NCBI RefSeq assembly: GCF_028290105.1
Contig: NZ_JAQGKL010000163.1
Coordinates: forward strand, 1-58,533
Direction of reading: 5' to 3'
DNA from: Methylobacterium sp.
GTDB taxonomy: Bacteria; Pseudomonadota; Alphaproteobacteria; Rhizobiales; Beijerinckiaceae
DNA: 58,533 bases
In this document: positions 1-58,533 of the stretch, piece by piece
Layout of the letters: every line of letters begins with the position of its first letter
How positions within the stretch are numbered: the first letter of the stretch is position 1
Notes under the pieces: generated by a model
The model's database searches: none
The model's input: the letters and a program-made list of their open reading frames with translations, nothing else
Told to the model about the DNA's origin: nothing
Program-made: the position numbers and the translations under genes

Positions 1-1
1 G

Positions 2-408
2 TCCCTGCGGCGCTGGCGCCTCGGGGCCGGGGCGGCGGCCGCGCTCGCCGCCGGGCTCGCCCTGTTCATCGCCGCAGGCGCGGTCCGGCCGGAGGGCGGG
101 GACGGGCGCTACCTCGCGGTGGTGAGCAGCGGCGGCGAGGCCCCGGCGCTGATCGTCAGCATCGACACCCGGGCCGGCACCGCGCGGGTGCGGCCTGTGG
201 CGGCCCAGGCCCCGGCGGGGCGCAGCCTCGAACTCTGGTACGTGGGTGCCGGCGAAGCCCCCCGGACCCTCGGCCTCGTCGGCTCCGGCGCGCAGGGCCT
301 GACGCTGCCGGCCCAAACCGACGCGCGGGCGCTCGCCGCCGCCTCCTTCGCGGTCTCGCTCGAGCCGGAGGGCGGCTCGCCGACGGGCAAGCCGACGGGG
401 CCTGTGGT

Positions 409-436
<28 letters not shown>
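2..436 (+). CDS. Anti-sigma factor, RskA-type C-terminal domain (5' truncated)
   Basis: The reading frame is open from the window edge, so only the C-terminal 144 residues are present. It begins with a basic stretch (SLRRWRLG) and one Ala/Leu-rich transmembrane helix (about residues 8-27), then an extracytoplasmic domain with the RskA-like signature SLELWYVGAGEAPRTLGLV and the ending VVYSGKLIRE. In this family the missing N-terminus is a zinc-binding anti-sigma domain that holds an ECF sigma factor at the membrane, so the partner sigma gene is expected just upstream of the window. Its last 28 bp overlap the convergent histidine kinase gene. Family assignment is fairly firm; the sigma partner is inferred. 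Confidence 0.8.
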
Positions 437-3108
<2,672 letters not shown>

Positions 3109-3255
3109 GCGGCACGATGGGCTCCGGACGGCCTTCAGGATCACCCACACGTGTAGCGATCGTCCCGCGCCTACGGGATCACGTGTCCTTGAGTTTCAAC
3201 CCTCGGGGGATTCTTGGATCGCCACGCGCCGGGACCGCACCCCGGGCGGTGACGA

Positions 3256-3286
3256 CCCGCCCCCGGAGCGCGGCTCCGGGGGCGGG
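3256..3286 (-). terminator. Perfect 14-bp GC hairpin after paoC
   Basis: CCCGCCCCCGGAGC, a 3-nt GCG loop, then its exact complement, lying 21 bp beyond the paoC stop codon. There is no T-run on either strand, so it is either a GC-only intrinsic terminator or an RNA-stabilising 3' hairpin. It also sits in the leader of the kinase gene downstream. Confidence 0.6.
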
Positions 3287-3306
3287 CGCGGCGTCGGGAG
3301 GCGGGT

Positions 3307-5538
3307 TCAGCCCAGCAGCTTGTCGAGGGTGATGGGGATGTCGCGCACGCGGATTCCGGTGGCGTGCCAGACCGCGTTGGCGATGGCGCCGGCGGTGCCG
3401 GTGATGCCGAGTTCGCCGACCCCCTTGATGCCCAGCGGGTTCACGTGCGGGTCGTGCTCCTCCACCAGGATCGCCTCCATGGACGGCACGTCGGCGTTCA
3501 CCGGGATGTGGTACTCGGCCAGGTTCCCGTTCATCACCCGGCCCGAGCGCGGATCGAGCACCGCGTGCTCGTGCAGCGCCAGGGACACGCCCCAGATCAT
3601 GCCGCCATAATACTGGCTGCGCACGAGGTGCGGGTTGACGATCCGCCCCGCCGCGAAGGCGCCGACGAGCCGCGTCACCCGGATCTGCCCGAGATCGGGA
3701 TCGACCTTCACCTCCGCGTAGACCGCCCCGTGCGCGTGCATCGCATAAGTCTTTCGCGATGCGGGGTCGCCCTGGCCCTGACCCTTGGCCTCCACGCAAG
3801 CCTTGCCCACGCGGGACAGAATCTCGGAAAACGACTCCGAGCGGGCGGGGTCGTCGCGGCGGGCGAGCCGCCCGTCGGCGGCCGTGACCCCGGCATTGCC
3901 GGCGCCGTAGAGGGGTGAGGCCCGGTCGGCGACGGCGAGGGCCGCGAGTTCGGCGATGGCCGCTTGCGTCGCGTTGTGGACCGCCGTGCCGCTGGTGGCG
4001 GTGCCGGTGGAGCCGCCCGCCAGCCCGCCATTCGGCAGGTTCGAATCGCCGATGCGCAGGTCCACCCGATCGACCGGCAGCCCGAGCCCGTCGGCGCCGA
4101 TCTGGGCCAGCACCGTCCAGGCGCCCTGGCCCATGTCCTGGGCGGCGGTCTCGATCAGCGCCGTGCCGTCGGCCCGGATGGTGGCGCGGGCCTCGCCCTG
4201 CATCATCCCGGCGGGATAGGTGGCGGTGCCGAGGCCCCAGCCCACCAGAAGCCCGTCGGCGTCCCGCATCTGGCGGGGCTGCCTCGGGCGGGAGGCCCAG
4301 CCGAAGCGTGTCGCCCCTTGGGCGTAGCATTCGCGAAGCGCCTTCGACGAGAACGGCCGGTGCGTGATCGGCTCCACCTCGGCGTAGTTGCGCAGGCGGA
4401 TCTCCAGCGGGTCGAGGTCGAGTTCGAGCGCGAGTTCGTCGAGGGCGCTCTCCACCGCGACGCTGCCCGAGGCCTCGCCGGGGGCCCGCATGAAGATCGG
4501 GGTGCCGATATCGGCCCGCGAGACCGCGTGCGTGGTGCTGATCGCGCCCGCCGCGTAGAGGTGGCGCGAGAGGATGCCGGAGGGCTCGACGAAGTCGTCG
4601 TGGCGGCTCGTCAGGGTCAGGGTGTGGTGGTCGAGGGCGGTCAGGGTGCCGTCGCGGGTGGCCCCCAGCTTCAGGGTCTGGCGGGTGGCGGCGCGATGGC
4701 CGACGGGGCCGAACATCTGCTCGCGCCGGGTCACCAGCTTGACCGGCCGGCCGACGAACTTCGCCGCCATGATCCCGAGGATCTGCGGCGCGGCGATGAA
4801 GCCCTTCGAGCCGAAGCCGCCGCCGAGATAGTGGCAGATGACGTGGATGTTCTCCGGCGGGATGCCGAACAGGCCGGCGAGCCGGCCCTTGGCGATCCAG
4901 AGCGCCTGGGTCGGGGTGTGGAGCGTCAGGCGGTCGCCGTCCCACTGCGCCACGCTGGAATGGGGCTCCAGGGCGTTGTGGTACTGCGCCGCCGTGTCGT
5001 AGCTGGCCTCGATGCGCGCCTCGGCCGCCGCCATCCCGGCGGCGACGTCGCCGGAGCCTTCCGAGGTGGGCGAGCCCGCCCCGATGGTCTCGGGCGTGAA
5101 CACCTCGCCGGCCCCGAGGGCGACGCTGACGGGCTCCGCTTCGTAGCGGGGTGCCAGCAGGGCCGCGCCCTCGGTGGCGGCCTCGAGCGTCTGCCCGATC
5201 ACCACCGCGATCGGCTGGTTGGCGTAGCGCACCCCGTCGTTCTGCAGGAGGTCGAGGCGGAAGGCGAAGGGATTGTCCTTCAGGTCCGGGGATTTCGCGA
5301 GCTTCGGGGCGTTGCCGGGCGTCATCACGGCGATCACGCCGGGATGGGCCTCCGCCGCCGCGACGTCGAGATGCGTGACCCGGCCGCGCGCGATGGCGCT
5401 CACCGCCATCACGGCGTGAACCAGGCCCTCGGGCTTGAAATCCGCGCTGTAGCGGGCCGCCCCCGTGACCTTGTCGGGGCCGTCGCGCCGGGTCAGGGGC
5501 TGGCCGATGGAGGCGCCGTGGCGCTGACGCTCAGACAT
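3307..5538 (-). CDS. paoC: Aldehyde oxidoreductase molybdenum-binding subunit (PaoC/YagR-like)
   Basis: A 743-residue xanthine dehydrogenase family large subunit that carries the molybdenum cofactor and oxidises the substrate, probably an aldehyde. It opens with the family start GQPLTRRDGPDKVTGAARYS, and contains cofactor-contact glycine motifs such as GGGFGSKGF and the C-terminal GVGELGITG, whose Glu709 corresponds to the catalytic base of this family. No signal peptide is seen. The start codon overlaps the end of the FAD subunit gene by 8 bp, which indicates translational coupling. The order 2Fe-2S, FAD, Mo matches E. coli paoABC. The exact substrate cannot be read from sequence. Confidence 0.9.
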   Translation of the reverse strand: MSERQRHGASIGQPLTRRDGPDKVTGAARYSADFKPEGLVHAVMAVSAIARGRVTHLDVAAAEAHPGVIAVMTPGNAPKLAKSPDLKDNPFAFRLDLLQNDGVRYANQPIAVVIGQTLEAATEGAALLAPRYEAEPVSVALGAGEVFTPETIGAGSPTSEGSGDVAAGMAAAEARIEASYDTAAQYHNALEPHSSVAQWDGDRLTLHTPTQALWIAKGRLAGLFGIPPENIHVICHYLGGGFGSKGFIAAPQILGIMAAKFVGRPVKLVTRREQMFGPVGHRAATRQTLKLGATRDGTLTALDHHTLTLTSRHDDFVEPSGILSRHLYAAGAISTTHAVSRADIGTPIFMRAPGEASGSVAVESALDELALELDLDPLEIRLRNYAEVEPITHRPFSSKALRECYAQGATRFGWASRPRQPRQMRDADGLLVGWGLGTATYPAGMMQGEARATIRADGTALIETAAQDMGQGAWTVLAQIGADGLGLPVDRVDLRIGDSNLPNGGLAGGSTGTATSGTAVHNATQAAIAELAALAVADRASPLYGAGNAGVTAADGRLARRDDPARSESFSEILSRVGKACVEAKGQGQGDPASRKTYAMHAHGAVYAEVKVDPDLGQIRVTRLVGAFAAGRIVNPHLVRSQYYGGMIWGVSLALHEHAVLDPRSGRVMNGNLAEYHIPVNADVPSMEAILVEEHDPHVNPLGIKGVGELGITGTAGAIANAVWHATGIRVRDIPITLDKLLG

Positions 5539-6625
5539 GGGTCGAGGCTCCGGCGGAAGGGCTGGCGGCGGACTGGGTCGCGGCGAAGGGACTTGCGGCG
5601 AAGGGGCTTGCCGGCAGCGCCGGCACGCGCGCCGGGGTGCCGGCGGCGGAGAGCGTCAGCGCCCGCACGACGATGCGGCGGGCGAGCTCGATCTTGTAGG
5701 CGTTGTCGCCCGAGGGCGTCGCCTCGGCGAGCGCCGCTTGTGCAGCCTGCGCAAAGGTCTCGGGCGTGGGGGCGGCGCCGGCGAGCAGGCTCTCGGCCTC
5801 GCGGGCACGCCAGGGCTTGAGGGCGACGCTGCCGAGCGCGATCCGGGCCTGCGCGATGCGGTTCCCGTCCATCCGCAGGGCTACCGCCGCCGAGACCACC
5901 GCGAAGGCGTAGGAGGTGCGCTCGCGGACCTTGAGGTAGCGGCTGTGGGCGGCAAAGCCGTCCGCCCCGGGGGGGAGCGTCACGGCGACGACGAGTTCGC
6001 CGGGCTCCAGCACGGTCTCGCGCTCCGGATGGTCGCCGGGCAGCCGATGGAACGCCTCGAGGGGCACGCTGCGGGGCCCCCCGGGGCCCTCGATCTCCAC
6101 GACGGCGTCGAGGGCGGCCAGCGGCACGCAGAAATCGGAGGGGTGCGTGGCGATGCAGTGCCGGCTCCAGCCGAGCACCGCGTGGGCCCGGTTGACGCCG
6201 CCGATGGCGTCGCAGCCGGTCCCGGGGGCGCGCTTGTTGCAGGCGCTGGCGGTGTCGGTGAAATACTGGCAGCGGGTCCGCTGCAGCACGTTGCCGGCGG
6301 TGGTGGCGGCGTTGCGGAGCTGGCCCGAGGCGCCCGAGAGCAGGGCCTCGGCGAGGGCCGGGTAGCGCGTCGCGATCGTCGGATCGTGCGCCAGGACCGC
6401 ATTGCGCACCAGCGCGCCGATCCGGGTCGACCCGTCGGATCGGTGCTCGATGCCGGCCAGGCCGGGCAGGCGGGTGATGTCGACGAGCACGTCGGGGCGG
6501 GTGACGCCGCCCTTCATCAGGTCGACGAGGTTGGTGCCGGCGGCGAGATAGGCCGCCCCCGGGCGGGCGGCGGCCGCCAAAGCCTCGGCGACGCTGGCGG
6601 GGCGGACGTAGTCGAAGGCCTTCAT
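5531..6625 (-). CDS. paoB: Aldehyde oxidoreductase FAD subunit with extra 4Fe-4S site (PaoB/YagS-like)
   Basis: A 364-residue FAD-binding subunit of the xanthine dehydrogenase family that passes electrons from the molybdenum and iron-sulfur subunits to an acceptor. The FAD motif is LAAGTNLVDLMKGG. A four-cysteine insertion (Cys119, Cys129, Cys138, Cys157 in RTRCQYF, ACNKR, TGCDA and RHCIATHPSD) is the hallmark that separates PaoB proteins from ordinary family members and ligates a 4Fe-4S cluster. The start at 6625 is chosen because it begins MKAFDYVRPAS, the family N-terminus, and overlaps the 2Fe-2S gene by 4 bp (ATGA). A longer open frame to 6841 only shadows that gene. The C-terminus is a low-complexity Ala/Ser/Pro tail with repeated ASPFAA. 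Confidence 0.9.
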   Translation of the reverse strand: MKAFDYVRPASVAEALAAAARPGAAYLAAGTNLVDLMKGGVTRPDVLVDITRLPGLAGIEHRSDGSTRIGALVRNAVLAHDPTIATRYPALAEALLSGASGQLRNAATTAGNVLQRTRCQYFTDTASACNKRAPGTGCDAIGGVNRAHAVLGWSRHCIATHPSDFCVPLAALDAVVEIEGPGGPRSVPLEAFHRLPGDHPERETVLEPGELVVAVTLPPGADGFAAHSRYLKVRERTSYAFAVVSAAVALRMDGNRIAQARIALGSVALKPWRAREAESLLAGAAPTPETFAQAAQAALAEATPSGDNAYKIELARRIVVRALTLSAAGTPARVPALPASPFAASPFAATQSAASPSAGASTHV

Positions 6626-7155
6626 GCCGCATCCTCCGCGAGCTGGCGGCCGGGCAGCACGTCCGGGGCCGTCATCGCCGCATGGGCCGCGAGCACGGCC
6701 TCCGTGATCCCCGCATAGGCGCCGCAGCGGCAGAGGTTTCCGCTCATGCCCTCGCGCACCCGCTCGGGGTCGCCCCCGGTCTGGCCCTCCTGGATCAGCC
6801 CGACGGCGCTGAGGATCTGGCCCGGGGTGCAGAAGCCGCACTGGAAGCCGTCATGTTCGACGAAGGCGGCCTGGACCGGGTGCAGGGCGTCGCCGCCCGC
6901 CGGGTTCGTTCCGGCCAGCCCCTCGATGGTGGTGATGGACGCCCCGTCGTGGCTCACCGCCAGCGCCAGGCAGGAATTCACCCGCACGCCGTCGACGAGG
7001 ATGGTGCAGGCGCCGCACTGGCCCCGGTCGCAGCCCTTCTTGGCTCCCGTGAGGTCGAGGCGCTCGCGCAGGAGGTCGAGGAGGGTGACCCGCGCATCCT
7101 CCAAAACGAGGCTGCGGGCCGTACCGTTCACCGTCAGCGTGATGGGAAAGCTCAT
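6622..7155 (-). CDS. paoA: Aldehyde oxidoreductase 2Fe-2S subunit (PaoA/YagT-like)
   Basis: A 177-residue small subunit with two 2Fe-2S clusters. The plant-ferredoxin-type site is Cys42, Cys47, Cys50 and Cys62 (GCDRGQCGAC), and the second, alpha-helical site is Cys106, Cys109, Cys142 and Cys144 (QCGFCTPGQ and LCRCGA). E. coli PaoA carries a Tat signal that exports the whole complex; this protein starts directly at the ferredoxin fold (MSFPITLTVNG), so the complex is probably cytoplasmic here. A GGTGGAGA ribosome site lies about 10 nt before the ATG. First gene of the three-gene set, 76 bp after the DUF305 gene on the same strand. Confidence 0.9.
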   Translation of the reverse strand: MSFPITLTVNGTARSLVLEDARVTLLDLLRERLDLTGAKKGCDRGQCGACTILVDGVRVNSCLALAVSHDGASITTIEGLAGTNPAGGDALHPVQAAFVEHDGFQCGFCTPGQILSAVGLIQEGQTGGDPERVREGMSGNLCRCGAYAGITEAVLAAHAAMTAPDVLPGRQLAEDAA

Positions 7156-7181
7156 GCCGGGGATGTCTCCACCTTGGCCTG

Positions 7182-7198
7182 TCTGGAACCGGTCCAGA
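7182..7198. promoter_or_regulatory. Inverted repeat in the paoA leader
   Basis: TCTGGA, ACCGG, TCCAGA forms a perfect 6-bp inverted repeat with a 5-nt spacer, 27 bp before the paoA start codon. It could be a regulator-binding site for paoABC or a small mRNA hairpin. Function is inferred from position only. Confidence 0.35.
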
Positions 7199-7231
7199 TA
7201 GAACCGCCGTGCTTCCCGACCAGGGGGCGCG

Positions 7232-7651
7232 TCAGCGCGCGGGCGCGGCCTTCGCGTCCGCCTCCTTGCGCTTCAGGATGGCCTGAAGCCGCCCGATCTC
7301 GGCCTCCTGCGCCTTGACGATGCCCTCGGCGAGCGCGCGCACCTCCGGGTCCTTCGAGTATTGCAGGGCGACCCGGGCCATGGCGACGGCGCCCGCGTGG
7401 TGCGGGATCATGCCGGCGGCGAAATCCCGGTCGACGTCGCCGGAATAGCGGATCTCCATGTCGCCGTGCATGCGCATGGCGGCCTCCTCGAACGCCCTGG
7501 TGGAGGGTGAGGCGGCGGGCGTCGCGGCGTGCGTGTGGCCCGGGGTGCCGTGACCATGGTCGTGGCCGGCAGGATGGTCCTCCGCCGCCCGGGTCGTACC
7601 CGTGAGCGCCAGGAGGGCGAGGGCGGCGAGGAGGCGGGGTGCGGTCTTCAT
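7232..7651 (-). CDS. DUF305 family His-rich secreted protein
   Basis: A 139-residue protein with a Sec signal peptide (about 1-22, ending TTRAAED), then a His/Gly-rich stretch ([16 protein letters not shown]) and a DUF305 domain with the core [22 protein letters not shown]305 proteins such as CopM are periplasmic and often bind copper; the conserved Met/His helices and the His-rich linker here fit metal binding. It sits 25 bp downstream of a heavy-metal RND pump gene on the same strand, so it is probably the last metal-handling gene of that operon. Metal identity is not visible. Confidence 0.85.
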
Positions 7652-7676
7652 GGGGTGTCTCCGTGGGACGAGGGGT

Positions 7677-10600
7677 TCAGAACAGGGCGGGGGCGGGGGC
7701 CGCCGCGTGGGCTTGGGGCGCCTGCGCCGCCTGGAGGCGCGCGAAGGCGCCCCTGCCGAAGCGCAGGACGAGGACGGGGGTGAGCGCGGCGTCCAGCAGG
7801 GTGGCGCTGAACAGCCCGCCGAAGATCGTCACGGCCACAGGGTGGAGGATCTCCTTGCCGGGCGCGGTGCCGTCGACCAGCAGCGGCACCAGGGCGATGC
7901 CGGCGGCCAGCGCCGTCATCAGCACCGGGACCAGCCGCTCGTTGCTCGCCCGCAGCACCAGGGCCGGCCCGAAGGGCAGGCCCTCGGCAAGCCCGAGGTT
8001 GAGGATGTGGCTGATCTTCAGGATGCCGTTGCGGGCGACGATGCCGGTGAGCGTCACGAAGCCGATCATCGAGGCCACCGAGAGCGGCAGACCCGCGACG
8101 AAGAGCGCCGCGACGCTGCCGATCAGCGCCAGCGGCACGTTGCCCATGACGATGAGCGCCAGCACCCCGGAGCGGTAGCGGCTGGCCAGCAGCGCGAAGA
8201 CCAGGGCCAGCGAGACGAGGCTGAGGAGCCCGATGGTGCGGGTCGCCTCCCCTTGCGCCTGGAACGCGCCCTCCAGATTCGCCGTGATGCCCTGGGGCAG
8301 GGTGGTCCGCGCGAGCGTCGCCGCGATGGCCGCGGCCACGGCGGCGCCGTCGGCGCCGGCCTGGGTGTTGGCCTGGACGACCAATCTGCGCCGCCCGTTC
8401 TCGCGCAGGATCTGGTTGGGGCCGTCGCGCTCGGCGATGTCGGCGAGCGCGTGGGCGGGCACCCAGCCGGTGGGCGTCTCGATCAGGAGTTCGCGCAACG
8501 CGGCCACCGAGCGCCCGGATTCGGGCAGGCGCAGGGTGACGTCGTAGCGGCGCAGGCCGTCGACGAGGGTCGAGACCACGCGCCCGTTGGCCAGCCGGCT
8601 CACCGCCTCGACCACGGCGCCGGGACTGATGCCGTAGAGGGCGGCGCGCCCCGAATCGACCCGGACTTCGAGCTGCGGGATGCGGACCTGCTTCTCGATG
8701 GCGAGGTCCGCGATGCCCGGAATCGTCTCGAAGGCGGTCTTCAGGGCGTCCGCCGTGCGGCGCAGGCCGTCGAGGTCCTCGCCGAAGAGCTTGAGGGCGA
8801 TCTCGGCGCGCACCCCCGACAGCATGTGGTCGAGGCGGTGCGAGATCGGCTGGCCGATATTGACCGAGACCGGCAGCACCCCGAGCCGGGCCCGAAGATC
8901 CGCCACGATGGCCTCGCGCGGGCGGCCCGTGGGCTTCATGCCGATCTCGAGGTCGGTGGAATGCACCCCCTCGGCATGCTCGTCGAGTTCGGCCCGGCCC
9001 GTGCGGCGCCCGACCCTGTCCACCTCCGGGATGTCGAGGACGAGCCCCTCCGCGATGGCGCCGATCCGGCTCGATTCGGCGAGCGAGATGCCAGGGCTGA
9101 AGGCGAGGTTGACGGTGAACGAGCCCTCGTTGAAGGCCGGCAGGAAGGCGCGCGGCAGCGCGGTGGCGGCGAAGGCCGCCGCCCCGACGCCGATCACGGC
9201 CGCCGCCATCACGAAGCGCTGGTGGCCGAACGCGAAGGCCACGAGGCGGGTGTTGCCGGCCTTCAGCGCACCGATCAGCCGCCCCTCCGGCGCCTCCAGG
9301 CCCTTCAGGCCGGGGAGCAGCCAGGAGGCCAGCGCCGGGGTCAGGGTGAGGGACACGAGAAGGCTCGACAGGATCGCGATGATGTAGGCCTGGCCGAGGG
9401 GCGCGAAGAGCCGCCCCTCGATGCCGGAGAGCGCGAAGAGCGGCACGAAGACGAGGCAGATGATCACGGTGGCGTAGACGATGCCGGAGCGGACCTCGTT
9501 GGAGGCCGCCACGATCACCGCGAAGGACGAGCGCGGCGCGCCGTCCTGGCGGTTCTCGCGCAGGCGCCGCAGGATGTTCTCCACGTCCACCACCGCGTCG
9601 TCCACGAGTTCGCCGATGGCGATGGCGAGCCCGCCGAGCGTCATCGTGTTGATGGACAAGCCCAGCGCGGAGAAGATCGCCGCCGTGGCGAGGATCGAGA
9701 CGGGGATCGCGGTGAGCGAGATCAGGGTGGTGCGCGCGTTCATCAGGAAGGCGAACAGCACCAAAGCCACCACGGCGACCGCCTCCAGCAGCACCGTCAC
9801 CACGTTGCGCAGGGAGGTCTCGATGAAGTCCGCCTGCCGGAACAGGATTTTTTCGGCTGCAATGCCGGAGGGTAGGCTGGGGGCGAGGTCGGCCAGCGCC
9901 GCCTCGACGGTCTTCGTGAGCCGCACGGTGTCGATGCCGGGCTGCTTCTCCACCGAGACGATGACGGCGGGTCTGCCCATGTAGCCGCCGTCCCCGCGCC
10001 GGGGCCGGGGCGCGAAATCCACCTCCGCCACCTGGCGCAGGTAGACCGGCCCGCCCGGCGTCCCCACCACGAGGTTGCGCAGGTCGTCGAGGTCGATGGT
10101 CCGGCCGATGGCGCGGATCAGCACCTCGCGGGCGCCCGCATCGGTGAAGCCGCCGCCCGCATTGGTGCCGAAGCCCTCCAGCGCCTGGGTCATCGCCGCA
10201 TGGGTCACGCCCAGCGCCCGCATGGCGGCGGGGTTCGGGGCGACGCGGAACTGGCGCACCTCGCCCCCGATGGGGATCACCTGCGCGACGCCGGGAATCG
10301 CCAGCAGGCGCGGGCGGATGGTGAAGTCGGCCGCCTCGCGCATCTGCATCGGGGTCGCGGTCTCGGATGTGACCGCCACCAGCAGGATGCCGCCCATGAT
10401 GGACGAGACCGGCCCCATCTGGGGCATCACGTTGGCGGGCAGTTCCGTGCGGGCCAGCGCCAGACGCTCGGCCACGAACTGGCGGGCCCGGTAGAGGTCG
10501 GCCTCCCAGGCGAATTCCACGGTGACGATGGACAGGCCGATGCCGGAGACCGAGCGCACCCGGGTGACGCCGGGCAGGCCGTTCATCCGGGTCTCGATCG

Positions 10601-10802
10601 GGTAGGTGACGCGCTGCTCCACCTCAGGGGGGGCGAGCCCCTCGGCTTCCGTCATCACCGTGACGGTGGGGCGGTTGAGGTCGGGCAGCACGTCGACGGG
10701 CAGGCGCGCGAGGGCGAGGAGCCCGGTGAGCACCAGGGCGGCGGCGAGCGCCACCACGAGCAGGCGGTTGCGCAGGGACTGCGCGACGATGGTCTCGAAC
10801 AT
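7677..10802 (-). CDS. Heavy-metal efflux RND pump, inner-membrane subunit (CusA/CzcA family)
   Basis: A 1041-residue RND permease of the heavy-metal efflux group, which drives metal cations out of the periplasm or cytoplasm using the proton gradient. Twelve transmembrane segments are apparent, with two large periplasmic loops. The TM4 proton-relay motif is [15 protein letters not shown] (Asp401, Asp402, Glu408), which has a second Asp where CusA has Ala and CzcA has Gly. The N-terminus ([17 protein letters not shown]) and [15 protein letters not shown] are typical. It follows its adaptor gene by 12 bp. No outer-membrane channel gene is nearby. The ion cannot be assigned from sequence alone; the flanking His-rich and Cys-rich proteins suggest a soft metal such as copper. 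Confidence 0.88.
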
Positions 10803-10814
10803 CGTGCGGTTCCC

Positions 10815-12545
10815 CTAGCGGATCTGGTCGAGGAGTTCGGCGCCTTGGGTCACGACGCGGCGCCCGGCCGCGATCCCGTCCTCCACCAGCATCCGGTCGG
10901 CATCGAGCGGCGCCACCCGCACGGGGCGGCCCTGGAAGCGCTCGGCGCTGACATGCTCGTAGACGAGGCTGCCACCCTCCGCCCGGACGACCCCGGAGCG
11001 CGCCAGCGGCAGCCCGTCGCGGGGCACGCCCACGGGGGCCAGCACGGTGACGAACTGGCCCAGACGCAGGGCCTTCGTGTCGCCTTCGATCGCGAACTGG
11101 ACCGGGACCGCCTGGTTGCGGTCGGCGAGCCCCGTGCCGCGATAGGCGAGGGTGAGGGTGCCGCCGTCGCCGAGCCGCGCGGTGGCGGTGCTGCCCTCGG
11201 CCAGGGCCTCGAAGCTCAAGGCCTCCACCCAGAGCCTGGCCGGATCGATGATGCGGTAGACCACGGTGCCGGGGGCCGCCATGGCGCCCGCCACCGCGTT
11301 GGATTCGGCGATGACGCCGTCCACCGGGGCGACCAGGGCTTCCGGCTCGCGCCGGATGGCGTCGAGGGCGGCGCGGCGGTCCCGCAATCCGCCGAGTTCC
11401 GAGCGGGCGTCGTCGAGCTGGGTCTGCGCCACCGCGCCCGTGGTGGAGAGGCGCTCGAAGCGGCCGACCCGGCGCTCCAGGATGGCGATCTGCTGGTCGA
11501 GTTCGCCCTGGCGCTGGCGCATGTCGGAGACGTCCACCGCCTGGACCGGCGGGGTCACGCGGGCGAGCACGTCGCCGCGCTTCACCCGCGTGCCGAGGCG
11601 GGGAAACCCGGCCTCCGGCGGCGAGAGGCGCCCGCCGACGGAGGATTGCACCACGCCGCTGGCATTGGGGTCGGCGATGATCCGCCCCGGCAGTTCGGCG
11701 CTGCGGGTCACGGTCTCGCGCGCGGTGAGGCCGGTGCGCAGTGCCAGCAGGCGCTGCAGGGATTTCGGCACGAAGACCGAGCCGTCGGGCAGGCGCCGGG
11801 CCCGCTCCATGAGGGTGCCGGCGGTGAGCGCCGCGGGGGTGGGGGACGCCGCCTCGGGGCCTTCGGCATGACCCTCATGCGCCAGGGCCGCGCCGCCGAG
11901 GACCAGCGTCGCGCCGAGGGCGAGCAGGACCGCGAGGGCCTGGGCCGAGCGACGCCGGCGCGCCAGGGCGAAGACGCCGAGCCCCATCAGGAAGCCCCCC
12001 GCCGCGAGGACGGCCGGGTTCTGGTGGGCGAGGCGGTCGGCCAGAGCATTGGCGGCGGCAGTGGGGCCGGTGGCCGCCGGCTTGGTGGCGACGGCCTCGG
12101 CGGGGGCCGGCAGGTCGAGGTCGAGGTTGAGGATATCGGTGCGGCCCTCCGCCGAGACGCCGATCACGAGGTCGTGGTGGTCGCTCGCGGAGAGCCAGGG
12201 GGCCGTCAGGCGGTAGGTGCCCGGCGCCGTCTCGGCGGCCTTGCGCCGGCCCTCCGGGGTCATCACGGCGACGGACGCGCCCGTGATCGGCGCATTGGTG
12301 ACGAAGGCGTCGAGGGTGAGCACGAGGTCGCCGCCCTGTGCCAGCGCCACGAGTTCGAAGCGCTCGGAGACCGCCTCCGCGCGGGGCGCGGTCGCGGCCG
12401 GGACGGGGGGCGCCTCCGCCCCGTGGTCATGGCCCTCGTGGGCGAGGGCCGCCCCCGGGAAGACCGGGACGGCGAGGGGGGATGGGAGCGCGAGGGCGCA
12501 ACCGAAGGCGAGCGCGCGCAGGGCGGCCGCGAGGGAACGAGGCAT
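10815..12545 (-). CDS. Heavy-metal RND efflux adaptor (CusB-like) with extra N-terminal half
   Basis: A 576-residue periplasmic adaptor. The C-terminal part (about 240-576) is a normal membrane-fusion protein: lipoyl-like halves around VVQSSVGGRLSPPEAGFPRLG and ALVAPVDGVIAES, separated by a coiled-coil hairpin (about 335-400). The N-terminal part is unusual: signal peptide, AHEGHDHG at 35-42, a small beta domain (about 60-150), then two transmembrane helices (about 177-195 and 203-222) followed by a second AHEGH at 222-226. The second helix plus AHEGH resembles a second export signal, so the gene may be a fusion of a secreted metal-binding protein and an adaptor. It lies between a Cys-rich protein gene and the RND gene. 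Confidence 0.85.
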   Translation of the reverse strand: MPRSLAAALRALAFGCALALPSPLAVPVFPGAALAHEGHDHGAEAPPVPAATAPRAEAVSERFELVALAQGGDLVLTLDAFVTNAPITGASVAVMTPEGRRKAAETAPGTYRLTAPWLSASDHHDLVIGVSAEGRTDILNLDLDLPAPAEAVATKPAATGPTAAANALADRLAHQNPAVLAAGGFLMGLGVFALARRRRSAQALAVLLALGATLVLGGAALAHEGHAEGPEAASPTPAALTAGTLMERARRLPDGSVFVPKSLQRLLALRTGLTARETVTRSAELPGRIIADPNASGVVQSSVGGRLSPPEAGFPRLGTRVKRGDVLARVTPPVQAVDVSDMRQRQGELDQQIAILERRVGRFERLSTTGAVAQTQLDDARSELGGLRDRRAALDAIRREPEALVAPVDGVIAESNAVAGAMAAPGTVVYRIIDPARLWVEALSFEALAEGSTATARLGDGGTLTLAYRGTGLADRNQAVPVQFAIEGDTKALRLGQFVTVLAPVGVPRDGLPLARSGVVRAEGGSLVYEHVSAERFQGRPVRVAPLDADRMLVEDGIAAGRRVVTQGAELLDQIR

Positions 12546-12636
12546 GGGGAACGATTCTTTCGCCGGAAAGCACGGGACGGCGTCCCCGCGTCAGGGCTCC
12601 GCAGGGGAGACCGGACCGCCGGGCACGCGGGCAGCG

Positions 12637-13110
12637 TCAGGCGTGGAATCGTGGGGGTTCGGGCAGGGCTTCCGGAACGACGTCGGTCCGGGCGGGGAGG
12701 GCGCGCGCCAGGGCCCGCTCGCTGGCACCGCGCGGTCCGGCCGCGTCGGCACTGTCCGGAGCGAGGCCGGCGCCGGTGCAGCACGAGCCGGGGCTGCGGC
12801 ACCCGGCATTGCAGCAGGTGCCGTCGCACGGGCCGGCGCTCAGCGCCCGGATGGGGGCGGCCGCCAGCACGACGATCGTCCGAACCGCGATGGCGGGGAC
12901 GACGATCCGCGTCTCGAAAGCGGCCGAGGCGAGAACGGCGGAGGAGAGACTTGCGACGGGGAGGGCGGTCGGCCCGGGCTCCGCCGTGGCGACACCCGCC
13001 GGGGTATGCGGATGGCCGGCATGCGCCCGCGCATCGGACGGCATGACGCCGACGGCGATCAGAACGATCACCGCCACGAGCCAGAGTGCCATGTGCCGGA
13101 CGCAAGTCAT
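12637..13110 (-). CDS. Small Cys-rich secreted protein, first gene of the metal-efflux run
   Basis: A 157-residue protein that I do not assign to a named family. It has a basic N-terminus and a hydrophobic export segment (about 7-24, MALWLVAVIVLIAVG) followed by DARAHAGHPHTP, a possible His-type metal site. A second hydrophobic stretch lies at about 66-90, then a Cys cluster with six cysteines at 95-111 (CDGTCC, GCRSPGSCC). The tail is Ala/Arg/Pro-rich. Cys and His clusters, a membrane or periplasmic location, and a position 91 bp before the CusB-like gene all point to metal binding or sensing. Another start is possible at 13092. Function is inference from context. Confidence 0.65.
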   Translation of the reverse strand: MTCVRHMALWLVAVIVLIAVGVMPSDARAHAGHPHTPAGVATAEPGPTALPVASLSSAVLASAAFETRIVVPAIAVRTIVVLAAAPIRALSAGPCDGTCCNAGCRSPGSCCTGAGLAPDSADAAGPRGASERALARALPARTDVVPEALPEPPRFHA

Positions 13111-13156
13111 GTCGGGTGCAATCCTAGCACGAGGCCGGCGGGCGCGACAGATCCGT

Positions 13157-13246
13157 TTTTCTTGGGTCAGCGGGTTTCCTTGGGTCAGCGGGCTTTCTTG
13201 GGTCAGCGGGCTTTCTTGGCTTGGCGGGTTTCCTTGGTTAAGCGGG
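13157..13246. repeat. Five-copy 18-bp tandem repeat upstream of cobF
   Basis: Five adjacent copies of an 18-bp unit close to TTTCTTGGGTCAGCGGG. Copies 1-3 are nearly identical; copies 4 and 5 have diverged (CTTGGCTTGGCGGG and CTTGGTTAAGCGGG). The array fills the divergent intergenic space between the Cys-rich gene and cobF, ending 44 bp before the cobF start. It is a minisatellite and has no spacers, so it is not a CRISPR array. Copy number probably varies between strains. Confidence 0.9.
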
Positions 13247-13290
13247 CGGCGCGGGATTTTCCCTCGGGGGAGCGTTGAGGACGGCGCGCG

Positions 13291-14052
13291 ATGAGAACAC
13301 TCCTGGTGATCGGGATCGGCACCGGCAACCCCGAGCACGTGACGATTCAGGCCGTCCGCGCCCTCAACACCGTCGACGTGGTCTTCGCCCTCGACAAGGG
13401 CCGGGAGAAGGCCGACCTCGTGGAACTGCGCCGTGAGATCTGCGCCCGCTACCTCACCGAGCGCCCCTATCGCTTCGTGGAGGCGCAGGACCCCGAGCGG
13501 GACCGGAACCCGGCCGATTACGGGGCCACCGTGGAAGCCTGGCACGCGGCGCGCGCCGCCCTCTACGAGACGATGATCGAAGGCGAACTCGGGGAGGCTG
13601 GAACCGGCGCCATCCTGGTCTGGGGCGACCCCTCCCTCTACGACAGCACGCTGCGGATCCTCGAGCGCATCCTGGCGCGCGGGCGCCTGGCCCTGGCGGT
13701 CCGCGTCATCCCGGGCATCACCAGCGTCCAGGCGCTCGCGGCGGGCCACCGCATCCCCCTCAACCGCATCGGCGGGCCGATTCACATCACCACGGGGCGG
13801 CAGGTCGCCGAGGGTCTGCCGGCCGGCACCGACACCACCGTGGTGATGCTCGACGGCCATCCGCGCTTCGACCACCTCGACCCCGACCTGACGATCTACT
13901 GGGGCGCCTATCTCGGCACCGCCGACGAGATCCTGGTCGCGGGCCGCCTCGGCACCGTCGCGGCCGAGATCCTCGACGTCCGCGCCGCCGCCCGGGCCCG
14001 CCACGGCTGGATCATGGACACCTACCTCCTGCGGGCGCCGGACCCGGCTTGA
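13291..14052 (+). CDS. cobF: Precorrin-6A synthase (deacetylating)
   Basis: A 253-residue SAM-dependent methyltransferase of the aerobic cobalamin pathway: CobF methylates precorrin-5 at C-1 and releases the C-20 acetyl group. The N-terminal LLVIGIGTGNPEHVTIQA is the CobF glycine-rich start, LVWGDPSLYDS is the core methyltransferase motif, and VIPGITSVQALAA is the second SAM-site motif. Length matches the family (about 250). It stands alone here; other cob genes are not in the window. The ATG is just downstream of an 18-bp tandem repeat that may carry its promoter. No cobalamin riboswitch was recognised in the 180-bp upstream region. Confidence 0.93.
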   Translation: MRTLLVIGIGTGNPEHVTIQAVRALNTVDVVFALDKGREKADLVELRREICARYLTERPYRFVEAQDPERDRNPADYGATVEAWHAARAALYETMIEGELGEAGTGAILVWGDPSLYDSTLRILERILARGRLALAVRVIPGITSVQALAAGHRIPLNRIGGPIHITTGRQVAEGLPAGTDTTVVMLDGHPRFDHLDPDLTIYWGAYLGTADEILVAGRLGTVAAEILDVRAAARARHGWIMDTYLLRAPDPA

Positions 14053-14296
14053 GGTTGCCTGCGGCATAGTCGACAGGCTGCGGGAAGAAACGACCGCTGC
14101 CAGGCCCCCTCGACAGGCCATTGTCCCCCGGGGCGACGGCATCGCGCCGATAAAGGTCTCTTTCCTCAAATCCCGAGGCCCACCTCGACTGTGCGGTGAC
14201 TGACGGGGTGTTTGCGCGGGACTTCGCCACGCCAATACTCGGCCGCTCTTGGCGCCGCGACACTTGTCGGGGGCGCCGGACCGGGAGGGCTGGTGC

Positions 14297-15544
14297 ATGG
14301 CGGCGGATGGGGTTCGGGCGCGCGGGTTCGGTGGCGGGCTTCGGGCGTGGGGGCTCTGCATGGGCCTCCTGGCGGGGGCGGCCTGCGCCGCCCTGACGGC
14401 CTCCGGCACCAGCCCCGGCGCCCTCTCCCGGACCCTGTCGCTGCGCCTGGAGGATCGGTTCCGGACCCGCCCGCCCGCGCCCGAGGCCCGCATCACGCTG
14501 GGACCGCACGGGCGCGACGTCCGGCTCGCGGGCGAGATCGGGGAGGGGACGGCCGCGCGCCTGGCCGTGCTGCTCGCCGCCCATCCGGAGGTGGCGCGCA
14601 TCCACCTCACCAGCGAGGGCGGCCTCGTGGAGGAGGCGACGGCGATCGGCGACCTCGTCGCCGCCCGGGGGCTTGCCACCTACGTCCCCGATTACTGCGT
14701 CTCGGCCTGCACCCTCGCCTTCGTGCGGGGCTCCGCCCGCTACCTCGTGACGAACGGGCGCCTCGGCTTCCACGCGCCCTACGATCCGGGCCTGTTCGGG
14801 CAGGTGGTGCAGGCGGACGCCGCGCCCGAGCGGGCCGCCTACGTGGCGGCGGGCGTCGACCCGGCCTTCGCCGACGAGGCCCTCGGCGTCGCCTCCGACG
14901 ACCTCTGGATTCCGGACGCCGCCCGGCTGATCGAGGCCCGCGTCGTCACCGAGGGCGTCGAGACCGACCGCTTCCCCGATTCCACCCTCGACGACGACCC
15001 GAGCCCGGCCGGCGCCCGGGCGGCGATCCTGCGCGCGCTGCCGCTTCTGGAGGCGCTCTCCGGGCGCGACGACATCCTGACCGCGATGGCCGCCCGCTAC
15101 CTCGACGATTACCGGGCCGGGCTCACCGAGTTCGAGGCCCTCGACCGCCTGCGCGCCCGCGCCCAGGCGGACATCGCCCGGGTCCTGCGCGGCGCCGACG
15201 ACGCGACCTGGGTGGAGATCGGCCGCCTGCTCCTGCGGGCCATGCGCCAGGCGGAGCCCGAGACCTGCCTCGCCATCGGCGGGGAGGGCGATCTGCTGCT
15301 GGCGCATGACATGTTGCAGCCGCCCGCGCAGGATGATGCAGCCCGGGTGCTGCTCGCCCGGGCAGCCGGGCAGGGCTCCGACGCCGACCCGCCCGCGCGC
15401 TCGGGTCAGGCCCCGCGCGACTGCGCCGGGCTGATCGCCGCCTACGTTCGGGCCCTGGCCCGGCCCGGCTCGGGGGCGTCCCTGCGGGCTCTCGCCCGGA
15501 CGCGGATCCGCCCCGCCCAGGAGGCCAGCGCCCTGCCCCGCTGA
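14297..15544 (+). CDS. Secreted or membrane-anchored Clp-protease-like protein (COG3904 type)
   Basis: A 415-residue protein with an N-terminal membrane anchor (about 15-34) and a ClpP/crotonase-like fold. The region IHLTSEGGLVEEATAIGDL followed by YCVSACTLAFVRG (Ser136 flanked by Cys134 and Cys138) and GRLGFHAPYD is characteristic of the COG3904 group of predicted periplasmic proteins related to Clp proteases. Ser136 is the expected nucleophile and His159 a plausible partner; activity is not proven for the group. The ATG at 14297 has GGGAGGG 9-10 nt upstream. The C-terminal 150 residues are a helical, Arg/Ala-rich region of unknown role. It converges on the PAS gene with a 7-bp gap. Confidence 0.75.
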   Translation: MAADGVRARGFGGGLRAWGLCMGLLAGAACAALTASGTSPGALSRTLSLRLEDRFRTRPPAPEARITLGPHGRDVRLAGEIGEGTAARLAVLLAAHPEVARIHLTSEGGLVEEATAIGDLVAARGLATYVPDYCVSACTLAFVRGSARYLVTNGRLGFHAPYDPGLFGQVVQADAAPERAAYVAAGVDPAFADEALGVASDDLWIPDAARLIEARVVTEGVETDRFPDSTLDDDPSPAGARAAILRALPLLEALSGRDDILTAMAARYLDDYRAGLTEFEALDRLRARAQADIARVLRGADDATWVEIGRLLLRAMRQAEPETCLAIGGEGDLLLAHDMLQPPAQDDAARVLLARAAGQGSDADPPARSGQAPRDCAGLIAAYVRALARPGSGASLRALARTRIRPAQEASALPR

Positions 15545-15551
15545 GGGCGGA

Positions 15552-16175
15552 TCAATGCCGCTGCCCCTCCGGCCCGGCCCGGAGGTGGCGCGCCAGTTCG
15601 AGCCCGATCTCCAGCATGAGACGGTCGAGGATCCGGGTCAGCCCGGGGCGTTCGAGGTCGTCGGCGAGGCCCCGCAGGGCGATGGCGTGCTCGGCCATCC
15701 GGTTCACGATGTCCTGGTCCCGGGGCGCGTGCCCCCGGTCCTCTGTGAGATCGAGGACGATGCCCCGCGCCCGCGACGGCCGGCCTGCGGCGTCGCGCTC
15801 GACGCGCCCGCGCAGGTCCATCCAGCGCAGGTCCCGCCAGCGCGGGGAGGGGGCGGTGCGGAAGGCCACGGCGAAGGCCCCACCCCGCGCGAGGGCCGCA
15901 TGCAGCGCGTTCTCGACGCGGGCCCGGTCCTCCCCGTGAATGGCGGCGAGGAGGGCGGCCAGGGGCACGCCGCGCGCGCCCTCCTCCGGCTGGAGCCCCA
16001 GCGCCAGGGCCAGGGGCACCGAGACGGCCAGGCAATCCGCCCCGATGTCGTGCAGCCAGGCCCCGACGACGCCCGAGGCGGCCAGGGCCGCATGCAGGCC
16101 GCCCGGGCCCTCGCCGTCATCCGGATCGAGGGACGCGGGGTGCGTCAGGGACGTCCGCGATGGCATCCTGAACAT
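15552..16175 (-). CDS. PAS domain protein
   Basis: A 207-residue soluble protein. Residues about 28-145 form a PAS_3-like sensory domain: GVVGAWLHDIGADCLAVS at the start and RWRDLRWMDLRGRVERDAAGR before the closing GIVLDLTED, which corresponds to a PAC motif. The remaining 60 residues are a helical segment (NRMAEHAIALRGLADDLERPG) that resembles a dimerisation helix lacking a kinase His box. It could bind a small ligand and signal through a partner. Start could also be the second ATG at 16163. It is transcribed away from the parA gene, so their promoters share the 324-bp region between them. Confidence 0.7.
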   Translation of the reverse strand: MFRMPSRTSLTHPASLDPDDGEGPGGLHAALAASGVVGAWLHDIGADCLAVSVPLALALGLQPEEGARGVPLAALLAAIHGEDRARVENALHAALARGGAFAVAFRTAPSPRWRDLRWMDLRGRVERDAAGRPSRARGIVLDLTEDRGHAPRDQDIVNRMAEHAIALRGLADDLERPGLTRILDRLMLEIGLELARHLRAGPEGQRH

Positions 16176-16499
16176 ACCTGACTATGACCTGAGGTTGGGT
16201 GGTCGTGCAGACGAGATCGGCTTCGCACCAGCAGTACCGTAGGCAGAGTCGTGGGATTCGGAAAGAGACCCCGACCCGTCAGCCACTAGAAAATCAACCT
16301 GAGATTGATTGAGAGGGACCGCGCGCTGCGGACAGGCTTAACCGTTGGTTAACCATGATCGGCGACATCCGGGATCGCAGCATCCTTGGGTCACAGGACG
16401 GGGGCCATCGACCGTCCCCGCCTCCGATCCGGGCCTGCCGGACCTGTCCGCCGCACAGCCACCACCCGGATTCGTCGACGTTCGCGAAGGGATGCCAAG
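16176..16499. other. Divergent regulatory region between the PAS gene and parA
   Basis: No gene is supported in these 324 bp. It is AT-richer than its surroundings and holds short sequence signals: ACCTGAGGTTG at 16187-16197 and ACCTGAGATTG at 16297-16307 (10 of 11 identical), the inverted repeat AATCAA-N7-TTGATT at 16292-16310, three GANTC sites (16246, 16255, 16468), and a CtrA-type box listed separately. Confidence 0.6.
16338..16352 (+). promoter_or_regulatory. Perfect CtrA-type box, TTAA-N7-TTAA
   Basis: TTAACCGTTGGTTAACC contains TTAA, seven bases, then TTAA followed by CC, which matches the full binding consensus of the alphaproteobacterial cell-cycle regulator CtrA. It lies 147 bp before the parA start codon and 162 bp from the PAS gene start. 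TTAA is rare in this GC-rich DNA, so two copies at the exact spacing are unlikely by chance, but binding is an inference. Confidence 0.55.
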
Positions 16500-17138
16500 A
16501 TGAAAGCCATCACGTTCGTCACCCAGAAGGGGGGCAGCGGCAAGAGCACGCTCTGCATCTCGCTGGCGGTCGCCGCCCAGGAGCGCGGGCTCTCGGTCTG
16601 CATCCTCGAGATGGACCGTCAGGCCACCATCAGCGACTGGCTCGACCACCGCAGCGCCGAGGGCCCGGAGGTCGCGCAGATCGACGCGACGCAGATCGAG
16701 GGCGTCATGGCCCAGTTGCGCGAGTCGGCCTACGACTACGTCTTCATCGATACGCCCGGGGTCGATTCCGCCGGCACCCTCTCGGCGATCCGCGCCGCCG
16801 ATCTCTGCATCATCCCGTGCCGCCCGACGCCCGCGGATCTGCGCGCCTTCAAGCCGACGCTGGCGGCGATCTACCGGCTGGAGAAGAAGTTCGCCTTCGT
16901 GCTGAACCAGACGCCGCCGCGCTCCTACCGCATCCGCGACGCCGCCGACGGTCTGGCCGTGCTCGGCATCCTGCCCGACGTCAACATCGTCGCCCGCACC
17001 GACCACCAGGACGCCATCGGTGTCGGCCAGGGGGTCACCGAGTTCAACCCAAAGGGCCAAGCCGCCCAGGAGGTGCGCAAGCTCTGGGGCTGGATCGAGA
17101 AGCGCATGCAGGTGAGCAAGCATGCCAAAGCCGCCTAA
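16500..17138 (+). CDS. ParA/MinD-family ATPase (chromosomal)
   Basis: A 212-residue ParA-type ATPase with a deviant Walker A motif KGGSGKST at residues 10-17, a Walker B region YVFIDTPGVDS, and the C-terminal portion DVNIVARTDHQDAIGVGQGV typical of small ParA proteins that lack an N-terminal DNA-binding domain. Such proteins form ATP-dependent gradients or filaments that position DNA or protein clusters. No plasmid replication gene is nearby, so this is a chromosomal ParA. The ATG at 16500 begins directly at the fold (MKAITFVTQ); a longer frame to 16386 has no conserved extension. It overlaps the next gene by 17 bp. It may instead position a chemoreceptor, polar or carboxysome-like cargo. Confidence 0.9.
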   Translation: MKAITFVTQKGGSGKSTLCISLAVAAQERGLSVCILEMDRQATISDWLDHRSAEGPEVAQIDATQIEGVMAQLRESAYDYVFIDTPGVDSAGTLSAIRAADLCIIPCRPTPADLRAFKPTLAAIYRLEKKFAFVLNQTPPRSYRIRDAADGLAVLGILPDVNIVARTDHQDAIGVGQGVTEFNPKGQAAQEVRKLWGWIEKRMQVSKHAKAA

Positions 17139-17472
17139 GCTCAGTCTCGCCTCCATCGTGGCCGCGTCGGCACCGCCGGCCAAGTCTTTGCAGAACGCCA
17201 AGTCTCAGCCGACCGCCAAGCCTCAGCAAACAGCAGAGATCGTCCAGCTGGATACCGGTGCCGCCCCGCCCCGGCGCACCAATGCCACCCTCAAGGAACG
17301 CGCCCGGCAGATGTCGGTCTACCTCGAGCCGCCGGTCTACGATCAGCTGCGCGACATCGCCCATGCCGAGCGCGCCAAGATGCACGGCCTGATGCTGGAG
17401 GCCCTCGACCTGCTGTTCAAGCAGCGCGGGGCCCAGTCGATCGACCAGCTCAACGAGCCGGGCGGGCGCTGA
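17122..17472 (+). CDS. Ribbon-helix-helix protein paired with ParA
   Basis: A 116-residue protein. The first 55 residues are low-complexity and rich in Ala, Lys, Gln and Ser (for example AKSLQNAKSQPTAKPQQ), probably disordered and able to stimulate a ParA ATPase. Residues about 62-105 (ARQMSVYLEPPVYDQLRDI, then KMHGLMLEALDLLFKQRG) fit a ribbon-helix-helix DNA-binding fold. Its start lies inside the parA gene, so the two are co-translated. By analogy with small ParA/RHH plasmid systems it would be the DNA-binding adaptor and perhaps an autorepressor of the upstream repeats. That role is inferred. Confidence 0.7.
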   Translation: MPKPPKLSLASIVAASAPPAKSLQNAKSQPTAKPQQTAEIVQLDTGAAPPRRTNATLKERARQMSVYLEPPVYDQLRDIAHAERAKMHGLMLEALDLLFKQRGAQSIDQLNEPGGR

Positions 17473-17504
17473 CACTCGGACGCAGGATCGGGTTACGAAA
17501 GAAG

Positions 17505-17530
17505 AACCCCGGCAACGTGTTGCCAGGGTT
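17505..17530 (+). terminator. Hairpin after the parA/RHH pair
   Basis: AACCC-C-GGCAAC, loop GT, GTTGCC-A-GGGTT: an 11-bp stem with one C/A mismatch, 32 bp after the RHH stop codon. A clear T-run is missing (CCTGGATGTTTCC follows). It is the likely 3' end of the parA transcript. Confidence 0.55.
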
Positions 17531-17870
17531 CCTGGATGTTTCCTGTGAGGCGGAGTCGGACGTTTTTCATACGATCCGGGATGGGCGGAGCGGCCGAGGC
17601 CCGATCGAAGTTTATCCTGTGCCTTGAGGTGTTTGCCCGCATAGCCTGACACGCGACATTCGCCCCGGGCCGCCCCTTCCTCCGATACGAACGTCGAGCC
17701 CGCTATCGGCGTTGTTCAGCCTTCCTTTACGCCGTTGGGACAATCTTCGCGTCTCGGATGGGGCGCACGGCGCGTCCGCCGAGGGTCCGGCCGGTCCTGC
17801 TCTTGCCCGCCGGCGGGCCGATCCAGCGTGTTGTGCGTATCGGGGCGAGGGCTTGGGGCGGATCATCGCG
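17531..17870. other. Intergenic region upstream of rlpA
   Basis: About 340 bp with no supported gene. Open frames reach into it on both strands but lack conserved sequence and are continuations of rlpA frames. It presumably holds the rlpA promoter, which I could not pin down. Confidence 0.5.
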
Positions 17871-19343
17871 ATGGCGCGTACGACGAAGGCCGGACATCCG
17901 GGCCCGGCCCCGCTTCCGCTCTGGCGGCTGCTGGCCGTCTCGGCCGTGGCGCTCACCACCGCCAACTGCGCGCAGAACACCCAGAAATTCGCCGCCGGTT
18001 CCCCGAGTGGTTCGAGCCGCGACTCGAAATACGGCGTCAAGGCGAGCCCGCGCCTCTACGAGGAGGGGGATGTCATCCCGAAGGGCGGCGGACGCCGCTT
18101 CTCCGGCAAGCCCTACGTGGTGGCCGGGCGCACCTACGTGCCGCGCGAGGACGCCAAGGGCTATGTCCGCGAGGGCCTGGCCTCCTGGTACGGCTCCGCC
18201 TTCCACGGTCGCATGACCGCCAATGGCGAGGTCTTCGACCGCCACTCGATCGCCGCCGCGCACCCGACCCTGCCGCTGCCGAGCTATGCCCGCGTCACCA
18301 ACCTCGCCAACGGGCACTCGATGATCGTGCGGGTGAACGATCGCGGCCCCTATCACGCCAACCGCGTGATGGACGTCTCCGAGGAGGTGGCCGAGGCCCT
18401 GGAATTCCGCCGCAGCGGCACCGCGCGGGTCCGCGTCGAGTATGCCGGCAAGGCCTCCACCGCCGGCAGCGACGACCGCAAGCTGCTCGCCACCCTGCGG
18501 ACCGACGGCCAGCCCGCGGCCATCCGTGGCCAGGCGCCGGTGATGCTGGCCGATCTCGGCCCCGACGCGCCGCAGGTGTCCTCCGAGCGCCTCGCTCGCG
18601 CCAGCCGCCCGGCCCTCGCCTTCAGGCAAGCCGGTGAGAGCGAGGTCGGCGAGGAGACCGTGGCGGCCATCGGCGAGGCGCCCGAGGCCACCCCGCGCCC
18701 CGTCCGGCCCGCCCCGGTTCTGGTGGCGAGCGCCGCCACCCTCGCCGTTCCGGCCGCCCTGCAGCCGACGGCCGTGCGCGCGGAGGCGTTCCGGCCCGTG
18801 CGGCACAGCCCGTCCGAGAACCCGCCGGCCATGGCGCAGGCCGCACCCCGCGCGACCCCCCTCAGTCTCACGCCACCGCCCCTGCGGCTCGCCGGCGCCC
18901 GGCCGGACCCGGCCCGTTCGGAGGCCGGCGCGGGCCGGTTCGCCGCCGCACCCGCATCGCTCAAGGCGATGCAGCCGGTGAGGGCCGTGGCCGGGACGGA
19001 AATCCGGCCCCCGGCAGGCGTCCGGCTTGCAGCCGCGAGCCCGATGGTTCCGGCCCGCGCGGCCGCGCCGTCGCATGCCGCCGCCACCCCTCCCGCGCCT
19101 CGGCTCCCCGGCAAGGCCACGGCCGGGCCCGCGCCGAAGGCGATGCTGGCCCGTCTGGCTTCGGATGCCGCCGCGCCAAGCGTCAGTGGTGCCAAGGGCA
19201 TGGCGACGCGGGTCGCCGTCGCCGCCAAGGCACCTGTCAACGTCAAGCCATCCGTCACCGCCAAGGCCGCCATCACCACCACGCCGACCCAGGTCGCGAA
19301 GGCCGGCGCGCGGTCGCGCGCCCAGTTCGCCGAGGTGCGCTGA
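17871..19343 (+). CDS. rlpA: RlpA-like septal ring lytic transglycosylase, long form
   Basis: A 490-residue envelope protein. After an N-terminal hydrophobic segment (about 16-32, LWRLLAVSAVALTTANC) comes a double-psi beta-barrel RlpA domain with GLASWYGSAFHGRMTANGE, HPTLPLPSYARVTNLANG and VRVNDRGPY followed by RVMDVS. RlpA cleaves glycan strands lacking stem peptides at the septum. TANC could be a lipobox, but Asn before Cys is unusual, so lipid attachment is uncertain. The last 260 residues are Ala/Pro-rich and no SPOR domain is visible, unlike E. coli RlpA. Start at 17871 gives the signal peptide; the frame extends upstream to 17712 without conserved residues. It precedes the D-Ala-D-Ala carboxypeptidase gene, which fits a peptidoglycan role. 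Confidence 0.85.
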   Translation: MARTTKAGHPGPAPLPLWRLLAVSAVALTTANCAQNTQKFAAGSPSGSSRDSKYGVKASPRLYEEGDVIPKGGGRRFSGKPYVVAGRTYVPREDAKGYVREGLASWYGSAFHGRMTANGEVFDRHSIAAAHPTLPLPSYARVTNLANGHSMIVRVNDRGPYHANRVMDVSEEVAEALEFRRSGTARVRVEYAGKASTAGSDDRKLLATLRTDGQPAAIRGQAPVMLADLGPDAPQVSSERLARASRPALAFRQAGESEVGEETVAAIGEAPEATPRPVRPAPVLVASAATLAVPAALQPTAVRAEAFRPVRHSPSENPPAMAQAAPRATPLSLTPPPLRLAGARPDPARSEAGAGRFAAAPASLKAMQPVRAVAGTEIRPPAGVRLAAASPMVPARAAAPSHAAATPPAPRLPGKATAGPAPKAMLARLASDAAAPSVSGAKGMATRVAVAAKAPVNVKPSVTAKAAITTTPTQVAKAGARSRAQFAEVR

Positions 19344-19488
19344 GGCTCGCAGCGTCGTCCCGTCGAATCCGGACACGCGTCGTCGCGGGACGGGGATCGC
19401 ACACGACTTTGCGTTCGATCTCGGCGGCAAATGCCTGTAACGTCACGCTTGATCGTGGGGGCGATGACGGGACCGCGTGAGGCAGGGA

Positions 19489-20763
19489 ATGAGTCTGAGA
19501 TGGGTCCCCACGGGGCATAGGGGACTGGGCCTCGCGGGGCGTGTGGACGCGAGGCGCGTGACGGTGCGGCGAAGCGTGATGTCGGGTGTCGTCCTCGCCT
19601 CCGCGATGCTGGCGATGAGCCTCGCGGGCGGGCGGGACGTTCGGGCCCAGACCTTCCAGACGGCGGCTCCCCACGCGATCCTGATCGATGCCGATTCCGG
19701 CTCGGTGCTGTTCGAGAAGGGCGCCGACGAACTCTTCTCCCCGGCCAGCATGGCCAAGCTGATGACCACCGAGATCGTGTTCAACGAGATCCGGCAGGGC
19801 CGGCTCAGCATGGACTCGGAGTTCCAGATCACCGAGGACGCCTGGCGCCGGGGCGGGGCGGGGGGCGGCGGCTCCTCGATGTTCGCCCAGCTCAACAGCC
19901 GCATCAAGCTGTCCGATCTCCTGCGCGGCCTCATCGTGCAATCGGGCAACGATGCCGCCATCGCCATCGGCGAGGGCATCGCCGGCTCGGAGGAGAATTT
20001 CGGGCGGATGATGACGGAGCGGGCGAAGGTGATCGGCCTGACGCGCTCGACTTTCCGCAACGCCACCGGCTACGCGGCCCCCGACCAGAAGGTGACCGCG
20101 CGCGACCTCGCCAAGCTCGCCCTGCACCTGATCGAGACCTATCCGGATCTCTACAAGATCTTCGCCGAGCGCGAATTCACCTGGAACAAGATCAAGCAGC
20201 AGAACCGCAATCCGCTGCTCACCCTCGACATCGGCGCCGACGGGCTCAAGACCGGCTTTCTCGAGGAATCCGGCTACGGCCTGACGGGCTCGGCGGTGCA
20301 GAGCGGCCAGCGCCTGATCATGGTCGTGAGCGGGTTGAAGACCGCCCGCGACCGAGCCGCGGAATCGCGCAAGCTGATGGAATGGGGCTTTCGCGCCTTC
20401 GAGCCGCGCCAGATCTTCGCCGCCGGCGAGACCGTGGCGGAGGCCTCCGTCTACGGTGGCGCCAAGGGCGGCGTGCCATTGGTGGCCAAGAAGCCCGTGC
20501 GGGTGCTGCTGCCGCGCGGCTCCGGCGACAAGATCACGGCGCGCGCGGTCTACCAGGGGCCCCTCGTCGCCCCCGTGGAGCAGGGCCGCGAGATCGGCCG
20601 CCTGCGCATCACGCGCGGCGACACCCAGGCCCTCGACCAGCCGCTCTACGCCGGGGAGACCGTCGAGGCGGGCACCATCCCGCAGCGGGCGCTCGACGCG
20701 ACCTGGGAGGTCGGCACGGGCCTGTTCCGCCGGGCCTTCGAGAAGGCCGGCGCGAAATCGTGA
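19489..20763 (+). CDS. dacC: D-alanyl-D-alanine carboxypeptidase (penicillin-binding protein 5/6 family)
   Basis: A 424-residue serine peptidase that trims the terminal D-Ala from peptidoglycan stem peptides in the periplasm. All three active-site motifs are present: SMAK in [18 protein letters not shown] in [16 protein letters not shown], and KTG in [17 protein letters not shown]-terminal PBP5-C beta domain follows (about 300-395), then a possible amphipathic membrane-binding tail ([15 protein letters not shown]). The signal peptide is preceded by a long basic N-terminus, so starts at 19489 (with GAGG upstream) or 19579 are possible. The stop codon overlaps the tmk start. The symbol could equally be dacA or dacF. 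Confidence 0.93.
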
Positions 20764-21464
20764 CGGCGGGCGACACGGGCGGGGGAAGCTTCATCACCTT
20801 CGAGGGCGGGGAGGGGGCCGGCAAGTCGACGCAGATCCGGCGCCTGGCCGCGCACCTGCGCGCGCAGTCCGGCCGGCCCGTTCTGACGACCCGCGAGCCC
20901 GGCGGTTCGGCCAAGGCCGAGGCTATCCGCGAGGCGCTGCTCTCGGGTACCGCCAAGCGCTACGGCCCCTTCGCCGAGGCGTTGCTGTTCTCCGCCGCCC
21001 GGATCGACCATCTCGATACCCTGATCCGCCCGGCGCTGGCGCGGGGCGAGATCGTGCTCTGCGACCGCTTCACCGACTCGACGCGGGCCTATCAGGGGGC
21101 GGCCGGCGGCCTCGATCCCGCCGTGCTCGCGAGCCTGGAGCAGGTGGTGGTCGGGCAGACCCGGCCGGACCTGACCCTGATCCTCGATTGCGACCCGGAA
21201 CTCGGGCTCGCCCGCGCCCGTGCCCGCCAGGCTGCGGGGGCGGACGAGGGGCCCGACCGCTTCGAGGCGGAGGCCCTGGCCTTCCACGCGCGCCTGCGCG
21301 CGGCCTTCCTCGCCATCGCGGCCGACGAGCCCGCGCGCTGCGCGGTCGTCAACGCGGCCCTGCCCGCCGATGCCGTCGAGGCTGCGATCCGCGCCGTGGT
21401 GGCCGACCGCCTGCCGCGCCTTTTCCCCAACGCCTCCGAGACGGTCGGTGGCCATGCGGCCTGA
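20760..21464 (+). CDS. tmk: Thymidylate kinase
   Basis: A 234-residue kinase that phosphorylates dTMP to dTDP. It has the P-loop GGEGAGKST near the N-terminus, the DRF/T motif [14 protein letters not shown] that binds the substrate, and [12 protein letters not shown]. It starts with GTG at 20760 whose bases overlap the dacC stop (GTGA), giving direct coupling. The lid region has Arg-Ala repeats ([12 protein letters not shown]). Its end overlaps holB by 11 bp. Place in the dacC-tmk-holB run is conserved in alphaproteobacteria. Confidence 0.95.
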
Positions 21465-22518
21465 GCGTGCGCCCGAGGATGTCGAGCCCGGCGACCTCCC
21501 CGAGGTCCCGCGCCCGCGCGAGCAGGACGCGCTCTTCGGGCACGCGGAGGCGCAGGCCGCCTTCGCCGAATCCATCGCCTCGGGGCGCCTGCACCATGCC
21601 TGGCTGATCGGCGGGCCGCGCGGCATCGGCAAGGCGACGCTGGCCTACCGGGTCGCCCGCTGGCTCATCGCCAACCCCGCCGCGCGTGACGTGCCTAGGG
21701 ATTTCGCGGTCGATCCCGCTCATCCGGCGGCGCGCCAGGTCGCGGCCCTGTCGCACCCCAATCTCGTGGCCCTGCGCCGGACCCGCGCCCCGAACGCCAA
21801 GACGCTCGCCACCAAGATCTCGGTGGATGCCGCCCGCAACGCCCTCGACCTGTTCGGCTCCACCGCCGGCAATGCGGGCTACCGCATCTGCATCGTCGAC
21901 AGCGCGGAGGACCTCAACGCCAACAGCGCCAACGCGCTGCTCAAGATGGTGGAGGAGCCCCCGCCGCGCTGCCTGTTCCTGATCGTCAGCCACGCGCCGG
22001 GGCGGCTCCTGCCGACCATCCGCTCGCGCTGCCGGGCCCTGACCCTGCGGCCTTTGAGCGACGACGACGTCGCCCGCGCGATCGCGCGCTTCGCCCCGCC
22101 CTTCGTGCAGCCCGACCCACAGGCGCTCGCCCGCGCGGCGCGGCTCTCTGAGGGCTCGGTGGCGGGTGCCGTGGCGATGCTCGATCCCGCCACGGCCAAC
22201 CTCGTCGCGGAGGTCGAGACCCTGCTGGCCCGCCTCGACCACCCGGACTGGCGCCGCATTCTGGCGCTGGCGGACAAGCTCTCGGCCCGCGAATCCGACG
22301 AGCTCTTCGCCGCCAGCCTCGACACGGTGTTCCGCTTCGTCTCGGCCGAACTCGACCGGCGCCGCCACGAGCCACCGGCCCGCCTTGCGGCCCTGGTCGA
22401 GGTATGTGACAAGATCGCCCGCGCCGCGCGGGAGGCCGCGATCTACAATCTCGACCGCCGGCCGCTGGTCCTGTCCCTGTTCGGCGACCTGGCCGGTGCG
22501 CTCCGCGCCGCCGCCTGA
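21454..22518 (+). CDS. holB: DNA polymerase III delta-prime subunit
   Basis: A 354-residue AAA+ clamp-loader subunit. The P-loop region is [19 protein letters not shown], the sensor region is [20 protein letters not shown] followed by [14 protein letters not shown], and the SRC motif (arginine finger) is [14 protein letters not shown]. The alphaproteobacterial form reads [19 protein letters not shown], as here. The start at 21454 overlaps tmk by 11 bp and gives [19 protein letters not shown]; a longer frame on the same strand upstream only shadows tmk. It works with the clamp loader to place the sliding clamp on DNA. Confidence 0.93.
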
Positions 22519-22598
22519 CGCGGCATGGTATCCTGCGCCATCCTGTGATCCCATGAACCGCTGATCCCACCAACCCTGTATCCGGGGAACCTTTCGAC

Positions 22599-24173
22599 GT
22601 GACCGCGACCGACCCGGCAGCCGCCAAGACCTTCAGCCTCTCCACCGCGATCTCGTATCCCAACGGCGCGCCGCATATCGGCCATGCCTACGAGGTGATC
22701 GCCACGGATGCGATCGCGCGCTTCAAGCGCCTCGACGGCTACGCGGTGCTGTTCTCCACCGGCACCGACGAGCACGGCGTCAAGATCCAGCAGACCGCCG
22801 CCCGAGCCGGCGTCACGCCCCGCGCGCTCGTGGACGACATGTCCGCGCGCTTCCGTGCCATGGCCGAGGCCCTGGATTGCAGCCACGACCACTTCATCCG
22901 CACTACCGAGGCCGAGCATTACGCCGCCGCCCAGGATCTCTGGCGCCGGATGGAGGCCAACGGCGACCTCTACCTGTCGAAATATTCCGGCTGGTACTCG
23001 GTGCGTGACGAGGCCTACTACGCCGAGGACGAGCTCGAGACCGGCCCCGACGGGACGCCCGTGGCCAAGGCCACCGGCACGCCGGTCACCTGGATGGAGG
23101 AGGAGAATTTTCTCTTTCGCCTCTCGGCCTACCAGGACCGGCTGCTCGCTCTCTACGAAGCCCAGCCGGACTTCATCGGGCCGGAGACCCGCCGCAACGA
23201 GGTGGCGAGCTTCGTGCGCTCCGGCCTCAAGGACTTCTCGGTGAGCCGCACCAATTTCGATTGGGGCGTGCCGGTGCCGGGTCACCCCGACCACGTCATG
23301 TACGTCTGGGTCGATGCCTTGACGAACTACCTGACGGTCACCGGATTTCCGGACGAGTCGGACGCGCGAAAAAAGTTCTGGCCGATGGACCTGCACGTCA
23401 TCGGCAAGGACATCGTGCGTTTCCATGCGGTCTACTGGCCGGCCTTCCTGATGTCGGCGGGGCTGCCGCTCCCGAAGCGCGTCTTCGGCCACGGCTTCCT
23501 GCTCTCCAAGGGCGAGAAGATGTCGAAATCGCTCGGCAACGTCGTCGACCCGATGGACCTGATCGCGACCTATGGCGTCGACGCGGTACGCCACTTCGTG
23601 CTGCGCGAGGTGCCCTTCGGCGGCGACGGCAATTACAGCCACGAGGCGATCATCACCCGCTACACGGCGGACCTCTCGAATGGCCTCGGCAACCTCGCTC
23701 AGCGCTCGCTCTCGATGATCGCCAAGAACTGTTCCGGCCTTGTCCCCGAGCACGGCGAACTCACCGAAGACGACCGGGCGTTGCTTGCCCTCGCCGACGC
23801 CCTGCCTGGGGTCGTGCGCACCGCCATGGACAAGCTCGCGCTGCACACCGCGCTCGCCGAGATCTGGTCCGTGGTGACGGCCTCCGACCGCTACTTCGAC
23901 GCGCAGAAGCCCTGGGTCCTGCGCAAATCCGATCCGGCACGGATGGCGGCCTCGCTCTACGTGGTGGCCGAGACCCTGCGGGCCATCGGCATCCTGGTGC
24001 AGCCCTTCATGCCGGGCTCGGGCGCCCGGCTCCTCGACCTCCTGGCCGTTCCGGCGGACCGGCGCCGATTGGCCGATGTGGGGGAGGGCGGTCGGCTGGT
24101 GCCCGGCACGCCGCTCCCCGCCCCCGTGGGCCTGTTCCCGCGCTTCGTCGAGCCGGAGGCGTCCGCGTCCTGA
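22599..24173 (+). CDS. metG: Methionyl-tRNA synthetase
   Basis: A 524-residue class I synthetase that charges tRNA-Met. It has the HIGH motif in [20 protein letters not shown], the KMSKS motif in [12 protein letters not shown], and [10 protein letters not shown]. The connective region has [16 protein letters not shown] without zinc-binding cysteine pairs, so it is the zinc-free MetG2 type. There is no C-terminal tRNA-binding EMAP domain. It starts with GTG at 22599, 80 bp after holB. The C-terminal anticodon domain ends in [12 protein letters not shown]. Next gene is tatD, 41 bp away. Confidence 0.95.
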
Positions 24174-24214
24174 GGACGAGGCCGCCCCTCACCGAAAAAG
24201 AGCCGAGCCCATCC

Positions 24215-24994
24215 ATGCTGGTCGACAGCCACTGCCACCTCGATTTCCCGAACTTTTCGGAGGACCTGCCCAACGTCATCGCCCGCGCCCGCGCCGCCGG
24301 CGTGACCCGGATGCTGACGATCTCCACGCGGGTGGCGAAAGCCAAAACCTACGAGGCCCTGTCCGAGGCGAACCCCGAGATCTGGCACACCATCGGCACG
24401 CATCCGGATGGCGCGGGCGACGAGCCCGACGTGCCGACCGAGACGATCGTGGCGCACACCCATCACCCGCGCTGCATCGGCATCGGCGAGGCGGGCCTCG
24501 ATTTCCACTACGACAACGCCGCGCCGGAAGCGGTGCAGGAGCGCGTCTTCCGGCGGCACATCGCGGCCGCTCGCGAGACCGGCCTGCCCCTGGTCATCCA
24601 CTCGCGCGATGCCGACGCGGCGATGGAGGCGATCCTCGTCGACGAGATGGGGCGCGGCGCGTTCACGGCGGTCCTGCACTGCTTCTCGTCGGGCGCCCGG
24701 CTGGCGCGGGCGGGCGTCGAACTCGGCCTCTACGTCTCCTTCTCCGGCATCGTCACCTTCCGGCGCTCGCACGACCTGCGGGCGATCGCCGGGGAGGTGC
24801 CGCGCGATCGCATCCTGGTGGAGACCGATGCCCCCTTCCTGGCGCCCGAACCCCATCGCGGCCGCACCAACGAGCCGGCCTATACGGCCGATACCGCCCG
24901 CGCCCTGGCCCAGACCCTCGACATGGATTTCGGCGACTTCGCCGCCCTGACCACGGCCAATTTCCGGCGCCTGTTCCCGAAGGCTGTCGGATGA
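24215..24994 (+). CDS. tatD: TatD family metal-dependent hydrolase
   Basis: A 259-residue TIM-barrel hydrolase (likely DNase or 3'-5' exonuclease). Metal ligands are visible: DSHCHLD at the N-terminus, GEAGLDFHYD (Glu), IHSRDAD (His), LHCFSSG (His) and VETDAPFLAPEPHRG (Asp). Start ATG at 24215 gives MLVDSHCHLDFPNFSEDLP. Although cited with Tat export in E. coli, TatD proteins act in DNA repair and turnover. It sits between metG and an MBL-fold gene, an order common in alphaproteobacteria. Confidence 0.93.
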   Translation: MLVDSHCHLDFPNFSEDLPNVIARARAAGVTRMLTISTRVAKAKTYEALSEANPEIWHTIGTHPDGAGDEPDVPTETIVAHTHHPRCIGIGEAGLDFHYDNAAPEAVQERVFRRHIAAARETGLPLVIHSRDADAAMEAILVDEMGRGAFTAVLHCFSSGARLARAGVELGLYVSFSGIVTFRRSHDLRAIAGEVPRDRILVETDAPFLAPEPHRGRTNEPAYTADTARALAQTLDMDFGDFAALTTANFRRLFPKAVG

Positions 24995-25093
24995 ACGGCT
25001 TTCGGGTGAGCGGGGCAGGGGGCCGGCAGACGGCCGGGATCGGGGCGTGACAGGCCCCGCCCCCCTCCGATACCAACGGGCGCGGAGGTGCCG

Positions 25094-25903
25094 ATGGGCG
25101 CATTGACAGTGACGATCCTCGGCTGCGGCTCCTCGGGCGGCGTGCCCCGCGTCGGCTACGGCTGGGGCGCCTGCGATCCGGGCGAGCCGCGAAACCGGCG
25201 CCGGCGCTGCTCGCTGCTGGTGGAGCGGCACGACGGCCGGGACGGGCCCGCCACCACCCTCCTCGTCGACACCGCGCCGGACCTGCGCGAGCAGCTTCTC
25301 GCGGCGCAGGTGGCGCGCCTCGACGCGATCCTGTTCACCCATGCCCATGCCGACCACACCCACGGCATCGATGACGTGCGGGCGCTCGTCATCCACATGC
25401 GCCGGCGCATCCCGGTCTTCGCCGACGCGCGGACCCGAAGCCTCTTGGAGACGCGCTTCGGCTACTGCTTCGAGACGCCGCCCGGCAGCGAGTACCCGCC
25501 CATCCTCGACATGAACGATCTAGCGGACGGGGAGATGATGAATGTGGAGGGCCCCGGCGGCGCCGTGGCGGCCCTGCCCTTCGGCATGGAGCACGGCAAC
25601 GAGGCGGCCCTCGGTTTCCGCTTCGGGCCGGTGGCCTATGCGCCCGATGTCAGCCTGATGCCGGAGGCGTCGCGGGCGCGTCTGCACGGCCTCGACCTGC
25701 TGATCATCGACGCCCTGCGGGAAACCCCCCACCCGACCCATTATTCGGTCTCGGACGCTCTGGCGCTGATCGAGACGGTCCGCCCGCGCCGGGCGATCCT
25801 GACGAACCTGCACACCGATCTCGACTACGCGACGCTCAGCGCCAAGCTGCCGCCGCACGTCGTGCCGGCCCATGACGGCCTGCGCGTCTCGCTGGACGTA
25901 TAG
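25094..25903 (+). CDS. MBL-fold metallo-hydrolase (PhnP-like)
   Basis: A 269-residue metallo-beta-lactamase fold hydrolase. The metal motif HAHADHTHG (HxHxDH) is complete. The N-terminus ILGCGSSGGVPRVG with GACDP, and PHPTHYSVSDALALIE later, match the PhnP-like group that hydrolyses cyclic phosphodiesters. E. coli PhnP acts in phosphonate breakdown, but this genomic place after tatD is the usual one for an uncharacterised alphaproteobacterial paralogue. The ATG at 25094 follows GGAGG by 5 nt; a GTG at 25088 is a less likely start. The substrate is unknown. Confidence 0.9.
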   Translation: MGALTVTILGCGSSGGVPRVGYGWGACDPGEPRNRRRRCSLLVERHDGRDGPATTLLVDTAPDLREQLLAAQVARLDAILFTHAHADHTHGIDDVRALVIHMRRRIPVFADARTRSLLETRFGYCFETPPGSEYPPILDMNDLADGEMMNVEGPGGAVAALPFGMEHGNEAALGFRFGPVAYAPDVSLMPEASRARLHGLDLLIIDALRETPHPTHYSVSDALALIETVRPRRAILTNLHTDLDYATLSAKLPPHVVPAHDGLRVSLDV

Positions 25904-25930
25904 CCTTCTGGACGTCTGGCCCTGGGAGGA

Positions 25931-25948
25931 GGGCGGCTTCCCCCGCCC
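25931..25948. terminator. Short GC hairpin between convergent genes
   Basis: GGGCGG, CTTCCC, CCGCCC forms a 6-bp stem in the 50-bp gap between the MBL gene and the convergent GDSL hydrolase. It is symmetric and could end both transcripts, although no T-run is present on either side. Confidence 0.35.
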
Positions 25949-25953
25949 CGGTC

Positions 25954-26814
25954 TCAGTTCTGGCTGGAGGCGTCCGGCGGCAGTCCGGCATTGGCGAGGA
26001 GCTGCGCGGTGGCGGCCCGGGCCAGGCGGTCGTAGCCCGCATCGGTCATGTGAAGGCCATCGGGACCGATCATCTGGCTGGCCGACAGCACCCCTTGCGC
26101 GGCCCAGGCCCGCATCAGCGCGTTGCGGCGGATCACCGGCACGTTGAGCTCGCTGGCGATGGCGTGCAGGGCCGTGCCGTAGCGCTCGGCCCCGTCGGTG
26201 GCCTGGAGCTTCCGGCACCATTGCTGGTCCATCAGCACCACGTCGGCCCCCGTGGCGCGCATGGCCAGGATGCCGGCGCGGGTCAGTTCCGAGAAGCGCT
26301 CGACGCTGACGCCGCTCATCGGGTCGTTGCTGCCGGTCTGCCAGATCACGAGGTCCGGCTTGTCGGCGAGCACGTCCCGCTCCAGCCGCCGGGCCATGGC
26401 CTCGGAATCGTCCCCGCCCTTGCCGCGGTTCAGCACCGTGACGGCGGAATGCTCGGCGCCCGTCAGGCTCAGCCGGGCCTCGAGGTCGCGCTGGAGCTGG
26501 GCGGGGTAGGTCGTGGCCGGCGAGGAGGCGCCGGAGCCTTCGGTCGAGGAGGAGCCGAACGCCACGATCCGGATGGCGTTGCCCTTGGCGATGAGGGAGG
26601 CGAGGCGGGGCAGGCGGGCCAGGGCCCGGCGCGGGATCGCCGCCCGGATCACCGGCCCGGACCGGTTGGCATCGGTCGCGAGGTCCGAATGCGCCAGGGC
26701 CACGCGCTCGTGGCCGGGCTCGGCCCGTGCCGGGAGCCCGGGGGCGAACGCAATGGACCCGAACGCCATCGCGGCAAGGATCGAGGCTGCGGTGGGGCGC
26801 GCAAAAATCGGCAT
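25954..26814 (-). CDS. SGNH/GDSL-family secreted hydrolase
   Basis: A 286-residue lipase or esterase-like protein. From the start at 26814 it has a signal peptide (ending GLPARAEPG). The four SGNH blocks are visible: IVAFGSSSTEGSG (catalytic Ser), RGKGGDDSEAM (Gly), WQTGSNDP (Asn), and GPDGLHMTDAGYD (Asp-His). It could deacetylate or de-esterify a sugar or lipid in the periplasm. A longer frame to 26877 has no signal peptide at its very start and no better ribosome site. It has no obvious partners; a divergent small secreted protein lies upstream. Confidence 0.88.
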   Translation of the reverse strand: MPIFARPTAASILAAMAFGSIAFAPGLPARAEPGHERVALAHSDLATDANRSGPVIRAAIPRRALARLPRLASLIAKGNAIRIVAFGSSSTEGSGASSPATTYPAQLQRDLEARLSLTGAEHSAVTVLNRGKGGDDSEAMARRLERDVLADKPDLVIWQTGSNDPMSGVSVERFSELTRAGILAMRATGADVVLMDQQWCRKLQATDGAERYGTALHAIASELNVPVIRRNALMRAWAAQGVLSASQMIGPDGLHMTDAGYDRLARAATAQLLANAGLPPDASSQN

Positions 26815-27049
26815 CGCGTTCGCTTCGGGAGGAGACTGATTCGGGCGGGCGACCGCTCGGGTGCCGCGCGGTATCATGTATTATGGGGAGGAATTGTGAC
26901 AAACGCGAGGGGCTTGCACGGATGACGGTACGACGGTGACTGTCATCAGGCCTTGACTGCGGGTCTCACCCACAGGCGACGGCGGATTGCGTGAATGCCG
27001 GGTGTCGGGAGAGGGTAAATGCCCCGTCTTCGAGCCCCCTTCCCCCCGT

Positions 27050-27078
27050 TTGGACCGAGGCAGGTTCCATAATATATC
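27050..27078 (+). promoter_or_regulatory. Possible sigma-70 promoter for the small secreted gene
   Basis: TTGGAC at 27050-27055 and TATATC at 27073-27078, separated by 17 bp. The spacing is right and the hexamers are recognisable in a GC-rich region, but the match is moderate. It would give a leader of about 225 nt before the ATG at 27312. Confidence 0.3.
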
Positions 27079-27233
27079 TTATGCGAACGGCGTTCCTGGC
27101 TTCAGGGACGGCTCTGTCCGTCTTTCCCGGGCTGCACCTGGGCCGTGGCGCCTGCCTCGAACGGTACGGGGACGGTCCCTCCCCTGCATGCGACGCCGAC
27201 CGTGCAGAGCTTGGCCCCCAGAATTTGGCCAGC

Positions 27234-27258
27234 GGAACTCGGCCGGGGCAGTCCTGTT
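27234..27258 (+). promoter_or_regulatory. Possible EcfG (general stress) promoter
   Basis: GGAAC at 27234-27238 and TGTT at 27255-27258 with 16 bp between, close to the GGAAC-N16/17-CGTT pattern that the alphaproteobacterial general stress sigma factor EcfG uses. One base (T for C) differs in the -10 element. It lies about 55 bp before the start of the small His-rich gene. Confidence 0.35.
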
Positions 27259-27311
27259 CTCGTGAGGTGGCGTCTTGCCTCGAAGGATCTGCCCTCAAAG
27301 GATCTGCGGAC

Positions 27312-27542
27312 ATGAACAAGCTTCTGCTCGGCACGACGCTGACGCTGGGTCTCCTCCTCGGCGTGAGCACGATCACGATGGCGTCTCCCGGTGACGGATT
27401 GAATCGGGATGCCGCCGCCACCGGCAACAGCAACATGGGCGAGATGCATCGGAATGCGGCCGGCGGCAGCATGATGGGCCGTCGGATGCGGAGCGCGCCG
27501 CCGATGCACCGCCGTCATCACCACCGCCGGTCCCGCTACTGA
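27312..27542 (+). CDS. Small His/Met-rich secreted protein
   Basis: A 76-residue protein with a clear signal peptide (MNKLLLGTTLTLGLLLG, cleaved near TMASPG). The mature part is only about 52 residues: a Met/Asn/Gly stretch (GNSNMGEMHRNAAGGSMMG) followed by MHRRHHHRRSRY. The ribosome site AAGGA lies 9 nt before the ATG and sits in one of two direct repeats AAGGATCTGC (27283-27292 and 27298-27307). Small exported proteins of this kind are common in Methylobacteriaceae but I do not recognise a family. The His/Arg tail could bind metal or nucleic acid. Real gene status rests on signal peptide and ribosome site. Confidence 0.6.
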   Translation: MNKLLLGTTLTLGLLLGVSTITMASPGDGLNRDAAATGNSNMGEMHRNAAGGSMMGRRMRSAPPMHRRHHHRRSRY

Positions 27543-27565
27543 TCCCGCACGGTTCGGTCGAAGGC

Positions 27566-28027
27566 TCAGCGCACCCAGACCTTGACCTCGTATTCGGCCG
27601 CCGTTCCATCCGGGTTGATGGTGAGGATGCGGAGGGTGTCGAAGCCCTCGAAACCGTCCTCCGCCTCGTAGGTCATCCGGAGTCCGGTGACCTTCTTGGC
27701 GTTGCAGGACGCGAGCGGTGCCCCGGCGCCGTAGCGGGGAAACGAATCGATCGTGGCGAAGCTCACGGTGCCGTGGCGCGGCGGTTCCAGGATGCGGGCC
27801 ACCACCGGGCCCTGCGACGTGCAGTCGGGATAGAGGTAGGCGAAGAAGGCGATGCCGCGCGCCTCGCCCTTGGGCACCACCCGGGTCAGGGGAAAGACCT
27901 GGATGGGGACGGGAGGGGCGGGTGCGGCGCCCACCGGCGGCGGCACCGGCATCTCGACGGCCCGCGCGCCAGGCGACCCGGGCAGGAGCGGTGCGAGGAG
28001 GAGGGTAATCAGCAGCGTCCGGCGCAT
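27566..28027 (-). CDS. Secreted protein of unknown function, Ig-like
   Basis: A 153-residue exported protein (signal peptide ending GARAVE), then a short Pro-rich linker and a beta-rich domain. Cys69 (YLYPDCTSQG) and Cys108 (LASCNAKKV) are positioned to form one disulfide, and the ending YEAEDGFEGFDTLRILTINPDGTAAEYEVKVWVR-like strand pattern resembles bacterial Ig or cadherin-like modules. No partner is recognised. It is convergent with the small His-rich gene (23-bp gap) and lies downstream of the second RND operon on the same strand, but a hairpin at 28113-28130 separates it. Confidence 0.65.
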   Translation of the reverse strand: MRRTLLITLLLAPLLPGSPGARAVEMPVPPPVGAAPAPPVPIQVFPLTRVVPKGEARGIAFFAYLYPDCTSQGPVVARILEPPRHGTVSFATIDSFPRYGAGAPLASCNAKKVTGLRMTYEAEDGFEGFDTLRILTINPDGTAAEYEVKVWVR

Positions 28028-28112
28028 GGCGTGGTCCCGCGAGAGGTGGCCTCGGCCTCAGTGTAGGTTCGGGCGCGCATCCCGCATAATCACGTGGGCA
28101 CACTCGCGTGTG

Positions 28113-28130
28113 ACGGCGGTCCCCCGCCGT
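28113..28130 (-). terminator. Hairpin after the second RND operon
   Basis: ACGGCGG, TCCC, CCGCCGT: a perfect 7-bp stem with a 4-nt loop, located 13 bp past the stop codon of the RND gene. No T-run follows on the minus strand, so it may act as a weak terminator or 3' end stabiliser. Confidence 0.45.
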
Positions 28131-28142
28131 GAGGCGGGCGCC

Positions 28143-31100
28143 TCAAACGACCGGTTCGAGCGCCCTGCCCTGCGGGGCGACGAAACGCCCGTAGCGTAAG
28201 GCCAGGGTCGGCAGGATCAGGAGGTTCAGCACCGTCGAGGTGACGAGGCCGCCGAGGATGACGATGGCCATCGGACCCTCGATCTCGCGGCCGGGCTCGC
28301 CGGACCCCAGCGCCAGCGGCAGCAGGCCCAGGCCCGTGACGAGGGAGGTCATCAGGATCGGCACCATCCGGTCGGCGGCGCCCGCGACCGCCGTGTCGCG
28401 GTCCCAGGGCAGGCCTTCCGCCCCGACGAGGTGCTCGTAATGCGCGATCATCATGATGGTGTTGCGCAAGCTGATGCCGAACAGGGTCACGAAGCCCACG
28501 ATCGAGCCCAGCGACAGCACGGCCCCGGTTGCGAAGACCGCCAGCACGCCGCCCACGAAGGCGAAGGGCAGGTTGACCAGGACCAGCATCAGGTTGCGGG
28601 CGCTGCCCGTGACGATGGCGAGCAGCAGCACGATGCCGAGGCCGGCGAGCCCCGAATAGACCAGGAGATCGCGCCGTGCGCGGGCCTGGGCCTCGGCGGA
28701 GCCCGCGAAGCTCACATAGGTGCCGGGCGGCAGCGCGACCTCGCGGGCGATCTTGCGCTTGGCGTCCGCCACGAAGCCGGCGACATCGCGCCCCGTCACG
28801 TTGGCGGTCACCGCCTGGACCCGCTGCGCGCCGTCGTGCTGGACCTGGTAGCGCCCGGAGGTCTCGTAGATGTCCGCGACTTGCGCGAGGCGCACCACCC
28901 GGCCGCCGGAGCCGCGCAAGGGGAGGTCGCTCAAGGCGGCGAGCCGCCCGCGGGTCGCCGAATCGAGGATGACGAGGACGTTGAACACCGCGTTGCCCGA
29001 ATAGGTCTGGCCGACGATGTCGCCCTGGTAGGCGGTGCGGACCACCTCCATCACCTCGATGGCCGAGAGCCCCCAATGGCGCAGATCGTTCGGGCGCAGG
29101 CCCACATTGACCTGGGGCAGCCCCGCCGGCGAACTCTGCTGGATGTCGACGGCACCTCGCACCTCGGCGAGTTCGCCGGCGATGTCGCGGGCGGCCGCCT
29201 CGATGGCGGCCAGATCGTTGCCGAAGACGTTGATCACCACCGGCGCCGTGAAGCCCGACACGGTCTCCTCGATGCGCTCGGTCAGGAAGGTCTTCAGCGA
29301 GAAGGCCGCGCCGGGGAAGCTCGCCATCAGGCCACGGATGCGGGCTTCGGCCGCCCCCTGCCCCGCCCCGTCGAGGCCGGGCTCGAGGTCGATGTGGACC
29401 TCGCTGTAATGGGTGCCGGCGGTGTCCTGGCCGGCCTCGGCCCGGCCGATCTGCGAGGCGACCGCCCGGATGCCGGGAATCGCCTTGAGCGCCACGGTGA
29501 GGCGGGTGCCGAGCCGCATCGATTCCTGGAGCGACGTGCCCGGCGCCGCCGCCATGTGCAGGATGAGGTGGCCCTCCTTCAGGTCGGGCAGGAAGGTGGA
29601 GCCGAAGAACGGCACCAGGGCCGCGCCGAGGAGGGTGACCAGCAGGCCGACGGACATGATCCAGCGCGGGCGCCGGTCGATCCGCGTGAGGAGGCGGGCG
29701 TAGAACCGCCGCGCGGCCCGCATCACCGGCGGGTCGCGGGTGTCGGCCTCGCGCCGGCCCGTCAGCAGCAGCATCGCGAGCGCCGGAGTTACCGTGAGGG
29801 CCACGGCGAGCGAGGCCACCACGGCCAGGATGTAGGCGAGGCTCAAGGGGCCGAACAGCCGCCCGGCGATACCCGACAGCGCCAGCACCGGCAGGAACAC
29901 CAGCAGGACCGCGATGGTGGCGTAGGCCACCGCCGTGCGCACCTCCAGGATGGCGTCGAGCACCACGCGTGCCTCGGGGCGCGGGCCGCCGAGTCGGCGG
30001 TTCTCGCGCAGGCGCCGGACCACGTTCTCGACGCCGATCACCGCGTCGTCCACCACCTCGCCGATGGCGATGGCGAGGCCCCCCAGCGTCATGGTGTTGA
30101 GGCTCTCGCCCAGCGCCTGGAGCGCCACCACGGCGGCGATCAGCGAGAGCGGGATGGCGAGCGCCGAGATCACGGCCGTGCGCCAGTCGAACAGGAAGAC
30201 GAACAGCACCACGACCACCAGGATGCCGCCGAGCCCGAGGGCCTGGAGCACGTTGCCGTTGGCGATGGCGATGAAGTTGGCCGGGCGGAACAGGTCGGCG
30301 TGGAGGATCACGCCCTCGCGCTCCAGGGCCGGGCGCAGGTCCTCCAGCGCCGCCTCGACCCGGGCGGTGACCGCGCGGGTGTTGGCGCCGTACTGCGCGC
30401 CGACCATGAGGAGCACGCCGGGGCGGCCATCGACCAGGGCGGCGCCGATGGCGGGCTCGCCGGTGGCCACGACGTTGGCCACATCCGCCAGCGTGACGCT
30501 GGCCCCGCCCTCGTTGAGGAGTACCGTGCGGGAGACCGCCTCGGGGCTCAGCGACTGTCCGTCGGTCTGGAGGGCGATGCGCTGGTTCGGCGTGTCGACG
30601 AAGCCGGCTCCCCGCACGCCCGTGGCCTTGCGCGCCGCCGCGAGGACGTCGTTGACGCCGACGTTGAAGCGCACGAGGTCGTTCGGGCGGATCTGCACCT
30701 GGAGCGAGCGCACCGCGCCGCCATAGACCGAGACCTGGGCGATGCCCGGCACCGCGAGCAGCCGCAGGCGGACCGTCCAGTCGGCCAGCGTGCGCAGGTC
30801 CATGTCGGAGCGGGTGGACGTCGTCAGGCCGACGAGCAGCACCGTGCTGGTGGCGGAGGTCAGCGCCGTCATGGCGGGCGGCAGCACCCCCTGCGGCAGG
30901 CGGCCGGCCAGGGCCGTCAGCCGCTCGGTGACGAGCTGGCGCACCCGGTAGATGTCGCTGCCCGCCCCGAAGGTGACGGTGATCACCGACAGGCCCTGGA
31001 TCGAGCTCGACCGGAGCGAGACCACCCCCGGCAGGCCGTTGACCGCGACCTCGACGGGTTGCGTCACCAGCACCTCGACCTGCTCCGGGTTGAGGCCCGG

Positions 31101-31310
31101 CGCCTCGGTCTGGATCACCACCGCGGGCGGCGCGAATTCCGGGAAGACGTCGTACTGGGCATCGCCCAGGACCACGATGCCGTATCCGGCCAACGCCAGG
31201 CTGAGGGCCAGGACGATGCCGCGAAAGCGCACCGCGAAGGCGACGAGCGCCGCCTGCGGCCCGCGCGGGCCCGGCACCTGGCGATCCGGCCCGTCAGTCG
31301 TCATCGACAC
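28143..31310 (-). CDS. Second heavy-metal efflux RND pump, inner-membrane subunit
   Basis: A 1055-residue RND permease of the heavy-metal efflux group. The TM4 motif is AIGEVVDDAVIGVEN (Asp421, Asp422, Glu428), again with two adjacent acidic residues as in the pump at 7677. The N-terminus has YDVFPEFAPPAVVIQTEAPG and NGLPGVVSLRSSSIQGLSV, with a 25-residue polar extension before the first helix. It is 14 residues longer than the first pump and only partly similar to it in the periplasmic loops, so it is not a recent duplicate. It overlaps its adaptor gene by 17 bp. The substrate is not readable. Confidence 0.88.
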   Translation of the reverse strand: MSMTTDGPDRQVPGPRGPQAALVAFAVRFRGIVLALSLALAGYGIVVLGDAQYDVFPEFAPPAVVIQTEAPGLNPEQVEVLVTQPVEVAVNGLPGVVSLRSSSIQGLSVITVTFGAGSDIYRVRQLVTERLTALAGRLPQGVLPPAMTALTSATSTVLLVGLTTSTRSDMDLRTLADWTVRLRLLAVPGIAQVSVYGGAVRSLQVQIRPNDLVRFNVGVNDVLAAARKATGVRGAGFVDTPNQRIALQTDGQSLSPEAVSRTVLLNEGGASVTLADVANVVATGEPAIGAALVDGRPGVLLMVGAQYGANTRAVTARVEAALEDLRPALEREGVILHADLFRPANFIAIANGNVLQALGLGGILVVVVLFVFLFDWRTAVISALAIPLSLIAAVVALQALGESLNTMTLGGLAIAIGEVVDDAVIGVENVVRRLRENRRLGGPRPEARVVLDAILEVRTAVAYATIAVLLVFLPVLALSGIAGRLFGPLSLAYILAVVASLAVALTVTPALAMLLLTGRREADTRDPPVMRAARRFYARLLTRIDRRPRWIMSVGLLVTLLGAALVPFFGSTFLPDLKEGHLILHMAAAPGTSLQESMRLGTRLTVALKAIPGIRAVASQIGRAEAGQDTAGTHYSEVHIDLEPGLDGAGQGAAEARIRGLMASFPGAAFSLKTFLTERIEETVSGFTAPVVINVFGNDLAAIEAAARDIAGELAEVRGAVDIQQSSPAGLPQVNVGLRPNDLRHWGLSAIEVMEVVRTAYQGDIVGQTYSGNAVFNVLVILDSATRGRLAALSDLPLRGSGGRVVRLAQVADIYETSGRYQVQHDGAQRVQAVTANVTGRDVAGFVADAKRKIAREVALPPGTYVSFAGSAEAQARARRDLLVYSGLAGLGIVLLLAIVTGSARNLMLVLVNLPFAFVGGVLAVFATGAVLSLGSIVGFVTLFGISLRNTIMMIAHYEHLVGAEGLPWDRDTAVAGAADRMVPILMTSLVTGLGLLPLALGSGEPGREIEGPMAIVILGGLVTSTVLNLLILPTLALRYGRFVAPQGRALEPVV

Positions 31311-32370
31311 CGCCCGAAACCTGGAGCTGGCTCTTCATTTCCTCGGAGAGCAGCGCCTGCGCGCCGACCAGCACGATCTCGGTGCCCCCGGGCAGGTCCT
31401 CGACCACGTAGGAATCCGCCGACATCGGCGGATCGGCTTTCAGCCGGTGGCGCGCGAAGGCGTCGGGCCCGACGCCGCGATAGACCCAGGCCCCCCCCTG
31501 CCAGTGCACCACCGCGTCCTCGGGCACGCTCAGGCCGGTGACGCTGCGATCGGCGGCGAGGAAGGCCAGCATGCTCATGCCGGGCAGGAAGCCGCTGTCG
31601 CCCGAGACCGTGTAGAAGAAGCTCAGGCCCTGGATGCGCGGGTCGGTGCGGGTGGCGGGCGAGACGTAAGCCAGGGCGACCCGCGCGCTCTGGGGCGGCA
31701 CCTCGGCGAAGGCCGCCGCTGGCGGGCCCTTCAGGCTTTCGCCCGGAGGCAGGGTGACTTGCACGAGGAAATCCGTGCGCTCGATCAGCCGGGTGATGAC
31801 GGGCGAGCGCTCGACGATGGCCCGGCCGATCACCGGCCCCCATTCCTGCTGGGCGGTGGCCGAGAGGGTGCGGACCTGCGATTCCGCCGCCGCGAGCGCC
31901 GCCTGGTCGGTCTGGAACGTGCCCTCGGCGGCTTCGACCTGCACGGTGGTGGCGTATTGGCCGAGCGTCCTGGCCCGGAGGAGGGCGCTGCGCGAGACCT
32001 CGGCCCGCGCCTGCGCGGTCTGGAGCGCCGCGCGGGCGCCCGCATGGGCGTTCGTCAGGTCGGTGACCCGGGCGAGATCGAGGACGCTGCCATAGGCCTG
32101 CAGTTCCTCCCTGTGCGCGGCGGAGGGCCGGGCCTCGGTACGGATGCCGATGCGGGCGCGCTCCTGCGCGGAGAGGCGCACCACGGTGCGGCCCTCCTCG
32201 ATCGCCGTACGCTGGGCCGGCAGATGTGCGGGTTTGGTCTGCGCAGGCTTTGGTTTCGCGGCCTCGAGGTGCTCGCGCAGCTCGTCGAGGAGGGCGGCGC
32301 CCTGCGGGGACACGGCGAGGACGCCGAGGCCGGCCGCGACGACGCCGACGAGAGGAAAGCGCCACGTCAC
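31294..32370 (-). CDS. Short heavy-metal RND efflux adaptor
   Basis: A 358-residue membrane-fusion protein starting with GTG at 32370 (VTWRFPLVGVVAAGLG), which gives an N-terminal helix or uncleaved signal. It is shorter than typical CusB. Readable parts: VVRLSAQERARIGIRTEARPS (beta-barrel entry), a coiled-coil hairpin with ALQTAQARAEVSRSALLRARTLG, and SVPEDAVVHWQGGAWVYRGVG (barrel and membrane-proximal domain). It lacks the His-rich front seen in the adaptor at 10815. The 3' end overlaps the RND gene, so the pair is co-translated. The start is uncertain, since only GTG gives a clean N-terminus. Confidence 0.75.
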   Translation of the reverse strand: MTWRFPLVGVVAAGLGVLAVSPQGAALLDELREHLEAAKPKPAQTKPAHLPAQRTAIEEGRTVVRLSAQERARIGIRTEARPSAAHREELQAYGSVLDLARVTDLTNAHAGARAALQTAQARAEVSRSALLRARTLGQYATTVQVEAAEGTFQTDQAALAAAESQVRTLSATAQQEWGPVIGRAIVERSPVITRLIERTDFLVQVTLPPGESLKGPPAAAFAEVPPQSARVALAYVSPATRTDPRIQGLSFFYTVSGDSGFLPGMSMLAFLAADRSVTGLSVPEDAVVHWQGGAWVYRGVGPDAFARHRLKADPPMSADSYVVEDLPGGTEIVLVGAQALLSEEMKSQLQVSGGVDDD

Positions 32371-32655
32371 CGGATGTCTCGCCCCCCCCCGTCCGCGCGG
32401 CCGTGCAGCGGAATTTCGATGTCGCGGATCTTGGTGCCGCCGATCGACCTGCCCCGGCATAAGACCTCGCCGCGAGATCCGATACCGGGCGGGCGGCCTG
32501 TCCCTGGCTTTTGCCGCCCGCGGAACGAGCGGTGCGGCCGACCGGACGCCTTTCGATGGCCGCCTTGCGCCGGACGGACTGTCCCGGCGAAGCGCCACGG
32601 GATATCCCGCTGACGCTTCCGGCGCACGCCGTCCACCTTGAGGGAGATCCGCCCC

Positions 32656-33585
32656 ATGCGCGTCCCGCAGACGCCGACCGGACGCGCGCCCGAGCCGGCG
32701 GCGGCGGCCTATCCGCTCCTCGTGTTCACGATGCTGCTCTGGGGCGGCAACGTGGTGGCGAGCAAGTGGGCGGCCGGCGAGGTCTCGCCCCAGGTGCTCA
32801 CCTGCCTGCGCTGGGCCTTCGCCTGCCTTGCGCTCGCCCTGCCGGCGCGGGCCGGCCTCGTCGCGGAATGGGACCGGCTGCGGCGCCACTGGCGCTACGT
32901 CCTGCTGATGGGGGCTTGCGGCTACACCCTCTATGCCAGCCTGTTCTACGCCGCCGGCCTGTTCACCAGCGGCATCAACATCGCCCTGTTCCAGGGGGCG
33001 ATCCCCGTCCTCGTCATCCTCATCAACTACGTCGTCCACCGGGTCGCGGTGACGGGCGCCCAGATCCTCGGTGTCGCCGTGACCCTGGCGGGCGCCGTGG
33101 TGGCGGCCAGCCACGGGGATTGGCGGGTGCTGGCCCACTTCGCCTTCAACCGGGGCGACGTGCTGATGCTCGCCGCCTGCGCGCTCTATGCCGGCTACAC
33201 CGTGGCGCTCTCCGCCCGGCCCAAGGTCTCGGGCCTGAGCTTCTTCACCGCCGTGGCGGTCTCGGCGCTCCTCACCTCGCTGCCGCCGCTCGCCGCGGAA
33301 TGGACCCTCGGCCACACGATCTGGCCGACCCCGAAGGGCTGGGCCATCGTGCTCTTCGTGGCCCTCGGGCCCTCGCTCGTTGCGCAACTCGCCTTCATGC
33401 GCGGCGTCGAACTGATCGGCCCGAACCGGGCGGGCCTCTTCGTCAACCTCGTGCCGATCTTCGGGGCCGGGCTCGCTATCCTGCTCGTCGGCGAGCCGTT
33501 CCGCTGGCACGACGCCCTGGCCCTGGCGCTGGTCGTCGGCGGCATCGCCATCGCGGAGCGGTTGGGGCGTCGGGCGGTTCCCTAA
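32656..33585 (+). CDS. DMT-superfamily (EamA) exporter
   Basis: A 309-residue membrane protein with ten predicted helices in two EamA repeats, for example LLVFTMLLWGGNVVASKWAA at the start and GPNRAGLFVNLVPIFGAGLA in the second half. EamA proteins export small metabolites such as amino acids or nucleosides. Start ATG at 32656 has AGGGAGA upstream; a TTG at 32638 is unlikely. It ends 4 bp inside the convergent flavin reductase gene. The substrate is unknown. Confidence 0.9.
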   Translation: MRVPQTPTGRAPEPAAAAYPLLVFTMLLWGGNVVASKWAAGEVSPQVLTCLRWAFACLALALPARAGLVAEWDRLRRHWRYVLLMGACGYTLYASLFYAAGLFTSGINIALFQGAIPVLVILINYVVHRVAVTGAQILGVAVTLAGAVVAASHGDWRVLAHFAFNRGDVLMLAACALYAGYTVALSARPKVSGLSFFTAVAVSALLTSLPPLAAEWTLGHTIWPTPKGWAIVLFVALGPSLVAQLAFMRGVELIGPNRAGLFVNLVPIFGAGLAILLVGEPFRWHDALALALVVGGIAIAERLGRRAVP

Positions 33586-34193
33586 CCGCCCGCACCCGGC
33601 GGGCGGCGCAGCTCGAACCGGGTCTCGGGCTCGGCGGTGAAGTAATCGAAATATCCGCCGCGCAGGATCGGCCGCATGGCGCCGGTGTCGACGAGGCCGT
33701 CCCGGATGAAGCGGTCGTCGATGTAGATCGAGACCACCTGCCCGATCACCAGGAAGTGCGAGGCGTCGCTGCCGTCCAGCGGGGTCAGCGGCACCGTCTG
33801 GAGCCACTTGCATTCGAGGGCGGCGGGGGATTCGGCCACGCGCGGCGGGCGCACCTTGCGTGAGGGCGCCGGGGTCAGGCCCGCATGGGCGAACTCGCTC
33901 GTTCCCCGCGGCAGCGGCGCCGAGGTGGCGTTCATGGCCTCCCGCAAGTCGAAGGTCGCGAGATTGCAGACGAACTCGCCGCCCTCCTCCGCGAAGGTCA
34001 TCGCGTCCTTGCGCCCGGCCGAGGAGAACATGACCATGTCGGGGCCGGACGCCACCGCGTTGAAGTAGGAATAGGGGGCGAGGTTGACCGCGCCCGCCCG
34101 GTCCATGGCGCTGATCCAGCCGATCGGGCGGGGCGCGACCAGGGCCTTGAGGGGGTTGTGGGGCAGCCCCTTGGTCTCGGAATCGTAATGCAT
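33582..34193 (-). CDS. Flavin reductase-like FMN-binding protein
   Basis: A 203-residue protein of the flavin reductase-like domain family, with GWISAMDRAGAVNLAPYSYF near the N-terminus, the flavin-contact loop MFSSAGRKDAMTFAE and KGLPHNPLKALVAPRPIG. It would reduce or bind FMN using NAD(P)H. It sits 7 bp after a nitroreductase gene on the same strand, which is a natural pairing for redox handling of flavins or nitro compounds. Start at 34193 gives MHYDSETKGLP; the longer frame to 34298 has no conserved N-terminus. Confidence 0.87.
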   Translation of the reverse strand: MHYDSETKGLPHNPLKALVAPRPIGWISAMDRAGAVNLAPYSYFNAVASGPDMVMFSSAGRKDAMTFAEEGGEFVCNLATFDLREAMNATSAPLPRGTSEFAHAGLTPAPSRKVRPPRVAESPAALECKWLQTVPLTPLDGSDASHFLVIGQVVSIYIDDRFIRDGLVDTGAMRPILRGGYFDYFTAEPETRFELRRPPGAGG

Positions 34194-34200
34194 GGGAGCC

Positions 34201-34764
34201 TCAGAGCCGGGTGACGATGTCGGCGAGATCCGGCCGGGGCCGGTCGGGCGGCACCTCCTGCGCGCGCCCGACATGGATGAAGCCCGCGAGCCGCTCACGC
34301 GGGTCGAGGCCGAGCGCGTCGAGGATGCGCCGGTCGTAGGCGAACCACTCGGTGAGCCAGGCGGTGGCGAAGCCCGAGGCGTTGGCCGCGATCACGAGGT
34401 TCATCGCCACGGCGCCCGCCGAGAGCACCTGCTCCCATTCCGGAATTTTCACGTGCGGGCCGGCGCGGGAGACCACCGCCACCACGAGGGGCGCCAGCGC
34501 CAAGCGGTTGCGCTCGAGGTCGAGACGGGCGGCGTCCGCCTCCGGATGGTCGGCGCCGTAGGCCTCACCGATGCGGGCGCCGATGCGGGCGCGGGCCTCG
34601 CCCTCGATCACCAGGAAGCGCCAGGGCGCCAGCTTGCCGTGGTCCGGCACCCGCGCCGCGAGGGTCAGGATCGCGTCGAGCTCGGCCGGGTCCGGCCCCG
34701 GTCCTTCCAGGCGGAGCGGCGGGACCGAGCGGCGGGTGCGCAGGAGGTCGAGGGTGGCGTTCAT
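34201..34764 (-). CDS. Nitroreductase family protein
   Basis: A 187-residue FMN-dependent nitroreductase. It starts MNATLDLLRTRRSVPPLRL with the RRS motif that contacts FMN phosphate, then VPDHGKLAPWRFLVIEGEA and a C-terminal segment (LGLDPRERLAGFIHVGR) typical of the YdjA-like short nitroreductases. It likely reduces quinones, nitroaromatics or enones with NAD(P)H. It is the first of a two-gene unit with the flavin reductase. Its promoter shares a divergent 209-bp region with a secreted protein gene. Confidence 0.9.
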   Translation of the reverse strand: MNATLDLLRTRRSVPPLRLEGPGPDPAELDAILTLAARVPDHGKLAPWRFLVIEGEARARIGARIGEAYGADHPEADAARLDLERNRLALAPLVVAVVSRAGPHVKIPEWEQVLSAGAVAMNLVIAANASGFATAWLTEWFAYDRRILDALGLDPRERLAGFIHVGRAQEVPPDRPRPDLADIVTRL

Positions 34765-34813
34765 GGAACCTTTGAGACGAAACGGACGAGCGGCGCAGCG
34801 ACGCCATCGGGGT

Positions 34814-34862
34814 CTTGCCGGTGCGGCTTTGCCAGTCAGGCACTTGCCAGTGCGGCCTTGCC
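34814..34862. repeat. Pair of 20-bp direct repeats in a divergent promoter region
   Basis: CTTGCCGGTGCGGCTTTGCC at 34814-34833 and CTTGCCAGTGCGGCCTTGCC at 34843-34862 match at 18 of 20 positions with a 29-bp period. They lie between the nitroreductase and a secreted-protein gene. They could be regulator sites or a local duplication. Confidence 0.7.
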
Positions 34863-34973
34863 GCCGCCATGGTCCGGTTCCAGAGGCCTGGGGCCGGGGC
34901 GTCGCGGTCGTTTCGAGAGATGGCGCGCCGGGACCGGCTTGGCAACGCCGGACGGGATGCGGGAGGATCGGGG

Positions 34974-35894
34974 ATGGCACGGGCTGGGCACGGATTGGGC
35001 ATCCTCGGTTGCGCCCTCCTCCTCGTGGCGCCGCCGGCCATCGCCCAGGACGGCAACGCCTTCCAGAACCGGATCGGGCCCAACCTCCCCTCCCCGTCGA
35101 TGTCCGGACCGTCCGTGCCACCCCTGCCCAGCGCGGTGAGCGCGGCCCTGAACCTCACGGCGGTGTTCGCGGGCGGCGACAAGCCCCTGCGTTCGGGCCT
35201 GGCCTGGCGCATCTACGAAGACCGGCCGGACGGAGCCAAGCCCGGCATCGTCGCCCGCTCCGAGGCCGCCGAGCCGAGCTTCACCCTGGCTCCGGGCAGT
35301 TACGTCGCCACCGTCACCTACGGCTTCGCCAGCGCCTCGCGCCGCGTCGTGATGGCGGGCCAGCCGGTGGCCGAGCAGCTCAAGGTCAGCGCCGGGGCGC
35401 TCAGGCTCTCGGGCGCCATCGGCGACGTGAAGCTCAGCCCCGACGAACTCGCCTTTTCGGTCTTCGTGCCGATCGGGACGAATTCCGAGGGCCGCCTCGT
35501 GCGCAGCGGCGTCAAGGCCGGCGAACTCCTGCGCCTGCCCGAGGGCACCTACCACGTGGTCTCGACCTATGGCGGCTCGAACGCGATCCAGCGCGCCGAC
35601 CTCAAGGTGGAGAACGGCAAGGTCACGGACGCCACCCTCAACCACCGGGCCGCGACCCTGACCCTGAAGCTGGTCGCCGCCGAAGGTGCGGAAGCCTTCG
35701 CCGGCACCGCCTTCAGCGTGCTGACCCCGGGCGGCGACACCATCCGGGAAGCGATCGGCGCTTTCCCGCAGGTGACCCTGGCGGAGGGCGACTACGTCCT
35801 CATCGCCCGCCACGACGGGCAGGTCTACACCCGCGAGTTCAAGGTCGAGAGCGGCATGAACCGGGACATCGAGGTCAAGGCCACGGCGGGGTGA
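34974..35894 (+). CDS. Secreted protein with repeated beta modules (unknown function)
   Basis: A 306-residue exported protein (signal peptide ending APPAIAQDG). It consists of repeated 75-90-residue beta-rich units, each with a similar motif: LAPGSYVATVTYG, LPEGTYHVVSTYGG, LAEGDYVLIARHDG, i.e. a Gly-x-Tyr-x-Val turn like that in PEGA or carboxypeptidase-regulatory-like domains. These fold as surface or periplasmic beta sandwiches. The start at 34974 follows GGGAGGA. Homologues seem to occur widely in Rhizobiales from memory, without known function. It is convergent with thrS and divergent from the nitroreductase unit. Confidence 0.7.
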   Translation: MARAGHGLGILGCALLLVAPPAIAQDGNAFQNRIGPNLPSPSMSGPSVPPLPSAVSAALNLTAVFAGGDKPLRSGLAWRIYEDRPDGAKPGIVARSEAAEPSFTLAPGSYVATVTYGFASASRRVVMAGQPVAEQLKVSAGALRLSGAIGDVKLSPDELAFSVFVPIGTNSEGRLVRSGVKAGELLRLPEGTYHVVSTYGGSNAIQRADLKVENGKVTDATLNHRAATLTLKLVAAEGAEAFAGTAFSVLTPGGDTIREAIGAFPQVTLAEGDYVLIARHDGQVYTREFKVESGMNRDIEVKATAG

Positions 35895-35967
35895 CCGAAG
35901 GCCCGGCGAAGGGCAGAGGGCCTGAAGCCCCCTCCCCGCCCGCGACCGGGCAGCGGTAACGCATCGC

Positions 35968-37995
35968 CTACGGCGTCGGCGCCTCGCCGTGCTGCGCGTC
36001 GAGGGTGACGCCCGCGCTCGGCACGGTCTCGGCCACGGAATCCGCCCGGATGCGGTCTGGCGCCGTCGCCTCCGCCACCAGGGCGGCCAGGGTCTCGACG
36101 AGACCCCCGGTGCGGGTCTGCTGGCTGCCCAGACGCCGCACCGAGACCGTGCGCTCCTCGCCCTCCTTGCGGCCGACCACGAGCATCACCGGCACCTTGG
36201 CCAGCGAGTGCTCGCGCACCTTGTAGTTGATCTTTTCGTTGCGCAGATCGGCTTCCACCCTGAGACCCAGGCGGGTCGCGGCGGCGACCACCTCGCGGGC
36301 GTAGGGGTCGGCGTCGCCCGTGATGGTCGCCACCACGACCTGCACGGGCGCCAGCCAGAGCGGGAAGTGCCCCGCGAAATGCTCGATCAGGATGCCGGTG
36401 AACCGCTCCAGCGAGCCGCAGATGGCGCGGTGGACCATCACCGGGGGCTTCTTGCCGCTCTCGGCATCGACGTAGAAGGCACCGAAGCGCTCCGGCAGGT
36501 TGAAATCCACCTGCGTCGTGCCGCATTGCCAGTCGCGCCCGATGGCGTCGCGCAGCACGTACTCGAATTTCGGGCCGTAGAACGCGCCCTCCCCCGGGTT
36601 GATCGCGGTTTTGATCCGGCCGCCCGACTGCTCCTCGATCTGGGCGAGCACCCGGGTCATGACCTCCTCGGCATGGTCCCAGAGCGCGTCCGAGCCGACC
36701 CGCTTCTCGGGCCGTGTCGAGAGCTTCACCACGATCTCGCCGAAGCCGAAATCGGCGTAGGTGGAGAGGATGAGGTCGTTGATCTTCAGGCACTCGTCGG
36801 CGAGCTGGTCCTCGGTGCAGAAGATGTGCGCGTCGTCCTGGGTGAAGCCGCGCACGCGCATCAGGCCGTGCATGGCCCCCGACGGCTCGTAGCGGTGGAC
36901 TACGCCGAACTCGGCCATGCGCAGGGGGAGGTCGCGGTAGGATTTCAAGCCGTGCTTGAAGATCATCACGTGGCCGGGGCAGTTCATGGGCTTGAGCGCG
37001 AACCAGCGCTTGTCCTCGGCCTCGTCCCCGGCGGATTGGGCGGCGAACATGTTCTCTCGGTACCAGCCCCAGTGGCCGGAGGTCTCCCACAGCGCCTTGT
37101 CGAGGATCTGGGGGGCGTTGACCTCCTGGTAGTCGCCGCGCAGGCGCCGGCGCATGTAGGCGATCAGCTCCTGGAACACCGTCCAGCCCTTGGCGTGCCA
37201 GAACACGACGCCCGGCCCCTCCTCCTGGAAGTGGAACAGGTCCATCTCCCTCCCGAGGCGCCGGTGGTCGCGGCGCTCGGCCTCCTCCAGGCGGTGCAGG
37301 TAGGCGTCGAGATCCGCCTGCGTGGCCCAGGCGGTGCCGTAGATGCGGGTCAGCATCGGGTTGTTGGAATCGCCCCGCCAATAGGCGCCCGCCACCTTCA
37401 TCAGCTTGAAGGCGGTGCCGACCTTGGCGGTCGAGGTCATGTGCGGGCCGCGGCAGAGGTCGAACCACTCGCCCTGACGGTAGACCTTGAGGTCCTCCCC
37501 GGGCGGGATCGCATCCACCAGCTCGACCTTGTAGGCCTCGCCCTTGCCCGCGAACAGCGCGCGGATGTCGTCGCGCTTCCAGACCTCCTTGGTGAAGGGC
37601 GCGTCGCGCGCGATGATCTCGCGCATCTTCGCCTCGATCTTCGGGAAGTCCTCCGGCGTGAACGGCTCGTCACGGGCAAAATCGTAGTAGAAGCCGTTCT
37701 CGATCACCGGCCCGATGGTGACCTGCGTGCCCGGCCACAGGGCCTGCACGGCTTCCGCCAGCACGTGGGCGCAGTCGTGCCGGATCAGCTCGAGGCTGCG
37801 CGGGTCGGTGCGGTCGAGGAACTCGATGCGGGCATCGTGCTCGACGAGGTCGTCGAGGTCGCGGACCGTGCCGTCGAGCGCCATCGCGACGGTGCGCTTG
37901 GCCAGCGACTTGGCGATGCCCTCGACGATGGCGCGGCCGGTGATCGCGGTCTCGAAGCTGCGGGTGTTGCCGTCGGGGAAGGTCAGGATCGGCAT
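35968..37995 (-). CDS. thrS: Threonyl-tRNA synthetase
   Basis: A 675-residue class II synthetase for tRNA-Thr. Order of parts: N-terminal TGS domain ([15 protein letters not shown]), editing domain with [13 protein letters not shown] (HxxxH), class II core with the motif 2 region and [12 protein letters not shown] plus [13 protein letters not shown], and a C-terminal anticodon domain ([21 protein letters not shown]). Zinc ligands include Cys in MNCPGH. It stands alone on the minus strand. The C-terminal 30 residues are a variable tail ([20 protein letters not shown]). Length is typical (about 640-675). Confidence 0.96.
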
Positions 37996-38378
37996 GGCCG
38001 AGGGGCTCCTTGGGGCTCACTCCTGCGTACGCGGCAGGTAAGCGGGTCACGATTGTCGAGCGGGATCACGAATCGGGGCGCGTGCCGAGATGCACCGCGC
38101 CGCGCCGTTTAGACCCATTCGCCGCGCGAAGGAACGCGAAAACCCGACGGCGTGCCGGAGCGCTTCGCGGATCGGCCTCCGACACCGGACCTGACAATCC
38201 CGACCGATCCTCAATCCCTACGTCTGTTGGTGGCGCGCGATCAATTGACAACGGGGACGCGAGGCGACTGAAGCTGGTCCCGATTGTGCCTCTGCACGGT
38301 CGAGACCCAGAAAAAATCCACGCCGCAGAACAAGAGTCCGGCCCATCGGGCACAAGGGCTTACGCCGGGAGAGACATC
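37996..38378. other. Divergent region between thrS and the 2-hydroxycarboxylate transporter
   Basis: About 380 bp with no supported gene. It includes TTGACA at 38245-38250, a perfect -35 hexamer, but no good -10 17 bp later (CTGAAG), so I do not claim a promoter. No T-box or other leader for thrS was recognised; this fits alphaproteobacteria. Confidence 0.5.
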
Positions 38379-39773
38379 ATGCCGAGCCCCGCACCGACGG
38401 TTCACCCCGAGGGCATCGCCATCACCACGACGGCGCATGTGCCGGGGGCGCAGGCCCGGACCCGACGATTCTGGCCGCAGGGCTGGTGGCGGCTCGTCGA
38501 CATCCAGATCGGCATCATCCCGCTGCCGGTCTACCTGATCCTGGTGGGGCTGCTCTGGGTGCTGACCTCGGAGGGCGAGATCCGCTCGGACGCGCCGACG
38601 ATGATCGCCGTCCTGGTGCTCGGCGGCTTCACCTGCGCGGAGATCGGCAAGCGCCTGCCGGTCCTGCGCCAGATCGGGGCGGGAGCGATCTTCGCCACCT
38701 TCATCCCCTCGGCCCTGGTCTACTACGCGCTGATCCCGGGCCCGATCGTCAAGGCGATCACGGACTTCACCAAGTTCACCAACTTCCTCTATCTCTACAT
38801 CGCGGCGATCATCGTCGGCAGCATCCTGGGCATGGACCGGGCGGTGCTGATCAAGGGCTTCCTCAAGATCTTCGTCCCCCTCGGCCTCGGCTCGCTCGCG
38901 GCGGGCTGCGTCGGCACCCTGGTGGGCACGCTCCTCGGACTGGGAGCCCATCACACCTTCTTCTTCATCGTGGTGCCGATCATGGCCGGGGGCGTCGGCG
39001 AGGGCGCGATCCCGCTCTCCATCGGCTACGGGACGATCCTCGGACTGCCCCAGGGGGACGTCTTCGCGCAGGTGCTGCCGCCCGTGATGCTCGGCAGCCT
39101 GACGGCGATCATCCTGGCCGGCACCCTCAACGCGGTCGGCAAGCGAAAGCCCCATCTCACCGGCGAGGGCCGCCTGCAGCCCGGTACCGAGAACAACATG
39201 GAGGCGGGCGCGCCCGTGGAGACCGGCCCGATCGACGCCGCCACCGTGGCGGCGGCCGGACTCACGGCGGTGACGCTCTACCTGCTCGGCGTGATGTGCC
39301 ACCACCTCACCGGCCTGCCCGCCCCCGTGGCGATGCTGTTCCTGGCCGTGATCGCCAAGCTCGCCAGCGCGGTCTCGCCCCGGCTCCAGGCCGGCGGCTT
39401 CATCGTCTACAAGTTCGTGCAGGTGGGCATGACCTACCCGCTGCTCTTCGCCATCGGCGTCTCGCTGACCCCCTGGGACAAGCTGGTGGCGGCCTTCACG
39501 ATTCCGAACCTCATCACCATCGTGGCCACCGTCGTCACCCTGATGGCGACGGGCTACGTGGTGGGGCGCCGGCTCGGCATGTACCCGATCGAGGCGGCCA
39601 TCGTGAACGCCTGCCACAGCGGCCAGGGCGGCACCGGCGACGTCGCGATCCTCACCGCCGCCAACCGGATGTCGCTGATGCCGTTCGCCCAGATCGCCAC
39701 CCGCATCGGCGGCGCCCTCACGGTGACGGGGACGCTGGTGTTCCTGAAATGGATCTCGGCGGCGCCGGTCTAG
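38379..39773 (+). CDS. 2-hydroxycarboxylate transporter family (CitS/CimH-like) permease
   Basis: A 464-residue membrane transporter. The two family GGxG motifs are present: AGGVGEGAIPLS and GQGGTGDVAIL, in the re-entrant loops that bind citrate, malate or lactate in CitS and MaeN. An N-terminal 45-residue cytoplasmic part precedes the first helix. The start at 38379 has GGGAGAGA upstream and gives MPSPAPTVHPEGIA. Its last 56 bp overlap the convergent yidD gene. It probably imports a dicarboxylate or hydroxycarboxylate with sodium or protons, but no catabolic partner is adjacent. Confidence 0.9.
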   Translation: MPSPAPTVHPEGIAITTTAHVPGAQARTRRFWPQGWWRLVDIQIGIIPLPVYLILVGLLWVLTSEGEIRSDAPTMIAVLVLGGFTCAEIGKRLPVLRQIGAGAIFATFIPSALVYYALIPGPIVKAITDFTKFTNFLYLYIAAIIVGSILGMDRAVLIKGFLKIFVPLGLGSLAAGCVGTLVGTLLGLGAHHTFFFIVVPIMAGGVGEGAIPLSIGYGTILGLPQGDVFAQVLPPVMLGSLTAIILAGTLNAVGKRKPHLTGEGRLQPGTENNMEAGAPVETGPIDAATVAAAGLTAVTLYLLGVMCHHLTGLPAPVAMLFLAVIAKLASAVSPRLQAGGFIVYKFVQVGMTYPLLFAIGVSLTPWDKLVAAFTIPNLITIVATVVTLMATGYVVGRRLGMYPIEAAIVNACHSGQGGTGDVAILTAANRMSLMPFAQIATRIGGALTVTGTLVFLKWISAAPV

Positions 39774-40104
39774 GCTCGGCCACTGCGGTTCCCTCGACCG
39801 CCTCGCACGCGAAGGGCGAGGGCGGTGCGTTGACGCCGCGCCAGCGCCCGTAGCGCCAGGGGGCGAACCAGGCGGCCCGGGGCGGCAGCGTCTCGGGCAC
39901 GAGGTCGATGCCGTGGGTCCCGAAGGGCCCGCAGCGGCAGATCCGCGAAACGCCGATCCAGCCGCCGGCCCAGAGCCCGTGCCGCTGGATCGCCGCGTCG
40001 GTATAGGTCGAGCAGGAGGGCCAGTGCCGGCACTGCCGGCCGATCAGGCTCGACAGGGTGATCTGGTAGCCCCGGATCGCCCCATGGGCGATGCGGCGGA
40101 GCAT
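39718..40104 (-). CDS. yidD: Membrane protein insertion efficiency factor
   Basis: A 128-residue protein with the YidD core: RGYQITLSSLIGRQCRHWPSC (RGYQ and the two Cys), CSTYTDAAIQRHGLWAGGW, and SRICRCGPFGTHGIDLVP. Cys25, Cys31, Cys56 and Cys58 match the family. YidD helps YidC insert proteins in the inner membrane. It has a 35-residue C-terminal extension beyond the usual end, and this tail is antisense to the last 56 bp of the transporter gene. It is 5 bp downstream of a SufU-like gene. The genome position with yidD near rnpA is not conserved here. Confidence 0.92.
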   Translation of the reverse strand: MLRRIAHGAIRGYQITLSSLIGRQCRHWPSCSTYTDAAIQRHGLWAGGWIGVSRICRCGPFGTHGIDLVPETLPPRAAWFAPWRYGRWRGVNAPPSPFACEAVEGTAVAEPRPAPPRSISGTPASPSP

Positions 40105-40109
40105 CGGCC

Positions 40110-40553
40110 CTACGCGGCCGCCACCGCGCCGGCCTCGATGCGGTCGAGGGCCTCCACCACCGCATCGAATGTCAGCAGCGTCGAGGCGTGGCGGGCCTTG
40201 AAGTCGCGCACCGGCTCCAGCACGGCGAGGCCCGCCCATTTGCCGGCGGGGGCCGGTCCGTTCTCCTTGAGCATCCGCCGCATCTCGGCGCGCACGTTGC
40301 GCAACTCCTCGGGCGTGGCGCCGACCACGTGGCGGGCCATGAGCGAGGACGAAGCCTGGCCCAGCGCGCAGGCCTTCACCGTGTGGGCGAAATCGGTGAC
40401 CGCGCCGTCCGCCACCGCGAGGTCCACCGTGACGGTGGAGCCGCAGAGCTTGGAATGCGCCGTGGCGCTGGCATCTGGCGCCGGCAGCCGGCCGAGGCGC
40501 GGGATGTCGGCGGCGAGTTCGAGGATGCGACGGTTGTAGATGTCGTCGAGCAT
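40110..40553 (-). CDS. SufU/IscU-like iron-sulfur scaffold protein, two-cysteine form
   Basis: A 147-residue NifU-N domain protein. Cys37 (SKLCGSTVTVDLAV) and Cys62 (KACALGQASSSLMA) match two of the three scaffold cysteines, and the third, normally near the C-terminal helix, is replaced in RHASTLLTF (His122, Ala123, Ser124). It could assemble a cluster in an unusual way or act as a carrier or sulfur acceptor. It starts MLDDIYNRRILELAADIPR, and yidD follows 5 bp later. A similar residue pattern seems to occur in other Rhizobiales members from memory, so the loss may be a family trait and not a mutation. Role here is inferred. Confidence 0.82.
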   Translation of the reverse strand: MLDDIYNRRILELAADIPRLGRLPAPDASATAHSKLCGSTVTVDLAVADGAVTDFAHTVKACALGQASSSLMARHVVGATPEELRNVRAEMRRMLKENGPAPAGKWAGLAVLEPVRDFKARHASTLLTFDAVVEALDRIEAGAVAAA

Positions 40554-40853
40554 GGAATTCCGTTCCACTTGCCGTCCGTCGAGGGTTGCCCGGCGAGGCG
40601 CCGGCTTCCGATCCCGATGGTCTGATCCGCTCGGGCCGCATTGCGCGGCGGCGCGATTACGACGATATAGGCGCCAACGCACCGTTTCGCGAGGAGGCGG
40701 CTCGTCGACCCGGGCCGCGCCCACGGCCAGGGTTGCGCCACGGCAGACGGCACCGTCCGGGCATCGGCCGCGCTCCGGCCCCATGGTTCGACGATGTACG
40801 CAAAGCCCGACAGCAACCCGATGACGACCCGGATCGCCCGGGCGGAAGATGCC
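40554..40853. other. Region upstream of folE
   Basis: About 300 bp. The folE frame is open through part of it, to an ATG at 40794, without clear ribosome site. TTGCGC at 40641 and GATATA 17 bp later is a weak promoter candidate. No other gene is supported. Confidence 0.4.
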
Positions 40854-41642
40854 ATGGATGCCGCGCTCAAGTCCCTTTCCTACCGCCTGACCGAGACGGA
40901 GGATTCAGGGATGGAACCGACCCGACAGACCGGCGCCCTCGGCGCGATGCGCAACGACAACGCGCGGGCCGCCGAATTGCCGGCGGGCGCCGACGCCGTA
41001 CCCGAGACCGTTCCGGAGATCGCCCCCCTCCCCGCCTCCGCCCAGCGGGTGCCCGAGGCCATCGCGACAGGGCGCCCGAGCCGCGAGGAGGCCGAGGCCG
41101 CCGTGCGCACGCTCCTGCGCTGGGCCGGCGACGACCCGAACCGGGAGGGCCTGCGCGATACGCCGGCCCGCGTGGTCAAGGCCTACGGTCAGATCTACGG
41201 CGGCTACGGCCAGGATGCCGACGTGCTGCTCGAGCGGGTGTTCGAGGAGGTCGAGGGCTATTCGGACATCGTGCTCGTGCGCGACATCCCGTTCTATTCC
41301 CATTGCGAGCACCACATGGTGCCCTTCATGGGGCTGGCCCACATCGCCTATTACCCGACCAAGGGCGTGGTCGGCCTCTCCAAGCTCGCCCGCGTGGTCG
41401 ACACCTTCGCCCGCCGCCTCCAGACCCAGGAGACCATGACGGCGCAGATCGCCGACGTGATCGAGAGCATCCTGAAGCCCCGCGGCATCGCCGTGATGGT
41501 CGAGGCCGAGCATCTCTGCATGGCGATGCGCGGGGTCCAGAAGGCCGGCGTCTCCACCATCACCACCCAGTTCCGGGGCGCTTTCCGGAACGACGCCAAC
41601 GAGCAGGTCCGCTTCCTCACCCTCGTGCGCAACAAGTCCTGA
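40854..41642 (+). CDS. folE: GTP cyclohydrolase I, type IA
   Basis: A 262-residue enzyme that converts GTP to 7,8-dihydroneopterin triphosphate, first step of folate (and here probably tetrahydromethanopterin) synthesis. The zinc site is complete: [11 protein letters not shown] gives Cys and His, and [14 protein letters not shown] the second Cys. [18 protein letters not shown] and [21 protein letters not shown] are family hallmarks. The first 75 residues are a disordered, variable N-terminus. I take the start at 40854 (GGCGGAAGA upstream), but 40794 or 40821 are also possible. hisI follows 10 bp later, suggesting co-transcription. Confidence 0.95.
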
Positions 41643-41652
41643 GGCGGTCCGG

Positions 41653-42069
41653 GTGACGCGCGCGTTTCCGCAGCCGGGCAGCCGGGCCGAGGTCGAGGAG
41701 GGGGCGGTCTTCACTCCCCGCTTCGACGCCCACGGCCTCGTCTCCTGCATCGCGGTCGACGCGACCGACGGGCGCGTCCTCATGCTCGCCCACATGAATG
41801 CCGAATCCCTCGCGCGAACGCTCGAGACCGGCGAGGCCTGGTACTGGTCACGTTCGCGCGGCGAACTCTGGCACAAGGGCGCCACCAGTGGGCAGGTCCA
41901 GCGCGTGGTCGAGATGCGGGTCGATTGCGACCAGGACGCCATGCTGATCCGCGTCGCGGTGGGCGGGGATGGCGGCTGCTGCCACACCGGACGGCGGGCC
42001 TGCTTCTACCGCCGCGTCGAGACCGATCCGGCGACCGGGCGCGCCGTCCTGCGACCCGCCGAAGCCTGA
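41653..42069 (+). CDS. hisI: Phosphoribosyl-AMP cyclohydrolase
   Basis: A 138-residue metalloenzyme of histidine synthesis that opens the purine ring of phosphoribosyl-AMP. The motifs [49 protein letters not shown] and [14 protein letters not shown] are all typical, with the zinc cysteines in the last two. There is no fused HisE domain, as in alphaproteobacteria. It starts with GTG at 41653, 10 bp after folE. Both folE and hisI are purine-ring hydrolases, an interesting adjacent pair. Confidence 0.95.
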
Positions 42070-42155
42070 CTTCGGCGCGATGACGCGGTCCTTTCGACGA
42101 GGTTTTCGCGTCCCATGACCCCACTTCGTACAAGCCGCACGCCCCGTCTCTGCCC

Positions 42156-43199
42156 GTGTCCATGATGTGGGACGCCGCGTCGCCGGGACGCCCCTCTCCG
42201 GTGGAGATCCAGCGGATCGCGCCCTCGCGCGCACGGTTCCCCGCGGGCGCCGTCGAGCCCGTGGCGGCGGCGCCCGTCCCCGGTCCCCGCATCGGCCTCG
42301 CCCTCGGGGGCGGCTCGGCCCGGGGCTGGTCGCAGATCGGGGTGATCGAGGTGCTGGAGGAGGCGGGCATCCATCCCGCCGTCGTGGCGGGCTGCTCCAT
42401 CGGCGCGGTGGTGGGCGGCTGCTACGCGGCGGGCCAGCTCGGTCTGCTCAAGGGCTTCGCCCTGTCGCTGACCCGGCGCAGCGTGATGGGGCTCCTCGAC
42501 CTCAGGCTCCGCTCCGGCCTCATCGCCGGCGACCGCCTTCGCCACCGCCTCCAGCGCGATCTGGCCGACCGCCGCATCGAGGGTCTGCCCATCCGCTTCG
42601 CCAGCGTCGCCACCGACCTTCACGGCGGCGAGGAGGTCTGGCTGACCCGGGGCAGCTTGGTGGAAGCCCTGCGGGCCTCCTACGCCCTGCCGGGTATCTT
42701 CCCGCCGGTGCGCTGCGGCGGGCGGCTCCTCCTCGACGGGACCCTGGTCAACCCGGTCCCGGTGAGCATCGCGCGGGCGCTGGGGGCCGACCTCGTGATC
42801 TGCGTCAACCTCAACGGCGATCCCGGCGCCTGCGGTCCGCGGGAGCCCGCGCGGATGACGGCCGAGTCGGTGAGTGCGCCGAGCCCGCGCCGGCCCCGGC
42901 GCTGGATCCTGCGCCGCCCGGGCTCGCGCGCCGCGCCGGAGGCGGACGTGGCCAACGGCCTTGCCACCCCCGGCATGGCGCGGGTCATGCTCGATGCCTT
43001 CAACATCACGCAGGACCGGATCTCGCGGGCGCGCCTCGCCGCCGACCCGCCTGACATCGCCATCGTGCCGCGTCTCTCCGGCATGGGCCTGTTCGAGTTC
43101 CACCGGGCGGCGGAGGGCATCGCCCTCGGCCGCGAGGCGGCGCGTGCCGCCCTGCCGCAGATCCGCGGCCTCGTGGCGGCGGCCGCCGCGCGGACGTGA
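42156..43199 (+). CDS. Patatin-like phospholipase (RssA-type)
   Basis: A 347-residue serine hydrolase. The oxyanion loop is LALGGGSARGWSQIG, the nucleophile is Ser in AGCSIGAVVGG (GxSxG), and the dyad Asp is in LLLDGTLVNPVP. It would cleave phospholipid or lysophospholipid acyl chains. No signal peptide is seen. The start is GTG at 42156 or the ATG at 42162 or 42165; 86 bp separate it from hisI. The C-terminal part holds a basic insertion (PRRPRRWILRRPGSRAAP). Confidence 0.88.
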   Translation: MSMMWDAASPGRPSPVEIQRIAPSRARFPAGAVEPVAAAPVPGPRIGLALGGGSARGWSQIGVIEVLEEAGIHPAVVAGCSIGAVVGGCYAAGQLGLLKGFALSLTRRSVMGLLDLRLRSGLIAGDRLRHRLQRDLADRRIEGLPIRFASVATDLHGGEEVWLTRGSLVEALRASYALPGIFPPVRCGGRLLLDGTLVNPVPVSIARALGADLVICVNLNGDPGACGPREPARMTAESVSAPSPRRPRRWILRRPGSRAAPEADVANGLATPGMARVMLDAFNITQDRISRARLAADPPDIAIVPRLSGMGLFEFHRAAEGIALGREAARAALPQIRGLVAAAAART

Positions 43200-43208
43200 T
43201 CCGTCGGA

Positions 43209-43640
43209 TCAGGCCATGGTGATGTAGTCGCGCATCGCCTGATGCTCTGCCTCGACCGCCTCGATCCGGCGCTTGACCACGTCGCCGATGGAGATGAGGC
43301 CGGCGAGCCGGCCCTCCTCGACCACCGGCACGTGGCGGAAGCGGCCTTCGGTCATCAGGTGCATCACCTCCTCGATGCTGCAGGCGCGGGTGCAGGTGGT
43401 GACCTCGGCGGTCATGTGCTCGGAGACCCGGGCGTCGAGGGCGTTGCCGCCCTTGGCGGCGAGCGCCCGCATGATGTCGCGCTCGGAGAGGATGCCGAGG
43501 ACCGCACCGTCCGCGTCGCTGACGACGACGGCGCCGATGCGCTTCTCGGCCAGGATGTGGATGGCCTCGTCGAGGGTGCGCTGCGGCTCCACCGTGACGA
43601 CGGAGCGGCCTTTCTCGGCGAGGATGCGAGCAACGGTCAT
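43209..43640 (-). CDS. Two-CBS-domain protein
   Basis: A 143-residue protein made of two CBS domains, the first with TLDEAIHILAEKRIGAVVVS and ILSERDIMRALAAKG, the second with SIEEVMHLMTEGRFRHVPVV and GLISIGDVVKRRIEA. Stand-alone CBS pairs bind adenosyl ligands (AMP, ATP, NADH, SAM) and act as energy sensors for partners. A good ribosome site (AAAGGA, 8 nt) precedes the ATG at 43640. It converges on the patatin gene with a 9-bp gap. The partner is unknown. Confidence 0.92.
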   Translation of the reverse strand: MTVARILAEKGRSVVTVEPQRTLDEAIHILAEKRIGAVVVSDADGAVLGILSERDIMRALAAKGGNALDARVSEHMTAEVTTCTRACSIEEVMHLMTEGRFRHVPVVEEGRLAGLISIGDVVKRRIEAVEAEHQAMRDYITMA

Positions 43641-43826
43641 GGGCGTGTCCTTTCCCAGGAATCGGCGGATGGTGCGATCGGCCGGGGCTTTGCGGGTTCC
43701 GCACGGCGCCCGGCGCGTCCTGCGCCGATACTGTGGCCGCGGCGGACACATGGCAAGATCCCGCCGGATCGGAAAGGACGAATGGCACGATAATTCAGGG
43801 ATTTGGCCCCTGTTCGGGCCGGAGTC

Positions 43827-44642
43827 TCAGCGCCGGTGGCGATCGATCAGCGGCAGCAGGAAGAAGCCCGCGACGAAACCGCCGAGATGCGCGTCCCACG
43901 CCACCGAGGTCGCCTCGGCGCCGAGCGGCAGGGCGATGATCCCGAACAGGAAGTTCGTGACGAGCCAGATCGCCAGGAACACCACCGCCGTGCGGTTGCG
44001 CAGCAGTTCCGGAATCGTCTGGAGGGCCGGCGGGGCGACCACCTGCCAGGGCTGGCCGCCGGCATGGACGAGCGGCGGCCGGAACACGAAGCGCGCGGCG
44101 GCCGCCATCAGGGCCGAGACCCCGGCCGAGGCCCCGATCAGGGGGGCTGTGCTCAAGGGGTCGAGGACGACGTGCAGGATGCCGCCCGCCACCGCGCCGG
44201 CCAGGGCCAAGAGGCCGAAGCGCCAGGGGCCGTAGCGCCGGGCCACCGGCGATCCGAAGGCGGCGAGCCAGACGGTGTTGAAGATGACGTGCATCCACGA
44301 GCCGTGCAGCAGCGCGTAGGTCGCAAAGGTCCAGGGCATCGCGGCGGGCTCGGCCGCGATGTAGCGGGCGAAGGCCTGGCGGGCCTGGACCATATCGGGA
44401 TCGCCGGTCAGGGCCGCCGCGGCCGCGAGCAGGTCCCCGGCGCGGGCGGGGTCCACGGCCACGCTCCAGCGCCCGGGGATCAGCGCGAGTTCGATCAGTG
44501 CGGTGATGTCCCAGCGATCCGGCAGCACGAATTCCCGCAGCGCGTGGATGCCCACGAGCACCCCGATCGATGCGGTGACCACGCCCGGCATGTTGAAGAC
44601 CGGAACGCGGTTCTGGGGGGGCAGGTCGGGGGTGGCATCCAT
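43827..44642 (-). CDS. Rhomboid-family intramembrane serine protease
   Basis: A 271-residue membrane protein. The catalytic Ser motif is GASAGVSALMAA and the catalytic His is in AWDAHLGGFVAGF; LLHGSWMHVIFNTVWLAAFG has the conserved His/Asn in helix 2. Six or seven helices are visible. Rhomboids cut transmembrane substrates. The start at 44642 gives MDATPDLPPQNRVPVFNMP; an upstream ATG at 44678 is less likely. It lies beside a CBS gene on the same strand but 186 bp away. Substrate unknown. Confidence 0.9.
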   Translation of the reverse strand: MDATPDLPPQNRVPVFNMPGVVTASIGVLVGIHALREFVLPDRWDITALIELALIPGRWSVAVDPARAGDLLAAAAALTGDPDMVQARQAFARYIAAEPAAMPWTFATYALLHGSWMHVIFNTVWLAAFGSPVARRYGPWRFGLLALAGAVAGGILHVVLDPLSTAPLIGASAGVSALMAAAARFVFRPPLVHAGGQPWQVVAPPALQTIPELLRNRTAVVFLAIWLVTNFLFGIIALPLGAEATSVAWDAHLGGFVAGFFLLPLIDRHRR

Positions 44643-44873
44643 GGGGCCACCATGTCGGCGCTTGGCGCGGGGCGGCAACCCCCGGGATCACGAAAGATCG
44701 GCGCTTGCGGACAGGCCTGCGCGGCAGCTCGCCTGTCGGGAGCCCTCGCAGACAGCGTTTTCGGGGATTTGGCGGTGGACAACCCCACCGTCGCGTTAAC
44801 CTTGATGAACACTGAACGGCGCTGAGGAAGCCCGGACGGCATAGGCTGTGCGCGGACCCGGTCCAAATCCTCC

Positions 44874-45578
44874 GTGCAGGCCCAAGTCCGCGCCGGAGAC
44901 TCCGAATTCGAGACGGTTCGCCGCCGGGCCGTGCCAGTGTGGGACACCATGAAGCATCCGACCAGCCGCATGCTCCACAGCTACTGGTACCGCCTGCGCC
45001 GCGAGCGTGCCGCGCCCGAGCGCAGCGAGATCGAGCCCGGCGAGATCCGCAACCTCCTGGCCGACAGCCTGATCATCGAGGTCGACATGCCCCGGGCGGC
45101 GTCGTCGATCAGGCTCGCGGGAACCCATGTCTGCGCCCTGTTCGGGCGCGAACTCAGGGGGCGGCCCTTCGGCGAGATCTGGGGCGGCCAGGACGCCGAT
45201 CCGTGGCGCCTGATCGAGGCTGTGGCGCTGGACACGGTCGGACTGGTGGCGGGCCTTCGGGGCACCACCGAGCGCGGGGAGGCCATCGACCTCGAATTGC
45301 TGCTGCTGCCTCTGCGCCATCACGGCGAGACCCAGTCGCGTATCCTCGGCGCCCTCAGCCCGGCCTGCGTGCCGCACTGGCTCGGCCTCCGGCCGGTCAC
45401 GGGCCTGCGGATGACATCCATGCGCATCCTCGGACACGAAACTCCGGGGCACGAATCGGAACCTGCGCCGGCTCACCTCGACGCGGAAGCGACCCTGCGC
45501 AACTTGCCCGAGCCCGCCAACGACACCGTGCCGCTGCGGCGCGGCCACCTCCTCGTCCACCGGGGCGGCCGGGCCTGA
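44874..45578 (+). CDS. PAS_5-family protein
   Basis: A 234-residue soluble protein with a Rhizobiales PAS_5 domain (RMLHSYWYRLRRERAAPERSE and then LADSLIIEVDMPRAASSIRLA). PAS_5 proteins bind a ligand of unknown identity. It begins with GTG at 44874; an ATG at 44949 may be the real start. The end is Arg/Gly-rich. It is followed 166 bp later by a PilZ protein on the same strand, which often go together in Rhizobiales. Confidence 0.8.
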   Translation: MQAQVRAGDSEFETVRRRAVPVWDTMKHPTSRMLHSYWYRLRRERAAPERSEIEPGEIRNLLADSLIIEVDMPRAASSIRLAGTHVCALFGRELRGRPFGEIWGGQDADPWRLIEAVALDTVGLVAGLRGTTERGEAIDLELLLLPLRHHGETQSRILGALSPACVPHWLGLRPVTGLRMTSMRILGHETPGHESEPAPAHLDAEATLRNLPEPANDTVPLRRGHLLVHRGGRA

Positions 45579-45744
45579 TCCGGCGCGGTATCCAAGCGGC
45601 ACCGATCGTCGCACGGCCGTGCCGATGGGCGAAGACGGAGGTGCAGCGTTTTCGAGAGATCGCGAGGAGGTTGTGCAAAGCTTTCGTAACCTGCGGCAAA
45701 TAACGTGGCGGGAGTGACACCTCGAAACGAGATCCCCCTCCCCC

Positions 45745-46371
45745 ATGATCGAGGCCGCCGCACGACTGCCCGCGAAGCCGAGCCGTGAGGTCCGGGTTTC
45801 GGATCTGCGCCGGCACCAGCGCGTCAAGGTCTCTCTGCTCGGGCGCTACATGCTCTCGGACCGCCGGGAATATCCCTGCCAGACCGTGGATATGTCTCCG
45901 GGCGGCGTCCGGCTCACCTGCGCGGTCCTCGGCGAGGTCCAGGAGCGCGTCGTGCTCTATCTCGAACATATCGGCCGGATCGAGGGGACCATCGCGCGCC
46001 TGCTGCCCGGGGGCTTCGCGGTCCAGCTCAGCGCCACGCTGCGCAAGCGCGACAAGATCGCCTCGCAGCTCACCTGGCTCGCCAACCGCGACAATCTCGG
46101 TCTCCCAGAGGGCCGCACCCACGAACGCCTCACGCCCCGCGTCGCCGGCGTCGTCCTTCGCCTGGAGAGCGGTCGCGAGGTCGCCGCCCGCATCGTCGAC
46201 ATCTCGATGTCCGGCGTCGCCCTCGCGACCGCGACCACGCCGCCCATCGGCGCCAGCCTGATGGTCGGGCGCACCCCGGGCCGGGTCGTGCGCTACTTCG
46301 AGGGCGGCATCGGCGTGCATTTCATGCTGCCGATCTCCCCAGACCTGTTCCACGAGGGATTGATCCTCTGA
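45745..46371 (+). CDS. Tandem PilZ-domain protein (c-di-GMP effector)
   Basis: A 208-residue protein with two PilZ folds. The first has RRHQRVKV with RxxxR and DMSPGGVRL (D/NxSxxG), so it should bind cyclic di-GMP. The second has PRVAGVVLRL and DISMSGVALA but lacks the RxxxR, so it probably does not bind alone. It may adjust motility, exopolysaccharide or cell envelope by c-di-GMP level. It sits after the PAS_5 gene and converges on dgt with a 13-bp gap. Confidence 0.85.
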   Translation: MIEAAARLPAKPSREVRVSDLRRHQRVKVSLLGRYMLSDRREYPCQTVDMSPGGVRLTCAVLGEVQERVVLYLEHIGRIEGTIARLLPGGFAVQLSATLRKRDKIASQLTWLANRDNLGLPEGRTHERLTPRVAGVVLRLESGREVAARIVDISMSGVALATATTPPIGASLMVGRTPGRVVRYFEGGIGVHFMLPISPDLFHEGLIL

Positions 46372-46384
46372 GCCGGCGACCGGC

Positions 46385-47659
46385 TCACGGCTCCGTCAGG
46401 GGCAGGCCCCGGCTGTTCGGGCTCCAGTGCAGGTCCGGCGTCGCGGCAAACACGCCCTTGTGCGCGAGGACCGCGTAGGTGTCGGTCATGCCCGCGATGT
46501 AATCCGCGACCCGGCGGGCGACGCGCCCGGGCTCCGCGCCCTCCAGACCCGCCGACCACTCCGCCGGCATCGCCCCGGGTTCGGCGGTGAAGCGCGCGAA
46601 CAGGTCGGCGACGATGATGTCCGCCTTGGCCCGCACCGCGAGCACGCCGGGATGGCGGTACATCCGGGCGAACAGGAAGGTCTTGATCTCGGCATCCGCC
46701 CGGGCGATCGCCTCCGAGAAGGCGATGACCGGCGCCCCCGCCCCCCGGATGTCGGCCACCGAGCCGGGGTCGAGGGCGGCGATGCGCCGGCCGCTCTCCG
46801 CGATCACGTCCTCCACGAACCGCGTGATGACGCGCCGCGCCAGCTCGTGGATCTTGCGCGATGCCTCGAGGTTCGGATGGAGGTGGTCGATCTCGTCGAG
46901 CACCTCGCCCAGGAACGGCACCGTGGAGAGATCGGCGAGATCGAACAGGCCGGCGCGCAGGCCGTCGTCGAGGTCGTGGCTGTCGTAGGCGATGTCGTCG
47001 GCCAGGGCCGCCGCCTGCGCCTCCGGCCCGGCGAAGCGCGCGAGTTCGAGGTCGTTGAGGGCGTCGTATTCAAGGATGGCCGCCGGGATGCCGCGCTCCG
47101 CCCAGCGCTCGGTCGGGTGGCCATCCGCCCCCAGCAGCGGTCCGTTGTGCTTGACGAGGCCCTCCAGGGTCTCCCAGGCGAGGTTGAGCCCGTCGAAGCC
47201 GGCGTAGCGCCGCTCCAGGCGGGTGACGATGCGCAGGGCCTGGGCGTTGTGGTCGAAGCCGCCATGGGCTGCCATGCAGGCATCGAGGGTGTCCTCCCCC
47301 GTATGCCCGAAGCAGGTGTGGCCGAGGTCGTGGCTGAGCGCCAGCGCCTCCGCCAGGTCCTCGTCGAGGCCGAGCGCGCGGGCCAGCGCCCGGGCGATCT
47401 GGCTCACCTCCAGGGTGTGGGTGAGCCGGGTCCGGTAATGGTCGCCCTCGTGGTGGACGAAGACCTGGGTCTTGTGCTTGAGGCGCCGGAAGGCCGAGGA
47501 GTGGATGATGCGGTCGCGGTCGCGCTGGAAGTCGCTGCGCGTCGGCGAGATCGCCTCCGGGATCAGGCGCCCGCGCGCGGCGGCGGGATCGGTGGCGTAG
47601 GCCGCGCGCCAGCGCTCGCCGCGCGCCCGCGCGCCGATTCCCTGTCCTGTCCCCGCCAT
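46385..47659 (-). CDS. dgt: Deoxyguanosinetriphosphate triphosphohydrolase-like protein
   Basis: A 424-residue HD-domain nucleotidase. The N-terminus [20 protein letters not shown] (RDRDRIxHSxAFRRL) is diagnostic. Metal ligands: His81 in [10 protein letters not shown], His110-Asp111 in [12 protein letters not shown]. It would split dNTPs into nucleoside and triphosphate. The ATG at 47659 is chosen as the family start; frame extends to 48163 over erpA antisense. It is divergent from erpA with a 150-bp intergenic region holding a direct repeat. Confidence 0.93.
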
Positions 47660-47740
47660 CGACCCCCGTCCCACCTGCCCGTGCCCCGCCGCGTTGCGGC
47701 ATGCCCCCGCGAGGCATATCTTGTGTTTCACCGCAGTCCT

Positions 47741-47772
47741 GGCAATCGAAGATCCCCGGCAATCGAAGATCC
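47741..47772. repeat. Two 15-bp direct repeats in the dgt-erpA divergent region
   Basis: GGCAATCGAAGATCC occurs at 47741-47755 and 47758-47772, 17 bp period, 38 bp before the erpA start. It may be a regulator site for erpA or dgt or a small duplication; a third partial copy, GATCC, lies at about 47777. Confidence 0.7.
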
Positions 47773-47809
47773 GACGTGATCCAGATTTCCCGGGCGATCG
47801 ACGGATCTC

Positions 47810-48148
47810 ATGAGCATCACGATGGCCGACATCACCCTGACGCCCCGCGCCGCCAAGCGCATCAACGAGATCATGGGGGCGGAATCCCCCGGCGCCTCCC
47901 TGCGGATCAGCGTGAACGGCGGTGGCTGCTCGGGCTTCTCCTATGCCTTCGACATCGAGCGCGCCCGGGCCGCCGACGACATCGCGATCGAGCGCGACGG
48001 CGCCACCGTCCTCGTCGATCCGATGTCGCTCGAATACATGAGCGGCGCGACCATCGATTTCGTGAACGACCTGATCGGGCAGTCCTTCAAGATCGAGAAC
48101 CCCCAGGCCACCGCGTCCTGTGGCTGCGGAACCTCGTTCTCCCTGTGA
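47810..48148 (+). CDS. erpA: A-type iron-sulfur carrier (HesB/IscA/ErpA)
   Basis: A 112-residue carrier. The three cluster cysteines are in GGGCSGFSY and SCGCGTSFS. ErpA-type proteins deliver 4Fe-4S or 2Fe-2S clusters to target enzymes. The first ATG at 47810 ([18 protein letters not shown]) or a second one at 47822 could be the start. It faces dgt across a short divergent region with a direct repeat. IscA or SufA are equally possible names. Confidence 0.9.
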
Positions 48149-48252
48149 GTCCCCAGCGCCCACGACCGCAGATTGCCTCGCGGGGGAAACTGCGGCACGG
48201 ATGAGCCCCTCGCCCCGACGGCGCCTTGAAGCCAGCGATCCCGGATAAGCCC

Positions 48253-50082
48253 ATGACCTGCTCGAAAGGCCGCCCCCTCCGCGCGTGGGCGACCGGCGCC
48301 TCGGCCTGCGTCCTCGTCCTCCTCGGCGCGGGCCTCGCCGCGCAGCCGCGCCCGGTGCGCGCCCAGGAGGCGGCCTCGGCGCTGCAGGACGTGACCCTGC
48401 AGGACGTGACCCTGGCCTTCGGCGAGACCGTGCTGCGGATGCCGCGCCTCACGGCGAGCGGCACCCGCCTCTCGAAGGATGAGCTCACCGCCCTGTTCAA
48501 GGCCGACCCCGGCGGTGCCAATCCCGGCCAGACCTGGCCGGCGCGCCTCGTCCGGTTGGATGCCGCGAGCCTCGTGATCCCCGAATTGCGGGTGGAGCGT
48601 ACCGGCCCGGCGGCATCGAGCCCGGTGGTGACCTATCGCGACGTGACGGCCCGGGATGTCCGCGCCGGGCGCATCGCCGAACTGACCTCCGCCGGTGCCT
48701 CGATCCTCGTCGAGGGCGGCCCGCAGAAGGGCACCGGCACCTATGGCCGCCTGCGGGCGACGGATCTCGATCTCGCCGTGCTGGCGCGCCTCTACGGCGA
48801 GCCCGGCGACGGCAGGAGCGCCCTGCAGCGGGTCTACGCCACGTTCTCGGTGGAGGATGTCGCCTATGTCGATGCGCGCGGTACCGCCGTGACCATCGCG
48901 CGGGTCGAGGGCCGCGATCTCAGCGGCCGCCAGATCCCCGCGACCTGGACCGGCGCGCTCCAGGCCTTCACGGGCGTCGACTACGAGAAGCTCGCCCCCG
49001 CCGAGCGTTCCCGCCTGATGAGCCTCGGCGCCGATCTCGCCGAGGCCTTCGCCGTCGGCACCCTGGAGGCCACCGGCCTCAGCGTGCAGGAGGCCAAGCC
49101 CCGCGATGCGTTCCGCCTCGCCGTCGCGCGCCTCTCGATGACGGGGGCCGGCGGCGCCCTGGAAGACATCACCTTCTCGGGGGTCGACGGCGCCAAGGCC
49201 CGCCTCGGCCGCCTCTCGCTCGACGGCTTCTCGCTCAGCCCCACCATCGCGGCCCTGCGCAAGCTCGCCGCCCTGACCGCGGAGCCCTCCGACGCCGACC
49301 TGCGCCTGCTGACGCCGGCCATCGGCGCCCTGGCCCTGAAGGATCTCAGCCTCGACCTGCCCGCCGAGCCGCAACGCCCGCGCGACCCGGCCGACAAGGC
49401 GGCCGCACCGATGCACGTGACCCTGCGCGACGGCGCGATGACCCTCGCCTCCCCGCGGGACGGGGTGCCGACCGCCGGGCGCGTCAGCCTGTCGGGCCTG
49501 ACCCTGCCCGCCTCGGCGGTGGAGGGCGTGCCCGGCCTCGGCTCGCTCGGCCTCTACGGCTACAGCGACCTCGACCTGACCCTGGTGGCGGACACCGCGT
49601 GGGACGAGGCGTCCAAGGAGCTGAAGCTGGGCGAGGTCTCCGTCTCGGGCAAGGACCTCGGCCGCGTGCGCATCAACGGCCTGCTCGGCGGCATCGGCCC
49701 GGAGGTGTTCAACCCGGATGTCGCCGTGTCGAGCTTCGCCATGCTGTCGGCCACCGCCAAGGCGATGGATCTCACCATCGAGAATGCCGGCCTGTTCGAC
49801 CGCTTCATCGCCGCGCAATCGAAGGTGCTCAGCCTCAAGCCCGAGGAACTGAAGCAGGAATACGTCACCGCGAGCGTGTTCGGCGTACCCGCGATTCTCG
49901 GCAACTCGGCGGGCGCCAAGGCGATCGGCGCGGCCATGGGGCAGTTCGTCACGAAGCCCGGCACGCTGTCGGTGAGCCTGCGCCCCAAGAACGGCACCGG
50001 CATCGGCATGCTGGAATTCGGCGCGGCCCCGACCCCGGCGGCCCTGTTCGAGCGGCTCGAGGTCAACGCCAAGGCCAACTAA
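48253..50082 (+). CDS. Large periplasmic protein of unknown function
   Basis: A 609-residue exported protein (signal peptide ending VRAQEAAS). It has no enzyme motif I recognise. It is built of repeated beta-strand segments that resemble AsmA-like or leucine-poor beta-helix repeats (for example [52 protein letters not shown]). A 15-bp tandem repeat in the gene gives [11 protein letters not shown] near the mature N-terminus. Start: ATG at 48253, though a TTG at 48226 extends the frame. It seems conserved in Methylobacterium from memory. A periplasmic structural or lipid-handling role is a guess. Confidence 0.65.
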
Positions 50083-50097
50083 GACCCGGGCGACCGA

Positions 50098-50814
50098 TCA
50101 CGCAGCCCGGCGGGCCGGCTCGGCGGCGGCCGCGACGCAGGCCCGCGCCAGGGCCTCGGTCGCGTCGAGGAGCATCGGACGGAGCGCTGCGACCCGCCCG
50201 GCGAGGGCGACCGGGATCTCGGTGCAGGCGAGCACCACCTGTCGGCACCCGGACGCGACGAGGGCCTCGGCCTGCGCCTGCAGCAGGCCTCTCGCCGCCC
50301 CGACGTCACCCGCCTTCACGAGGCGGATCGCCCGCATCACCGCCGCCTGGTCCTCCGGCGCCCGGCAGGTGAAGCCATGGGCCGCGAGGCGCTGCGGATA
50401 GATCCCCGCCCGCAGGGTTCCGTCCGTGGCGAGGAGGCCGATCGGCCCGCCCGCGATCCCCTTCATGGCCAAGGCCCCCGCCACCGCATCGACGATGTGC
50501 AGGATCGGTACGCCGGTCAGCGCCTGGAGCGCGCCGTGCCAGTGATGGGCGGTGTTGCAGGCAATCGCGATGCGGGTGACCCCCGCCGCCTCCAGCCGGC
50601 GCAGGGCGACCGTCAGGGCCGGCAGCGGGTCGGGACCCAGTCCGAGGATCGCCTGCGTGCGGTCGGGAATGCCGGGGGCCTGGGCCACCATCACGCCGAG
50701 ATGATCCTGGTCGCGCGCGGCGGGCGTCGCCTCCACGAGCTTCCTCAGGAAGTCCACCGTCGCCATCGGCCCCATGCCGCCGAGCACGCCCAGCACCTCG
50801 GTCCCCGTCATCAC
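50098..50814 (-). CDS. Aspartate/glutamate racemase family protein
   Basis: A 238-residue cofactor-independent racemase. The two catalytic Cys are in ACNTAHHWHG and LACTEIPVAL, and it starts LGVLGGMGPMATVDFL, typical of the YgeA-like aspartate racemases. Substrate (Asp, Glu, or another amino acid) is uncertain. It lies 72 bp downstream of a LysR gene on the same strand, which may control it or share its transcript. Confidence 0.9.
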   Translation of the reverse strand: MMTGTEVLGVLGGMGPMATVDFLRKLVEATPAARDQDHLGVMVAQAPGIPDRTQAILGLGPDPLPALTVALRRLEAAGVTRIAIACNTAHHWHGALQALTGVPILHIVDAVAGALAMKGIAGGPIGLLATDGTLRAGIYPQRLAAHGFTCRAPEDQAAVMRAIRLVKAGDVGAARGLLQAQAEALVASGCRQVVLACTEIPVALAGRVAALRPMLLDATEALARACVAAAAEPARRAA

Positions 50815-50886
50815 GCCTGCTCCGCTTCTGCTGAGCGCAGGGATGCGCCGAGCCGCCGGGCAAGGCCAATGCCGTGTCGGAACGCC

Positions 50887-51783
50887 CTATGCGGGTTCGG
50901 AATACCTGTGTTCCGCCGCCGACCAGATCGCCGCGACGGCCGCGCACGCCCTCGGGCCGTGCGCCTTGGCGCCGTTGCGATAGAGCCGGATCTCCAGGGG
51001 CAGGTCCGGTCCGGCGCCGACGAGGCGGCCCTCGGCGAGTTCGCGGGCGACGAGGCTGCGCGGCACGAAGGCGAGGCCGTGACCTTCGAGCGCCATGCAT
51101 TTCAGCGCCTCCGCCATCGGGTTGGCATGGGCCACCGGCCCCGCGGCCAAGCCGTGCTCCCCTTGCGCGAACAGGCTGACGCGCCCGAGGAAGGAATCGC
51201 GTCCGTAGGCCAGTCGCGGCAGCGGCCGTCCGTCCTCCGGAGGGACGAGGTCCGGGCTGTGGACCGGCACCAGCGCATCCGTGCCCACCGTGCGATGCGG
51301 ATAGAGGTCCGGATCGAGGGGAATGGGCACGCTGGGGTGATGGAAGGTCAGCAGGAAGTCGGATCCGCCCTCCACCAAAGCCTGCAGGCAATCGTGGAAA
51401 TCGTCGGGCAGAAGCCGCGTGCTGATCGGTCCGGTGCGCCTGGCGATGTCTCGGAACCAGCCCGGAAAGAACGTCAGCGCCAGGGTGTGCAGCCCGGCGA
51501 TGCGCACCAGGGGTTCGGCGGATTCGAGCCCCGAGCGCAGGTCGGCCCGGGCGCCGAGCAGGACGCGCACGCTCTCCTCGGCGGTGTCGCGGAAGCGGCG
51601 GCCTTCCGGGGTCAGGGTGGTGGGGTAGGTGCTGCGGTCGACGAGGTCGACGCCGAGCCAGAGTTCCAGCGCGCGGATGCGCCGGCTGAAGGCCGATTGG
51701 GTGACGTGGCGCGCCTCCGCCGAGCGGGAGAAGCTGCGGGTGCGGGCCAGGCTGAGGAAATCCTCCAGCCACTTCAGTTCCAC
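50887..51783 (-). CDS. LysR-family transcriptional regulator
   Basis: A 298-residue regulator. The N-terminal winged HTH is MELKWLEDFLSLARTRSFSR and SAEARHVTQSAFSRRIRALE, followed by RSTYPTTLTPEGRRF. The C-terminal ligand domain is standard length. It follows rnd by 19 bp and precedes the racemase gene, all on the minus strand. In LysR systems the target is often divergent, but there is no divergent gene here, so it probably controls the racemase or distant genes. Confidence 0.92.
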   Translation of the reverse strand: MELKWLEDFLSLARTRSFSRSAEARHVTQSAFSRRIRALELWLGVDLVDRSTYPTTLTPEGRRFRDTAEESVRVLLGARADLRSGLESAEPLVRIAGLHTLALTFFPGWFRDIARRTGPISTRLLPDDFHDCLQALVEGGSDFLLTFHHPSVPIPLDPDLYPHRTVGTDALVPVHSPDLVPPEDGRPLPRLAYGRDSFLGRVSLFAQGEHGLAAGPVAHANPMAEALKCMALEGHGLAFVPRSLVARELAEGRLVGAGPDLPLEIRLYRNGAKAHGPRACAAVAAIWSAAEHRYSEPA

Positions 51784-51802
51784 GGCCGTCCTCCGCGCCG
51801 GA

Positions 51803-52954
51803 TCAGGCCAGTTCGCGCACCACCACCCGGCCGCGCTCGGCCGAGAGCGCCAGGCGGCCGCTCTTCAGGGCCAGCGCCTTCTCGCCGAACAGGGCCCGGC
51901 GCCAGCCGTGCAGCACGGCCACGTCGGCGTCGTCGTCCTCCGCGATGGCTTCGAGGTCGTCCACCGTGGCGATGATCTTCGGGGCCACCCCTTCGGTCTC
52001 GCAGACCGCTTTCAGCAAGACCTTGAGAAGTTCGACCAGCGCCCCGTTGCCGCCCCGGCTGCGGGCGCGCTCCGGCAGCGCGATGTCGGAGAGGTCGCGG
52101 GCAAAGCCCCGCTCCACCGCCGCCAGGATGTCGGTGCCCGTGCGCGAGCGCTCGAACCCGGCCGGGATCGAGCGCAGGCGGCCCAGGGCCTCGACGTTGC
52201 GCGGGGCCGAGGTCGCGACGTCGATCACCGCCTCGTCCTTGAGGATGCGCCCGCGCGGGACGTTGCGGCTCTGCGCCTCGCGCTCGCGCCAGGCGGCGAC
52301 CTCCATCAGCACGGCGATCTCGCGGGGCTTCCTCATCCGCCCCGACAGGCGCCGCCAGGCCGAGCCCGGATCGGCCTTGTAGGTCTCCGGCGAGGTGAGC
52401 ACGCTCATCTCCTCGTCGAGCCACTCGCCGCGATCGGTGGCGAGGAGCTGGCCCGCCAGGACCTCGTAGACCTTCACGAGGTGCGTCACGTCGGACAGTG
52501 CGTAGGTCAGCTGCGCATCCGAGAGGGGGCGGCGCGACCAATCGGTAAAGCGCGAGGACTTGTCGACCTTGGCCTTGGCGACATCGTTGACTAGCTGCTC
52601 GTAGGAGACCGAGTCGCCGTAGCCGCAGACCATGGCGGCGACCTGGGTGTCGAAGAACGGCTGCGGCAGCAGGCCGCCGAGGAGCCAGATGATCTCCAGG
52701 TCCTGGCGGGCCGAATGGAACACCTTAACCACGCCCTCGTCGGCCATCAGCGCGAAGAACGGCGCGAGGTCGAGGCCCGGCGCCAGGGGGTCGACGAGCA
52801 CGCCCGACCCGTCCGGCGCCGCCATCTGGATGAGGCAGAGCTTGGGATAATAGGTCGTCTCGCGCATGAACTCCGTGTCGACGGTCACGAAGGGATGCGC
52901 GGAGAGGTGGGTGCAGGCCTCGGCCAAGCCCGCTGTGGTGGTGATCAGATCCAT
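51803..52954 (-). CDS. rnd: Ribonuclease D
   Basis: A 383-residue 3'-5' exoribonuclease that trims tRNA 3' ends. The DEDD residues are seen in [23 protein letters not shown] (with Asp), [14 protein letters not shown], and [18 protein letters not shown] domains follow. Length is typical (about 380). The C-terminus also holds [17 protein letters not shown]. Starts at 52954 ([13 protein letters not shown]). Upstream is a WYL-like gene on the same strand, with 117 bp between. Confidence 0.93.
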
Positions 52955-53071
52955 GAATCGGCTATACCGAAGGTTCTCGCCTCAGGCGAGGGACGCAGCC
53001 GTACCTTGCGAGAAAACTCGGTCCGGGATTTCGCACCTGTGCCGAAAACTCCACGGACACTGGCGTAACCT

Positions 53072-53509
53072 TCAGGCCGCCACCGGGCCCGGATTCAGCG
53101 GCCGCTTGCGGGCGGTCTGAACCAGTGACCGTCGCAGGGCGACGCGCTCCCGGCGCTGGACCTGCGCGCGGGCGAGCAGCCAGTCGAGAATTCCGGCCTC
53201 GATCCGCGTGGCGCTGGCCGGATCGGTGAGCCGGCGGATGCGGTCGGCGCGAAAGCCCCGGTAGCCGCTGCGGTTCCGGTCGATGCCCCCGAGCAGGGTG
53301 CGGCCCGGGCCGAGCTTCAGTTCGCGCGCCTCCACCCGCCGGGTGCTCCAGATCCCGCGCGAATCCTCGTAGACGATCTCGAACGTGCCCTCGAGGGGCA
53401 GGACGTGCCATTGGCCCTCCTGCCGCTCGCTCGCCTCGGGCGCGCCGGCGGGCATGGCAGCCTCCTGCCCCGCCTGCCTCAGAATCTCGAAAAACGCGTT
53501 GGAATTCAT
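53072..53509 (-). CDS. Small WYL-like domain protein
   Basis: A 145-residue protein. Central part, [21 protein letters not shown] then [18 protein letters not shown], is similar to the C-terminal core of WYL domains, which bind nucleotides or single-stranded DNA in regulators. There is no HTH, so it is a stand-alone domain. The C-terminal tail is basic ([20 protein letters not shown]). The ATG at 53509 gives [12 protein letters not shown]. Divergent to aspS across 163 bp. Function is inferred from similarity only. Confidence 0.6.
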
Positions 53510-53672
53510 AGACCTGATATGGGGATGCGCGGGCGATTCCGAAAGGGTTTCGGGGCCGTTCGAGGAGGCTCGGACCGCCTGCCCCACGCCCTTTCCGCTC
53601 CCTTCCCCACGGCCATCCAGCTTGACTTCGCACCCCCCGCGTGAATGGTGCGCCGCTCAATCCCAAGAGCCC

Positions 53673-55505
53673 ATGATGCACCAGCCCGCCATGCACCGTT
53701 ATCGGACCCATACCTGCGGGGCGCTCCGCCCGTCCGATGTCGGCGAGAGCGTCCGCCTCTCCGGCTGGTGCCACCGCATCCGCGACCATGGCGGCGTGCT
53801 GTTCATCGACCTGCGCGACCATTACGGCCTGACGCAATGCGTGGTGGATTCGGATTCCAAGGCCTTCCAGGCCGCCAACGCGGCGCGCTCGGAATGGGTC
53901 ATCCGCATCGATGGCCGGGTGCGCACGCGCCCCGCCGGCACCGAGAACCCGGACCTGCCCACCGGCACCCTGGAGGTCTATATCGACGACCTCGAAGTGC
54001 TGGGCCCGGCCGGCGAATTGCCGATGCCGGTCTTCGGCGACCACGATTACCCGGAAGAGACGCGCCTCAAGTACCGCTTCCTCGACCTGCGTCGCGAGAA
54101 GCTGCACGCCAACATCATGAAGCGCGGCGCGATCATCGACAGCCTGCGTCGGCGCATGCGCGACGGCGGCTTCTTCGAGTTCCAGACGCCGATCCTCACC
54201 GCCTCCTCGCCGGAGGGCGCGCGCGACTATCTGGTGCCGTCCCGCGTGCATCCGGGGAAATTCTACGCGCTGCCGCAGGCGCCCCAGCAGTTCAAGCAGC
54301 TCACCATGATCGCGGGCTTCGACCGCTACTTCCAGATCGCGCCGTGTTTTCGCGACGAGGATGCGCGGGCCGACCGCTCCCCGGGCGAGTTCTACCAACT
54401 CGACATCGAGATGAGCTTCGTCACCCAGGAGGACGTGTTCCAGGCGGTGGAGCCGGTGCTGCGCTCGGTCTTCGAGGAATTCGCCGAGGGCAAGCGCGTC
54501 ACCGGCACCTTCCCGCGCATCCCCTATGCCGAGGCGATGCTGAAATACGGCGTCGACAAGCCGGACCTGCGCAACCCGCTCGTCATCGCGGACGTGACGC
54601 AGGAATTCGCCCGCGAGGACGTGGCGTTCAAGGCCTTCAAGGGCGTGATCGCGTCCGGCGGCGTGGTCCGGGCGATTCCCGCCACGGGGGCGGCGACCCA
54701 GCCGCGCTCGTTCTTCGACAAGCTCAACGATTTCGCCCGCTCCGAGGGCGCGCCGGGCCTCGGCTACATCATCTTCGAGGACGATGCCGGCACGCTCACC
54801 GGCAAGGGTCCGATCGCCAAGTTCATCCCGGCCGAGGTCCAGGCCGCGATCGCCGCCAAGACCGGCACCAAGGCGGGCGACGCCGTGTTCTTCTCCGCCG
54901 GCACCGAGGCCAAGGCGGCGGCGCTCGCCGGCAAGGCCCGCATCCGCATCGGCGACGAGCTGAACCTGTCGGACAAGGACCAGTACGCCTTCTGCTGGAT
55001 CACCGACTTCCCGATGTACGAGTGGAACGAGGACGAGAAGCGGATCGACTTCTCGCACAACCCGTTCTCGATGCCGAACTTCGACCGCGAGGCGTTCCTC
55101 GCCCTCGATCCCGCGGACGCCGAGACCATCCTGAACATCAAGGCGTTCCAGTACGACATCGTCTGCAACGGCACCGAACTGTCCTCGGGCGCGATCCGCA
55201 ACCATCGCCCCGACGTGATGGAGAAGGCCTTCGGCATCGCCGGCTACGGCGTCGAGGTGCTGGAGGAGAAGTTCGGCGGCATGCTGAACGCCCTCAAGCT
55301 CGGCGCCCCCCCGCACGGCGGCATCGCGCCGGGCATCGACCGCATCGTCATGCTGCTCTGCGGCGAGCAGAACCTGCGCGAGGTGGTGCTGTTCCCCATG
55401 AACCAGCGCGCCGAGGACCTGATGATGGGCGCGCCCGCCGAGGCGACGCCGAAGCAGTTGCGCGAGCTCCACATCCGCCTCAACCTGCCCGAGAAGGGCG
55501 CCTGA
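53673..55505 (+). CDS. aspS: Aspartyl-tRNA synthetase (bacterial type)
   Basis: A 610-residue class IIb synthetase. N-terminal OB-fold ([20 protein letters not shown]), class II core with motif 2 ([10 protein letters not shown] and QLDIEMSF), the bacterial-type GAD insertion domain (about 290-430), and motif 3 ([14 protein letters not shown]). In many alphaproteobacteria lacking AsnRS this enzyme also charges tRNA-Asn (non-discriminating); I cannot tell here. Starts at 53673 or 53691 are plausible; MHRYRTHTC at 53691 is close to the usual N-terminus. A small gene overlaps the stop codon. Confidence 0.96.
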
Positions 55506-55843
55506 GCGGCGCCCTCCGCCCCGCCGAGGCCCTGGCCCGCGCCGTCGCGATCCTGACGGCGCAGGGCTTCGCGGTGGTCGCTCGCAACACGCGGGGCGAC
55601 AGCGTCTACCTGAAGCCAGAGGGCTGCGCCTTCGCCCTGCGGGTCTCCAACCACGCCCGCACCCCGAAGCAGCGCAAGAACCACCCCGACGCCATCACCA
55701 GCCTCGTCCTGCGCGATCCGACTTCGGAGACGGCGTTGGCGGAGGCGGTCGCCGTGGCGCTGCGGAATTTTTCCGGCGAGCGGGTGAAGCGGGAGCGCGG
55801 GGCCGATGGAGGCGTGGCGGGAGGCAGGGACCCGGGGCTCTGA
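55502..55843 (+). CDS. Small protein overlapping the end of aspS (unknown)
   Basis: An open frame of about 113 residues whose 5' end reaches into aspS. It has [41 protein letters not shown], and [22 protein letters not shown], with alternating beta and alpha character. No normal ATG exists in frame; the candidates are CTG at 55502 or GTG at 55574. The sequence looks protein-like, unlike most shadow frames, so a coupled gene is likely. I do not recognise the family. Confidence 0.5.
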
Positions 55844-56209
55844 ATATCGAGCACCATTGGGTTTTTATTGATATGTTCGAGGTTCCGCGGAAGACATAGG
55901 CCGGGCGCTCGATCCGCAAGGAGGCCTGCCCATGTCGCCCTCAGGCCGCCAGAGCGCGAAGTTCCTCATGGCCAGCGTTTCATCATCATGGGCATGAGAT
56001 CGAACCCATGACGACCGCCCGCCAGGCGCGAACAATCTTCCGTCCCCTGGACGGCCGCCAAGCCGACTTCGCTTATACCGGCGGGCGCGAACTCTGGCTC
56101 ACGCCAGTTCATCACACGGTGTCGCGCGTCTTCGTGGATCGCTCGTACGAGCGGGACGTCTTCCGGATCGGGTGGGCGATCCTGCCGACCTCCGTGTCGG
56201 CGTGAGCCT
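55844..56209. other. Intergenic region after the aspS unit
   Basis: About 365 bp. It includes an AT-rich patch at 55855-55880. A 65-codon frame at 56008-56205 exists on the plus strand but has no conserved features or good ribosome site. I do not annotate a gene here. Confidence 0.4.
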
Positions 56210-56464
56210 TCAGCTCTCGGCCGGAGCGTCGTCGCGAAAGTAGGGCTCCACGGGGCCCTTGAGCTTCACGGTCATCGGGTTGCCGGCGCGGTCCAGGGTC
56301 TTGCCGGCCGAGAGGCGGACCCAGCCTTCGCTGACGCAGTATTCCTCGACATTGGTCTTCTCGACGCCCTTGAAGCGGATGCCGATGCCGCGCTCCAGCA
56401 TCTTCTCGTCGTAGAACGGACTGCCGGGATTCACGGCGAGGCGGTCGGGGGGCGTGTCGGACAT
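56210..56464 (-). CDS. DUF3297 family protein
   Basis: An 84-residue small soluble protein. It matches the alphaproteobacterial DUF3297 family by PPDRLAVNPGSPFYDE, LERGIGIRFKGVEKTNVEEYC, and AGKTLDRAGNPMTVKLKGPV. The family has no known function; members are short, often near housekeeping genes. It starts at 56464 and is convergent with no gene in the gap. Confidence 0.88.
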   Translation of the reverse strand: MSDTPPDRLAVNPGSPFYDEKMLERGIGIRFKGVEKTNVEEYCVSEGWVRLSAGKTLDRAGNPMTVKLKGPVEPYFRDDAPAES

Positions 56465-56852
56465 CGTCGCGGACCTTGGATCGTGTCAAGTCGTGCGGGT
56501 GGGGTTTCGAGCAGAAGCCGGTACGGGATTCGGCGCGAGGCCGCAACGCCGGCTCAGCGCTACGGGGTTTTCAGGAACGCAATCCGGCCCGCGATGGAAC
56601 AAAACCCCCCGATCGTCAGCGTCGGGCCGGGGTCGGGGCGCGACAGCGGCGGCGAGCCGTAGGAGTTTGTGCCGATGGGGAAACCGGCCCGGAGAGCGGG
56701 CGGGCGCGGTCGATCCGGGTCTCTGCGCGGGTTTCCGCGCGCGGGTTGCGCCCATGGGGCAGCCGGTGCAACAGGGGCCCCCACAAACATCCCGCCGATG
56801 ATGGGAGACGTGCTCCGCGGCCCGGACGCGCGCAATCCTGAGGAGGACGACC
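56465..56852. other. Leader region of maeB
   Basis: About 390 bp without a supported gene. Inverted repeat GCGCGG-GTTT-CCGCGC at 56725-56740 could form a hairpin in the maeB leader. AGGAGGA at 56841-56847 is the maeB ribosome site. Confidence 0.5.
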
Positions 56853-58533
56853 ATGGGCGACAACATGTCCGACGATCTCAAGTCGGGAGCGCTCGTCTAT
56901 CACCGGCTGCCGCGCCCCGGGAAGCTGGAGATCCAGGCGACGAAGCCCCTGGGCAACCAGCGCGACCTGGCGCTCGCCTACTCGCCGGGTGTGGCCGCCG
57001 CCTGCATGGCGATCCACGAGGATTCGCAGGAGGCCGCCACCCTCACCATCCGCCAGAACCTCGTGGCGGTGCTCACCAACGGCACCGCCGTGCTGGGTCT
57101 GGGCAATATCGGGCCCCTCGCCTCGAAGCCCGTGATGGAGGGCAAGGCCGTCCTCTTCAAGAAGTTCGCCGGCATCGACGTGTTCGACATCGAGGTCGCC
57201 CAGAACGACGTGTCCAAGCTCGTCGACGTGGTCTGCGCCCTGGAACCGACCTTCGGGGGCATCAACCTCGAGGACATCAAGGCGCCGGAGTGCTTCGAGG
57301 TCGAGGAGCAGTGCCGGGCCCGGATGAACATCCCGGTCTTCCACGACGACCAGCACGGCACCGCGATCATCGTGGCGGCCGCCGTCCTCAACGCCCTCGA
57401 ACTCGCCGGCAAGCAGCTCGGCGACGTCCGCATCGTCACCTCGGGCGCGGGGGCCGCGGCGCTCGCCTGCCTCAACCTGCTGGTGTCCCTCGGCGCCCGG
57501 GTCGAGAACATCACGGTCACCGACATCAAGGGCGTGGTCTACAAGGGCCGGGCCGAACTGATGGACCGCTGGAAGGACATCTACGCGCAGGAAACCGAGG
57601 CCCGGACGCTGGCCGAGGTCATCCCCGGCGCCGACGTCTTCATCGGCCTCTCGGCCGGCGGCGTCCTGAAGCCCGAATACCTGGAGAAGATGGCCGAGAA
57701 GCCGCTGATCATGGCGCTGGCCAACCCCTATCCCGAGATCATGCCGGATCTCGCCCAGGAGAAGCGCCCCGACGCGATGATCTGCACCGGGCGCTCCGAC
57801 TTCCCCAACCAAGTCAACAACGTCCTCTGCTTTCCTTACATCTTCCGCGGCGCGCTCGATGTTGGCGCCACATCGATCAACGAGGAGATGAAGCAGGCCG
57901 CCGTGAAGGCGATCGCGGCGCTCGCCCGCGAGACGCCCTCCGACGTCGTCGCCCGCGCCTATGGCGGCGAGGCCCGGCCCTTCGGCCCGCGCTCGCTGAT
58001 CCCGAGCCCGTTCGACCCGCGCCTGATCCTGCGCATCGCCCCCTCAGTGGCCCAGGCCGCGATGGATTCGGGCGTCGCCGGCCGGCCGCTGGAGAACCTC
58101 CAGGCCTACACCGACAGCCTCGACCGCTTCGTGCACCGCTCGGGCTTCATCATGAAGCCGATCTTCTCCAAGGCGAAGGAGGACCCCAAGCGGGTCATCT
58201 ACACCGAGGGCGAGGACGAGCGCGTGCTGCGCGCCGCGCAGGCGATCGTCGAGGACAAGGTCGCCCGCCCCATCCTGGTCGGTCGTCCGCGGGTCATCGA
58301 GACGCGGATCAAGCGCTTCGGCCTCTCGCTCAAGCAGGGCGTCGATTTCGACTTGATCGATCCCGAGGACGATCCGCGCTATCGCGACTACGTCGCCACC
58401 TACCTGGAGGCCGCCGGCCGGCGCGGCATCACGCCGGACGCCGCCCGCACCCTGGTGCGCACCAACAACACCGTGATCGGCGCCATCGCGGTGCGTCGCG
58501 GCGAGGCGGACGCGCTGATCTGCGGACTCGAGG
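56853..58533 (+). CDS. maeB: NADP-dependent malic enzyme with phosphotransacetylase-like tail (3' truncated)
   Basis: 560 residues are inside the window; the frame runs off the end. Malic domain: [36 protein letters not shown], and [12 protein letters not shown] (metal and malate contacts). NAD(P) domain: [17 protein letters not shown]. From about residue 430 ([18 protein letters not shown]) the phosphotransacetylase-like C-terminal domain, which in MaeB allows acetyl-CoA regulation, starts. It converts malate to pyruvate with CO2 and NADPH. AGGAGGA lies 5 nt before the ATG. Confidence 0.95.

Follow-up and report, generated by a model that had tools for sequence, protein, structure and literature searches.

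Chromosome segregation in bacteria is generally attributed to an origin-proximal ParABS system. On plasmid TP228, the ParF-ParG-parH system combines a small ParA, a downstream RHH protein with a flexible N-terminal tail, and a site built of tetramer boxes and spacers (PMC7308502), and in archaeal SegA-SegB a chromosomal ParA is paired with an RHH protein that binds DNA; sites lie in front of the cassette itself, whose expression changes through the cell cycle (PMC12284271). ParA-family ATPases encoded outside a parAB locus, such as the orphans PpfA, McdA, and ParI, have also been described (PMC9178275). The sites on record for the cell cycle regulator CtrA include TTAA-N7-TTAA, an TTAACCAT variant, and sites with 6-bp spacing (PMC6180460); the Hyphomonas site is TTAA-N7-TTAAC (PMC7200025), and in S. 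meliloti CtrA represses minCD (PMC4433202). A literature search covering titles and abstract openings yielded no study of the ParA-RHH pair described below among the matches listed.

The window, the whole stretch of DNA that was analyzed (58,533 bases), is one entire contig of a 4,162,597-bp draft genome. It carries a ParA-RHH pair that we interpret as a partition cassette of plasmid type, akin to ParF/ParG, that was domesticated in the chromosome and is predicted to be controlled by CtrA. We put the probability of this reading at roughly 45%; because it is a chain of linked steps, the figure can be no higher than that of its weakest step.

A small ParA and its RHH partner

A sequence-only reading of this DNA had placed a small ParA and an RHH protein directly behind a CtrA box, and both genes were confirmed. 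The parA gene (16500..17138, plus strand, ATG at 16500) encodes a ParF-like ATPase of 212 aa with the deviant Walker A motif KGGSGKST near its N terminus and with Pfam and PDB matches. The rhh gene (17122..17472, plus strand) encodes a partner of 116 aa that passes the Pfam cut-off for Antitox_RHH (PF20605; 29.6 bits, cut-off 27.2), and its start overlaps the 3' end of parA (17122 versus 17138). The named orthologous loci are the best 80 of 102 relatives found among genome contigs; in these 80 the closest relatives of the ParA are from Methylobacterium, and an RHH gene lies 3' of ParA in every one. A divergent PAS-domain gene (15552..16175, minus strand; Pfam) is a neighbor outside the cassette. 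Downstream, an ORF for an RlpA-like septal-ring lytic transglycosylase (17712..19343 in its longest form, plus strand; Pfam and NCBIfam) is a syntenic neighbor matched in 77 of the 80 loci, and a tmk match lies near the pair in 55 of 80, a figure limited by contig ends. The few neighbors tested were rsmI-, PAS-, rlpA-, and tmk-like; the earlier remark that plasmid genes are absent nearby holds for these few, and there is no chemotaxis gene among them. An Rfam search of the whole window gave no match.

Pfam models for AAA_31, MipZ, CbiA, and VirC1 all scored above their cut-offs on ParA. The MipZ match (53.8 bits versus a cut-off of 20.7) has its best stretch in residues 4-53, and MipZ structures reached at most 37 bits against this ParA, versus 56 bits for ParF. 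The broader Pfam VirC1 model passes (34.3 versus 24); the NCBIfam VirC1 equivalog scored 34.2 versus a cut-off of 313, and NCBIfam ParA_partition (NF041546) scored 149.2 bits, under its cut-off of 180. The best PDB match was ParF, both by sequence (4dzz) and by fold (TM about 0.7, with a mean pLDDT of 69 for the model), and the fold alignments gave 20 to 23% identity to ParF chains. The protein has the form expected in a ParF/ParG cassette, a ParA of about 200 aa with a deviant Walker A motif and no N-terminal HTH.

The partner also has the form of that cassette, an adjacently encoded RHH protein with a flexible basic N terminus (PF20605, 80/80 loci, alignment). Across the alignment, invariant residues extend from Leu57 to Glu69 and occur in the helices, the conserved N-terminal parts are MSKPPKLSLASIVAA and AEIVxLD, and there is a linker of variable length. 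The disordered Lys/Gln-rich front that had been read from the sequence is a feature of the window's own RHH protein; in the alignment that stretch is the variable linker. The monomer model is poor (pLDDT 68.9, no strand) and does not reproduce the RHH fold, with residues 9-16 modeled as a helix at low confidence. We infer that the conserved N-terminal peptide contacts ParA. Similar basic N termini with Pro and Ser-Leu are found on otherwise different RHH proteins of plasmids and other genomes, a short basic Pro-Ser-Leu peptide opening the differing RHH partners at L198, L200, L201, L124, L123, L120, and L202; this peptide is possibly a common ParA-contact motif.

A predicted CtrA box upstream of parA

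The predicted CtrA site (16338..16356, plus strand) consists of TTAACCGTTGGTTAA at 16338-16352 followed by CCAT and lies 147 bp 5' of parA. The TTAA-N7-TTAA originally pointed out here is present and is the sole one in the window; none of 100 dinucleotide shuffles contained one. The draft genome as a whole holds 19 such sites, versus 2 for the reversed control pattern. When the spacing was varied from N2 to N14, the total was 39 (reversed control, 44), with 19 at N7 and 20 over the 12 other spacings, which places the enrichment in the 7-bp spacing.

The genes at the 18 other N7 sites were represented by 30 flanking ORFs, chosen mechanically and compared with Pfam at an E value of 1e-5; a family was matched by 16 and none by the remaining 14. 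The families include uroporphyrinogen decarboxylase (hemE-like) opposite a kinase/pyrophosphorylase, a chemoreceptor, a flagellar basal-body rod protein, a secretin-like protein, and an SLT transglycosylase, together with several that have no obvious cell cycle link (myo-inositol-phosphate synthase, DHDPS, a heparinase-like protein, IalB, and an AMP-binding enzyme). The site between the hemE-like and kinase/pyrophosphorylase genes (positions 1958-1972 of L151; G000:C7:14157-14171) has origin-like surroundings; alphaproteobacterial origins are located near hemE.

Each of the four relatives tested has a CtrA of 81 to 85% identity, truncated in one of them where the contig stops, and relative G117 has one close match. 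In the window's own draft, close CtrA matches (79 to 89% identical) are confined to four fragments (L204-L207), two N-terminal and two C-terminal, at the ends of contigs G000:C51, C86, C93, and C247, and the draft may hold two near-identical ctrA copies or two strains.

Conservation of the box in orthologous promoters had been set beforehand as the refutation test of the CtrA reading, and the reading survived it. A stretch of at least 381 bp precedes parA in 79 of the named loci (L079, with 63 bp, was dropped), and 78 of these have an exact TTAA-N7-TTAA starting at -91 to -245 from parA; the exception, L023, has one mismatch (TTTA) with CCAT still present. Of 17 further assemblies that were fetched, some perhaps identical with named ones, 16 have the exact box and G394 has one with 6-bp spacing. 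Both TTAA halves are invariant by construction in the alignment of 80 boxes (78 named loci, the window, and L115). Box position 5 is C in 76 of these, and CCAT stands on the parA side in 77, with a one-base change each in L054, L073, and L080; its mirror, ATGG, precedes the far half in none of the 80. The extended TTAACCAT half faces parA, and the full extended consensus is TTAAC-N6-TTAACCAT. The seven inner bases occur in 53 distinct versions among the 78 exact named boxes, so that the spacer drifts between half-sites that stay fixed. In the promoter alignment, no conserved -10 element 3' of the box was recognized by eye.

Such fixed half-sites around a drifting spacer, together with a mean ParA column identity of 83% (alignment of 33 rows), indicate selection and speak against a resident partition pair that is now functionless and conserved through slow drift. 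That reading draws on the uneven presence of the pair in the genus, where 91 of 111 genomes have the ParA at E values up to 1e-90 and the pair was not found in 20, yet we consider it very improbable. These 20 genomes are at the large end of the genus (6.2 to 8.8 Mb), and the RHH profile gave weak matches (E of 2.6e-11 or worse) in 10 of them and none in the other 10.

Where the PAS gene is present, the box lies in an intergenic region common to both genes, and it could have served the PAS gene rather than parA. It is kept, however, in nine loci in which no PAS match was found (L018, L072, L074-L078, L080, and L081); L080, with only 381 bp upstream, was not counted, and the other eight have at least 796 bp. 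Retention of the box where the divergent gene was not found argues that the box belongs to parA, as does the orientation of the CCAT side toward parA in 77 of 80 boxes, and the PAS side has a motif of its own. Ownership by the PAS gene is in effect ruled out. The motif in question, ACCTNARRT, is repeated at 16187-16195 and 16297-16305 in the parA/PAS intergenic region and was found in 68 of 70 loci with a PAS match and in 0 of 9 without one; it is probably the operator of the PAS gene, and its tracking of that gene ruled it out as an RHH site.

The box is also specific among ParA relatives. Across 297 genomes of the order, 40 places with a ParA match were chosen and fetched (L111-L150). The box is present in all of L111-L115 (79 to 95% ParA identity), some of L111-L114 being the same records as named loci and not added to the 79, and in 2 of the 35 places L116-L150 (30 to 60% identity), both in G238. 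A tree was built of 70 ParA sequences: the one from the window, 8 from plasmid loci, 26 from the 80 named loci, and 35 from the 36 places L115-L150, where L119 was excluded for its internal stop. On this tree the box label needs 4 changes, versus 23.1 under shuffling, and none of 500 shuffles got by with so few. Support for the 28-row chromosomal group is 93/89, below the starred level, and a long-branch warning applies to the tree; the sole unlabeled row of the group is L079, which is cut short. The boxes of the Methylocystis plasmid branch (L118, L195, and L196) and of L127 arise separately. L127 (G238:C6:3050571), also a chromosomal ParA (42% identity) and located 53 kb from parB, has a TTAA-N7-TTAA at -130, and no RHH gene was found adjoining it.

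From these sequence comparisons, linkage of the cassette to CtrA is highly probable, and the in-silico case for CtrA control of parA-rhh is well supported. Of the cell-cycle-timed positioning system first proposed, the timing has gained this in-silico case (78/79 promoters, the extended half in 77/80, and a box that tracks parA); positioning would follow from a ParA resembling ParF, its RHH partner, and the repeats, and localization and cargo are putative.

GGAT/ATCC repeats and the possible cargo of the pair

Downstream of the box lie GGAT/ATCC tetramers at 16367, 16372, and 16382 (region 16367..16399, plus strand), a proposed RHH operator or centromere-like site that includes a core, ATCCTTGGGTCACAGGAC, at 16382-16399 (plus strand); further tetramers at 16427, 16468, and 16490 (plus strand) stand between the core and parA. 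Repeats were counted in 81 promoters (the 78 named loci with a box, L023, the window, and L115) against 2,503 background windows of flanking, mostly coding DNA. Like-oriented tetramers (GGAT-GGAT or ATCC-ATCC) occur 26 times at an offset of 8 in the 81 promoters (32 per 100 versus 0.16 per 100 in the background) and 22 times at an offset of 16 (versus 1.0 per 100 background windows), and GGAT..ATCC at an offset of 10 occurs 53 times (65 per 100 versus 0.32). The core ATCCNTGGNTCACAGGA, which was derived from the same related promoters on which it was scored, is matched with at most 3 mismatches in 72 of 81 promoters versus 0 of 400 random background windows. The other nine promoters have 4 to 8 mismatches despite an RHH gene downstream, six of them 5 to 8 (L038, L042, L055, L063, L064, and L069); decay of the core in part of the genus while the RHH gene remains argues against a strict one-to-one link between them.

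The third feature of a ParF/ParG cassette, an upstream tetramer array with regular spacers, is present and is degenerate in part of the genus. Set in an 8-bp register downstream of the box, the array resembles parH, the ParG centromere, by analogy of layout, that is, of tetramers plus spacers, and judged by sequence the cassette is ParFGH-like in anatomy. We lean toward binding of these repeats by the RHH protein.

In the window's own genome the core is exact at one place only, the parA promoter, so the site may be just an operator. Three other places match it with 2 mismatches, versus 0 for the reversed control, and appear isolated by eye. A core pattern search of relatives G117 and G250 did not match their own parA-rhh locus itself, so degenerate distal copies are conceivable. 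About position 1526 of L211 (G250:C27:25124-25141), away from parA, a core-like sequence with 2 mismatches and GGAT/ATCC neighbors stands directly before a start codon and is possibly a second RHH site in G250.

Two sister genomes, G071 and G231 (L116 and L117), on a branch beside the chromosomal group, show that ParA can persist without the RHH protein. Their ParA is 59 to 60% identical to that of the window, the next ORF is not RHH, and an RHH match is absent genome-wide in both. Upstream is a near-perfect box, TTCACCATCCGTTAACCAT (TTCA-N7-TTAACCAT), at -148/-147. The best core match there has 5 mismatches, and 150 bp contain 3 and 4 tetramers, close to the average of 3.7 found 3' of the box across the 81 promoters, so what was lost is the core alone and not the number of tetramers; this makes binding of the array by the RHH protein less likely, and our estimate for it was lowered on that ground. 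The two genomes share one genus and represent at most one event. Their pattern fits, and does not prove, a core that goes with the RHH gene and a box that goes with parA.

The same observations bear on what the pair would move. The exact core at its own promoter only, the two sister genomes with a near-boxed ParA and no RHH match, and the RlpA-like septal gene downstream of most loci would suit a CtrA-timed pair whose RHH protein acts on DNA only as an autorepressor, with ParA positioning a pole, envelope, or division cargo by a logic like that of PpfA or McdA. Retention of the RHH gene in all 80 orthologous loci counts against such a cargo, as does the makeup of the nearest relatives on plasmids: these are ParA-RHH pairs as well, and two have period-8 repeats upstream. 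The adjacency of rlpA may be chance synteny. We regard a non-DNA cargo as unlikely, and DNA as the cargo of the ParA-RHH system as an even proposition.

Proposed plasmid ancestry, chromosomal position, and known systems

The orthologous loci are on chromosome-sized contigs, bearing out the chromosomal residence that the sequence-only reading had assumed. ParA relatives are present in 1,850 of 72,556 plasmid records, all below 60% identity. Plasmid or phage residence was rejected, with no plasmid ParA at 60% or more in these records and viral contigs lacking a close relative, and a defense system was rejected after PADLOC gave no match. The best listed plasmid ParA sequences (52 to 53% identity) are those of Methylocystis iwaonis plasmids NZ_CP143318.1 and NZ_AP027147.1 (L195 and L196), which also have an RHH gene, a TTAA-N7-TTAA at -80/-88, and repeats of period 8 that differ in sequence. 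Of eight plasmid regions read, these two have the box and six lack it. A contig of G238 (L118) resembles the Methylocystis iwaonis plasmid ParA-RHH operons and has its own TTAA-N7-TTAA. Judging from the boxes, which in L195 and L196 lie upstream of position 1498, partition of the Methylocystis plasmids may be tied to the host cell cycle.

The existence of plasmid relatives of the ParA would also accommodate a plasmid-incompatibility or control device that came from an integrated plasmid and was kept for that benefit, for which the chromosomal orphan ParI, acting against IncP-7 plasmids, is a precedent (PMC9178275). The Methylocystis plasmids carry other repeat words, however, just 3 of the 72,556 plasmid records have a match to the RHH protein at an E value of 1e-3, and a fixed CtrA box is unexpected in a plasmid decoy; we find this explanation improbable.

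Position was expressed as distance from parB divided by half the contig in 18 chromosome-sized contigs that carry the pair (partial G332 was dropped), with circularity assumed. The median was 0.90 and the mean 0.83; 17 of 18 loci are in the terminus half (0.61 to 0.99), 13 of them at 0.75 or beyond, and the lowest values are those of G322 (0.20) and G367 (0.61). Synteny with rlpA, and often with tmk, suggests that the terminus-side position is perhaps inherited, and the location may be inherited synteny. The locus is not a canonical ParABS system; the partner is RHH and not ParB, parB is elsewhere (G000:C208 in the window's draft), and the locus is far from parB in 17 of the 18 chromosomes.

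In the mechanism that we propose, a plasmid-type ParF/ParG cassette would have settled in the chromosome of Methylobacteriaceae and relatives and then come under CtrA. CtrA at TTAA-N7-TTAACCAT upstream of parA would set the cell cycle timing of the pair, by activation or repression, and an RHH dimer on the GGAT/ATCC repeats between the box and parA would form an autorepression operator, a centromere-like site, or both. The basic N-terminal RHH peptide would, as in ParG, engage ParA and trigger ATP hydrolysis, and nucleoid-bound ParA might then move or tether the complex together with the terminus-half chromosome region that carries the site. A bolder version, which we consider decidedly unlikely, is a second, cell-cycle-gated segrosome in which the CtrA-timed ParA-RHH pair grips the GGAT array at the terminus half, ParABS serves the origin and this other ParA machine the terminus, CtrA wiring was gained repeatedly (chromosome and Methylocystis plasmids), and ParA outlived the RHH protein in one sister lineage. 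The GGAT/ATCC array, the plasmid ancestry, and the lineage with ParA and no RHH gene all go beyond the sequence-only reading.

Set beside ParF-ParG-parH, with which it shares a small ParA, a downstream RHH protein with a flexible tail, and tetramers with spacers, the domesticated cassette, known here from sequence, differs in being chromosomal and behind a CtrA box, in its GGAT tetramer, and in the low identity of its ParA to ParF. The Methylocystis iwaonis pair has a related N-terminal RHH peptide, a box, and period-8 repeats but is plasmid-borne, uses other repeat words, and has a separate box origin in the tree. Unlike the orphans PpfA, McdA, and ParI, this ParA has an RHH partner and a repeat array. 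The full site, the TTAACCAT variant, and the 6-bp spacing all match described CtrA sites, whereas a ParA-RHH target is not mentioned in the available portions of PMC6180460 and PMC7200025. The likeness to SegA-SegB is drawn without a claim of kinship; SegB binds many chromosomal sites (PMC12284271), whereas in the window's own genome an exact copy of the core occurs at the cassette's promoter alone. If our reading is true, the locus would be a case of a selfish partition cassette turned into a cellular part, and a resident plasmid-type segrosome tied to the master regulator of the cell cycle would give bacteria a counterpart to archaeal SegAB.
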